From: Gemmatimonadota bacterium
GTDB lineage: Bacteria > Gemmatimonadota > Gemmatimonadetes > Gemmatimonadales > Gemmatimonadaceae
Direction: 5' to 3'
DNA: 47,341 bases
Assembly (NCBI GenBank): GCA_003221805.1
Contig: QHUA01000002.1
Location: forward strand, 24,300 to 71,640
In this document: piece after piece, positions 1 to 47,341 of the stretch
How the letters are laid out: each line of letters begins with the position of its first letter
Numbering within the stretch: the stretch's first letter is position 1
Made by a program: the position numbers and the translations under genes
The notes under the pieces: model-generated
The model's input: the letters and a program-made list of their open reading frames with translations, nothing else
The model's database searches: none
What the model was told of the DNA's origin: nothing

Positions 1-524
1 CCCGCCGCGAGATCCACCCAGCCTGAATCGCCGAAGCTCGGAATCGGCCGACCCGTACTGGCGTCCAGGGAGTACAGCCTCCGTCCGGCAGAAAAGAAAA
101 TCCTTCGCTCGCTGCCCTCCGACCAATAGACCACCCCGCGGTTGACATGCAAGTCGCGCTCACGATTCGCGAAGGGGTCGAAGCGCCAGATCCGCGTCCC
201 GCTTTCGGCGCGGAGTGCGACAACTGCAAGCGCAGGAGTCGTGGTATAGAGCACGCCGTCGACGATTAGCGGCGTTGCCTGGATCTGGCTGTTGGCCGAG
301 CTGTCACCGGTGTGGTAGATCCACGCCACGCGCAGCGACGACACGTTGGCGCGATTGATTTGGTCGAGCGAGGAATACCGACTATTCCCCGGATCCCCGC
401 CAGTGACACGCCAATCGCTATTTCCTGTCAGCGTCGAAGCAGCTCGCCCGACGCACGCGATCGTCAAACCTGCCAGCACGACCCAACGCAGCAACTGAAG
501 GTTGCCGCGTTTACTACCCGTCAA
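1..524 (-). CDS. PQQ-dependent dehydrogenase-like protein, N-terminal part (cut by window edge)
   Basis: Translating the minus strand gives a signal-peptide-like start followed by a mature N-terminus typical of quinoprotein beta-propeller dehydrogenases: DWRVTGGDPGNSRYSSLDQI, then an AWIYHTGD segment and a Y-S-L-D-A-S-T-G-R propeller blade. These enzymes oxidise alcohols or sugars in the periplasm with pyrroloquinoline quinone. I place the start at a TTG at 522-524, with AGGA eight bases upstream. It overlaps the end of the DCC gene by 11 bases, which suggests translational coupling. The C-terminal part with most blades and the PQQ ligands lies outside the window, so the substrate cannot be named. 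Confidence 0.75.
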   Translation of the reverse strand, partial: MTGSKRGNLQLLRWVVLAGLTIACVGRAASTLTGNSDWRVTGGDPGNSRYSSLDQINRANVSSLRVAWIYHTGDSSANSQIQATPLIVDGVLYTTTPALAVVALRAESGTRIWRFDPFANRERDLHVNRGVVYWSEGSERRIFFSAGRRLYSLDASTGRPIPSFGDSGWVDLAA

Positions 525-1002
525 CGCCGCCGTCCTGATAATCCAGATCGACCGGTCGCACCGCGCAGTGCTCGCCACAACCGAACTTGTAACGATTGCG
601 CGCAAACCAACGATAGAACCTGTCGACGAGGGGGCGCACGAACGGGATCTTGAACGACCATGAGATCAGTCGACCCTTCGGCAGCGTCTTGGTCAGCTCC
701 TCGAGTGCAGCGGCCGCTTGCCACGTTTTTCCATCGCTCGTGCGCACCAACTGGATCGACTCTACGTAGGCGCGTGCGGGGATCCACGGAAACCTCTCGC
801 ACACCCCGGGCTTCTGCGACGGAATTATCTCCAGCTCGTGATTGCGATCCCACTTTTTGAGCAGCTTCACCATGCGACCGCAAACCTTGCAGTCGCCATC
901 GTAGATCACCGTGTATCGATGGCCGGGTCGTCCGATACTCGGCGCACCGGGCTCGCCGACGTTTTCACCAGCGACGGTGAAGCGAACGACCTGAACGCTC
1001 AT
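514..1002 (-). CDS. DCC family (DUF393) thiol-disulfide oxidoreductase-like protein
   Basis: The 162-aa protein carries the DUF393 signature Y-D-G-D-C-K-V-C-G (Cys38 and Cys41), a thioredoxin-like CxxC family named DCC after this motif. A second cysteine pair (C-G-E-H-C) lies near the C-terminus. The family is predicted to act as a thiol-disulfide oxidoreductase, but substrates are generally unknown. The ATG at 1002 overlaps the OsmC stop by four bases (ATGA), and the stop overlaps the following PQQ dehydrogenase-like gene. It is therefore an internal operon gene next to another cysteine-based redox protein. Confidence 0.85.
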   Translation of the reverse strand: MSVQVVRFTVAGENVGEPGAPSIGRPGHRYTVIYDGDCKVCGRMVKLLKKWDRNHELEIIPSQKPGVCERFPWIPARAYVESIQLVRTSDGKTWQAAAALEELTKTLPKGRLISWSFKIPFVRPLVDRFYRWFARNRYKFGCGEHCAVRPVDLDYQDGGVDG

Positions 1003-1484
1003 AGCGCGGCCGGTGGTCGAGGCTGGCCGTCCGCCTGTGCCACGGCGGCGGACGATCGCCCGATTCCGCGAGTTGACTCCTCCACTGCGGGCGACTCTAT
1101 CTCGACAGACTGGGACTCCGGCGCTTCGACAGTGACAGCCATCCCCTCAGCCAGTGTTCGATGCACGCCGCAGATGTTCGCCGCGCGAAGCGCCCGCGGC
1201 CACAGCTCCGCCGACAACGACGGCCACGCAAGCTTCACGTTCATCGTCGCCAGGCGATGCTCACCGGCAACGAATTGCCAGCGCACGTCGATGTGCAGAT
1301 CGTCGACCGGCACGCTCTTGTTCGACGCCCAGCTTTGCAGCACCGCGAACGTGCACATGCCGACGGCGCTGCCGAGCATATGGAATGGCGTGTAGCTCTG
1401 ATCGGGAGATTCGGCTTCGATCGTGAGCTGCCCCGCGACCGCGTCGATCCGGAGCGATTCTTCACCTGTCAACGTGATCTTCAT
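999..1484 (-). CDS. OsmC family protein
   Basis: The 161-aa product has the OsmC/Ohr layout: an N-terminal beta region, a central helix with Cys44 (G-M-C-T-F) and a second conserved cysteine, Cys105, in an I-C-G-V-H-R-T-L segment. This pair is the usual redox-active one of peroxide-reducing OsmC proteins. An upstream in-frame extension exists, but the ATG at 1484 forms an ATGA overlap with the stop of the agmatine deiminase gene and starts a normal-length OsmC, so I use it. Peroxide or organic hydroperoxide removal is inferred from the family. The link to polyamine genes upstream is only positional. Confidence 0.85.
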   Translation of the reverse strand: MKITLTGEESLRIDAVAGQLTIEAESPDQSYTPFHMLGSAVGMCTFAVLQSWASNKSVPVDDLHIDVRWQFVAGEHRLATMNVKLAWPSLSAELWPRALRAANICGVHRTLAEGMAVTVEAPESQSVEIESPAVEESTRGIGRSSAAVAQADGQPRPPAAL

Positions 1485-2563
1485 CGACTCGCCGTCCGCT
1501 CTACCCGCCCCACTGCCGCCGGTTGCTGCTGCGTCAGACAATGCAGCGTCCCCAGTCCCCACACCAGATCGACCGCGTGGATCCCAACCACGGTGCGGCC
1601 GGGGAACGCTTCGGCGATCCCGTTCAGCGCGACGCGATCGTTCGGGTCGTTGAATGTCGGTACAAGAACGGCGCCATTGGCGATGTAGAAGTTTGCGTAG
1701 CTGGCCGGCAGCCTCTCGCCATTCATCGTCACCGGTCGAGGGAAGGGAATGGTGACGACCTTCAGCGGCCGGCTTTGCGCGGCCATCTGCAGGCGGCGCA
1801 GGTTGTCGGCGGATCGCACGTGATTCTCATCCGACGGATCCGGCTCATAAGCAAGAATAACCGTCTCACGAGACGCGAAGCGCGCCACGTCGTCGATGTG
1901 GCCGTGGGTGTCGTCGCCGACTGCCCCTTGGCCCAGCCATATAGTATCTGTGACGCCCAGGTACTCGGCGAAAGCCTCCTCGTAGCCCTGGGCGGACATG
2001 CCGGGGTTTCGGACCTGGACATCCGTAAGCAGCCACTCTTCGGTCACCAGCATCGTGCCATTGCCGTTGACCTCGATTCCTCCCCCTTCCAACACCAACC
2101 GCTCACCGTTGTCCTCGCGTTTTGCTTCCGTGCGCGGTAATCCGGTGATACGCGCGATCAGCTTTCCGATGTCGGCGTCCTTACTATAGTTGTCGTACTT
2201 GGCCCAGGCGTTGAAGCCCCAGTCGATCAGCTCGACCTTTCCGTCGGAGCGCAGCACGCCGGTGGGCGCCGAGTCCCGCAGCCACACCCGATCGTTCGGC
2301 GCAATGTTCAGGCGATACCTGTCAGGCTTGTCCAGCACACCGTGCGCTGCCAGCAACAGCCGCGCGCTCTGAGCGACTCCTTCGTTGTGGCAAAGGATCT
2401 CGACTCGCTCGCACTCGCTGAGCGCGCGGACGATCTCGGCGTAGACCCACGGAATCGGCGCCAGCTTGCCGGGCCAGTCGGGCTCGTGGTGCGGCCAGGC
2501 GATCCAGGTCGCCTCGTGCTTTTCCCATTCCGCCGGCATCCGCCGAGCCAGCGATATCTCCAT
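1481..2563 (-). CDS. aguA: Agmatine deiminase
   Basis: This is a peptidylarginine-deiminase-fold enzyme converting agmatine to N-carbamoylputrescine and ammonia. The start R-R-M-P-A-E-W-E-K-H-E-A-T-W-I-A-W-P-H is characteristic, and the catalytic cysteine sits in G-T-L-H-C-L-T-Q-Q near the C-terminus. With the ATG at 2563 the protein is 360 aa, the normal family length. An in-frame ATG at 2668 overlaps the stop of the amidase gene (ATGA) and would add 35 residues that run through a perfect hairpin. That extension is not typical of the family, so I prefer 2563 but cannot exclude 2668. The gene directly follows an AguB-type amidase that uses its product. Confidence 0.88.
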   Translation of the reverse strand: MEISLARRMPAEWEKHEATWIAWPHHEPDWPGKLAPIPWVYAEIVRALSECERVEILCHNEGVAQSARLLLAAHGVLDKPDRYRLNIAPNDRVWLRDSAPTGVLRSDGKVELIDWGFNAWAKYDNYSKDADIGKLIARITGLPRTEAKREDNGERLVLEGGGIEVNGNGTMLVTEEWLLTDVQVRNPGMSAQGYEEAFAEYLGVTDTIWLGQGAVGDDTHGHIDDVARFASRETVILAYEPDPSDENHVRSADNLRRLQMAAQSRPLKVVTIPFPRPVTMNGERLPASYANFYIANGAVLVPTFNDPNDRVALNGIAEAFPGRTVVGIHAVDLVWGLGTLHCLTQQQPAAVGRVERTASR

Positions 2564-2603
2564 AGTCAAAGCGCCGCCGCCCTTCTGAGCGTTCTGGATG
2601 CTT

Positions 2604-2634
2604 AAAGCGCCGCGTCCGTGCGGAGCGGCGCTTT
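2604..2634. repeat. Perfect 10-bp inverted repeat between aguB and aguA
   Basis: AAAGCGCCGC and GCGGCGCTTT are separated by 11 bases. On the minus strand the stem is followed by TTTAAGC, so it resembles a weak terminator or a processing hairpin. It lies in the 101-base stretch between the amidase stop and the preferred agmatine deiminase start. Confidence 0.55.
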
Positions 2635-2664
2635 TGCGCTTCGTCGACGTCGTGTCGCGTTTGG

Positions 2665-3585
2665 TCATCCGATGTAGCGATTCAGAATCGGGGCGTAAGC
2701 ATCGATGCGACGATCGCGCAGGAACGGCCAGTTCCGCCGGGTGTTCTCGATCAGAGTCCGATCGCACTTCGCCACGAGCACCGCCGGCTCGGTTCCCGCC
2801 TCGGCGAGAATTCTTCCAAAGGGGTCGCTGATGAATGAGTGTCCGAAGAATTCGATGCCATCGGTTCCCGGCTCGTCTTCGTGTCCCACGCGATTGGGTG
2901 AGGCAACGTACACTCCGTTGGCGATGGCGTGCGCGCGCTGCGCCGTCCGCCATGCTTCGACCTGCGCCTCGCCGTGTTCGGCTTTCTCGGATGGATGCCA
3001 GCCGATCGCCGTCGGATAAAAGAGAATCTCCGCGCCGAGCAGGCTGGTGATTCGCGCGGCTTCGGGGTACCACTGATCCCAGCAGATCAGCACGCCAATG
3101 TCCGCGTAGCGCGTTTTCCAGACTCGAAATCCACTGGCGCCCTTATGATCGCCATCGTCGGCGATGTGCGAATCGCCGGGCGTGAAATAAAACTTCTCGT
3201 TGAACAGCGGATCGTCGGGGATGTGCATCTTGCGATAGGCACCCAGCAGAGTGCCATCGGCGTCGATGACGGCGGCGGAATTCCTATAGACGCCTGCCGC
3301 TTGCCGCTCGAAGATCGGTACGATTATTACCATCTCGAGCTCGCGCGCGAGCTTTTGCATCCGCTCGATCGTCGGTCCCGGGATCGATTCGGCGAGATCG
3401 AAACGCTCGTGCTTCTGCGACTTACAGAAGTAAGGCGCGTTGAACAGCTCCTGGAGGCAGACGATCTGCGCTCCCTTCTCCGCGGCCTCGCGGATGTGCG
3501 ACTCCGCCGTCGCGACGTTCTTGTCGACGTCGTCGGTTACTGCTTCCTGAATTATTCCGACGGTGAATGACGCTGACCTGGCCAT
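2665..3585 (-). CDS. aguB: N-carbamoylputrescine amidase (carbon-nitrogen hydrolase)
   Basis: This nitrilase-superfamily enzyme of 306 aa has the Glu-Lys-Cys triad visible in C-L-Q-E-L-F, Y-R-K-M-H-I-P-D-D and L-I-C-W-D-Q-W-Y-P-E. The segments A-P-Y-F-C and the Y-R-K-M-H-I-P-D-D loop are typical of AguB, which hydrolyses N-carbamoylputrescine to putrescine, CO2 and ammonia. The adjacent downstream agmatine deiminase supplies the substrate, which strengthens the assignment. I start at the ATG at 3585 because M-A-R-S-A-S-F-T-V-G-I-I-Q matches the usual family N-terminus. A GTG 30 bases further upstream is possible. Confidence 0.9.
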   Translation of the reverse strand: MARSASFTVGIIQEAVTDDVDKNVATAESHIREAAEKGAQIVCLQELFNAPYFCKSQKHERFDLAESIPGPTIERMQKLARELEMVIIVPIFERQAAGVYRNSAAVIDADGTLLGAYRKMHIPDDPLFNEKFYFTPGDSHIADDGDHKGASGFRVWKTRYADIGVLICWDQWYPEAARITSLLGAEILFYPTAIGWHPSEKAEHGEAQVEAWRTAQRAHAIANGVYVASPNRVGHEDEPGTDGIEFFGHSFISDPFGRILAEAGTEPAVLVAKCDRTLIENTRRNWPFLRDRRIDAYAPILNRYIG

Positions 3586-3667
3586 GAATGGAAGGTTAAC
3601 GCTTTGACCCTGCACAGGAAGTGGCCGGTTGATTGCGTTAGCTTATTTCACTCCCACCAGTCGAGAT

Positions 3668-4303
3668 ATGCAGTCAGACGAGACCGCAGCTCCGACGGAA
3701 ATTCCGACCGAATCGGTTAAGAAAGCGATTGCCGCCGAGCGGCGAATGCGTCGCAGTGCGGGCATCAATACTGCTTTCCGCGCGATCAAGGCGGAGCACG
3801 CGTCGAACCGCTCGCACATGGAGGTCCTCGCCGATCGGATGATCGAATTTGCGAGCTCGACGCCGTTCCTCGTCGTTCACGCGATCATCTTCGTGGCGTG
3901 GATCCTGTGGAATATCCGCGGAATGCCGGTGCCGCAGTTCGATCCGTACCCCTACGGCATGCTGACGACGATCGTCTCGCTCGAGGCAATCTTCCTGTCG
4001 ATCTTCGTGCTGATGACGCAGAGCCGCGAATCCCGGATAGGTGAGCTGCGTGAGGAGCTGACGCTGCAGGTCAATCTCCGCATTGAGGAGGAGATGACGA
4101 AGACGCTTCACCTGGTGGCCGGCCTATATGCGCGACTGGGATTGAAGATGGCCGATGATCCTGAGCTGCGGGCGATGCTAGAGCCGCTCGATCCGAAGAG
4201 GATGGAAAGAGAGCTGGTCGAGCAGATCAGCGCTTCGATGCCGCAGTTTCAGCTTAGGAAGCGCAAGGATATTGTCGCTCCGACTATTCCCCCAGCCGTC
4301 TGA
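3668..4303 (+). CDS. DUF1003 family membrane protein
   Basis: The 211-aa protein has a charged N-terminus, two central hydrophobic segments (around residues 63-83 and 98-117, including F-L-V-V-H-A-I-I-F-V-A-W-I-L-W and S-L-E-A-I-F-L-S-I-F-V-L-M) and a charged helical C-terminus. The D-R-M-I-E-F-A-S-S-T-P-F-L run before the first segment and M-T-Q-S-R-E-S-R after the second are typical of DUF1003. Function is unknown. The ATG at 3668 is preferred over a TTG 39 bases upstream, which adds no family-like sequence. Its 3' end overlaps the convergent lipoprotein gene by 20 bases. Confidence 0.8.
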   Translation: MQSDETAAPTEIPTESVKKAIAAERRMRRSAGINTAFRAIKAEHASNRSHMEVLADRMIEFASSTPFLVVHAIIFVAWILWNIRGMPVPQFDPYPYGMLTTIVSLEAIFLSIFVLMTQSRESRIGELREELTLQVNLRIEEEMTKTLHLVAGLYARLGLKMADDPELRAMLEPLDPKRMERELVEQISASMPQFQLRKRKDIVAPTIPPAV

Positions 4304-4826
4304 CGAGAGCTCGATGCAGCGCGGCTTCCAGCGTGCCGATGGAGCGGCAGGAGAGTGATGCACCGCCGGCGGCAACATCGTCGGCGCGGGCCGCGACGTG
4401 GGTCTGCACGGTCGAGCCCGTTCCGGTGGGCGATACCAGTGAGAAAATCGACATCGTGACCTTGTAATTGTCGGCGGCAGGCCCGGTGATCGTGTTGCCG
4501 CAGTCCAGATATCGGCTCAGCGGCGTATCACCGAGCTTGAATGATTTGATGAAATAGCGATTGCCGACTTGACCGAAGCCAGTCCCCGTCGCATCAAAGA
4601 CCTGCACCTTGATGCCGAGCTCCTCGTAGGAGGCGCGCAGAATCGGCAGCACCACGTCAGGCTTTGATTTGACGGTGACCGCCGTGATTGGAATGTCTTC
4701 GTGCGAGAGAATGGTTCGGTCCGCATCGGCGACCACGATGCGATCTGTCTGAGGCGCCGGCGTCGTCTGGGTGGTCGCGCACCCACTCAGCGCGAACAAC
4801 ATATATGCAATGCGTCCAGTTCCCAT
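4284..4826 (-). CDS. Hypothetical lipoprotein
   Basis: A short hydrophobic N-terminus ends in a lipobox, L-S-G-C (Cys16), so the protein is probably lipid-anchored in the envelope. The remaining ~160 residues alternate hydrophobic and polar positions as in a small beta/alpha domain (V-V-L-P-I-L-R-A-S-Y-E-E-L-G-I and N-R-Y-F-I-K-S-F-K-L). I recognise no named domain. It lies 17 bases downstream of the Nramp-family gene and may share its transcript. It converges with the DUF1003 gene. Confidence 0.7.
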   Translation of the reverse strand: MGTGRIAYMLFALSGCATTQTTPAPQTDRIVVADADRTILSHEDIPITAVTVKSKPDVVLPILRASYEELGIKVQVFDATGTGFGQVGNRYFIKSFKLGDTPLSRYLDCGNTITGPAADNYKVTMSIFSLVSPTGTGSTVQTHVAARADDVAAGGASLSCRSIGTLEAALHRALVRRLGE

Positions 4827-4843
4827 TTGGCCTCCCCGACTTA

Positions 4844-6121
4844 CTAGACTATGAACATCCCGATTGCCGCGCCGAACATCACCAGCGTCGTGATCGCCAC
4901 CGTGACGCGTCCCAGAAGTGAGCTGGGCTGATTCAGCATCAGCCTGTGATCGCTGGCGACCAACAGAATGCCCAACAGCAGGAATGGTGCGAGAAGGCCG
5001 TTGAGAACTGCACTCCAGTAAAGCGCTTTCACCGCGTTGATGTTTGCAAAGTCCATCGCCATCCCGGCAAGAATGGCGAACGCCAGCACCAGGTAAAACC
5101 GCTTCGCGCGTCGAAACCGCTCGTCTATTCCCTGACGCCAGCCAAAGGTCTCCGCCAACGCATACGCGGCTGACCCGGCCAGAGTGGGAATAGCCAGAAT
5201 TCCGGTACCAACGAGCCCAATCGTGTAAAGCAGCGAAGCAAACCTACCCGCCAGTGGCTTTAGCGCGAGGGCAACCTCTTTCGATGTCTCCGGCGAGGTG
5301 ATTCCGTGGGCATGCAGCGTCAGCGCGGTAGTAAGAATGATGAAGAACATCACGGCGTTCGAGAAAAAAGTGCCGATGCCGATATCGATCTTCCGGTTCA
5401 GTATCTCCCCGGGCGTCGCTCCGCGCCGCTCGACCAGTGTGTGGCGACCCATCGCCTTTTCTTCCTCGACTTCCTGCGACGCCTGCCAGAAAAACAGGTA
5501 GGGACTGATGGTCGTGCCGAGGATCGCTACCAGCGTCGCCCACGCAGCGCCGCTGTGGGGCACAGCCGGGATCGCTGTGTCGTGTAGTACTGTGCTCCAA
5601 TCCGGATGCAGGTAGAACGCCGTCACGACGTAAGCAAACAGAAAGAGCGCGAGCCACTTGAGCACGTTCGCCAGCACGATGTAACGAAGTCGGATCGTCG
5701 CCCAGGTGATGAAAGCGGCGAATGCGACTACCCAATAATGAGAGTTGATTCGCGTAAGGAGCTCCATGGCGTCTGCCATGCCGGCGAGATCAGCTCCGAT
5801 GTTGATGGTGTTGGCGAGGAAGAGCGCCCCCGCTACCACTGCCAGAACGGGCCGGGGGAACTTCGTATGGAACGTCGATGCGAGCCCGCGACCCGTCACC
5901 ATACCAATGCGAGCGCACATCGACTGGACGGCGGCCATCAACGGCCAGGTCAGGAGCGACGTCCAGAGTAGCGCGGTTCCAAGCTGCGCACCGGCTACTG
6001 AATAAGTCGCGATGCCCGACGGATCGTCGTCCGCCGCCCCGGTAACCACACCGGGACCTAGCGACTTCCAGAATTCGCGAAGCTTATTTGGAGTGGAACT
6101 GTTTGCGGCTGGATGTGCCAA
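4844..6121 (-). CDS. Nramp-family divalent metal transporter, atypical metal site
   Basis: The 425-aa polytopic membrane protein begins with the Nramp TM1 region S-L-G-P-G-V-V-T-G-A-A and has about 11 hydrophobic segments. In canonical Nramps TM1 contains D-P-G-N and TM6 contains M-P-H. Here the corresponding positions read D-D-P-S-G (residues 32-36) and T-T-I-S-P-Y (S206, P207, Y208). The metal-coordinating Asn and Met are therefore both replaced, and the TM6 His is also changed. This is the pattern of Nramp-related proteins with altered ion preference. Substrate (Mn, Fe, Mg or other) cannot be assigned from sequence alone. Confidence 0.82.
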   Translation of the reverse strand: MAHPAANSSTPNKLREFWKSLGPGVVTGAADDDPSGIATYSVAGAQLGTALLWTSLLTWPLMAAVQSMCARIGMVTGRGLASTFHTKFPRPVLAVVAGALFLANTINIGADLAGMADAMELLTRINSHYWVVAFAAFITWATIRLRYIVLANVLKWLALFLFAYVVTAFYLHPDWSTVLHDTAIPAVPHSGAAWATLVAILGTTISPYLFFWQASQEVEEEKAMGRHTLVERRGATPGEILNRKIDIGIGTFFSNAVMFFIILTTALTLHAHGITSPETSKEVALALKPLAGRFASLLYTIGLVGTGILAIPTLAGSAAYALAETFGWRQGIDERFRRAKRFYLVLAFAILAGMAMDFANINAVKALYWSAVLNGLLAPFLLLGILLVASDHRLMLNQPSSLLGRVTVAITTLVMFGAAIGMFIV

Positions 6122-6157
6122 CGACCAGCGGCCTCCGTGTTCCTATGCCTACGGGCG

Positions 6158-8944
<2,787 letters not shown>

Positions 8945-8998
8945 TTTGTTTTTTCCAAGCTTGGCCGCGGCATGCGCTGGCCAGTAGGAGCGGAGCCG

Positions 8999-9027
8999 CT
9001 GCCGAATCTGACTTCCAGGTTCGGCAG
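8999..9027. promoter_or_regulatory. 8-bp inverted repeat in the acnA leader
   Basis: CTGCCGAA and TTCGGCAG are separated by 13 bases, 55 bases upstream of the acnA start. If transcribed, they form a stem-loop in the acnA 5' leader. Whether it regulates acnA is unknown. Confidence 0.4.
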
Positions 9028-9065
9028 GCTAACTGAAATCTAACACAAAGCTTGGTTTTTGAACG

Positions 9066-9299
9066 GCAACTGAACGGGTGCGAGGTGATAGATGCAACTG
9101 AACGGGTGCGAGGTGTGAGCAGCGTAGTTCTCAGATACCAGTTCACGACGTCGTGACGTCACTGGCGCCATTCACAGCACAAGTAACTGCGTGTGCCGTC
9201 AAGCCAGTAGAGACGTCCCGACGTAGTGAAGCAACTAGGCTACTCACACCTCGCACCCGTTCAGTTGCACTTCCCAGTCTGGCACCCGTTCACTTGCAC
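9066..9299. mobile_element. MITE-like palindromic element, copy 1, with extra outer arms
   Basis: The core is 9093-9269. It begins with TGCAACTGAACGGGTGCGAG (continuing GTGTGAG) and ends with its exact reverse complement: 27-bp perfect terminal inverted repeats. Inner arms (GTTCACGACGTCGTGACGTC at 9141-9160 and its imperfect complement at 9212-9230) extend the palindrome. An extra copy of the left arm lies at 9066-9087 and a degenerate right arm at 9281-9299, which suggests nested insertion or arm duplication. No protein is encoded. A related copy occurs at 17425-17606. The element lies between the patatin-like gene and acnA. Confidence 0.8.
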
Positions 9300-9320
9300 G
9301 GCCGTGTTCAGTGCAGTCGC

Positions 9321-10490
9321 TCAGCCAGTCTTCCGTGTAGTGGGCTCTCTCGTCGGATCCACCGTCGGCGGCGCGCTGGGCACCGACTCCGCGTCCAACC
9401 TCGTCGCCGCGATAGCGTAAGTCGGACAGTGATGAATAAAATCCCCGTCCGCGGGCGACCACTCGACTACTGGCTGCAGCGGATACGCTTTGTGCTGCGA
9501 GTCCATCGCCATCAAGTCCGGCGCCATCGCGGTGCAGAGCGTACAGCCGATGCACTTCGCGCGATCGACGGTGATCTGCATCGCCCGCCGTGGGAACACT
9601 CCGATGCCCCAGGCGATGCACTCCTCGTAGTGCTTGCACGCCTCCATCGCCGCGGTGTAGCCGGCTGCCAGCAATTCGTCGGTATTTGAAAAGCTGAACC
9701 AGCCAATGTGACTGACTTTCGGCCTGATCAGAATCATCGCCGGGCGAGTCCACGCGCCGAACGGGACCAGCTGGAGCGCGTGCATCATCGTGTTCGCCGC
9801 CCGCGTGTAAATCGATGCGAAGCCCGCCGTGGCGATGTCGTTCTCCGGCTCCATATCGCCCGATCCCGTATCGACGGCAATCACCGCGTCCATGCCGAGC
9901 GATGAGATCGTGACAGGCAGGTTGTCGATCACGCCGCCATCGACGCACAATCGCCCGTCGACGTTGCCCGGAGGGTAGAAGCCAGGCAGCGCACACGACG
10001 CGTAGACTGCATCGACGACGCTCGCGTGCCTCAAGCCGGGAAGCCCCCACACCATTTGCGTGCCGCGTTGAATGTCCACCGTGTTGACCAGCAGCGTCGT
10101 CTTGAGCTGATCGAACCGTTTTTCCGTAGCTACCGCCTTGACGACGTTTCTGAGCGGCTCCTCCAGATAAATGGCCGGCGAATGCTGGCGCTCGAGCAGC
10201 ATGCCCATTCGATTGAGACGAAACAAGTCTCGCCGTTGAAGAGCACGCGCGCGATCGGCCATCTCCGCTACCGGCATGCCACGCGCGTACGCCGCGCCGA
10301 TCAGGGCGCCGATACTCGTGCCAGAAACGACCGTCGGCACGATTCCCAGTTCCTTTAGCGCGCGAAAGACGCCGATGTGCGCGAAGCCCTTCAGCCCGCC
10401 GCCGCCGAGCACGACTGCGATCTTGTGCGCTTTGCGGCGCGGCTTACCGGGTGACACTCGGGAGACGTTGTGGGGGGTGCGTCGGGTCAT
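9321..10490 (-). CDS. Patatin-like phospholipase fused to a C-terminal ferredoxin domain
   Basis: Residues ~22-300 form a patatin-like hydrolase: oxyanion loop G-G-G-G-L-K-G (29-35), nucleophile elbow G-T-S-I-G with Ser59, and catalytic Asp184 in V-D-G-G. Residues ~305-365 form a ferredoxin-like domain: I-T-V-D-R-A-K-C-I-G-C-T-L-C with Cys313, Cys316 and Cys319, then Cys355 in H-C-P-T-Y-A-I. This is the C-x2-C-x2-C...C-P pattern of single-cluster ferredoxins. Both parts are in one uninterrupted frame. Patatin domains hydrolyse acyl esters of lipids; why one should carry an Fe-S cluster is unknown. The stop is about 50 bases from the MITE-like element. Confidence 0.88.
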   Translation of the reverse strand: MTRRTPHNVSRVSPGKPRRKAHKIAVVLGGGGLKGFAHIGVFRALKELGIVPTVVSGTSIGALIGAAYARGMPVAEMADRARALQRRDLFRLNRMGMLLERQHSPAIYLEEPLRNVVKAVATEKRFDQLKTTLLVNTVDIQRGTQMVWGLPGLRHASVVDAVYASCALPGFYPPGNVDGRLCVDGGVIDNLPVTISSLGMDAVIAVDTGSGDMEPENDIATAGFASIYTRAANTMMHALQLVPFGAWTRPAMILIRPKVSHIGWFSFSNTDELLAAGYTAAMEACKHYEECIAWGIGVFPRRAMQITVDRAKCIGCTLCTAMAPDLMAMDSQHKAYPLQPVVEWSPADGDFIHHCPTYAIAATRLDAESVPSAPPTVDPTREPTTRKTG

Positions 10491-10516
10491 GCTAACGTGA
10501 TGTGGGGGAGGCTATA

Positions 10517-12208
10517 ATGTACAGACGTCCATCACACACACTGAGTAAATCGATGAATCGTCCCATCCGCCTGCTCTCCTTTCTGTTTATCAGCTCGTTA
10601 TCCGTTGGCGGCGCTTACGCGCAGACTGGAACCACTTCTGCCCGTATTACCCCAGAGGAGATCGATGCGCATCTGCGCTTCCTTTCTTCCGATCTCCTCG
10701 AGGGGCGTGCCCCGGCGACGCGCGGCGGCCGAATCGCCGAAGAATACGTCGCTTCCCAGCTCAAAACCTTTGGGGTAAAACCTGGGGTCGGCGACACTTC
10801 CTACTTCCAGCGCGTTCCGATCGACGTTGTAAAGGCCGACCCGAAGACCATCAAAGTCACCGCATCTGGCAAGGCGAACGCCAACCTGCGATTCACCGAT
10901 GATGTCGTGGTGTGGCCGGGCTCAGCGACCGATGCCAGCAGCGCACACGGAGAGTTGGTGTTCGTGGGGTATGGCGCGACGGCCCCCGAGTACAAGTGGG
11001 ACGATTTCAAGGGCACCGACGTTCGGGGCAAGATCCTACTTGTCCTGGTGAATGATCCGCCGGCTACCGCCGCCGAGCCGAATCTCTTCGGCGGCAAGGC
11101 GATGACCTACTACGGTCGCTGGACGTACAAATACGAGGAAGCAGAGCGCCGCGGCGCCGCCGGAATGCTGATCGTGCACACGACAGCGGCCGCGAGCTAT
11201 CCGTGGCAGGTGGTCGTCGGCTCGAACTCGGTCGAGCATCGTTTACTGCCGCGCCCGTCCAACGCTCCCGCGCCGATTGGGGTGCGGGGATGGATCACCG
11301 ACAGCGCTGCGACCGCCTTGCTCGCCCAGGCTGGATTGAGCATGGCGACGCTGCGAAAGCAAGCCGAGTCCCGCGATTTCCGTCCCGTTTCGACGGGCAT
11401 CATCATCGATGCATCGATGCAGAACAGTCTCCAGCACATGTCGTCGAACAATGTGATCGGACTGGTGCGTGGAATAGACCCGAAGGTGCGCGACGAGTAC
11501 GTCGTGTATAGCGCGCACTGGGATCACCTCGGCATTGGTCCCGTCGTCAACGGCGACTCGATCTACAACGGCGCTGCCGACAATGCATCAGGGGTGGCAA
11601 GCGTTCTTGCCATCGCGCACGCCGCCGCCGAGGGCGTGAAGCCGCGCCGCTCCCAACTTTTCCTCTTCGTGACCGCTGAGGAATCGGGATTGCTTGGCTC
11701 ACAGTACTTTGGCGAGCACCCCACCGTTCCCGCTGCGAAGATCGTCGCCGCGCTCAATATGGACATCGTGCCGCTCAATGGACGCGTGCGTGATCTCAAT
11801 GTGACGGGCGAGAACAAGAGCTCGCTCGGCCCGGAGCTGGCGCGACTCGTGCGCGCCGATGGAATCCGGCTGACGCCGGACGCGCATCCCGAAGCCGGTC
11901 ACTTCTACCGCTCCGATCACTTCTCCTTCGCCAAAGTCGGTATTCCTTCCGTCTCCATCGGTGGCGGCGACGACTATCTGGGGCGGCCGAGCGGCTGGGG
12001 ACTGCAACAGTCGGAAGACTACACGGCGCACCGTTACCACCAGCCCTCCGACGAGTATCGACCGGATTTCGATCTAACCGGCGCAGTCCAGCTCGCTGAG
12101 ATCGTCTACCGCTTCGGCGCCAGCATCGCTAACGCGGAGTCGGTGCCCACCTGGAACGCGGACGCGGAGTTCAAGGTGCTGCGCGACGCTTCACGGAAAG
12201 GACTCTGA
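10517..12208 (+). CDS. M28 family zinc peptidase with PA domain, secreted
   Basis: After a signal peptide ending near G-A-Y-A-Q, residues ~130-290 hold a protease-associated insert (Y-K-W-D-D-F-K-G-T-D-V-R-G-K-I-L). The M28 metal-site residues follow: H334 (H-W-D-H-L-G), D355 (A-D-N-A-S-G), E388/E389 (A-E-E-S-G) and a late His in S-D-H-F-S-F. These enzymes are periplasmic or secreted aminopeptidases or carboxypeptidases. The ATG at 10517 has GGGGGAGG five bases upstream. An ATG at 10553 starts directly at the signal peptide and remains possible, because TATAAT at 10513-10518 could instead be a -10 box. It is divergent from the patatin-like gene. Confidence 0.88.
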   Translation: MYRRPSHTLSKSMNRPIRLLSFLFISSLSVGGAYAQTGTTSARITPEEIDAHLRFLSSDLLEGRAPATRGGRIAEEYVASQLKTFGVKPGVGDTSYFQRVPIDVVKADPKTIKVTASGKANANLRFTDDVVVWPGSATDASSAHGELVFVGYGATAPEYKWDDFKGTDVRGKILLVLVNDPPATAAEPNLFGGKAMTYYGRWTYKYEEAERRGAAGMLIVHTTAAASYPWQVVVGSNSVEHRLLPRPSNAPAPIGVRGWITDSAATALLAQAGLSMATLRKQAESRDFRPVSTGIIIDASMQNSLQHMSSNNVIGLVRGIDPKVRDEYVVYSAHWDHLGIGPVVNGDSIYNGAADNASGVASVLAIAHAAAEGVKPRRSQLFLFVTAEESGLLGSQYFGEHPTVPAAKIVAALNMDIVPLNGRVRDLNVTGENKSSLGPELARLVRADGIRLTPDAHPEAGHFYRSDHFSFAKVGIPSVSIGGGDDYLGRPSGWGLQQSEDYTAHRYHQPSDEYRPDFDLTGAVQLAEIVYRFGASIANAESVPTWNADAEFKVLRDASRKGL

Positions 12209-12227
12209 GCTCCGTCGGGAGCTCGCC

Positions 12228-13442
12228 ATGGTGAAGAAACGCGTAGACACGCAGCGCGATCCGCTCCTCGCCTTTCGCGAGGAGTTTCCGATTCTGGCGA
12301 ATACGAATTATCTCGTCTCGAACTCGCTCGGCCCGATGCCGCGCGCGGTTCCGGAGAAGCTCGCGGAATACGCACGCGACTGGGGTGACCTCGGCGTGAA
12401 GGCGTGGAATCGTGGCTGGTGGGAGCTGCCGGTCACGGTCGGCGACGAGATCGCGCCCCTCATCAACGCCGACAGCGGCGAAATCGTGATGATGCCCAAC
12501 GTCACCATAGCCCAGACGGCGGTGCTGTCGTCGATCGATTTTCCGAAAGACCGCGACACTGTGGTGATGACGGAGCTGGATTTCCCGTCTGTTCGCTACG
12601 CCTACGCCGAGATGGCCCAGCGGCTGGGCGCTCGCGTCGTCAGTGTGCGGTCGGACGATGGGATAGGGATCGACATCGACAAGTTGTTGCAAGCCATCGA
12701 CGAAAGGACACGGCTGGTTGCGGTCTCGCACGTCCTTTTTCGCAGCGCCTATCTGCAGGATGTCGATGCGATTTGCCGGCGAGCGCACGAGATGGGTGCG
12801 CTCGTCTCGCTGGATTCTTTTCACGCCGTCGGCATCGTGCCGGTTGACGTGAAACGGAGCAAGCCCGATTTTCTGACCGGTGGCGTACTCAAGTGGTTGT
12901 GCGGTGGACCGGGCGCCTGCTTCCTTTACGTGAGCCCGACGGTCCGCGATCAGCTCAAGCCGGCACTTACCGGCTGGCAGGCGCACTCGCGCCCTTTCGC
13001 CTTCGAATCAGAAATGGAGTACACCACCGGTGCCTTCCGCTGGTTGAACGGCACTCCGGTCATTCCCGCGCTCTACGTTGCCGCCGAAGGGCCCCGGATT
13101 CTGCGACGCGCCGGCATCCCGGCGATCAGGGACAAAAGTCTTCGCCTCACCTCGCGCCTGATCGAGCTCGCCGACGGGCGCGGCTATACCGTGAATGCGC
13201 CGCGCGATCCCCAAAAGCGCGGAGGAACGGTTGCTTTGGATGTTCCGCACGGCTACGAGGTCACGCAACATCTGCTGTCGCGGAACATACTGGTCGACTA
13301 TCGCGTAGGCGCTGGTATCAGGATTGCGCCTCACTTCTTCACCAGGGAGGACGAATTGGAGGAGGTGATTTTCGAGATCGACACCGCACTCGAGAGCGGG
13401 AGTTGGCAGCGTTTTTCTGAGAAGATCGCTGTCGTTACCTGA
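12228..13442 (+). CDS. Kynureninase-like aminotransferase class V fold PLP enzyme
   Basis: The 404-aa fold-type I PLP enzyme has its probable Schiff-base lysine at K222 in T-G-G-V-L-K-W-L-C-G-G-P-G. The preceding S-L-D-S-F-H-A-V-G-I-V-P-V-D-V and the following G-W-Q-A-H-S-R-P-F-A-F resemble kynureninase (KynU), which cleaves kynurenine to anthranilate and alanine. No other kynurenine-pathway gene is nearby, so other class V activities (cysteine desulfurase-like or isopenicillin epimerase-like) remain possible. It starts 19 bases after the M28 peptidase and is probably cotranscribed with it. Confidence 0.75.
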   Translation: MVKKRVDTQRDPLLAFREEFPILANTNYLVSNSLGPMPRAVPEKLAEYARDWGDLGVKAWNRGWWELPVTVGDEIAPLINADSGEIVMMPNVTIAQTAVLSSIDFPKDRDTVVMTELDFPSVRYAYAEMAQRLGARVVSVRSDDGIGIDIDKLLQAIDERTRLVAVSHVLFRSAYLQDVDAICRRAHEMGALVSLDSFHAVGIVPVDVKRSKPDFLTGGVLKWLCGGPGACFLYVSPTVRDQLKPALTGWQAHSRPFAFESEMEYTTGAFRWLNGTPVIPALYVAAEGPRILRRAGIPAIRDKSLRLTSRLIELADGRGYTVNAPRDPQKRGGTVALDVPHGYEVTQHLLSRNILVDYRVGAGIRIAPHFFTREDELEEVIFEIDTALESGSWQRFSEKIAVVT

Positions 13443-13469
13443 GCCGTGCTGACCCTCGATGTTACTACC

Positions 13470-13499
13470 TTGAACAAAGCAATGTCTAAAGAGTACAAT
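13470..13499 (+). promoter_or_regulatory. Candidate sigma-70-type promoter for the TPR-ABC operon
   Basis: TTGAAC (13470-13475) and TACAAT (13494-13499) are separated by 18 bases, 36 bases upstream of the first TPR gene, which has GGAGGG nine bases before its ATG. It was found by eye, with no experimental support. Confidence 0.45.
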
Positions 13500-13534
13500 A
13501 GACTTATACTCGACTCCTCGGAGGGTGCGTAGCG

Positions 13535-14584
13535 ATGCCAACACCTTTTTTGAGTTCTGAAGAGTACGACGAAAGAGCGCATCAGCTGTATAACGAAGGA
13601 CAGTATGACGAAGCTCTGGACGTACTTCGAGAGGGACTCGGCCTCTATCCGAATTCGGTGGAGCTCCACATAGGAGTTGGCTACGCACACCACGCCCGCG
13701 AAGAATACGCCTGGGCCAGACGCAGCTTCGAGGAAGCGCTAGTCCTCGATCCCGATCACGAGGATGCGCTCGCCGGACTTGGCGAGACCCTTCTGAAATT
13801 CGGTCAGGAAGAGCAGGCGCTGCGAAGCTTCAGACATACTTTGGAATTAGGCTATCAGGACGATGTGGAGCTGATGCTCCAGATCGGACGCGCGCTGTTT
13901 CGCGAAGGGTTGATAGAGGAATCAAAGCAATTCTTCGAGATCGCCGCGCAACAGACACCCGACGCTGCCGAAGCCATCTCGTGCATCGGTTACGCCGAGC
14001 ACAGGCTCGGCAACGATGAATCGGCGATTTCCACGCTACGGCGCGCGCTGCAGATGGATCCCGATCACACCGAAGCTCGCATCTACCTCGGCAACATTTT
14101 CTACGATCGCGGCGATTACGAGGCGGCGCTCTACCATCTCGATCGCTCGACGCCGGAAGATCACTGGGACGAGCTCGGGATCTGGAGACTGATCGAGCTC
14201 AAGAAAATGATCTATCGTCTGCGCGACAACGATCCCGAGCTGCGTCCGTGGGAGGACAGGCTGCGCGATCTGTCGGGCGAGCTGGACGACATCGACGAGA
14301 TGCTGGCCGAGATCGAGGCCAAGGCGATGGATGCAGCGCAAAGCGAGGCGAAAGGGCAGCTCGAGCTGTTCGGGGCGCTCCTTTCCAGCTTCGCCGATGT
14401 AAAAACGCCCGAGTCACACCGCATCAAGACCGACGATGGCAACACATTTGAAGGGACGTGGGAGGAAATCGTCGACAAGATGCGCAATGCAAATTGCCTC
14501 AAGGAAAGTCCAAAACCGGAGCAGGATGCAGAGAGCTTCATTCGACGTAGCGCGGATGCTGGGCTTTTGCGCATCCTGAGATGA
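13535..14584 (+). CDS. Tetratricopeptide repeat protein
   Basis: The 349-aa soluble protein has about six TPR units over residues ~8-200, for example Y-D-E-A-L-D-V-L-R-E-G-L-G-L-Y-P-N-S and A-R-R-S-F-E-E-A-L-V-L-D-P-D-H. A charged helical C-terminal half follows, rich in E, D and A. There is no signal peptide or membrane segment, so it is probably a cytoplasmic scaffold. Its stop overlaps the next gene's ATG (ATGA). It heads an operon with a membrane-anchored TPR protein and an ABC transporter, which suggests a shared complex. The partner is unknown. Confidence 0.85.
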   Translation: MPTPFLSSEEYDERAHQLYNEGQYDEALDVLREGLGLYPNSVELHIGVGYAHHAREEYAWARRSFEEALVLDPDHEDALAGLGETLLKFGQEEQALRSFRHTLELGYQDDVELMLQIGRALFREGLIEESKQFFEIAAQQTPDAAEAISCIGYAEHRLGNDESAISTLRRALQMDPDHTEARIYLGNIFYDRGDYEAALYHLDRSTPEDHWDELGIWRLIELKKMIYRLRDNDPELRPWEDRLRDLSGELDDIDEMLAEIEAKAMDAAQSEAKGQLELFGALLSSFADVKTPESHRIKTDDGNTFEGTWEEIVDKMRNANCLKESPKPEQDAESFIRRSADAGLLRILR

Positions 14585-15780
14585 GCCCTCAGAACACACC
14601 GGGGGCGCTCGCCTCGCTCAATGGCGTGCGCCCCGTTCTGGCTCATTTCGAGACGCCCCGCTCGGCTGAGGATCTCGCCGCCGATATCATCGATCTCTGG
14701 ACCGGCGCCGAAGGAGCGCTGCAGGCGCTCGTAGGAAATTCCTCACTCACCGGACAACAGCTCATTCGCGCGGCACGTCAGGCCGAAGTGATCACTCTCG
14801 ACCAGGCGCACTCGTTGCTCGAGTTCCTCGCCGCCCGCGATCGAGCCAATCGAACCAGCTACAAGCCGACGCAAGCGGATGGCGACGCAGCGGTCGACGG
14901 TTTCAGAGCCCTCGAGTCCGCGCTCACCGGAGCCGCTCCGGTGAAGCGCCCGACGCCGTCGAGTCCATTGCAGGCGGCGTACACTCCACGCCAACAGCGT
15001 CCAGCGACTCCGCCGCCACCGCCACCAGTCTCTCCCTACGCACCACCGTCCGCTGGTGGTGGATATCGTCAACCGCCCGCATATGCCGGTCGGAAGATGG
15101 CTGGTCCGCCGACAATCGAGCTGCCCGGCGCGTTCATGTCGGAAGGCCCCGGCACCGGCAAGACTCCTCCTACATCCGGCGGAGTCGGTCGCGGTCAGGT
15201 CGAGCACGCGCTCGCCGCGGCTCAAAGCAGAAGTGTTTTCCAAAGAGTCTCCACTCCGGTCTGGATTGCCATTGGCGCTGTCATCGTACTGATCGTCGGC
15301 GGCTTTCTCCTTTTCGGCCGCGGATCCAGCAACGGTGACAACCTGACCACCGGCATCGACGCAATGCGGAATGGACAACTCGAGCGAGCTCGCGGTGAAT
15401 TCGCCAAGGCGGTGAAGGCAGATCCAAACGCAGCTACTCCGCACGTATTTCTGGCGCGGCTCTCGCGCGATCAGGGCGATCTTGCGACAGCGCGCGCCGA
15501 GCTCGACACGGCTTTGCGATTGGACCCGAGCAATGCGATTGCGCTGCGCGAGATGGGCTTGGTCCTGTTCTCGAGCCGCCAGTACGATCTCGCCCGCAGA
15601 TTCTTCATTCGGTCGGTTCAGGCAAACCCGCAGGACCGTGCCGCGCAGGGTTATCTGGGCTGCTCACTGATGCGAGTCAATCGCGTACAGGAAGGAACGA
15701 ATTTCATCAACAAAGCGGGCAATGGCCCTTGGACGTCGTGCCTGGCGCCAGCGACCACAGCGCCGCCCGCGCCATTGTGA
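14581..15780 (+). CDS. Membrane-anchored TPR protein with proline-rich linker
   Basis: The 399-aa protein has a helical N-terminal domain (~1-110), a low-complexity Pro-rich linker (~120-185, including a run of six prolines), a single membrane segment (~227-245, V-W-I-A-I-G-A-V-I-V-L-I-V-G-G) and a C-terminal TPR domain (~255-385). With no cleavable signal peptide it probably spans the inner membrane once, with the TPR domain on the far side. It overlaps the upstream TPR gene (ATGA) and the downstream ABC ATPase gene (GTGA), so the four genes are translationally coupled. No named family was recognised beyond TPR. Confidence 0.78.
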   Translation: MSPQNTPGALASLNGVRPVLAHFETPRSAEDLAADIIDLWTGAEGALQALVGNSSLTGQQLIRAARQAEVITLDQAHSLLEFLAARDRANRTSYKPTQADGDAAVDGFRALESALTGAAPVKRPTPSSPLQAAYTPRQQRPATPPPPPPVSPYAPPSAGGGYRQPPAYAGRKMAGPPTIELPGAFMSEGPGTGKTPPTSGGVGRGQVEHALAAAQSRSVFQRVSTPVWIAIGAVIVLIVGGFLLFGRGSSNGDNLTTGIDAMRNGQLERARGEFAKAVKADPNAATPHVFLARLSRDQGDLATARAELDTALRLDPSNAIALREMGLVLFSSRQYDLARRFFIRSVQANPQDRAAQGYLGCSLMRVNRVQEGTNFINKAGNGPWTSCLAPATTAPPAPL

Positions 15781-16688
15781 TCGAATTCAAAAACGTCGGG
15801 AAGACTTACAGATCACTCCTCGGCAACTCCGTAAAAGCGGTCGAGGAGTTTTCGTTGGTGGTCGCCAAGGGCGAGATACTCGGCATCGCCGGTCCCAACG
15901 GCGCCGGCAAAACAACGCTCATCGCCATGATGCTTGGCTATCTGCGGCCGACGGCAGGGACCGTGGAGATCGACGGCTTGTCCGCCCGCCATTACGTCGA
16001 GCGCAACGGCATCGGTTACCTGTCGGAGCTCGTCGCCATTCCACCGAAATGGCGCGCGTACACTGCTCTCGTGCGCTACGCCACGCTGGCGGGGATTCCT
16101 GACGGCGAGATACATCAGCGCGTCGGCTACGTTATCGAGCTGCTCGGACTCTCCGAGCATCGCGACAAAAAAGTGAAAGCGCTGTCCAAGGGAAATCTGC
16201 AGCGGCTCGGTCTGGCGCAGGCTCTCTTGCGTGACGAGAAAATCCTGGTTCTCGACGAACCGACGCACGGGCTGGATCCCGTTTGGACGCAACGCTTCCG
16301 CGACATCGTCGACGGTTTGCGCCGGCCCGATCGAACGATTCTCATCGCATCGCACAACCTCGACGAGCTGCAGCGGCTCGCCGATCGCGTCGCGATTATC
16401 GACCGCGGACGACTGCAACGGCTGGTCAGCACCGGTTACGAGCACGCGACTCCGGCGATGACCCGTTTTCGGATTGCGGTCGCGCGCGGGCACGAGCTCG
16501 TTCGCGCGGCGCTCCCCCAGGCCGAAGAAGCCGGGCGCGACGAATTCAACGTGACTGTGCACAGCATTCAGGAGCTGAACTCGACGCTGGCCAATCTGAT
16601 CGCCCAGGGAGTACTGGTTGCGAGCGTAGTGCCCGAGCACTCCGTGCTGGAGCAGCAGTTCAGAGAGGCGGTGGGAGAATCTTCATGA
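15777..16688 (+). CDS. ABC transporter ATP-binding protein
   Basis: The 303-aa ABC ATPase has Walker A G-P-N-G-A-G-K-T (39-46), signature L-S-K-G-N-L-Q-R, Walker B I-L-V-L-D-E-P and a switch His in A-S-H-N-L. The C-terminal ~80 residues form an accessory domain, as in multidrug/CcmA-like exporters of the ABC-2 class. I start at the GTG at 15777, which overlaps the previous stop (GTGA) and lies just before the first conserved residues. An upstream in-frame extension would overlap the TPR gene by 50 bases. It pairs with the ABC-2 permease encoded next. The substrate is unknown. Confidence 0.88.
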   Translation: MIEFKNVGKTYRSLLGNSVKAVEEFSLVVAKGEILGIAGPNGAGKTTLIAMMLGYLRPTAGTVEIDGLSARHYVERNGIGYLSELVAIPPKWRAYTALVRYATLAGIPDGEIHQRVGYVIELLGLSEHRDKKVKALSKGNLQRLGLAQALLRDEKILVLDEPTHGLDPVWTQRFRDIVDGLRRPDRTILIASHNLDELQRLADRVAIIDRGRLQRLVSTGYEHATPAMTRFRIAVARGHELVRAALPQAEEAGRDEFNVTVHSIQELNSTLANLIAQGVLVASVVPEHSVLEQQFREAVGESS

Positions 16689-17410
16689 TCAGTCTGGCGA
16701 AATACTCACTTTGGCAGTTTCGCGACTTCGTTCTCGAGCGGGGCATCGCGATAGTCCTCATCGGCTCGCTCTGGGGCTACGTCATGTTCGAGCCGTTACG
16801 TCGGGCAATGGGCCCGCAGTGGACGGGCGATCAGACGTCGCCGGTGTGGGGGGTCGCGCTGCAGGTTGCGTCGGCAGTGGTGTCGCTTTCCGTGCTCATC
16901 GCCGTCAACGGGATCGTCTCGGGGGACCGCAAAGCCGGCTATTACCGTTTTCTGTTCTCGAAGCCGATAAATCCAGTCATTTACTACGCGCAGCTTTTCG
17001 CGGTTTATATGGTAGGCGTGCTGGTAGCGATGCTGATCCTTTCGGGTTTGTTGCGCACGATTTTTCCAGCCTTCAGCGTCCGCAACTTTCTCCTCTACGC
17101 CGGCCTTATCTACGTGGCCATGGGTGGTATCGGATTCTTCCTCTCCGTTGCGACCCGATACGACTGGCTGACGCTGGCAGTGGTCTGGCTGGGCTCGCGG
17201 ATTCTCCGCAGCGTGTACGGTTCGCGGAACGATTGGCGCAGCAAGGCAGTCGAGCTACTCCCACCCGTCCACAAGCTCGATGAGATGGCAAACTCCTTGA
17301 TCGGAAGAGGGAGCGCTGACACCAGCGATGCAGTGTGGCTCGTCGGCTATGGGCTGGTCTTCTTCGTGCTCGGGTTGGTCATTTTGCGACGGGGATCGCT
17401 CGCAGATTAG
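16685..17410 (+). CDS. ABC-2 type transporter permease
   Basis: The 241-aa protein has about six hydrophobic segments, including I-A-I-V-L-I-G-S-L-W-G-Y, V-V-S-L-S-V-L-I-A-V-N-G-I-V-S and a C-terminal L-V-F-F-V-L-G-L-V-I-L. The motif G-D-R-K-A-G-Y-Y-R-F-L-F-S-K-P-I corresponds to the coupling region of ABC-2 permeases. ATGA overlap with the ATPase gene supports a two-gene transporter. It is the last gene of the operon. The second MITE-like element begins 14 bases after its stop. Confidence 0.82.
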   Translation: MISLAKYSLWQFRDFVLERGIAIVLIGSLWGYVMFEPLRRAMGPQWTGDQTSPVWGVALQVASAVVSLSVLIAVNGIVSGDRKAGYYRFLFSKPINPVIYYAQLFAVYMVGVLVAMLILSGLLRTIFPAFSVRNFLLYAGLIYVAMGGIGFFLSVATRYDWLTLAVVWLGSRILRSVYGSRNDWRSKAVELLPPVHKLDEMANSLIGRGSADTSDAVWLVGYGLVFFVLGLVILRRGSLAD

Positions 17411-17424
17411 AGACTATTCCGAAC

Positions 17425-17606
17425 TACAACTGAACGGGTGCGAGGTGTGAGTGGCGTAGCCGACAGCTTGCAGTTCACGACGTCGGGACGTCACAAGTGG
17501 CATTCACAGGAACACGCCGTGGGCTCACGTCACGGAGACACGTCACGGCGTAGTGAACTGAAAACTCCCAACTAAACTACTCGCACCTCGCACCCGTCCA
17601 GTTGCA
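17425..17606. mobile_element. MITE-like palindromic element, copy 2
   Basis: The left arm reads ACAACTGAACGGGTGCGAGG (continuing TGTGAG). The right end is its near-perfect reverse complement, with single mismatches. Inner arms CAGTTCACGACGTCGGGACG (17471-17490) and ACGTCACGGCGTAGTGAACT (17540-17559) also pair imperfectly. The left half is clearly alignable to copy 1 (9093-9269), including the shared CATTCACAG centre segment. No protein is encoded. It occupies nearly the whole space between the ABC permease and the M16 peptidase. Confidence 0.8.
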
Positions 17607-17624
17607 GTCAAACAACTTTGCGTA

Positions 17625-20234
17625 ATGGACCAAAATAGCATTCACCGCACCCTCCTTCCGAACGGCCTGACCGTTCTCGTTCAGGAGGATCATTCTGCGC
17701 CCGTCGTCGCCATCGTCACGTACGTCAAGGCGGGCTACTTCGACGAGACCGACCCCGAAAGCGGACTCGCGCACGCGCTTGAGCACATGTTCTTCAAAGG
17801 AACCGGCAAGCGCGGCGTCGGCGACATCGCCAAGGAAACGAAGGCGAGCGGCGGATACCTGAACGCGCACACGATCTACGACAACACGACTTACTTTACG
17901 GTTCTTCCTGCCTCGGGCTTCGCGAAAGGGCTGGAAATCCAGGCCGACGCGTACGCGAATTCGGTGATCGATGCGCGCGAGCTGGCGCGCGAAATGGAAG
18001 TCATCATCCAGGAAGCCAAGCGCAAAGCCGACAACCCCTCCGCCATTGCTACCGAAACGCTCTACGAGCTGCTCTACGACGCTCACCGCATGCGCCGGTG
18101 GCGAATCGGCAGGGAGCCGGGGCTGCGAGCTTTCACGCGCGAGATGATGTACGGCTTCTACCGGAATTTTTATCGTCCTGGCAACACCATCCTCAGCATC
18201 TCCGGTGATGTCGATCTTGATGAAGCGATCCTTCAAGTAACGGAATTGTATGGCGGGCTCGAGTCCGCCCAGCCAACGCGTCATCCTGGTCCGCCGGAGC
18301 CGGACCGAACAGGATTTCGTTACCGCGAGCTATCCGGCGACATCGCTCAGAGTCAGCTCGTTTTCGGCTGGCGAACTCCGGGCACGCTGGATCCGGACAC
18401 GGCTGCCCTGGACGTCGCAGGCGCACTCCTGGCGACGGGCCGCGCGTCGCGATTGTATCGGGCAGTGCGCGAGAAGAAGCTCGCGTCATCTGTAAGCGCC
18501 TACGATTTCACGCCGACCGAGATTGGGGTTTTTGTCGTGCACGCGGAGTCAGAGCCGGAAACAACGGCCGAAGCCGCGCGGGTGATCTGGGATCAGCTGC
18601 ATCAGCTCCGCGTGGGCTTGATCGATGACGGCGAGGTCACTCGCGTCCGCCGCATCTTCGAGGCACGCTGGGCGCGACGCCTGGAAACGGCCGAGGGACG
18701 CGCGAATTATCTCGCCGAGTGGGAAGCGCTGGGAGGCTGGAGGCTCGGCGACGAGTACTTCCAGCGCTACATGTCGACGTCGGCGGACGACGTTCAGCGG
18801 GTAACGCGCGAGCATCTCGCTGAAGAGAAAGCGGCTGCGCTCGTTTATCGACCGGAGAGTGCACCGGTCGTTGCCCACGACGCCACGGACATGAAAAGAA
18901 TCCTCGGCGAGGGCGGATCAGACCGCCTGCCGTCGATTCCCCCACATGCTGCCAAGCAGGCGTCTGAGAGAAAAACCGCGGAGTTCGAGAAGGAGGAGGC
19001 TGGAGTTTCGGTTTTCCATACCGCGGAAGGAGTTCCGGTTCTGGTGCGACAGAAAATCGGGGCGCCGATCGCCAACATCGGCGTTTACATCGTGGGCGGC
19101 GCGATCGAGGAAGACGCCGCGACAGCGGGACTGACGCTCCTCACCGCGCGGACGATGCTCAAGGGAACAACCACGCGCAGCGCCGTGCAGATCGCCGAGG
19201 ATTCCGAGATGCTGGGTGGCACGATCTCGGCTAGCGCCGGCAGCGACAGCTTCGGCTGGTCGTTCTCGGTGCCGACGCCGCGACTCGCGGAAGCGCTGGA
19301 GCTCCTCGGGGATGTGGTGCAGCGACCAACTCTGCCCGACGATGCTTTCGAAACGGAGCGAACAGTCGCGCTTTCGCACGTGGCGATGCTGCGCGACGAC
19401 ATGTACCGATACCCAATGCGCCTCGCCAGCTCGGTCGCTTTCGCCAAGCATCCCTACGGCATTCCTCCGATGGGAACCGAAGAATCGCTGCGCGCGATCA
19501 CTGTCGACCAGGCGAGAGAGTGGCACAAGTCGCGGATGCTGGAGTCGGCAATCGTGATCGGCGTCGTCGCGGATGTTGAAGTTCAGCAAATCGGGGATCT
19601 GGTCGCCAGCGAATTCGGCGCGCTCGAGCTGGAGAAGGCGCCGAAGGTCGGGAAGCCTCGCTGGCCGAAAAGCGTGAAGATTGCGGCGGAATCGCGGGAT
19701 AAGGCGCAGACTGCCATCGCGCTTGCTTTTCCCGGACCGTCGCGCAGCGAAGATTCGCGGTTCGCGGCGAGCCTCATCGCCACCGTTGCCAGCGGTCTAG
19801 GCGGACGTTTCTTCGACGAGCTGCGCGACCGCCAGTCTTTGGCCTACACTGTTCAGGCGGCGGCGAGTGGAAAACGACTTGCTGGAATCTTCCTGTCGTA
19901 CATCGCAACCTCACCGGAAAAAGAAGGCGTCGCTCGTCAGGGATTGCTGGCGGAGTTCGCGAAGCTGCGCGACCAGGTCGTTTCCGCCGAGGAGCTCTCC
20001 CGGGCCAAAGAATACGTCGTTGGTTCGCACGCCATCAGTCAGGAGAGCGGCGCCGCGCTACTGGGCGAGATGCTCGATGCGTGGATGTTCGGGGAAGGGC
20101 TTCACGAGCTGCTCGAGTACGACACTCGAGTCCGCGGAGTGACTGCCGAGCAAATGCGCGACATTGCCCGCAAGTATTTTGATCCAGAGAAGCGAGTGGA
20201 GGGGATAGTCCGGGGAGTAGGAAAGACCGTGTGA
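17625..20234 (+). CDS. M16 family zinc metallopeptidase (two-domain)
   Basis: The 869-aa protein contains two M16 halves. The N-terminal half has the inverted zinc motif H50-A-L-E53-H54 and the third ligand Glu130 at the expected 76-residue spacing (V-I-I-Q-E-A-K-R). The second half (~450-869) is the inactive-type partner domain. It ends with the R-Y-type region G-G-R-F-F-D-E-L-R-D-R-Q-S-L-A-Y. The family degrades peptides in a clamshell chamber. No signal peptide is apparent, so it is cytoplasmic as drawn. The start lies only 18 bases after a MITE-like repeat, and no good Shine-Dalgarno sequence is visible. Confidence 0.92.
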   Translation: MDQNSIHRTLLPNGLTVLVQEDHSAPVVAIVTYVKAGYFDETDPESGLAHALEHMFFKGTGKRGVGDIAKETKASGGYLNAHTIYDNTTYFTVLPASGFAKGLEIQADAYANSVIDARELAREMEVIIQEAKRKADNPSAIATETLYELLYDAHRMRRWRIGREPGLRAFTREMMYGFYRNFYRPGNTILSISGDVDLDEAILQVTELYGGLESAQPTRHPGPPEPDRTGFRYRELSGDIAQSQLVFGWRTPGTLDPDTAALDVAGALLATGRASRLYRAVREKKLASSVSAYDFTPTEIGVFVVHAESEPETTAEAARVIWDQLHQLRVGLIDDGEVTRVRRIFEARWARRLETAEGRANYLAEWEALGGWRLGDEYFQRYMSTSADDVQRVTREHLAEEKAAALVYRPESAPVVAHDATDMKRILGEGGSDRLPSIPPHAAKQASERKTAEFEKEEAGVSVFHTAEGVPVLVRQKIGAPIANIGVYIVGGAIEEDAATAGLTLLTARTMLKGTTTRSAVQIAEDSEMLGGTISASAGSDSFGWSFSVPTPRLAEALELLGDVVQRPTLPDDAFETERTVALSHVAMLRDDMYRYPMRLASSVAFAKHPYGIPPMGTEESLRAITVDQAREWHKSRMLESAIVIGVVADVEVQQIGDLVASEFGALELEKAPKVGKPRWPKSVKIAAESRDKAQTAIALAFPGPSRSEDSRFAASLIATVASGLGGRFFDELRDRQSLAYTVQAAASGKRLAGIFLSYIATSPEKEGVARQGLLAEFAKLRDQVVSAEELSRAKEYVVGSHAISQESGAALLGEMLDAWMFGEGLHELLEYDTRVRGVTAEQMRDIARKYFDPEKRVEGIVRGVGKTV

Positions 20235-20276
20235 GAGACTGCGCAATGCACTTGGTCCGTAATGCGCAGTCCGAAG

Positions 20277-21803
20277 TCATTGGGCGCTAGCTCTCAGACC
20301 TTTCTCTGCAATCAGAATCGCGTCAGTGGCGGGGCGGAGCCGCCCTCCCGCGGCACGCAGTCCGCGCACAGAGTTGTAATCTCCTCCCTCGTAGACGACG
20401 AGACCCTTGATCGGAACCTCGGCGGTCGCCCACGCCAGCACACCCCAGATCGTGCGTCTCTGGTTCTCCTCCCCGTGCACCATCGGATAGCCGCCGGCGG
20501 CGAAGACCCAGTGCTCCTTCGGCTTCGGGAATTGCCGCATCCATCGCTGGGCGACCCGCATGTGCGTATCGAGGGAACGCGCGCCGTCGAATCCCGCCAG
20601 CATCGAAAACCCGACCGCATCGATCGGGGATCCTGGGCGCGCCGCCCAGGCGTACAGGGTGCTGTCTCGTGTGCCGTAACTGCTCATGGGCACGCTGACT
20701 CTGATGCGCGGGTAGATGTAGTGCGCCACGCGCGCAGCTCGCGTGAAGTAATCGATCCAGTATTGCGGCGACTGTTCGCCCAGAACGCGCGCTCCCTCCT
20801 CGAGTGGGTCGGTGGCGGGAATCAGATAATCCGGCTTCAGGCGTCGCGCGATACGATCGACGTCCTTTAGCCTCGCCATCGTGTAAGCCTCACGCGACTG
20901 CTTGAACTCGTTCTCGCCCTTCTTCGGGTAGCCGAGCGCGACGATAAGGATCGTGCTGTCAGAACGGGCCTGCTCGATCGACCGCGCCAGTGAATCCAGT
21001 GCTACCCCACGTGCGGCCTCCGGGTCGATCACTACGCTGATGGCGTCGACGTCGAGCGTGTCCGCGAGTGCGAGATCGTTGGTGATGGCGACAGGCGGAG
21101 GCCCGCTGCGCAAATCCGGAAAGATCTTCAGTCCGATCTTGAAATCGCCTTCCGGATGCTCCTGGAGTTTTTCAGTGTCGTGGACTGCGTAGCTCTTGAT
21201 TCCGGCGAATGCTCCCGGCAGTTCGACGACTACCAGCGCCGTCATCGCGATGGCAGCGCCGGCGAGGGCGACGCGTGCGAGTCGCGTGAATCCCCAACGC
21301 GCCGGTAGTGATGGCGCGAAGATCGGAACCTGGATGTAGATCGGATTCCAAAGGGCTGCCGTGCCGAAGAAAGTTCCGAGCATGCTTGCCTGTGCGGCGT
21401 TCAGTGCCAGCTCGAATTCCGTCGGCGAATGACCCCGCGTGATAACGAACTTTGTAACCGCGACGACAGCGATGACGAAGTTGTATATGAGCAGAGGAAA
21501 GCCGAGCAGCGGCGTCACGAGTCTGCGGCCAAGCGCGTAGACCGTCTGAACGACGAACATCAGCGCCGTGAACGGCCACAGCCACGCCACGAGAAAGATC
21601 GCGCGACCGTAGAGAAGTGACTGCGCCGTGTAGGCGACGACGAGCGCGGGAACCAGCAGAAGTCCGGCGATGCCGGTAATCGCCTGAAAGCCGCGCGGTA
21701 TTCGCCGCAGCTGCGCGATGCGACCCGCCACCAGGATGTCCCACGCGATCATCGCCAGCGAGAGCGCGAGGTAAATCGCGCTGAGCAGCCTGTGCGAGGT
21801 CAT
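20277..21803 (-). CDS. Unknown membrane protein with a C-terminal TIM-barrel-like extracytoplasmic domain
   Basis: Residues ~1-210 contain about seven hydrophobic segments. Residues ~235-500 form a soluble domain with alternating strands and helices, resembling a glycoside-hydrolase-type barrel: D-A-I-S-V-V-I-D-P, L-I-V-A-L-G-Y-P, P-D-Y-L-I-P-A-T-D-P, G-F-S-M-L-A-G-F-D-G and a late V-V-Y-E-G-G-D-Y. No family was recognised with certainty. Membrane topology suggests the barrel faces the periplasm. It is divergent from the phosphatidyltransferase gene. The barrel comparison is my inference from strand/loop pattern only. Confidence 0.65.
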   Translation of the reverse strand: MTSHRLLSAIYLALSLAMIAWDILVAGRIAQLRRIPRGFQAITGIAGLLLVPALVVAYTAQSLLYGRAIFLVAWLWPFTALMFVVQTVYALGRRLVTPLLGFPLLIYNFVIAVVAVTKFVITRGHSPTEFELALNAAQASMLGTFFGTAALWNPIYIQVPIFAPSLPARWGFTRLARVALAGAAIAMTALVVVELPGAFAGIKSYAVHDTEKLQEHPEGDFKIGLKIFPDLRSGPPPVAITNDLALADTLDVDAISVVIDPEAARGVALDSLARSIEQARSDSTILIVALGYPKKGENEFKQSREAYTMARLKDVDRIARRLKPDYLIPATDPLEEGARVLGEQSPQYWIDYFTRAARVAHYIYPRIRVSVPMSSYGTRDSTLYAWAARPGSPIDAVGFSMLAGFDGARSLDTHMRVAQRWMRQFPKPKEHWVFAAGGYPMVHGEENQRRTIWGVLAWATAEVPIKGLVVYEGGDYNSVRGLRAAGGRLRPATDAILIAEKGLRASAQ

Positions 21804-21899
21804 CGAGCGAAGCTAGACGTGCTCACACACGCTGGCAAGCTTGCAGCGCAGCTGTGTCGCGCTGGCAACGACACATACGCAGTCGTACTTTTCGCTCGC

Positions 21900-22436
21900 A
21901 TGTCACGCCGTGCACTGTTCAATCTTCCCAACACGATTTCGCTGTCGCGCGTCGTGTTGGCGCTGGCATTCGTGCTGGTGTCCGAGCCCTGGGATAGGAT
22001 CGCATTGATTGCTGTTGCCGGATTCACAGACTTCATGGACGGCTGGCTGGCGCGGCACGGGAAAGCAGAGAGCAGTGCCGGGGCACTGCTCGATCCGCTT
22101 GCCGATCGCATCTTCGTTTTGGTAGCGATATCGACCTACCTGATTGAAGGACAGCTGACTACCGGACAGTACTTCGTCTTTCTCACGCGTGACATTGCCA
22201 CCGCGATCGGGTTTCTAGTCGCCAAAATTATTCCAACGCTGCGTCCGGCGGTCTTCAGGGCGAGGTTACTGGGCAAGATCGTCACCGTCGTCCAGCTGAT
22301 CACGCTTGTCGTGATCGTGCTGCTGCCGGAGCTCACCGAGGTCCTGGTCATGACGATCGGCATCGTTTCCGCCGCTTCAATCGTCGACTACTCGATTGCG
22401 CTCTGGCGCGGCCGCGCGCGATCGAGCGTCGCCTGA
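21900..22436 (+). CDS. CDP-alcohol phosphatidyltransferase
   Basis: The 178-aa polytopic protein carries the complete family signature D-G-x2-A-R-x8-G-x3-D-x3-D in F-M-D-G-W-L-A-R...S-A-G-A-L-L-D-P-L-A-D. The family transfers a phosphatidyl group from a CDP-linked lipid to an alcohol such as glycerol-3-phosphate or inositol. The N-terminus L-F-N-L-P-N-T-I-S-L-S-R is typical of PgsA-like members, but the exact alcohol cannot be assigned. I use the ATG at 21900; an upstream in-frame start adds 36 residues without family resemblance. Confidence 0.87.
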   Translation: MSRRALFNLPNTISLSRVVLALAFVLVSEPWDRIALIAVAGFTDFMDGWLARHGKAESSAGALLDPLADRIFVLVAISTYLIEGQLTTGQYFVFLTRDIATAIGFLVAKIIPTLRPAVFRARLLGKIVTVVQLITLVVIVLLPELTEVLVMTIGIVSAASIVDYSIALWRGRARSSVA

Positions 22437-22445
22437 CGGCGAGAG

Positions 22446-22940
22446 ATGGCAGCCTCGCATCGCACTTGGCTGGTCTCGCTAATCGTCGTCTTCGCGGTGC
22501 CGGCTGTTGCTGGCGGGCAGCTCCCCCAGCAATCGCTCCAGGTCGAAGGCAGGCTCGATGGCATCTTCGCCCGAACCGCCGGTGTCGAGGCCGGGCTCGG
22601 CATCACGATACCTGCTGGCATCTACGTCCGCTCCGGCTTACTAGCCGGACTCGGCGCGGGTCGACACGGAGTGGAAGGCCGAACCGACTTTGTATCACGA
22701 TTCAGCCTCGACCCCTTCCGGCAGAGCCGCTGGGCGCCGTACGCCGGCGGCGGGATCTCCGGCCGTTATCGCTCTGAGCTCGACGGGGGGGCGCGCGCTT
22801 ACCTGCTAATCTTCCTCGGTGTGGAAGGCCCGTTGCCGCTCGGCGAAATGGCGGGCTGGGTACCGGCGTTCGAGTTAGGCCTGGGTGGAGGAGCCCGCGT
22901 GGGGATCGTTCTCCGACAGGGAATCAATGCGCGGAGATAG
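22446..22940 (+). CDS. Hypothetical exported protein, possible small beta-barrel
   Basis: A signal peptide (S-L-I-V-V-F-A-V-P-A-V-A-G-G) is followed by about 135 residues of alternating hydrophobic/glycine-rich strands such as A-G-V-E-A-G-L-G-I-T-I-P-A-G-I-Y-V-R and A-P-Y-A-G-G-G-I-S-G-R-Y-R. This is the pattern of a small outer-membrane barrel. I recognise no named family. It lies 9 bases after the phosphatidyltransferase gene and is probably cotranscribed. Confidence 0.6.
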   Translation: MAASHRTWLVSLIVVFAVPAVAGGQLPQQSLQVEGRLDGIFARTAGVEAGLGITIPAGIYVRSGLLAGLGAGRHGVEGRTDFVSRFSLDPFRQSRWAPYAGGGISGRYRSELDGGARAYLLIFLGVEGPLPLGEMAGWVPAFELGLGGGARVGIVLRQGINARR

Positions 22941-23085
22941 GGTGTAGGGCTCAGCGGGCCGCTGATCTTAGCCGAGATCTAGCCAAAGCCGGGAAAACTG
23001 CGAACGTCCGACGCTGTAATCCGACGGAATAGCTCGACGCTCCCAGCTGACTAAGCTTGCAGCTCCCTGCTTTAGTTTTGTGGAT

Positions 23086-23150
23086 GCCATTGAGCGGCCG
23101 GATCAATGGCCCGCCTTGAAAAAAGGGCGCCGAATCGGCGCCCTTTTCTT
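23086..23150. terminator. Two hairpins forming a bidirectional terminator
   Basis: The first hairpin is GCCATTGA (23086-23093) with TCAATGGC (23103-23110). The second is AAAAGGGCGCC with GGCGCCCTTTT (23121-23147), flanked by T-runs on both strands (TTTTCTT on plus, TTTTTT on minus). It separates the rightward exported-protein gene from the leftward 86-aa gene and fits a rho-independent terminator in both directions. In the 145 bases before it (22941-23085) I see no gene or recognised RNA. Confidence 0.7.
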
Positions 23151-23409
23151 AAACCGCTTTCCTGGCTTTGGGAGGTTGAGCGAACCTCTCACCCAAAACC
23201 CTCAGCTGTTCGAGCTCTGACGGCGCCAACTCATAGTAGCGCTCTGCCAGGTATTGCATGGTGTTGTCGAACCAATCCGTCTGGTCCTCGGACGCCGAGC
23301 CAATTACGCCGCAGCGCATGATCTGCTGAAATAGCTCGTCCCGTGCCTGATCAAAAGGCGTTGCCGCCCGGACTGGCTCCTTTCTGAATCTCGTCTTCGT
23401 GGTGTTCAT
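23149..23409 (-). CDS. Conserved hypothetical protein, 86 aa
   Basis: A small, soluble, charged protein beginning M-N-T-T-K-T-R-F-R-K-E-P-V-R. It has a helical centre (F-D-Q-A-R-D-E-L-F-Q-Q-I-M-R-C-G-V-I-G) and D-W-F-D-N-T-M-Q-Y-L-A-E-R-Y. No signal peptide or membrane segment. I start at the ATG at 23409: the 66 bases upstream in frame contain three copies of a 9-bp motif that look regulatory rather than coding. It ends directly in a strong terminator, so it is probably expressed as its own unit. Function unknown. Confidence 0.65.
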   Translation of the reverse strand: MNTTKTRFRKEPVRAATPFDQARDELFQQIMRCGVIGSASEDQTDWFDNTMQYLAERYYELAPSELEQLRVLGERFAQPPKARKAV

Positions 23410-23433
23410 CAATTGGGCTGGAGTGAAAAACGT

Positions 23434-23482
23434 CTGTGAAATCGTGCTGTGAAATCTACTGTTCTTAGACACCATTTCACAG
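23434..23482. promoter_or_regulatory. Three copies of CTGTGAAAT upstream of the 86-aa gene
   Basis: CTGTGAAAT occurs at 23434-23442 and 23447-23455 as direct repeats. Its exact reverse complement ATTTCACAG is at 23474-23482, giving a perfect 9-bp dyad with 18-base spacing. All three lie 25-75 bases upstream of the 86-aa gene start, where an operator or activator site would be expected. Confidence 0.5.
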
Positions 23483-23491
23483 GAGAAAGGT

Positions 23492-24334
23492 TCATGCTGC
23501 AGCTCGTCTCTTGATGAAATCGAGCAGCAATTCCGAGAGATGCTCAGGGTTTTCCTCGGGGACGAGCCTGGCGACTCCGGCGAGTCTCACCAGTCGCGCA
23601 TCAGGAATTGCATTGACAAGCCTGTCGGCTAGCTTCTGATCGACCCATTTGTCTTCGTCGCCCCAGATGATCAGCGTCGGAGCCTTTATCTCGGCGTACT
23701 CTTCCTCGTCCAGATCAGCTCGGTGGATCGCGCTCGCCAGCGTCAGAAGATGATTTGCTCCGTCCTTGCCGACGAACGGCGCCAGATAGCGGGCGATGAG
23801 CTTCATCGGCATGTGCTCCTGATCGGCGACGCTCCCCCGCAGCACGCCCTCCAGCAAAGGAGCCGCGCCCATCACTCCGCGCGTCAGGCTGAACGCAAAT
23901 CGAGCCGTCCGTCGCTGCATCTGGGTGATGTCCTTTGCCGGCAGCTCCTCGTACGCCGGCGTGTTGATCAGCACCAGTTTGTCGACTCGATCGGGCCGAT
24001 TGGCAGCGAGCTTCATCGCGACATCGCCGCCGATGTCGACTCCGACGACGACCGCGCGCGAAACGCGCAGCACCGTCATCGCTGCGTCGATATACTCTGC
24101 CTGCGCGGCAATGCCGAAGTCAGCGTCGAGAGGGCGGTCCGACTGACCGTGCCCGAGCAAATCCACCGAATAAGCAGTGTGGCCGGCGGACGTGATTGCG
24201 GGCGCGATTGCTCGCCAGAGGAAATTACATGTCCCGAATCCGTGCAGGAGAATGACGGCCGTTCCGCCGTGTCCGTATCTCTCGACATGTATCGCTCCTG
24301 GTCCTACCGGAGCTCTCAGGAGATCAGCTTGCAT
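23492..24334 (-). CDS. Alpha/beta hydrolase fold protein with altered catalytic residues
   Basis: The 280-aa alpha/beta hydrolase has the oxyanion segment L-L-H-G-F-G-T and a core matching the fold throughout. The nucleophile elbow reads G-V-D-I-G-G, so the usual Ser is Asp100, as in epoxide hydrolases and haloalkane dehalogenases. The acid is in W-G-D-E-D (D226/D228). At the usual catalytic histidine the protein reads G-V-A-R-L-V-P-E-E, with Arg256 where G-H-x-x-P-E-E is normal. Without that His, hydrolysis of an ester intermediate is not expected. The ATG at 24334 has GAGAGGGG upstream. Divergent from the DsbA-like gene. Confidence 0.85.
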   Translation of the reverse strand: MQADLLRAPVGPGAIHVERYGHGGTAVILLHGFGTCNFLWRAIAPAITSAGHTAYSVDLLGHGQSDRPLDADFGIAAQAEYIDAAMTVLRVSRAVVVGVDIGGDVAMKLAANRPDRVDKLVLINTPAYEELPAKDITQMQRRTARFAFSLTRGVMGAAPLLEGVLRGSVADQEHMPMKLIARYLAPFVGKDGANHLLTLASAIHRADLDEEEYAEIKAPTLIIWGDEDKWVDQKLADRLVNAIPDARLVRLAGVARLVPEENPEHLSELLLDFIKRRAAA

Positions 24335-24405
24335 CTCGATACCCCTCTCTTAGCTTTCGCGTCACGACGTTCCACGCAGTCCGAACACGCAATCAACTAC
24401 GAAAG

Positions 24406-25197
24406 ATGCCTGCCAACAACGATCGACCGAGAGACAGGAACGTACCCCCTCGCAACGTGGTGAGGGAGTCCCGTTCGTCAAATCGGCCGAAGGCTTTCTT
24501 CTGGATCCTGGGACTCATCGCGCTGGTTGGCGTTGCCGCACTCGGTTATGTAGTCAGCAAGCCAAAGTCGCGTCCGGTTCAAAGCGTCCGCGACATTCCT
24601 GATACGACCAACGCCGGCCCACCCCAGGGTTACCTGATAGGCAAAGTCGATGCCCCGGTAAAGATCAGCGAGTACGCCGATTTTGAGTGCCCGTCGTGTG
24701 GTGGGTGGGCGACCGTCACGGAGCCGGATGTTCGTTCGCGCATCATCAACGCCGGACTCGCCAACCTGACCTACTACGACTTTCCGCTCAATATGCATCG
24801 GAACACGGTCGCGGCATCGAACGCTGCGGCGTGCGCGGACGAGCAGGGCAAATTCTGGCCCATGCACGATCGCATCTTCCAGGCGCAGGACGAGTGGAAT
24901 GGCGAGGCAACCGAACAACCAAAACCATTCTTCAAGCGGTACGCGGGTGAAATCGGGCTGGACGTCGCCAAGTGGGAGGCCTGCTACGACGCGCGCAAAT
25001 ACCAAAAGCGCATCGAGGCGAATCTCGCCGACGGGCTCCGGCACGGAGTGAATTCGACCCCCACGTTCGTCATCGGGAACAAGTTGTATCCGGGCATGCG
25101 CACCTACGATGAGATGAAATCGCTGGTCGACTCTTTGGCCAGGACGGCGGCCCCGGCAGCAAACAGCGCTTCCACGACACCAGCGAAGAAGAAGTGA
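24406..25197 (+). CDS. DsbA-like membrane-anchored disulfide oxidoreductase
   Basis: The 263-aa protein has an N-terminal cytoplasmic tail, one membrane anchor (~31-51) and a thioredoxin-4/DsbA-like domain. The active site is F-E-C-P-S-C-G (Cys95 and Cys98), and the cis-proline loop is seen as V-N-S-T-P-T-F-V-I-G-N-K. It should oxidise or isomerise cysteines of exported proteins in the periplasm. The stop overlaps the start of a VKOR-family gene, its expected re-oxidant. The C-terminal tail is rich in Ala, Thr and Lys. Confidence 0.88.
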   Translation: MPANNDRPRDRNVPPRNVVRESRSSNRPKAFFWILGLIALVGVAALGYVVSKPKSRPVQSVRDIPDTTNAGPPQGYLIGKVDAPVKISEYADFECPSCGGWATVTEPDVRSRIINAGLANLTYYDFPLNMHRNTVAASNAAACADEQGKFWPMHDRIFQAQDEWNGEATEQPKPFFKRYAGEIGLDVAKWEACYDARKYQKRIEANLADGLRHGVNSTPTFVIGNKLYPGMRTYDEMKSLVDSLARTAAPAANSASTTPAKKK

Positions 25198-25634
25198 CGA
25201 AGCGGATGATCGTGGCCACGCTCGCGCTGGCCGGGATCTTCATCAGCCTGTACCTCACTCTCTACAAGATCGGCGTCATCGGCGAGCTGAGCTGCAGCAT
25301 TGGCTCGTGCGAAACGGTCAACACGAGCAAGTGGTCGCGATTCTTGGGACTCCCAGTCGCGGCGTGGGGCCTGTTGTTCTACCTAGACTTGTTCGCGATC
25401 GCGTTGATCGGAATGTTTCCGCGCTTTGAGAACGAGCGGGTCATTTCGATAGTGCTCGTCGCCGAGACCGTCGTTGGCGTCCTGTTCTCGGCGTGGCTGA
25501 CCTACCTGGAGCTGGCGGTCCTACACGCGATATGCATTTGGTGCGTGACGTCGGCGGTCATAGTCACGGTGATTTTGGTGGTCTCGGTTTTCGATCTTAA
25601 GGACAACTACCTGCTGGGCGCTGCCAGCAACTAA
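25194..25634 (+). CDS. Vitamin K epoxide reductase (VKOR) family protein
   Basis: The 146-aa polytopic protein has the VKOR cysteine layout: a loop pair Cys34/Cys39 (L-S-C-S-I-G-S-C-E-T-V) and a membrane-edge redox pair Cys114/Cys117 (C-I-W-C). Bacterial VKORs use quinones to re-oxidise DsbA-like proteins, replacing DsbB. The GTG start at 25194 overlaps the DsbA-like stop (GTGA), so the two form a disulfide-forming module. The last codons lie inside the left arm of a long palindrome that begins at 25617. Confidence 0.9.
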   Translation: MTKRMIVATLALAGIFISLYLTLYKIGVIGELSCSIGSCETVNTSKWSRFLGLPVAAWGLLFYLDLFAIALIGMFPRFENERVISIVLVAETVVGVLFSAWLTYLELAVLHAICIWCVTSAVIVTVILVVSVFDLKDNYLLGAASN

Positions 25635-25769
25635 CGCTGGTCGCTAAGCGCTGCCTACGACGGGACAGATCGCGCGATCTTGAGGAAACTGTGGGTGTTG
25701 TTCATAACGCCAAAGAGATCTGTCTAGTCGTCTGCAGCGCTAAGTGCTAAGCAAGCGGCTGGCAGCGCC
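25617..25769. repeat. Long imperfect palindrome downstream of the VKOR gene
   Basis: GGCGCTGCCAGC (25617-25628) pairs perfectly with GCTGGCAGCGCC (25758-25769). Further in, AGCGCTGC (25647-25654) pairs with GCAGCGCT (25734-25741), and GACAGATC (25664-25671) with GATCTGTC (25717-25724), leaving a ~45-base centre. The whole 153 bp can fold back on itself. It shares no sequence with the MITE-like elements at 9.1 and 17.4 kb. It may be a mobile palindromic unit or a transcription-termination structure. Confidence 0.6.
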
Positions 25770-25787
25770 TAGCAGGTCGTTCAGTTC

Positions 25788-26165
25788 TTACGCCCGCTTG
25801 ATGTCTCCGGCCCGCGACGCCTCATCCAGCCTCAAACGAGGCTTGTTCTCCGCAGCGACGTCCTCCCCCTCTCGCTGCATGCGGCGCCTGAAGGGCACAA
25901 GATCCCGCCCCAGATGCACCAAGGCCCGGGTCGCAACTGTGCTGGCCAGGGGTTCCGGTATCCCCATCACCCGAATGTAGGTGTCGATCGCGCGATCGAA
26001 CGAGAGGTCCTCTGCCAAAGTGTCGACGAACATGAGAGCGTTGTCGACGTGACCACGAATGATCGTCTCCTCGGCCCGTGCCTGAGACAGCCGCAGCCGG
26101 CGCTCCGCGTTCGGATTGAGCTTGCGACCGAAGATCGATTCAGGAAACAGATTACGAAGGGCCAT
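25788..26165 (-). CDS. Conserved hypothetical protein, 125 aa
   Basis: A soluble, mostly helical, charged protein with no signal peptide. Recognisable stretches are N-A-E-R-R-L-R-L-S-Q-A-R-A-E-E, a hydrophobic D-N-A-L-M-F-V-D-T-L-A-E-D-L and I-R-V-M-G-I-P-E-P-L-A. I recognise no family or motif. It lies between the palindrome and the end of the usher-like operon on the same strand, with a 95-base gap to the operon, so it may be read through from it or be independent. Confidence 0.6.
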   Translation of the reverse strand: MALRNLFPESIFGRKLNPNAERRLRLSQARAEETIIRGHVDNALMFVDTLAEDLSFDRAIDTYIRVMGIPEPLASTVATRALVHLGRDLVPFRRRMQREGEDVAAENKPRLRLDEASRAGDIKRA

Positions 26166-26260
26166 TTAATCCGTCCGTCAGTGGATTTCTTTGCATTTTA
26201 GGCACGGAGCGTACCACAGGATAGGGCTTGCGAAGCTCCGTCTACGGCTGCCGGAACTCG

Positions 26261-26800
26261 TTACGGAGATGTCAGCGTCAACACTATGGACAGGCTGTAG
26301 TTACCCGGCGTGTCGAGGGTCCAGTTGTAGAGCGTCTGGAAGTAGAGAGTTGCCGCGGTATTCGCTGTGGCGGTCCCGCTGATGAGATTGGCGTCGGTGC
26401 TTGTCAACGCCGCGAAACCTCCGCCCGACGCCAGGCTCCATTGGAGATCCGTGGCGGGTTTGTTCGCCCGCGCCGGAGCACCGGGCGATGTGTTGGTCGC
26501 CGTCCATAAAGCTGAAGCAGCCCGGATGTGGAGCGTCCACGCCGCGTTGGCGCTGACCGTGAGTGTCGGACCGGTCGTAGAATTGAATCCGGCGTCGAAA
26601 TCCGAAGTCGTGGGCGCCGTTAGAGCGGTCGAGCCAACACCCATCTGGAGGCGCACGACGCGTCCAGCAGTCATCAAGACGCTTCCCGGGACGCCACAGT
26701 TGGCAGGCGCGCCGTTCGCGGTACACTGCGCGAGCGAGATCCTAGGCGCAACCACCGCGCACAGCATAGTTGCGATTGTGGCGATTAGACCGCGCCTCAT
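26261..26800 (-). CDS. Secreted fibre-subunit-like protein C
   Basis: The 179-aa protein has a signal peptide ending near I-S-L-A-Q. The mature part is one beta-rich domain homologous to the products at 30089-30583 and 31469-32008. Shared landmarks are A-P-T-T-S-D-F-D-A-G, A-A-W-T-L-H-I-R, D-L-Q-W-S-L-A-S-G-G and a C-terminal strand P-G-N-Y-S-L-S-I-V-L-T-L-T-S-P. That last motif resembles the final strand of spore-coat-U-like subunits of chaperone-usher fibres. Two cysteines lie in the first 15 mature residues. The ATG overlaps the lipoprotein stop. It is the last gene of the operon. Confidence 0.72.
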   Translation of the reverse strand: MRRGLIATIATMLCAVVAPRISLAQCTANGAPANCGVPGSVLMTAGRVVRLQMGVGSTALTAPTTSDFDAGFNSTTGPTLTVSANAAWTLHIRAASALWTATNTSPGAPARANKPATDLQWSLASGGGFAALTSTDANLISGTATANTAATLYFQTLYNWTLDTPGNYSLSIVLTLTSP

Positions 26801-27255
26801 TGGCTCACCCGCTCAACTCTAAATGTTCCCGACGTCATTGTTCCGTCCGTGGCCGATCCTACCCAGGTACCGGAAACCGTGTCAGCAACGATCTGACCGA
26901 CGTGACGACGCGGATTCGTTTCCACATCGGCATCAAAATCGATGACGTCGCCACCGCTCTCAGACCCGCTGACAAGCCCGCCGAGCACTCTGCTTTGTCC
27001 GGTCTGCGAATTGACGGCCACCAGGTCGAGGCGCCCCTGAAAACTGGTGCCCGATTCGCGAGAGATACTGAGCGTTCCCGTGAGAGTTTCGCGCACCGGT
27101 CCCGTCTGGATTCCAGTGTAATTCCACGATCCATCGAGCTGCAGAGTAGACGGCTGCGGCTCGGTCGATTTCAGGCATCCCGAGACCAGGGCCGCGCCAA
27201 CCAGCGTCAGCGAACCTGTCATCAAGCGCAGTCGCGTCGAGAAAACGCGCATCAT
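26797..27255 (-). CDS. Lipoprotein of the usher-like operon
   Basis: The 152-aa protein has a signal sequence ending in the lipobox V-S-G-C. About 120 residues of predicted beta structure follow (G-S-W-N-Y-T-G-I-Q, G-T-L-S-I-S-R-E, G-T-F-R-V-E-R). The repeated G-T/G-S-W-x turns suggest a small barrel or lipocalin-like sandwich. No family was recognised. It overlaps the usher-like gene upstream (ATGA) and subunit C downstream, so it is coupled to both. A role as an outer-membrane pilot, or as anchor or tip of the fibre, is inference from position only. Confidence 0.7.
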   Translation of the reverse strand: MMRVFSTRLRLMTGSLTLVGAALVSGCLKSTEPQPSTLQLDGSWNYTGIQTGPVRETLTGTLSISRESGTSFQGRLDLVAVNSQTGQSRVLGGLVSGSESGGDVIDFDADVETNPRRHVGQIVADTVSGTWVGSATDGTMTSGTFRVERVSQ

Positions 27256-30092
27256 GACCCGCTCGTGTTGGGAGTGGTGCTCGACGGCGTGTCATTCCTC
27301 TGCCCGCCACTCTTCGTTCCGCCGTTCCACATGCGAATCGGTCGCGGATCCAGAGTGATGGCGATCGACTTGGAGTCCTTCCCGGTGACGATGAGCTGCG
27401 GAACCGGCGCCCGCGGAACGAGTGGCTCGCTCAGCTCGGATAAATCGAACTCGAGAGTGTACGTTCCCACCGGAAGCGACTGGAATGTGGCAGTTGTCGG
27501 CCCGCTCATGATCGCGCCCCACTCACGGCCGGCGCTGTCGCGCGCGATGACGTGTGCCTTGCTCAGATCGACCTGGACTGCGGAGATGCCCGAGCGCGGC
27601 GCAACTACCAGCTCGACTTCCGCACTGGTGGAGAGTGAAACGCCGAGATCCCCGCGGCTCGGGCCATTTGCCGACCAACCGTCTGGCAGTGACGCTTCAT
27701 CGATGCTGACCGGCTGTCTGGCATCGCCGCCCAGGCGGTACTTTCCGGTCTCGTCAGCGACGGCGGTCTCGCCACCGCGTCTGACAATCGCCCCGGCAAC
27801 TCCCGGTTCGCCTTCATCGCGGCGCTGGTTTCCGTTCAGGTCTTCATAGACGTAGCCCGATGTGCCCGGCGTGCGCAGCATCGGCACCGTGATAGCGTGC
27901 TCGAAACGAATCCCAAGCACCCACGGCACCTTTCCGCTCACGGAGTGGAAGATCGAATTGCGCTCTGCATCCACCTTGAACGCCATCCCACTCAGGATCG
28001 GTACGGCCAGGCCGGCGCGCATAATCGACGACTTCTCGTCGCCGAAGCCATTTACGCGCTGTAGCTCGCCCTCGCCGCGAATTCCGCCGAGGAAGGGGAG
28101 AACGACCTGCTCGCCGTGAATGCCGAATACGCTCTGTTGATTCACGAATCCACCTCTGTCCCGCGTCTGCTCGATGCGCATCTGCAGCTCGAGAGCACCG
28201 CCGACGCCGGCCCAGCCGGCATTGCTCGTCCAGTAATTCCTCGGTGTGCGATCCGAGATGGTGTTTTGCCCGAATGGGGTGACGGTGCGCGTCACGTTTC
28301 CGAGGTAGGCGGCGCTATTCAGGTAATACTGGCGCAGGTAGGTGCTGACGCTGAAACCGAGCTGCTGCTCGCGACTGCCGAACGCATCGGCATTACCGGA
28401 CGCCGCCGGGCGCGAAGTTGCCTCAAAGAGGTAGGACCTGCCCTCGAGTGCGACCGTCGTTGTGCCGTAAACTCTGTACTGCGGGCGGAAAGAGAATCCG
28501 TTCGACTTCAGCCCGCTGAATACCGACGTTGCGTCAGTGGTCCGCCACGCGCTGCCGCTGATTGAGGCGCGCGAGGACAGTTGCTCGGACGCGTTCGCTA
28601 CCAGCTCATTGGTGGCGCGCGCGTATGCATCGCTGCCACCTGGCGCGTGTGTTACGCGAAGCTCCTCGTTGCTTTCACCCGCCGTTCTCACCAGAGAGCT
28701 AGACCAGCCGAGGCCGTCTCCGTCCTGGAATCGCCGCTCAGCGACCTCCGCCTTAAAGGTGCTGCCGAGAAATACGGGAACAGCAGCGCCGATTCCAAAC
28801 GCGTCCAGTTTACGTGGCGCCGGCCCGGCATCGGCCAGATGCGAGATCGAGGTGAACAACTGCGCGACTCCGACCTGGTGTTCCGCGCGCAGTCCCGCCA
28901 TCGGCTTCCGGTCGGTGGAGCCGACGGGCGGCATGGACAACGCGCCAAATGTCAGAACATTCCAGTCTGGATGCTGGAGGTGCAACAGCGCGCCCTGCCC
29001 GTAAGGATAGAGACCGGTGAGCTCGGAGAATGAAGTGCCGGTATTGCCGAGACTGAGCTGGCCGGACGGTGCTGACAGAACCATCGACGCCGACGACTGG
29101 TAGCTGCCCAGATGCGCGAAGGCATTGCTGGCTGCCCCGCCGAGTGCTGACCCTTGAGAGACGCGCGCGTCGATGCGCACGGAATCGTAGAGCGCGCCGG
29201 TGGCGGTGAAGGTGACGAGTTGATTCGGCCGTCGGTTCTCGTCTACAGCATGCGAGTAGGCGGACGTAATCAGCGGACCCGACTGGCGTCCGATGGAGCT
29301 GGAGTTGAAAACCTCGATCGTCATCGTCTCCGCCGCGAGCGTGTCTTTTCCAACCAGCAGAGCGACGTGAACGAAGGATGATCCGGTGCTGGAGAGCGCG
29401 GGAATCTTCAGTCTGAGGCGTCGTTTCACGGTCTCTCCCGGGGCGATCGCCAGCGCAGACGCGTGTATCTCACGCATCGACCAACCAGTCGGAAGCTCGA
29501 GCTCGGTGTTCACGTTCTCGACGGCGTTTCCCGAGTTCGCGATCTCAAACGGGAGGATGACGTCGCTGCCTGGCTGGGCGTTGAGCGGTCCGGTGCCCGG
29601 ACGCAGCACCAGATTGCGAACGAGAGTGACATCGATCTCGATTGGCACGACCAGGGTCGATGCGTTGGGCGCAATGAAGTGCGCCTCGGCGGCGACTACT
29701 CGCCCAGCGAGTGCACTCGCCGGAATCCCGATTGTGATTCCCACTTTCTTCTGTCCGGCGCGGACGTTGATGGTCCGCGTGCGCGGTCCGAGGACGGCAA
29801 ACTCTGCCTTGGGAACGATCACGACTTCGACGTCGGATGAATGCGCCAGAGCCTCGGGGATCGGAATCGAGACGACCTGGTACGTGCGTGGCGCACCGCT
29901 AGCTGTCACGGGTGGTAGCGCGACCTCGAGCGCACGAGGTGAGTCCGATTTTGCGGTGACGGCGAAGCTTCCAGAAGGCGAGAAGCTCGGCTGTGCGGTT
30001 GTCGGCGACGACTGCGCCCCCGCTGAGATGGCGAGGGCGCACAATACGACCACTGACATGGCGGCGACGGACGCGCAGCGGGAGATCGTCAC
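27252..30092 (-). CDS. Usher-like outer-membrane beta-barrel protein
   Basis: The 946-aa exported protein has a signal peptide (V-V-V-L-C-A-L-A-I-S-A-G-A-Q). Immunoglobulin-like domains follow at ~45-270, the second like a NEW3 domain with V-I-L-P-F-E-I-A-N-S-G-N-A. Then comes a long region of alternating amphipathic strands (~270-740) consistent with an outer-membrane barrel. At ~746-800 is an SdrD-B/usher-type domain with G-Y-V-Y-E-D-L-N-G-N-Q-R-R-D-E-G-E-P and G-K-Y-R-L, followed by a C-terminal beta domain. Fimbrial ushers have a barrel with such C-terminal domains. I start at the GTG that overlaps the subunit B stop (GTGA). Flanking chaperone and subunit genes support an usher role, but overall similarity to classical ushers is weak. 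Confidence 0.65.
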   Translation of the reverse strand: MTISRCASVAAMSVVVLCALAISAGAQSSPTTAQPSFSPSGSFAVTAKSDSPRALEVALPPVTASGAPRTYQVVSIPIPEALAHSSDVEVVIVPKAEFAVLGPRTRTINVRAGQKKVGITIGIPASALAGRVVAAEAHFIAPNASTLVVPIEIDVTLVRNLVLRPGTGPLNAQPGSDVILPFEIANSGNAVENVNTELELPTGWSMREIHASALAIAPGETVKRRLRLKIPALSSTGSSFVHVALLVGKDTLAAETMTIEVFNSSSIGRQSGPLITSAYSHAVDENRRPNQLVTFTATGALYDSVRIDARVSQGSALGGAASNAFAHLGSYQSSASMVLSAPSGQLSLGNTGTSFSELTGLYPYGQGALLHLQHPDWNVLTFGALSMPPVGSTDRKPMAGLRAEHQVGVAQLFTSISHLADAGPAPRKLDAFGIGAAVPVFLGSTFKAEVAERRFQDGDGLGWSSSLVRTAGESNEELRVTHAPGGSDAYARATNELVANASEQLSSRASISGSAWRTTDATSVFSGLKSNGFSFRPQYRVYGTTTVALEGRSYLFEATSRPAASGNADAFGSREQQLGFSVSTYLRQYYLNSAAYLGNVTRTVTPFGQNTISDRTPRNYWTSNAGWAGVGGALELQMRIEQTRDRGGFVNQQSVFGIHGEQVVLPFLGGIRGEGELQRVNGFGDEKSSIMRAGLAVPILSGMAFKVDAERNSIFHSVSGKVPWVLGIRFEHAITVPMLRTPGTSGYVYEDLNGNQRRDEGEPGVAGAIVRRGGETAVADETGKYRLGGDARQPVSIDEASLPDGWSANGPSRGDLGVSLSTSAEVELVVAPRSGISAVQVDLSKAHVIARDSAGREWGAIMSGPTTATFQSLPVGTYTLEFDLSELSEPLVPRAPVPQLIVTGKDSKSIAITLDPRPIRMWNGGTKSGGQRNDTPSSTTPNTSGS

Positions 30093-30583
30093 GGCACCGT
30101 CTGCGAAAGAGTGATCTGATAATTCGCCGAGTAAGTCGCCGGCGCGTCGCTGGTCCAGTTGAGGACCATGCGGAAAAAGATCGTGTTGTTCCACGGATCG
30201 TTCAGCGCGTTTCGCACTACCACGCGCTGCTCGACCTGGGCGTCGGTGAGAGTGATGCTGTTCCAGGTCGCGAGATCGGAACGACGCCACTGGAGATCGC
30301 CAATCACCTTACCATTTCCGAGATCCGCGGAAGTCGAGCGGATTGAAATAGTGGTTGTGCGCGACGCCCCGGTTTGCGCGGCGACCGTGAAGGTGGCGCC
30401 GGTTGTCGAGTTGACAAACCCGGCGATGTAATCCGCCGCGGTCGGGGCCGGAAAGGTGATCGTCCCACCGCTAACTGTAAGATTGGTTTTCTGTGCTGCC
30501 AGCGGAGATGCGACGAATACCAGGACGAGCAAGATAGCCGCACTGGTGCTAACGCCTCGGAGCTTCCGCTGAAGCGCGCGCAT
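30089..30583 (-). CDS. Secreted fibre-subunit-like protein B
   Basis: The 164-aa protein has a signal peptide (I-L-L-V-L-V-F-V-A-S-P-L-A-A-Q). The single beta domain is paralogous to subunits A and C: F-P-A-P-T-A-A-D-Y-I-A-G, V-I-G-D-L-Q-W-R-R and a C-terminal A-T-Y-S-A-N-Y-Q-I-T-L-S. Unlike A and C it lacks the two cysteines after the cleavage site. It sits between chaperone and usher-like genes, starts 6 bases after the chaperone stop and overlaps the usher-like start. Its different N-terminus could mean a distinct position in the fibre (inference). Confidence 0.72.
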   Translation of the reverse strand: MRALQRKLRGVSTSAAILLVLVFVASPLAAQKTNLTVSGGTITFPAPTAADYIAGFVNSTTGATFTVAAQTGASRTTTISIRSTSADLGNGKVIGDLQWRRSDLATWNSITLTDAQVEQRVVVRNALNDPWNNTIFFRMVLNWTSDAPATYSANYQITLSQTVP

Positions 30584-30589
30584 CGATCG

Positions 30590-31465
30590 TTACTTGGCCT
30601 GGTAATCGATCTGGCCGGCAACGAGCTCGGCGCCGCCAAAATCGATCAGCGCGAGCACGACGTAATCGCCAGCAGCGAGATCACTGGGCACGTCGACGAG
30701 AACTTTGCGTATCGCTCCCGGAAGCGTCGGGAACTCCGCGATTGGCACCTGGGCAGCGAGCGAGTTGTCGAGACGCCGGAACTCGAGGCGTCCTTTGGCG
30801 ACGAGATTCATGCTGCCCGTATTGTGAAAGCGAATCGCGATCTGGTGCTTGGCGGCCGGCTTCTGCCCCGATGTCGAAGATGCAGGCTTCGCAATTGGAG
30901 CGTCGACGACAGCCATGTCTTCAACCGCGCCGTCGCGGGAAAGGCCCGGCGGTGCGACGTAGACTTTCACGCCGGTGCGGAAGATGTACTGCAGTGAATT
31001 GCCTTTGGAGGTCGTGCGCTGCGGCACTTCTTCGACGAAGACGATGTCCCAGCACTCTCTCGTCAGCGCGGCGCCGGTCTGAACCGCGAGGCGAACGACG
31101 CGCGAGCCATGTGGCTCGATGCGCACGGAAAGTGGTGAGACGCTCAACATCGAGCCGCACGACATCCCGCTCGAACCCGCTGCGAGAAAGCGATTGTCGC
31201 CGTTCTCGGCGCGGTCCCAGTCGGAGCGAGAGATCGTCGCCTGGACCGGACTGTCGGTGGTATTCGTGAGGGAGAAGCTCGACGCCACGCGATTGGTACC
31301 GGCGGCAAGGATCGTCACTTCGAGCGGATCTACGAGCAGCTGCGCTGACGCTCGCTGCGAGACCACCAACCCCCCTACAGCGCAGAGGGCGAGCACGGCA
31401 CACCGTACTCGCCCTCTGCGCTCTGCGCTCGCCCTTGCGGGCAAGCGAGAGCCAGAATGATACAT
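30590..31465 (-). CDS. PapD-like periplasmic chaperone
   Basis: The 291-aa exported protein has a signal sequence (~22-42, ending R-A-S-A-Q) and two immunoglobulin-like domains. Domain 1 has S-F-S-L-T-N-T-T-D-S-P-V, L-S-V-S-P-L-S-V-R-I-E-P-H-G-S and E-C-W-D-I-V-F-V-E-E-V-P. It ends in L-Q-Y-I-F-R-T-G-V-K-V-Y-V-A-P, which aligns with the G1 strand and hinge of PapD; Lys167 falls where PapD has its subunit-anchoring lysine. The anchoring Arg of PapD is not evident. A Ser/Lys-rich linker (~195-205) precedes domain 2. It begins 3 bases after subunit A. A hairpin overlaps its signal-peptide codons. Confidence 0.75.
   Translation of the reverse strand: MYHSGSRLPARASAERRGRVRCAVLALCAVGGLVVSQRASAQLLVDPLEVTILAAGTNRVASSFSLTNTTDSPVQATISRSDWDRAENGDNRFLAAGSSGMSCGSMLSVSPLSVRIEPHGSRVVRLAVQTGAALTRECWDIVFVEEVPQRTTSKGNSLQYIFRTGVKVYVAPPGLSRDGAVEDMAVVDAPIAKPASSTSGQKPAAKHQIAIRFHNTGSMNLVAKGRLEFRRLDNSLAAQVPIAEFPTLPGAIRKVLVDVPSDLAAGDYVVLALIDFGGAELVAGQIDYQAK
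31379..31422 (-). promoter_or_regulatory. Perfect 15-bp hairpin inside the 5' part of the chaperone gene
   Basis: AGCGCAGAGGGCGAG (31379-31393) and CTCGCCCTCTGCGCT (31408-31422) are exact reverse complements with a 14-base loop. In the mRNA this GC-rich stem lies 44-87 bases into the chaperone coding region, shortly after subunit A. Stems at such positions in fimbrial operons can protect the upstream subunit mRNA or limit downstream expression. Here that is inference. Confidence 0.6.
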
Positions 31466-31468
31466 CAG

Positions 31469-32008
31469 TTACGGAGCCGTGAGGGTGAACACGATCGGCA
31501 AGCTGTAGGTACCAGGTGCGTTGCTCGCGCTCGTGAAGTCGCTCAACCAACTGGTGCGGAAGAACGCCTGGGCCGCCGTGCCGTTGCTCGCGCCCGCGCC
31601 AGAAGCAAAGGTCGCGTCGGAGCCGGTGATCGCGGTGAAGGTTCCACCAGAAGCAGTCGACCAGGCAAGATCGCCGATCGGCTTCACACCGGAGTTGCTG
31701 CCTACGTACGTCCAGTTCGTGGCGTTCTGTGACTTGATCTTCAGCGTCCAGCTTCTGTTCGCCTTGATCGTGAAGCTCGGGCCTCCGTCGGCGATGACAT
31801 TGCCGGCGTCGACGTCGTCAGCCGTCGGGTTCGTCAGGCTCGTGGTGGCCGAGCCCATACCGAGCTTGACCAGCGCGCCAACGGTAACCGAGGCAGTGTT
31901 AGTGGTGTTGCAGCTGCCAGCGTTGCCGCTGCACTGCGCGTTGGCCTGGCTCGCGCCGATGGCTGTTGCAAGCACCATCGCGGCCAACAGGGAACGGGTC
32001 GCATTCAT
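31469..32008 (-). CDS. Secreted fibre-subunit-like protein A (first operon gene, probable major subunit)
   Basis: The 179-aa protein has a signal peptide ending A-S-Q-A-N-A-Q. The mature protein starts C-S-G-N-A-G-S-C with two close cysteines. The beta domain is paralogous to subunits B and C: L-T-N-P-T-A-D-D-V-D-A-G, R-S-W-T-L-K-I-K, P-I-G-D-L-A-W-S-T-A-S-G-G and the end P-G-T-Y-S-L-P-I-V-F-T-L-T-A-P. I start at the ATG at 32008, with GGAGAG ten bases upstream; an upstream in-frame start is unnecessary. Its first position, good ribosome site and following hairpin fit the most highly made subunit (inference). Confidence 0.75.
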   Translation of the reverse strand: MNATRSLLAAMVLATAIGASQANAQCSGNAGSCNTTNTASVTVGALVKLGMGSATTSLTNPTADDVDAGNVIADGGPSFTIKANRSWTLKIKSQNATNWTYVGSNSGVKPIGDLAWSTASGGTFTAITGSDATFASGAGASNGTAAQAFFRTSWLSDFTSASNAPGTYSLPIVFTLTAP

Positions 32009-32384
32009 GTTTGTTTTCTCTCCGAGAGTTTTGATGGTGCCGGTCACTAGCCAAAGCTGAAAACCGGTCCGTTCAAAGCGGTTGGGTAGTCCACCTATAA
32101 GACGAAAACGGACCCCTCCTGCAACGAGTTTTTCACCCGTTTTGTGGAGAGAAATCCGTTGACTTTTTCGCGCTGATTCGCGCGTAAAATCCTGTCGTTT
32201 TGCCGGCGAGTTAAGGCCTCCGGCAGGGCCTCAATCCAAAGGAATCCCTGACGCGTCAAGGAAAGATTTTAGACATTCCGGCCAGCGCCAAAATGCGTCG
32301 GAGTTTGTTCGGTTCTCAGGCCTAACGCTTTGCCCGTAAAGGAGATTAGGCTCGTGCTGCTCGGCTCGGTGGCCTGATAGAAAA
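32009..32384 (-). promoter_or_regulatory. Non-coding leader/promoter region of the usher-like operon
   Basis: These 376 bases carry no convincing gene. They contain an 8-bp inverted repeat, GGTCCGTT (32066-32073) and AACGGACC (32107-32114), around a possible -10 box (CTTATA on the minus strand, with TTGCAG 17 bases upstream). Further up are short GC stems, GCGCG/CGCGC near 32180 and CCGGC/GCCGG near 32205-32225. AT content is higher than in the neighbouring genes. I compared it by eye with the c-di-GMP-I riboswitch and found no convincing match. Confidence 0.45.
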
Positions 32385-34388
32385 TCAGCCCTCCTTGTCT
32401 TCGTACTGAACCTTGAGATTGGCGACCACATTTGGATCTGCGAGCGTCGTCGTGTCACCAAGAGCGCGCCCTTCTGCGATGTCGCGCAACAGTCGCCGCA
32501 TGATTTTTCCGGACCGCGTTTTTGGTAGATCAGCGGAGAACAAAATGTCGTCCGGACGCGCTAGCGCGCCGATCTTTTTGGCGACGAATTCGCGCAGCTC
32601 TTCACGCAACTCCGGACTCGGTGCGCGACCGTCTCGCAGCGTGACGAAACACGCCAGCGCCTGGCCTTTCAGCTCGTGGGTTTTGCCGACAACCGCTGCT
32701 TCGGCGACCGCCGGATGCTCGACGAGCGCTGACTCCACTTCCATTGTACCGATGCGATGGCCGGCGACGTTGAGCACATCGTCGACGCGGCCAAGGATCC
32801 AGAAATATCCATCGTCGTCGCGCTTGGCTCCGTCGCCGGGAAAGTAAAGATCGGGACGGCCCGGCCATTTCGAGAAATAGGTCTCGACGTAACGCGCGTC
32901 GTCGCCCCAGATCGTGCGCAGCATCGACGGCCATGGTTTGGTGATGGCGAGCAGACCTCCACCGACGTCGATTCGCTGGCCGGTCGAATCGAGCAAGTCC
33001 GCGGTGTAGCCCGGGAGAGCTTTCGTCGCGCTGCCAGGTTTGGTGGATGTGATTCCGGGCAGCGGTGAAATCACGATCGCGCCAGTCTCCGTCTGCCACC
33101 AGGTGTCCACGATCGGGCAACGGTCTCCACCGATGTGCTCGCGGTACCACATCCATGCTTCCGGATTTATCGGCTCGCCGACCGACCCGAGCAAACGTAG
33201 ACGGGAGAGGTCGTGCTTTGCCGGCCACTCGTCGCCCCACTTCATGAACGCGCGAATAGCGGTCGGCGCCGTGTACAGGATCGTCACTCTGTGCCGCTGG
33301 CAGATGTCCCAGAAGCGATCGCGTTGCGGCCAGTCCGGCGCTCCTTCGTACATCACGCACGTCGCACCATTGGCGAGGGGACCGTACACGAGATATGAGT
33401 GGCCGGTAACCCAGCCGATGTCCGCCGTGCACCAGAAGATGTCGGCGTCCTTGATGTCGAACACCATTCTCGTCGTCGTTTCGACACAGGTGAGATAACC
33501 GCCAGTGGTGTGAACGATTCCCTTCGGTTTACCGGTCGTGCCCGAGGTGTAGAGGATGTACAAGACGTCCTCGGCGTCCATCACTTCCGGCTCGCACTTG
33601 TCGGACGCGTCCTTCATCAGCTCGTGCCACCACAGGTCGCGATCGGATTCCATTGAGACGCTGGTCGGCGGAGCAGCCTTGTGAGCCGCCATGCCGGCGA
33701 CTTTCACGTGGTGCTTACCGGACAGCTCGCGTTTGACGACGATGACGTGCTCGATGGAGTCGGTTCCCTCGAGCGCGGTGTTGGAGTTGCTCTTGAGGGG
33801 AACCACGTTCCCCCTGCGATAGCCGATGTCGGCAGTAATCAGCAGCTTTGCTTTTGCATCGTTGATGCGATCACGCAGCGAATCCGGCGAGAAACCGCCG
33901 AAGACCACCGAGTGAATGGCGCCGATGCGCGCACAGCCCAGCATCGCGATTGCGGCCTCGGGGATCAGCGGCAAATAAATCGCGACGCGATCTCCTTTGC
34001 CGACACCAAGTTTCCTGAGCACGTTCGCGAATTTCTGCACCTCGCGGTGCAGCTCGCGGTAAGTGAGAGTTCGGCTATCTCCGGGCTCGCCTTCCCAGAT
34101 CAGCGCCGTCTTATCGGCGCGATGGGTTGAAACGTGTCGATCGACGCAGTTCGCGGCGATGTTGAGCTTTCCGCCGATGAACCACTCGGCGTGGGGAGGC
34201 TTCCACTCCAGCACTTTTTTCCATGGCTTGATCCAGTCGAGATGCCGCGCCTGCTCGGCCCAAAACGCTTCCGGGTCGCGAGCTGCGTAGTCGTAGATCT
34301 CGGCGGACGAGACGTTGGCGTTGTGGGTGAACAGGGGCGGCGGTTCGAACTTCCGGGTTTCTTCGAGCAGAACGTCGATGTCAGTCAT
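32385..34388 (-). CDS. acsA: Acetyl-CoA synthetase
   Basis: The 667-aa AMP-forming acyl-CoA synthetase of Acs length and sequence activates acetate to acetyl-CoA. Visible motifs are [14 protein letters not shown] (P-loop), D-T-W-W-Q-T-E-T-G and the C-terminal acetylatable lysine motif [10 protein letters not shown]. The N-terminal [13 protein letters not shown] and [10 protein letters not shown] are typical of Acs. I start at the ATG at 34388; the in-frame extension upstream overlaps the divergent ccmA gene and is not Acs-like. Monocistronic. Confidence 0.96.
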
Positions 34389-34476
34389 TGGCGAGGAGTG
34401 TTGTCGTCGCTGATGCGGAGCCATTGAGGATACAGCGTTTTGCGCCGCTCTCGCCAGAGTGGCAAGTTCTAGGCGA

Positions 34477-35208
34477 ATGTCCTCCACAATTTCATCCGGC
34501 GGACCACCCATCGTCGAGGTGGCCGAGCTTACGCGCGCCTTTGGTACGCGACGGGCGCTGGCGGGCGTCACGTTTTCGCTGGGCCGCGGGGAATGTCTGG
34601 CTCTGTTCGGCCCCAACGGTGCGGGGAAAACCACGTTGCTCCGCGTGCTTGCCGGGCTGCTCAGGCCCAGCTCCGGGAGCGCGCGCGTCTCCGGTATCCA
34701 GCTTCCGGGTGGTGCGCTCGCCCGCTCGCGAGTGGGGCTGATCTCGCATCGCACGATGCTCTACGAGGCGCTATCTCCGCGCGAGAACGTCTCATTTGCC
34801 GCCCGACTCTATGGAGTGCGTGACGTCAACGCGCGGGTCGAGGACTCGCTGCGAAGGATGTCGATGCTGGAGCGGGGCGACGCGCCGGTGCGATCCCTGA
34901 GCAGAGGGATGCAGCAGCGCGTATCGATCGCGCGAGCGATGGTCCACACTCCGCAGCTAGTCCTTGCCGACGAGCCGTACAGTGGCCTCGACGATGGTGG
35001 TGCGCGCGCGCTCACCTCATTGCTAGGCGAGCTGCGGTCGGCGGGCACGGCGATCATCGTCGTCACCCACAATCTCGCCGAGGGGTTGTCGCTGGCGACC
35101 CACGCCGCGGTGATGCAGCGGGGGCGATTCGTGCGCTACGACCCCGCCGATCGCATCGATGCCACGGCCTACTCGACGACGTATCGGGAGGCGTTGGCGG
35201 GTGGCTGA
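34477..35208 (+). CDS. ccmA: Haem exporter ATP-binding protein CcmA
   Basis: The 243-aa ABC ATPase has Walker A G-P-N-G-A-G-K-T (45-52), signature L-S-R-G-M-Q-Q-R and Walker B L-V-L-A-D-E-P, followed by Y-S-G-L-D. The short form, with ccmB, ccmC and ccmD following, identifies it as CcmA of the system I cytochrome c maturation machinery. There it drives release of holo-CcmE by ATP hydrolysis. The ATG at 34477 is used; 18 bases upstream is another in-frame start. Its stop overlaps ccmB by 8 bases. Confidence 0.92.
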
Positions 35209-35881
35209 CGTTCTGTTCGCCGCATGGGTGATCGCGCGAAAGGATCTTGCCATCGAATTCCGCACCCGGAGCGCTTTCTTCTCGGCGGTCATCTTCGCGC
35301 TACTGGGATTGGTGATTTTCTACTTCGCGTGGGACCCGACGGCGGTGACGGTCAATGATCTCGCACCGGGAGTGTTATGGGTGATCTTCACCTTTTCGGG
35401 ATTGCTCGGCCTGCACCGATCGTTCGGTGTGGAGACCGAGGATCACGCAATCGATGGCTTGCTCGCCTCACCCGTCAGCAGGGAATCGATCTTTCTCGGC
35501 AAGGCAATCGCGAATCTGATTTTCGTGGCAGCGGTGCAGCTGATCGCCATTCCCGCGTTGGTCGTTTTCTACAACCTGCCGCTTGGCAATGTGGCGATTC
35601 CGCTCATTGCAATTGCGTTTCTCGCTGCCGTCGGTCTTGTCGCGGTTGGAACTCTGTTCAGCGCGATGGCCGTCAACACCCGACTCGCCGAGCTGCTGTT
35701 GCCGATGCTGTCTCTTCCGTTCTTCGTCCCGATTGTGATCGCCGCATCTCAATCGACAGCGAAACTCTTGAGCGGCCGTCCGATCGTCGAGGCCGCCGCC
35801 TGGATCAAACTGCTGATCGCGTTCGACATCATCTTCGTCGCGGCGTGCACGGTAGCATATCCATTTACGGTGGATGATTAA
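35201..35881 (+). CDS. ccmB: Haem exporter permease CcmB
   Basis: The 226-aa integral membrane protein has six hydrophobic segments and the CcmB-typical region W-V-I-F-T-F-S-G-L-L-G-L-H-R-S-F plus E-D-H-A-I-D-G-L-L-A-S-P-V. CcmB forms the membrane part of the CcmABCD complex that loads haem on CcmE. The GTG start at 35201 overlaps ccmA. A 100-base gap separates it from ccmC, the largest gap in this block. It holds no recognised promoter, only a short dyad AACTA/TAGTT. Confidence 0.92.
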   Translation: MADVLFAAWVIARKDLAIEFRTRSAFFSAVIFALLGLVIFYFAWDPTAVTVNDLAPGVLWVIFTFSGLLGLHRSFGVETEDHAIDGLLASPVSRESIFLGKAIANLIFVAAVQLIAIPALVVFYNLPLGNVAIPLIAIAFLAAVGLVAVGTLFSAMAVNTRLAELLLPMLSLPFFVPIVIAASQSTAKLLSGRPIVEAAAWIKLLIAFDIIFVAACTVAYPFTVDD

Positions 35882-35981
35882 GTGTAAAGACAACTAGCTG
35901 CAGGTAGTTCCAGTTCGCAGTCGGCTCACGCATCGCAACACGCCGTTGTTTAAATTGCAGCGTAATGCATGGCACATCGAC

Positions 35982-36653
35982 ATGAAGATCTCCTGGCTTC
36001 CCACCATCGCGGGCGCGGCGGTGATTGCCACAGTCATTCGGGCGGCGTTCTTCACACCGCTCGAGGCGAAGCAGGGGGCAGCGCAAAAGATTTTCTACCT
36101 TCACGTGCCGGCGGCATGGGTTGCGTTTCTCGCCTTTTTTCTCGTCGCCGTCTCGAGCGGAGTATACCTCTGGCTGCGCGACTCCCGTCTCGACCGCTTC
36201 GCCGAGAGCTCGGCCGAGGTCGGTGTTGTCTTCACGACGGTGGTGCTGATCACGGGTCCACTCTGGGCAAAACCGATCTGGGGAACCTACTGGGCGTGGT
36301 GGGACGTAAGGCTGGTATCGACGCTCTTCCTGTGGTTCATCTACGTTTCATACATGGTTCTGCGTGGGGCAATCGAGTCGCCGCCTCTGCGAGCGCGGTA
36401 CTCGGCGGTCCTCGGCATCCTGGGCGCGTTTCTGATTCCGTTCATTCATCTCAGCGTTTACCTCTTCGCGACGATGCATCCGATGCCAATCGTCGGCAAA
36501 CCGAGCAAGCCCTCGCTGCCCAATGAGATGCTGCTGACACTCATGCTCTCGCTGGCTTCATTCACGCTGCTGTACTTTGCATTTCTGCGCGCTCGCTACC
36601 GCTACGCCGTCGAGCGCGACGCTGTCGCTGCTGCAATTGATCACGATGCCTGA
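35982..36653 (+). CDS. ccmC: Haem handling protein CcmC
   Basis: The 223-aa protein has six membrane segments and the tryptophan-rich motif W-G-T-Y-W-A-W-W-D (W104-D108 core). This motif defines the haem-handling protein family and presents haem at the periplasmic face. Conserved histidines occur in L-H-V-P-A-A-W and F-I-H-L-S-V. ATG at 35982 is preferred over a TTG 36 bases upstream. The last 8 bases overlap ccmD. Confidence 0.94.
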   Translation: MKISWLPTIAGAAVIATVIRAAFFTPLEAKQGAAQKIFYLHVPAAWVAFLAFFLVAVSSGVYLWLRDSRLDRFAESSAEVGVVFTTVVLITGPLWAKPIWGTYWAWWDVRLVSTLFLWFIYVSYMVLRGAIESPPLRARYSAVLGILGAFLIPFIHLSVYLFATMHPMPIVGKPSKPSLPNEMLLTLMLSLASFTLLYFAFLRARYRYAVERDAVAAAIDHDA

Positions 36654-36759
36654 TACCTCTCCGTACTATCACGTCGCGTACGCGATCGCTGTTGGCATTT
36701 ACGTGCTGTACGCAGTGAGTCTCTATCTCCGGCGCAACAAGGTGAGACGCAGCCAGTGA
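36646..36759 (+). CDS. ccmD: CcmD, small membrane subunit of the CcmABC complex
   Basis: A 37-aa peptide starting inside the end of ccmC. It has one membrane helix (A-Y-A-I-A-V-G-I-Y-V-L-Y-A-V-S-L) followed by a basic tail Y-L-R-R-N-K-V-R-R. Size, topology and position after ccmC fit CcmD, which stabilises the complex and helps release holo-CcmE. Its stop overlaps the next GTG start (GTGA). Confidence 0.82.
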   Translation: MPDTSPYYHVAYAIAVGIYVLYAVSLYLRRNKVRRSQ

Positions 36760-37898
36760 CCGATCTCACCGTGACGGCGATGGTCCCGGGCGAGGTCTCT
36801 GATCCGGTGAACGCGCAGATTCTCGCCGTGTCAGAGGATCGCATCGCGGGATTTGTCGCGGAGCCATTCGCGGCGATCGCTGCGGCGACCGGCATAAGCG
36901 AGGATGTCGTGATCGAACGGTTGCGAGCGATGCTTGCCGCGGGAGTGATTCGCCGCATCAGGCAAACGTTGATGGCGACAAATCTCGCTCCCGGCGCCCT
37001 GGTCGCGTGGCGTGTGCCGGCCGACAAGCTTGATTCCGCATTCAGGTACATGGTCGAAGAGGACCCGTTCTCGGGACACGTCGTCATACGATCGACGGAC
37101 GCCGAGACTCCCGGTTCCATCTACCGGTTGTGGACGACGCTGAAAGTGCCGCAAGGATTCTCGATGGAGCGACACTGCGAGTTTCTGGCGAAGAAGGTTG
37201 GCGCCGATGCATTTCGGGTCATGCCGGCAAAAAGACTCTACACCCTCGGCGTGGGACACGTACGTCGCCGCGGGATGGAGCCGGGGTCGCGGAGCGAAGA
37301 GCCGGGCCGAGTGCTCGATACGAACATCGTCGAGCTTTCGCCGCTCGAATGGCGTGTGCTCACCGCTTTGAAGCGGGAGCTTGCCGTCGATGAGATTGTT
37401 CCTGATCCATGGCGGATCCGCGCCGCCGAAGCCGGTGTCTCGCGCGATGAGTTTGTCCGGGTTGCCAGCTTGCTCAGCGAGCGGGGCGTGATCGGTCGCT
37501 TCTCGACGTTTCTCGAGCACGTGAAGCCCTCCGCGACGGGCGAGCGAGTGACACGTTACAACGCGTTGTTCCACTGGCGCGTTCCCACGGGCCGCGAGAT
37601 CGAAGCGGGAAAGGAGATCGGGCGTCACCACATTCTCACCCACGCCTACTGGCGTGAGGGTGGGCCCGAATTCGCCGAGGTGAACATCATGGCCGTTGCT
37701 CACGGAACCGACAAATCGCTGGTGCTGCAGCACAAGGCGGCGATCGACCGGCATCTGCAGCAGGCGAATATCCCGGTTCTTTATACGAACGTGTTCTGGG
37801 GCGGGCGCAGCGAGATCAAGCCTTCCGAGATTTCGCCTGTCGAGTACGCGAGATGGGCTGAGCGCGTCGGACTCTCCGACGGAGGGAGTGCGGCGTAG
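36756..37898 (+). CDS. Fused AhbA/AhbB-like (siroheme decarboxylase / Lrp-AsnC-like) protein
   Basis: The 380-aa protein is built of two similar halves, each with a winged-helix part and a ferredoxin-like domain. The N-half has P-F-A-A-I-A-A-A-T-G-I-S-E-D-V-V and G-V-I-R-R-I-R-Q-T-L, as in AhbA/NirD-type siroheme decarboxylases. The C-half repeats this as L-S-E-R-G-V-I-G-R-F-S-T-F-L and ends N-V-F-W-G-G-R-S. AhbAB remove acetate carboxyls from siroheme on an alternative haem route. The gene overlaps ccmD and the CobA-HemD fusion, so a tetrapyrrole role is likely. A regulator of Lrp/AsnC type remains possible. Confidence 0.72.
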   Translation: MTDLTVTAMVPGEVSDPVNAQILAVSEDRIAGFVAEPFAAIAAATGISEDVVIERLRAMLAAGVIRRIRQTLMATNLAPGALVAWRVPADKLDSAFRYMVEEDPFSGHVVIRSTDAETPGSIYRLWTTLKVPQGFSMERHCEFLAKKVGADAFRVMPAKRLYTLGVGHVRRRGMEPGSRSEEPGRVLDTNIVELSPLEWRVLTALKRELAVDEIVPDPWRIRAAEAGVSRDEFVRVASLLSERGVIGRFSTFLEHVKPSATGERVTRYNALFHWRVPTGREIEAGKEIGRHHILTHAYWREGGPEFAEVNIMAVAHGTDKSLVLQHKAAIDRHLQQANIPVLYTNVFWGGRSEIKPSEISPVEYARWAERVGLSDGGSAA

Positions 37899-39412
37899 TG
37901 ACCGAAGGCAAAGTTTTTCTTGTCGGCTCGGGCCCCGGTGATCCGGGTCTGATTACCGTTCGGGGGAGGCAGCTAATCGAATCTGCCGACGCCGTCGTTT
38001 ACGATGCTCTCGCCAATTCTACCTTGCTTCCACCCGGTGCACGCGAGACCGGACGACCCGAGCTGTATTACGTCGGCAAGCGCGGGGGCGCCAAAGACCC
38101 TGTCACGCAGGACGAGATCAATCAGCTGCTGGTGCGACTGGCGCGAGAGGGTAAGCGAGTCGTCCGACTCAAGGGCGGCGACCCGTTCGTGTTCGGACGC
38201 GGGAGTGAAGAAGCGCAGGCCATGAACGATGCTTCGGTGCCGTTCGAGGTAGTTCCCGGCGTCACAGCCGGCATTGCTGCGGCGGCGTACGCCGGAATTC
38301 CAGTCACACACCGCGGACTCTCGACTTCGGTGACCTTCGTCACCGGCCACGAGGATCCGTCGAAGCCGCACACCCAGACCAACTGGTCCGCTCTCGCCAA
38401 GGCGGGTGGCACGATCGTGCTGTACATGGGCGTAAAGACGCTCGCCAGCATCACCGACGCGCTGATGAAAGGTGGAATGTCTCCCGAAACTCCCGCTGCG
38501 GCAATTCAGTGGGGAACCCAACCACGCCAGCGCACGGTCGTCGCCACACTGGACACGATCGCCGCCAAAGCGCTCGAGGAAAACATCTCGGCGCCGGCAA
38601 TCATCGTGATCGGCTGGTCGGTGGTGCTTCGCGACGAGCTGAGCTGGTTCGAGAAGCGGCCGTTGTTCGGCAGACGCATCGTCGTCACACGCTCCACTCA
38701 ACAGGCGCAGGCATTGACCGAAAAGTTGCGCGACCTCGGCGCCGACGTGATCGAGATGCCTGCGACCCAGATCGCGCGGCTCGATCTTGCTCCGCTGCGC
38801 GAAGCAATCACTGAGTTGTCCCGGTATCAATGGCTGATTCTCACCAGCCAGAACGCGGTCTCGATCTTCTGGGAGCAGCTCCTCGGGGAAGGCCGGGACG
38901 CGCGTGCCCTCGCTGGACTGAAGGTAGCGGCGGTTGGTCCGGCGACCGCGGGCACGCTGCTCGAGCACGGGGTCGCCGTCGATGTGGTTCCACAGCGGTT
39001 CGTCGCTGAAGGTTTGCTGGAGATGATGCGCGAGCGCGATGATGTTGCGTCGAAGCGGATTCTTTATGTCACCGGAGAAGGATCGCGCGACGTATTGCCG
39101 CAGGGCCTCAGGGAGATAGGGGCCGAAGTCAATGTGATAGCGGCGTACCGGTCGATCGCCGACGGCCAGGGCGCAGAGAGGCTGGCGCGGGCAATCGAAG
39201 CGGGCAAGCTCGATCTGGCGACGTTTACATCGGGATCTGCGGTGCGAGGGTACGTCGATGCCATCGGCGAAGATTTGGCGGCGCAGGTTCCGGCGGCATC
39301 GATAGGGCCGCAGACCTCGGACGCACTTCGCGAAGCAGGGATCGAAGTGAAAGCTGAGGCAAAGGAATCGACGCTCGACGGACTCGTCTCAGCAGTGGTC
39401 AGTGCCGTCTAA
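37898..39412 (+). CDS. cobA-hemD: Fused uroporphyrinogen-III C-methyltransferase (CobA) and uroporphyrinogen-III synthase (HemD)
   Basis: The 504-aa fusion has residues ~1-245 as SUMT: G-S-G-P-G-D-P-G-L-I-T, L-K-G-G-D-P-F-V-F-G-R-G and V-V-P-G-V-T-A-G. Residues ~255-504 are HemD-like: R-R-I-V-V-T-R, L-T-S-Q-N-A-V and T-F-T-S-G-S-A-V-R. HemD closes hydroxymethylbilane to uroporphyrinogen III, and CobA methylates that to precorrin-2, the siroheme and cobalamin precursor. The GTG start shares one base with the previous stop. Order with hemC and hemB downstream supports the calls. Confidence 0.93.
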   Translation: MTEGKVFLVGSGPGDPGLITVRGRQLIESADAVVYDALANSTLLPPGARETGRPELYYVGKRGGAKDPVTQDEINQLLVRLAREGKRVVRLKGGDPFVFGRGSEEAQAMNDASVPFEVVPGVTAGIAAAAYAGIPVTHRGLSTSVTFVTGHEDPSKPHTQTNWSALAKAGGTIVLYMGVKTLASITDALMKGGMSPETPAAAIQWGTQPRQRTVVATLDTIAAKALEENISAPAIIVIGWSVVLRDELSWFEKRPLFGRRIVVTRSTQQAQALTEKLRDLGADVIEMPATQIARLDLAPLREAITELSRYQWLILTSQNAVSIFWEQLLGEGRDARALAGLKVAAVGPATAGTLLEHGVAVDVVPQRFVAEGLLEMMRERDDVASKRILYVTGEGSRDVLPQGLREIGAEVNVIAAYRSIADGQGAERLARAIEAGKLDLATFTSGSAVRGYVDAIGEDLAAQVPAASIGPQTSDALREAGIEVKAEAKESTLDGLVSAVVSAV

Positions 39413-40379
39413 GAAAAAGACCGATCCTGACGTCGTAAGAATTGGGACGCGAGCGTCGGAGCTTGCATTGCGTCAGGCGCGACTCGTGGAGAAGGCTCTG
39501 CTCGCGCGCGGAGTCATCGCCGAACTTGTGACGTTCAAAACGACGGGCGACAAGAAGCTCGACCAGCCGCTCACCGAGATCGGTGCCAAGGGACTGTTCA
39601 CTCGTGAGCTCGAGGTCGCGCTCTCGAAAAACAAAATCGACTGCGCCGTGCATTCGCTGAAGGATCTCCCGTCAGAATTGGCCGAGGGACTGGAGATCGT
39701 GGCGCAACTGGAGCGTGAAGATCCGCGCGATGTGCTGGTAGTCAATCGACAAACCGGTGCCGAGAGTCTGGATGAACTGCCGCCCGGGTCACGCGTCGGG
39801 ACGTCCAGCCTTCGCCGGCGCGCGCAACTGTTGGCACGCCGGCCCGATCTCGAGGTGGTCGAGCTGCGCGGCAACGTTCCAACGCGACTCAGCAAGGTCG
39901 AGAAGGGGAGCGTCCACGCGGCGGTTCTGGCGGCAGCCGGATTGATTCGCCTCGAGGTTCAGAGACGCATCACCATGTTTCTGGAGCCGCCCGAGTGGCT
40001 GCCAGCCGCGGGTCAGGGGGCGATCGCCATCCAGGCGCGGATCGACGACGACCGAATCAAACAGCTGCTGCTGCCCCTCGATCACGAGCCGACTTCGATC
40101 GCCACCCGCGCCGAGCGTGCGTTCCTGGCCGCGCTGGAGGGGGGATGTCAGGTGCCGATCGGCGCTCTCGTCAGCGACATCGACGACACCCCTACATTAT
40201 ATGGTATGCTCGCGGACCTGACCGGGCGGCACATCGTGCGGGGGTCGCGTCGCCTGGATCCGCGCGCGCCCGAGTCAACCGGCGAAACGTTGGCAGCCGA
40301 GATTCGATCGCGTGGTGGGGGCAGCTTGCTGGTCGAGCTCAGGCAGCTTTCCAAAATTCCCGCTCCACAGCCAGAATAG
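39402..40379 (+). CDS. hemC: Porphobilinogen deaminase (hydroxymethylbilane synthase)
   Basis: The 325-aa enzyme polymerises four porphobilinogen molecules. Visible are R-I-G-T-R-A-S-E-L-A-L-R-Q-A, H-S-L-K-D-L-P, G-T-S-S-L-R-R-R-A-Q-L and the dipyrromethane-cofactor cysteine C249 in E-G-G-C-Q-V-P-I-G. The GTG start overlaps the CobA-HemD stop by 11 bases. The stop abuts hemB with no gap. The C-terminal domain is complete. Confidence 0.96.
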   Translation: MPSKKKTDPDVVRIGTRASELALRQARLVEKALLARGVIAELVTFKTTGDKKLDQPLTEIGAKGLFTRELEVALSKNKIDCAVHSLKDLPSELAEGLEIVAQLEREDPRDVLVVNRQTGAESLDELPPGSRVGTSSLRRRAQLLARRPDLEVVELRGNVPTRLSKVEKGSVHAAVLAAAGLIRLEVQRRITMFLEPPEWLPAAGQGAIAIQARIDDDRIKQLLLPLDHEPTSIATRAERAFLAALEGGCQVPIGALVSDIDDTPTLYGMLADLTGRHIVRGSRRLDPRAPESTGETLAAEIRSRGGGSLLVELRQLSKIPAPQPE

Positions 40380-41360
40380 ATGCCCAGTTTTCCCAGCCAT
40401 CGGCCGCGGCGTCTCCGTCGCACGGCTGCACTTCGGAACCTGGTGCGCGAGACACATCTCGCGCCATCCCAGCTCATCCTCCCGGTGTTCGTTCGCGAGG
40501 GCAAGAACTTGCGCCGCGCCGTCGAGTCGATGCCGGGGGTCAATCAGACGTCAGTCGACGAGATGCTTCGCGATGCGGAAGCAGCGGCGAAAGCGAAAGT
40601 CGGTGGAATTATTCTGTTCGGCGTTCCCGACTCGAAGGATGCGATTGGTTCGTCGGCGTGGGACGAGAACGGCGCCGTGCAGAAGGGAGTGCAGGCGCTG
40701 AAGAAGGAGATTCCGGATCTCGTCGCCATCACCGACGTCTGCATGTGCGAGTACACCGACCATGGACACTGCGGCGTGCTGAAGAATGGAGAGGTCGATA
40801 ACGATGCGACGCTCAAGCTGCTGTCGCGGACTGCCCTCTCTCACGCCGCTGCCGGCGCCGACATCGTTGCGCCCAGCGACATGATGGATGGCCGGGTGCG
40901 GGCGATCAGGTGCGCGCTGGATGAAAACGACTTTGCCGGGGTCTCTATTCTCAGCTACGCCGCCAAGTACGCGTCGGCGTATTACGGTCCATTTCGCGAG
41001 GCGGCGGAGTCGGCTCCGAAATCGGGCGACCGTCGTGGCTACCAGATGGATCCCGGAAATGCCGACGAGGCGCTGCGCGAAGTGCGCGCTGACATCGATG
41101 AAGGAGCGGACGCGGTGATGGTGAAACCGGCCGGCCCATACCTCGACGTCATCACCCGCGTCAAAGCGGAAACAGGATATCCCGTTGCCGCATATCAGGT
41201 GAGCGGAGAGTACGCGATGATCTGCGCCGCCGCCGATCGCGGCTGGATCGACAAGGATCGAGTGATGATGGAATCGCTGCTCGGGATTCGACGCGCCGGC
41301 GCGGATTTCATCGTCAGCTACTTCGCGACGGACGCCGCGCGCGCTCTGGCGAGCGGTTAA
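40380..41360 (+). CDS. hemB: Delta-aminolevulinic acid dehydratase (porphobilinogen synthase)
   Basis: The 326-aa enzyme condenses two 5-aminolevulinate molecules to porphobilinogen. The zinc-type cysteine triad is present (C121, C123, C131 in [14 protein letters not shown]). The catalytic lysines are K196 (S-Y-A-A-K-Y-A-S) and K249 (M-V-K-P-A-G-P-Y). ATG follows the hemC stop directly. It supplies substrate for HemC, so the gene order is the reverse of the pathway order. Confidence 0.97.
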
Positions 41361-41392
41361 CTTCTACGGTCCACTAAGAATCAATCGCCAAA

Positions 41393-42427
41393 ATGCGCTA
41401 CAGGCAGTTCCCCGGAACTAACGTCCAGGCAAGCGAGATCGGCTTCGGCACCTGGACACTCTCGACTGGCTGGTGGGGAGAGAAGACCGACGACGAAGCG
41501 GTCGAGATGCTGCGCGTCGCCCACTCCAAGTACGGCATCAACTTCTTCGACACGGCCGACACCTACGGTAACGGTCGTGGTGAGCGACAGCTGGCGCAGG
41601 CATTTCGCGGCAAGCGCGGCGACGTCGTCTACTCCACCAAGATCGGCTACGACATCTATGATCCCGCCGCGCAGTCGGCGCGGCGCGGTCAGAACGAGCT
41701 ACCGCAGAAGTTCGATGGCGACTACATGCGCTTCGCGCTCGACAAGTGTCTCGAGCGACTGGAAACCGATCACATCGACGTGCTCCAGCTTCACAACATC
41801 AAGATGGAGCACGTGCGTGACGCTGCCATCTGGCAGACGCTGCGGGAGATGAAAGACGAAGGGCTTGTCACCGTCTGGGGCGCTGCTTTCGGACCGGCGA
41901 TCGGATGGCTGTACGAAGCGGTCGAGCTCTGCGAGCGCGAGAGCGACATCGGGACGATCCAGATGATCTGGAACATCCTCGAGCAGCATCCCGGGACGCC
42001 GATGATCGAAGCAGCGCGCGAGACGGCGCCCAATTGCTGCTTCAACATCAGAGTCACACACGCGTCGGGAATGCTGGAAGGTAGGTACACCGAAGACACT
42101 GTCTTCGCAGTCAACGACCATCGCCGTCATCGGCCGCGTTCGTGGCTCACCAATGGTTTGAAGAAAATCCGTACGCTCGATTTTCTCACCACTCAAATGA
42201 CACTGGGTCAGGCGGCGTTGAAGTGGCTACTGGCCGAACCCAAGGTCGTGACGACCCTGCCCAACATTTACGATCTCGACCAGCTCGACGAATTCGCGAC
42301 GGCGGCCGACAAGCCGAATCTGTCCGACTCGGAGATGCAGCATGTAGCCGAGCTCGCCGCGCACAATTTTGGCGTGGACGAGGAGCCCATGAGCTACAAG
42401 GGTACGATGCAGCGGGTCACTGCGTGA
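41393..42427 (+). CDS. Aldo/keto reductase
   Basis: The 344-aa AKR-superfamily TIM barrel has the catalytic tetrad regions F-F-D-T-A-D-T-Y-G-N-G (Asp and Tyr), Y-S-T-K-I-G-Y (Lys) and D-V-L-Q-L-H-N (His position). NADPH-dependent reduction of a carbonyl is expected, but the substrate is unknown. It follows hemB by 32 bases and overlaps the pyrophosphatase start (GTGA), so it probably belongs to the same transcript. The middle segment G-Q-N-E-L-P-Q-K-F-D-G-D-Y resembles the YajO/IolS-like group only loosely. Confidence 0.88.
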   Translation: MRYRQFPGTNVQASEIGFGTWTLSTGWWGEKTDDEAVEMLRVAHSKYGINFFDTADTYGNGRGERQLAQAFRGKRGDVVYSTKIGYDIYDPAAQSARRGQNELPQKFDGDYMRFALDKCLERLETDHIDVLQLHNIKMEHVRDAAIWQTLREMKDEGLVTVWGAAFGPAIGWLYEAVELCERESDIGTIQMIWNILEQHPGTPMIEAARETAPNCCFNIRVTHASGMLEGRYTEDTVFAVNDHRRHRPRSWLTNGLKKIRTLDFLTTQMTLGQAALKWLLAEPKVVTTLPNIYDLDQLDEFATAADKPNLSDSEMQHVAELAAHNFGVDEEPMSYKGTMQRVTA

Positions 42428-42966
42428 TCAACCCCTGGCACGAGCTGCCGGCGGGCATTCATCCGCCGGACAACGTCACCGCAGTAATTGAGATTCCGGC
42501 CGGCAGCAGAAACAAATACGAGCTGGACAAGTCGAGCGGCATGATTCGCCTCGATCGCGTTCTTTATTCCGCGGTGCACTATCCGGGAGACTACGGATTC
42601 ATTCCGCGCACGCTGCACGAAGATGGCGATCCACTCGACGTGCTCGTCCACCTCAACGAGCCAACGTTTCCTGGATGTCAGATCGACTGCCGGCCGTTGG
42701 GTGTGCTCAAGATGCTGGATAGGGGACAGCCTGACGACAAGATTCTGGCAGTGCCTTGTCACGATCCTTACTACCACGAGTACTTCGACATCGCCGATCT
42801 TTCACAGCATTATTTGAGGGAAGTGGAGCATTTCTTCCATATCTACAAGGACCTCGAGGGCCGCCGAGTTGAAATCGTCGGATGGGAGAAGAGCGAAGTG
42901 GCGGCCCGCGTGATCAATGAGTCGATCGAACGCTACCAGGAGAGGTTCCATCAGGTCGGCACCTAA
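42424..42966 (+). CDS. ppa: Inorganic pyrophosphatase (family I)
   Basis: The 180-aa soluble pyrophosphatase has the metal-binding signature D-G-D-P-L-D-V-L-V, an N-terminal V-I-E-I-P-A-G-S-R-N-K-Y-E and Y-P-G-D-Y-G-F-I-P. It hydrolyses PPi to two phosphates and pulls biosynthetic reactions forward. The GTG start at 42424 overlaps the aldo/keto reductase stop; a longer in-frame start would run through that gene and is rejected. Length and all key Asp/Lys/Tyr positions look intact. Confidence 0.95.
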   Translation: MINPWHELPAGIHPPDNVTAVIEIPAGSRNKYELDKSSGMIRLDRVLYSAVHYPGDYGFIPRTLHEDGDPLDVLVHLNEPTFPGCQIDCRPLGVLKMLDRGQPDDKILAVPCHDPYYHEYFDIADLSQHYLREVEHFFHIYKDLEGRRVEIVGWEKSEVAARVINESIERYQERFHQVGT

Positions 42967-43014
42967 GCATCATTCGGCGCTGCGGCGGAGCAAAGCCGCC
43001 AGCGGAGGACGATC

Positions 43015-43602
43015 ATGAACAGGCAGCGATCAATCGCCGCTTCATTTGCGCTGACGATGATGGTCGTCGCGCTGGTTGCGGCGTGCAATAAAGGAGAACA
43101 GCGGGCGGTTAAGGGACCGAGCGCGCCGAACGGCGCCGGTCACGACACCCTCAGCGATCTCACGCTGAACGAAGATGGCCTGGGCCAGATTCAGGTCGGG
43201 ATGAATCTCGACGACGCAGTCGGCATGGGACTTCTCAATGAGAATCCCAACATGAATTCGCAGTGCGACTTCGTTTTCCCGGCCGTGGGTGCCGGCATCC
43301 CCGACGGCGTGAGTGTGATGATCGTGAAGGGCAAGATAGCCCGCATTGACGTCGATACCGGGGCAGTCACCACCGACGACGGGGCCAAGATTGGCGATAG
43401 CGAAGATCGGATCAAGAGCATCTACGGTGACGATTTGAAGGTGGAGCCCCACAAGTACAACCCCGGCTGGCATTACATGACAGTCATGGGTGACAGCGCC
43501 AGCGCGGGGAAGGCAATTGTCTTCGAGACCGACGGAAAGAAAGTGACGATGTTTCGAGCAGGCCGGTTGCCTGAGGTGAAATGGGTGGAAGGGTGCGGAT
43601 AG
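43015..43602 (+). CDS. Hypothetical lipoprotein
   Basis: The 195-aa protein has a lipoprotein signal (V-V-A-L-V-A-A-C, Cys24). It continues with a Ser/Gly-rich stretch and a domain with L-G-Q-I-Q-V-G-M-N-L-D-D-A-V-G, then G-D-S-E-D-R-I-K-S-I-Y-G-D. Two cysteines, one in M-N-S-Q-C-D-F-V-F-P and one near the C-terminus (V-E-G-C-G), could form a disulfide. GGAGG lies 8 bases before the ATG. The family resembles small periplasmic proteins with such repeat-like G-M/D-A-V motifs, but no name is certain. Confidence 0.7.
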   Translation: MNRQRSIAASFALTMMVVALVAACNKGEQRAVKGPSAPNGAGHDTLSDLTLNEDGLGQIQVGMNLDDAVGMGLLNENPNMNSQCDFVFPAVGAGIPDGVSVMIVKGKIARIDVDTGAVTTDDGAKIGDSEDRIKSIYGDDLKVEPHKYNPGWHYMTVMGDSASAGKAIVFETDGKKVTMFRAGRLPEVKWVEGCG

Positions 43603-43612
43603 ACTTCCGCAA

Positions 43613-44332
43613 ATGCCTGGAATATTTCTGACTGCCACGTGGCGCTACGTCGCCATGCTCAACTTCGAAGTCGATCCATCGATCCTCGTGCCCCTTCTTC
43701 CCAAGGGAACGGAGCTCGACGAGAGCCGAGGCCGGCACTTCATCAGCCTCGTTGGATTTCTTTTTCTCGATACGCACGTGCTCGGAGTTCCCGCGTTCTT
43801 CCATCGCGACTTTGAGGAAGTAAACCTTCGCTTTTATGCCAGGCGCTCCGTCGGCGGCGAAACGCGTCGGGGGGTGGTTTTCATCCGCGAGCTGGTGCCA
43901 TTGCCGCTGGTGGCGGGAGCGGCGAGACTGACTTACAACGAGCCGTATCGCACGATTCCTATGAACCACACCGTCGTCGGCACCGAAGGCGAGCTACAAA
44001 GCGTCGAGTTTTGCTTCGGCGGTCCGCGCGATGAATGTCGGCTGACGCTTCACGTCGATGCCGGCCCGCAACCAATGATGCCTGGCTCCGATGAGGAATT
44101 TCTTTCGGCGAGGGCCTGGGGATATACGAGGCAGCGGGACGGAGGGACGGTCGAGTATTGGGTGAACCACGCCAGGTGGAACGTCTGGTCGCCCGCCGCC
44201 GCTCAGCTCGACGGGCCCCTTGCGGAATTCTACGACGAGCCGTTTGCTAGTATACTCTCAGAAGCTCCCGCATCTGCATTCGTTGCCGATGGGTCGGCAG
44301 TGGCGGTGCACCTGCCGGAGCGCATCGTCTAA
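43613..44332 (+). CDS. DUF2071 family (YqjF-like) protein
   Basis: The 239-aa protein begins with the DUF2071 N-terminus F-L-T-A-T-W-R-Y-V-A-M-L-N-F-E-V-D-P. It contains L-V-G-F-L-F-L-D-T, N-L-R-F-Y-A-R and G-V-V-F-I-R-E-L-V-P, also typical. Members have an acetoacetate-decarboxylase-like beta fold of unknown activity. It starts 10 bases after the lipoprotein gene. A small hairpin TAACCC/GGGTTA lies at its stop codon (44330-44345). Confidence 0.82.
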   Translation: MPGIFLTATWRYVAMLNFEVDPSILVPLLPKGTELDESRGRHFISLVGFLFLDTHVLGVPAFFHRDFEEVNLRFYARRSVGGETRRGVVFIRELVPLPLVAGAARLTYNEPYRTIPMNHTVVGTEGELQSVEFCFGGPRDECRLTLHVDAGPQPMMPGSDEEFLSARAWGYTRQRDGGTVEYWVNHARWNVWSPAAAQLDGPLAEFYDEPFASILSEAPASAFVADGSAVAVHLPERIV

Positions 44333-44350
44333 CCCTATCGGGTTACAGCC

Positions 44351-44896
44351 ATGGCCACCACAGTTCACGAAACAGATCTTCGGTACCCGGTCGGAAGATT
44401 CGACTTCGACGCGCCGATCAGCGAGTCAGATTACCCGCTGCTGATCGCCACGATCGCTGAAACTCCGAGCGCGCTTCGATCTGCGGTGGCGGGTATGTCG
44501 CGGGATCAACTGGAGACTCGCTACCGGCCCGGCGGCTGGACGGTGAAACAAGTTGTGCACCACGTCCCCGATAGCCATCTCAACGCCTACACCCGCTTCA
44601 AGCTGGCGTTGACCGAGGATGAGCCAACGATCAAGCCGTACAACGAAGCGGCCTGGGCAGAGTTGGCTGACTCGCGCCGCGTGCCGATCGAAGTGTCGCT
44701 GGAGCTGCTCGACGCCCTGCACCTCCGCTGGGTCACCGTGCTCCGATCGATGGAGCCGGCCGACTTCCGTCGCGGATTGCGGCACCCGGAGCACGGAAGG
44801 GTTATAACACTGCAGCAGATGCTTGGCTTGTACGCGTGGCACGGGAGGCATCACGTGGGCCACATCACTTCATTGAAGAAGCGCGAAGGTTGGTAA
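44351..44896 (+). CDS. DinB / YfiT-like putative metal-dependent hydrolase
   Basis: The 181-aa four-helix-bundle protein has the three-histidine metal site of the DinB superfamily: V-V-H-H-V-P-D-S-H and W-H-G-R-H-H-V-G-H-I. The start R-Y-P-V-G-R-F-D and P-G-G-W-T-V-K-Q-V match the YfiT/BstA bacillithiol-transferase-like group. Bacillithiol use is not shown by anything else in the window, so the thiol cofactor is open. The ATG follows DUF2071 by 18 bases. Confidence 0.85.
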   Translation: MATTVHETDLRYPVGRFDFDAPISESDYPLLIATIAETPSALRSAVAGMSRDQLETRYRPGGWTVKQVVHHVPDSHLNAYTRFKLALTEDEPTIKPYNEAAWAELADSRRVPIEVSLELLDALHLRWVTVLRSMEPADFRRGLRHPEHGRVITLQQMLGLYAWHGRHHVGHITSLKKREGW

Positions 44897-44944
44897 CGGC
44901 ACCGCGCTTGCCGCTCTGGCTTGCCCAACTCGAAGGTGGTGGCA

Positions 44945-45232
44945 ATGAAGCGGAAGACAAATTCAAGACGCGCGACCTGGTTGCTGCTTGGCGCTGGAGC
45001 GGCGATGGTGGCGGGAAGTCTCGTAGAACACGGGATGGACAAGGGATGGCGCGCGTGGAAGCACGAGGATCCCCCCGAACCGCCGTGGCGCGGTGGCGAG
45101 AGCTGGCCGCAGGCGCTGGCCTGGACCGCATTGTCTGCCGCCGCAGTAGCGACCGCCGAGCTCGTTGCGCGCCGTAGCACCCATCTCGGGCTTCGTCAGC
45201 TGACCGGCAAACGCATCCCAGCAGGCGTGTGA
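44945..45232 (+). CDS. DUF4235-like small membrane protein
   Basis: The 95-aa protein has two hydrophobic segments (W-L-L-L-G-A-G-A-A-M-V-A-G-S-L and A-L-A-W-T-A-L-S-A-A-A-V-A-T). They are separated by a Pro/Trp-rich loop, P-P-E-P-P-W-R-G-G, and followed by a basic tail. This layout matches DUF4235. The ATG at 44945 has AAGG eight to twelve bases upstream; a TTG at 44921 is less likely. The stop overlaps the rhodanese GTG (GTGA). Confidence 0.65.
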   Translation: MKRKTNSRRATWLLLGAGAAMVAGSLVEHGMDKGWRAWKHEDPPEPPWRGGESWPQALAWTALSAAAVATAELVARRSTHLGLRQLTGKRIPAGV

Positions 45233-45591
45233 AACACTCGCCCGGATTTCTCAAGCTCGTCGACGACGCGAAGTCCCGGGTGCGCGAGGTAAGCGTCGAC
45301 GAAGCCAGACGTAAACTCGAGAGTGGCACAGCCCGCGTCATAGATGTGCGCGAGGAGAGCGAATGGGCCGCCGGCCACATCCGCGGTGCCGTTTACCTGG
45401 GCAAGGGAGTGCTCGAGCGGGACATCGAGCTCCGCGTACCGAATAGGAACGCCGAGCTGATCCTCTACTGTGGCGGCGGATTTCGTTCGGCGCTCTCGGC
45501 CGACAGCCTCCAGAAGATGGGTTATACCAACGTCGCCTCCTTGGCCGGTGGCTGGCGCGAATGGAAGGCCAAGGACGGCCCCGTCGAGTAG
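45229..45591 (+). CDS. Rhodanese-like sulfurtransferase domain protein
   Basis: The 120-aa single rhodanese domain has V-I-D-V-R-E-E-S-E-W-A-A-G-H-I-R-G-A (CH2A motif) and an active-site loop L-Y-C-G-G-G-F-R-S with the catalytic Cys. It could carry a persulfide sulfur or act as a redox/regulatory module. GTG start overlapping the previous gene indicates coupling to the DUF4235-like protein. The partner substrate is unknown. Confidence 0.9.
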   Translation: MKHSPGFLKLVDDAKSRVREVSVDEARRKLESGTARVIDVREESEWAAGHIRGAVYLGKGVLERDIELRVPNRNAELILYCGGGFRSALSADSLQKMGYTNVASLAGGWREWKAKDGPVE

Positions 45592-45600
45592 TCCATAAAG

Positions 45601-45619
45601 TACTTGACAGTACAAAGTA
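45601..45619 (+). promoter_or_regulatory. Candidate -35 box with overlapping dyad
   Basis: TTGACA at 45604-45609 lies within TACTTGACAGTACAAAGTA, whose ends TACTT and AAGTA form a dyad. AAAGTA also occurs as a direct repeat at 45597 and 45614. It lies 52 bases upstream of the TTG start of the next gene. No clear -10 box was found. Confidence 0.3.
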
Positions 45620-45660
45620 GATCCATAACTTTGGATGTAATCCGCTTTGGAGAGGATCCA

Positions 45661-46065
45661 TTGTTGCGCCCGTCCCTGATCGTCGCATCACTCGTCAACG
45701 CTGCTGCCGGTTTCGGCCTCGGCATCATGTGGTACCAGTACCGGCACGATGACGGAATGCCGCTCGTCGTACTGTTCGTCGCGCTATCGTTGTTCATCCA
45801 GGCCGCGTTTACCATCGGACACATCGATGGATTTTGGGAGCGCTGGCGAATCCCTTCCTTTCAGCTGTTCGTCACCGGCGAGTCGGCCGCTGCTCTGGTC
45901 GGCGGCTTGGCAATCCTGCAAGGCGTCATCTACAACCTTCGTCCGATAAATGGCGACTACGAGTTCGGACCGCTGCTCGCCGCTACGCTCATGACCACCC
46001 AGGCGACACTCGGCCTGGTCTATGCGGCGCGCAGCAACGGCTTCGGCGTCCGCAGAAATGCGTAG
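45661..46065 (+). CDS. Unknown four-helix membrane protein, paralogue 1
   Basis: The 134-aa protein has four hydrophobic segments (I-V-A-S-L-V-N-A-A-A-G-F-G-L; V-V-L-F-V-A-L-S-L-F-I-Q-A; G-E-S-A-A-A-L-V-G-G; L-L-A-A-T-L-M-T-T-Q-A). I place the start at TTG 45661, which has GGAGAGG five bases upstream; a TTG at 45604 is the -35 box of a possible promoter. It is similar over most of its length to the next gene's product (L-F-I-Q-A-x-T-I; G-E...A...V-G-G...I-L-Q-G-V-I-Y-N). No family was recognised. Confidence 0.68.
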   Translation: MLRPSLIVASLVNAAAGFGLGIMWYQYRHDDGMPLVVLFVALSLFIQAAFTIGHIDGFWERWRIPSFQLFVTGESAAALVGGLAILQGVIYNLRPINGDYEFGPLLAATLMTTQATLGLVYAARSNGFGVRRNA

Positions 46066-46107
46066 AGTTCAACGTTCAGCACACACAACTCGGACGAGAG
46101 GTTGCCC

Positions 46108-46500
46108 ATGCTGAAAATGCTGGTGATGGTCGCTTCGATCGCGAACTGCGCCGGTGGTGTCGTGTTGATCGCGACGTGGGCGATGATGTGGCAGCACGTG
46201 CCGATCATCGTGCCGTTCATCGGCGGGTCGCTATTCATCCAGGGTGCTTACACCATTCTCTATTTGCGCGGCGATCTCGATCGCTGGGGCGATCTCGCGA
46301 CTGGAGCGCTTTTCGCCGGTGAAGGCCTGTCAGCGTGCGTCGGCGCCGGCGGACTGATTCAGGGAATCATCCACAATATTCAAAACGCGGACATGGAGAT
46401 GGCGCCAGTGCTGGCGGGACTGCTGATGCTCACGCAGGCAGTGCTGGCGCTACTCTACCTATTGGTGACGGATCGGTTGAGGCCGAGACTTAAAACCTAA
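46108..46500 (+). CDS. Unknown four-helix membrane protein, paralogue 2
   Basis: The 130-aa protein has four hydrophobic segments, tandem paralogue of the preceding gene: S-L-F-I-Q-G-A-Y-T-I-L-Y, F-A-G-E-G-L-S-A-C-V-G and L-I-Q-G-I-I-H-N-I-Q. The ATG at 46108 has GAGAGG six bases upstream. The conserved I-Q-G-x-I-x-N segment between helices 3 and 4 may be functional. It converges with the aquaporin gene, leaving 16 bases. Function unknown. Confidence 0.7.
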   Translation: MLKMLVMVASIANCAGGVVLIATWAMMWQHVPIIVPFIGGSLFIQGAYTILYLRGDLDRWGDLATGALFAGEGLSACVGAGGLIQGIIHNIQNADMEMAPVLAGLLMLTQAVLALLYLLVTDRLRPRLKT

Positions 46501-46516
46501 ACGGTATGTGGCCTTT

Positions 46517-47221
46517 CTAAGGCTTCAGCTCCCCGTGATCCACGGGCTCGCGTCCCCGCCTCATGAAGAGGAACTCATAAAGCAGCGCTCCGACCAGTCC
46601 ACCGGTGATCGGCGCCGCCCAATAAAGGAGCTGTGCTTCGTAAACTCCGCTCGCCACCGCCGGTCCGAACGAGCGCGCCGGGTTCATCGATGCGCCGGTG
46701 AGTGGCCCGATCGTGAGAATGTCGGCGGCAACGACGAACCCGATAGCGAGGCCGCCAATCTTCGGCCCGCGCAAATCGACGGCAGTGCCGAAGACCACGA
46801 ACACCAGGAAGAACGTAGCGATCGTCTCGAGTATGAACGCCTGTCCGCCGCCGATGTCGAGCGCGATGCTCTGCCCGCCGCCACGTGTGGCCGCAAAGAC
46901 AGCGCTGGGAAAGCTCGCCTTAAGGGCATAACCTGCGGCGATCGCGCCCAGCAACTGGGCGACGATGTACATAGCTGCCATCATCGCCTCGATCCGCCTC
47001 GTCGCCAGCAATCCCAGCGTCACCGCCGGGTTGAAATGGCCGGAGATGCGCATCAGCGCGCTCACCATCACGGCGAGTATCAGGCCGTGGGCGAGCGCGA
47101 CTTCCACGAGCCCCGCCTGGCTCTGCGAGATGCGCGTTGTCATTATCGCGCCGCTCCCGACGAAGACGAGAGCGAAGGTTCCCACGAACTCTGCTGCGAA
47201 ATGGCGCCACGCGTCCCGCAT
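46517..47221 (-). CDS. Aquaporin / MIP family channel
   Basis: The 234-aa six-helix protein has both NPA half-helices: G-H-F-N-P-A-V-T-L-G and G-A-S-M-N-P-A-R-S-F-G-P-A. The selectivity-filter arginine follows the second NPA. Sequence around it resembles water-selective AqpZ-like channels rather than glycerol facilitators, which usually have an Asp two residues after the second NPA. It sits between convergent and outgoing genes with its own start at 47221. Confidence 0.9.
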   Translation of the reverse strand: MRDAWRHFAAEFVGTFALVFVGSGAIMTTRISQSQAGLVEVALAHGLILAVMVSALMRISGHFNPAVTLGLLATRRIEAMMAAMYIVAQLLGAIAAGYALKASFPSAVFAATRGGGQSIALDIGGGQAFILETIATFFLVFVVFGTAVDLRGPKIGGLAIGFVVAADILTIGPLTGASMNPARSFGPAVASGVYEAQLLYWAAPITGGLVGALLYEFLFMRRGREPVDHGELKP

Positions 47222-47271
47222 CTAGCCCGCCCGAAGGTAAATGTTGGGGCCGCGGCGCGCGCGAGCGATCT

Positions 47272-47341
47272 CTAGATCACCCGGCGCAACACCAGCGCGG
47301 CGTTGATTCCGCCGAAGCCGAAGGAGTTCGTCAGCATGTGC
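47272..47341 (-). CDS. Beta-ketoacyl-ACP synthase (FabF-like), C-terminal end (cut by window edge)
   Basis: The 22 readable residues end M-L-T-N-S-F-G-F-G-G-I-N-A-A-L-V-L-R-R, with TAG at 47272. The S-F-G-F-G-G-x-N-A-x-L-V motif is the conserved C-terminus of 3-oxoacyl-ACP synthase II enzymes of fatty acid synthesis. The catalytic Cys-His-His part lies outside the window, so FabF versus FabB or a polyketide-type KS cannot be decided. Confidence 0.75.
   Translation of the reverse strand, partial: HMLTNSFGFGGINAALVLRRVI

Follow-up and report, generated by a model that had tools for sequence, protein, structure and literature searches.

A probable chaperone–usher pilus operon with a divergent usher and a conserved lipoprotein in Gemmatimonadota

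A six-gene operon on the minus strand of a 47,341-nucleotide stretch of DNA from a Gemmatimonadota soil bacterium (the window; positions 26261–32008) very likely encodes a chaperone–usher pilus system, from a branch whose complete form has so far turned up in Gemmatimonadota alone. Homology and structure models support a PapD-like chaperone, a diverged usher, three homologous subunits with a pilin fold and a conserved, probably outer-membrane lipoprotein, and from these we infer that the six genes very probably serve to make hair-like fibres on the cell surface along the chaperone–usher route. We file the system as a new variant of the pathway, outside its archaic and classical branches; the original prediction of a new branch with an added lipoprotein agrees with our genome survey. 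New beyond that prediction are an usher barrel in which no plug-sized insertion is seen, the co-occurrence of usher and lipoprotein, and a subunit (B) without an N-terminal extension and its cysteine pair.

The six genes lie in the predicted order (subunit A, chaperone, subunit B, usher, lipoprotein, subunit C) on one strand, with the expected 4-base overlaps at the subunit B–usher, usher–lipoprotein and lipoprotein–subunit C junctions and a spacing of six bases between the chaperone and subunit B. A synteny check found the same gene order in other genomes; members of the order retain this set of genes, and the usher–lipoprotein overlap is seen again in many relatives. Promoter and terminator scans of the locus performed no better than on shuffled sequences, and an Rfam search gave no match. 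A plus-strand gene pair with a 4-base overlap (24406–25634), encoding a DsbA-like thioredoxin and a VKOR protein, adjoins the operon. It was considered as a disulphide partner and no link is claimed, as the pair lies beside the operon only in genomes of the same genus.

The second gene (30590–31465, minus strand) encodes a periplasmic chaperone of the PapD family with 291 residues. The protein matches Pfam PapD_N (PF00345) at 1e-8, above the curated gathering cut-off, and a profile built from 20 relatives finds CupB2 as its best match among solved structures (7.5e-5), together with YadV, EcpB, CsuC and PapD. The PapD-like G1 strand with a lysine that had been noticed in the sequence is real: Lys167 lies in the G1-like strand IFRTGVKVYV, and the position is lysine in window-type chaperones and arginine in L082 (alignment A6). 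At the presumed position of the classical strand-A1 arginine, the window chaperone has a proline (within VDPLEV); a subset of relatives, L067 and L068 among them, has arginine there. A pair of cysteines (residues 103 and 138) is retained in many family members and could form a disulphide.

Subunits A (31469–32008), B (30089–30583) and C (26261–26800), all on the minus strand, constitute one family, since an iterated profile search from any one of them recovers the other two. A and C (179 residues each) share 40% identity, and B (164 residues) is 31% identical to C over their shared part. We start subunit A at an ATG followed by a signal peptide; the mechanically called reading frame begins farther out, at a GTG at 32047. 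An AlphaFold model of mature A (155 residues; pLDDT 84.8, pTM 0.75) retrieves TLP-1a, PapA (5flu, 3.7e-4), CfaB, CsuA/B and FimG in a Foldseek search, with TM-scores of about 0.5. The small proteins thus have the incomplete Ig fold of chaperone–usher pilins, A by model match and B and C by sequence homology to A. The C-terminal Y-S-L-x-I-x-x-T-L-T-x-P strand that had been ascribed to all subunits is present in A and C, and B ends instead in YSANYQITLSQTVP. The proposed likeness to spore-coat-U subunits extends to fold class and has no support in sequence: SCPU (PF05229) has no Pfam match in the subunits or anywhere in the window genome, and HHalign against SCPU domains gives a nonsignificant 11.5%. 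This assignment was dropped.

In the monomer model of A, the first 22 residues lie outside any strand, as expected if they form a free extension. The mature N-terminus of A carries this extension with a pair of cysteines, and the extension of about 20 residues in A and C is proposed to serve as the donor strand. When B is aligned with C, it begins some 20 residues further in, and this difference follows gene position in the relatives. Where a subunit gene lies between those of chaperone and usher, the stretch ahead of a common anchor has a median length of 22 residues and never contains two cysteines; for the other subunits the median is 44 residues, and 41 of 45 have at least two cysteines (Mann–Whitney p 1.5e-6, the related sequences not being independent). 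The comparison of anchor distances covers subunits with a callable cleavage site; the simple rule used to call it failed for 15 subunits, window B included. Since a subunit with no donor strand can take only a terminal place, the short N-terminus suggests that B is the tip or initiator subunit and A and C the polymerising pilins.

A different role for these proteins, in which the barrel would secrete or display single-domain Ig proteins with the PapD-like protein acting as a holdase and no polymerisation taking place, is consistent with the occurrence of PapD-like folds in WxL-interacting proteins, one of which (EfmWxLIP1) is weakly matched by the chaperone profile, and with the fact that fibre formation is itself inferred. 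We consider this very improbable: each locus has several homologous subunits, of which two carry an N-terminal extension and one lacks it, the subunit fold matches are polymerising pilins and the best matches of the barrel are ushers. A fibre remains our reading.

The usher gene (27252–30092, minus strand, GTG start) encodes 946 residues. A Pfam scan finds an NEW3 (NPCBM_assoc) Ig-like domain (PF10633, 5.5e-10; residues 173–242, positions 29367–29576) and a sub-threshold SdrD_B domain, and nothing else; there is no PF00577 usher match in this protein or in the window genome, in keeping with the earlier observation that no FimD-type similarity is obvious. The AlphaFold model (17 homologues; pLDDT 77.5, pTM 0.50) contains an N-terminal β domain, the Ig/NEW3 domain, a run of about 26 barrel strands in about 460 residues (approximately residues 274–735, positions 27888–29273) and two β domains (approximately residues 744–916, positions 27345–27863), the first of which is SdrD_B-like. 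The anticipated usher-like barrel is thus modelled as a large barrel, and its best matches among solved structures are FimD and PapC, which fill ranks 1–11 of a Foldseek search of the PDB (E 1.3e-12 to 3e-10), far ahead of TonB-dependent receptors (about 1e-6). Ig-rich ciliary proteins also match (4e-9), and part of the score is due to generic Ig domains. TM-scores to FimD are low (0.2–0.3), so we take the likeness to FimD and PapC as one of fold class and not of geometry: at that level the model has the organization of ushers, in which an N-terminal domain and a barrel of about 24 strands are followed by two C-terminal domains, but a pTM of 0.50 and such TM-scores do not establish that the barrel is closed or how the domains are arranged.

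In direct HHalign comparison, the window usher matches classical ushers weakly (72% for one alignment and 19% for a second), and its profile matches only SdrD B domains among the sequences of solved structures; we therefore made the link through a further group of ushers in the phylum, termed type III, and through the fold. The alignment of type III ushers to the window usher has a probability of 99.5% and takes in the last 252 columns, where the barrel ends and both C-terminal domains follow; their alignment to classical ushers reaches 98.2% and spans 568 columns, plug region included. With this bridge, the window protein is most plausibly a genuine usher that has been remodelled. The FimD plug comprises roughly 80 residues. 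The longest gap between strands in the window model is about 22 residues, so no plug insertion is seen. Without the FimD/PapC plug, and with an NEW3 Ig domain instead, gating of the window usher would have to differ from that of FimD and PapC.

The operon could alternatively encode an ordinary archaic-type pilus with a drifted usher that keeps a FimD/PapC-like plug and gating, the lipoprotein being an incidental passenger. The chaperone profile is indeed nearest to the archaic CupB2, and the C-terminal domains of the window usher are common to plug-bearing ushers of the phylum. This explanation is nevertheless improbable, given an NEW3 domain N-terminal to the barrel, subunits without SCPU similarity and a barrel without a plug-sized insertion between its predicted strands, in contrast to the plug-like segment of type III ushers. 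The distribution of the lipoprotein also argues against it.

The lipoprotein gene (26797–27255, minus strand) encodes 152 residues with a lipobox cysteine, Cys27, that is invariant throughout the family; judged from the lipobox, the protein is probably bound to the outer membrane. Searches of Pfam and the PDB returned chance-level matches (Lipocalin_5, 0.059; GNA2132, 1.6) and no recognisable family, and we therefore claim no fold. In a set of 395 Gemmatimonadota genomes, a full-length window-type usher is present in 34 and a strong lipoprotein match in 32, with thresholds placed at clear score gaps. All 32 are among the 34, and none of the 361 genomes without a full-length usher has the lipoprotein (Fisher p 4e-45, uncorrected for relatedness). 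Nine of the 32 have the lipoprotein gene on the other strand or on a separate contig, and its association with the usher is therefore more than operon linkage; this tracking, unlinked cases included, is not what an incidental passenger would show. The lipoprotein is not universal: it is undetected in G149 and G352, which have full-length divergent systems. Both genomes come from a family that is more distant within the class, which suggests that the lipoprotein was added within the order.

Its role would most likely be to help fold, hold or close the usher barrel. A more far-reaching and less likely reading, by analogy with LptE and LptD, is that a plugless usher depends for gating or folding on a separate outer-membrane lipoprotein, which would make a two-component usher unlike any described. 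That the lipoprotein is instead a component or anchor of the surface fibre seems rather unlikely. Its gene sits between those of the usher and the last subunit, and its probable attachment to the outer membrane would suit an anchor; against this, an iterated search places it outside the subunit family, and the lipid anchor is found on it and on none of the subunits. We thus retain the barrel partner as the preferred role.

In the mechanism that we propose, the subunits would reach the periplasm via Sec, where the G1 strand of the chaperone would complete the incomplete Ig fold of each subunit and Lys167 would hold its C-terminus. Chaperone–subunit pairs would then dock on the usher and donor-strand exchange would join the subunits, with the donor strands assigned from sequence only. 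Subunit B, having no N-terminal donor extension, could not be added behind another subunit and would form the tip or the start of the fibre; A and C, with extensions of about 20 residues, would form the shaft.

Full-length window-type ushers thus occur in 34 of 395 phylum genomes, and many further genomes have shorter matches, most of them C-terminal. Classical ushers are all but missing from the phylum: PF00577 scores above its cut-off in one of 150 phylum genomes, and SCPU in two. In a pattern-based scan of the collection, full-length relatives were found solely in Gemmatimonadota among the 80 of 134 loci listed. They include Candidatus Benthicola, which we assign to Gemmatimonadota on the basis of an equally good match in G352, from the same class; absence of the branch elsewhere is not proven. 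A search of the open-access literature on chaperone–usher systems and Gemmatimonadota found no paper; PMC4793230 mentions chaperone–usher and Gemmatimonadetes and does not treat the phylum's own systems. In Omnitrophota (L113, L114 and L116), a PapD/WxLIP-like gene is followed by one for a protein of about 950 residues that starts with TPRs and ends in SdrD_B-like domains, possibly another usher-like export system. These loci were rejected as members of the branch because the usher-like protein is TPR-led and aligns over its C-terminal part only.

Two further usher types in the phylum resemble that of the window. Type III ushers (L096, L209–L214 and L216–L218) occur in many genomes next to a PapD-like chaperone gene and share with the window usher the SdrD_B-like and second C-terminal domains, but have a plug-like segment and align to classical ushers along most of their length. 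They mostly fall under Pfam usher detection (L096 has a sub-threshold PF00577 match), and no window-type lipoprotein matched in the type III loci read. Type II ushers (L084, L086 and L088) align with the window usher over almost their full length (HHalign 99.3–99.7%) and have Ig/NEW3-like similarity at the N-terminus; in the loci read, a single subunit gene precedes that of the chaperone, and a lipoprotein of the window type is lacking. The window genome (C76) itself contains a second chaperone, of type II (L085), with an upstream subunit-like gene, on a contig that ends before any usher. A classical archaic-type chaperone–usher cluster with SCPU subunits (L097, in G101) is rare in the phylum.

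With archaic pili (Csu, CupB/CupE), the window system shares a PapD-like chaperone, an usher and several homologous pilins, and the CsuA/B fold matches subunit A. It differs in having no SCPU subunits and an usher that PF00577 misses and in which no plug insertion is seen, and it adds NEW3 and SdrD_B-like domains and a dedicated lipoprotein. Classical type 1 (Fim) and P (Pap) pili provide the best structural matches of the usher model and share the presumed G1-strand lysine of the chaperone and a PapA-like subunit fold. Sequence similarity to them is very low, no plug is seen, the N-terminal-strand arginine of the chaperone is not kept, and the proposed tip is, unlike theirs, a single-domain subunit without a lectin domain.

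Surveys based on the usher profile PF00577 would miss window-type systems, as the counts of one in 150 and 34 in 395 genomes indicate. If our reading is correct, profiles underestimate how widespread chaperone–usher pili are outside Proteobacteria, ushers can do without an internal plug and an usher system can count an outer-membrane lipoprotein among its fixed parts. With its plug-bearing type III, plugless window-type and type II ushers, the phylum would offer a natural series for the study of usher gating.
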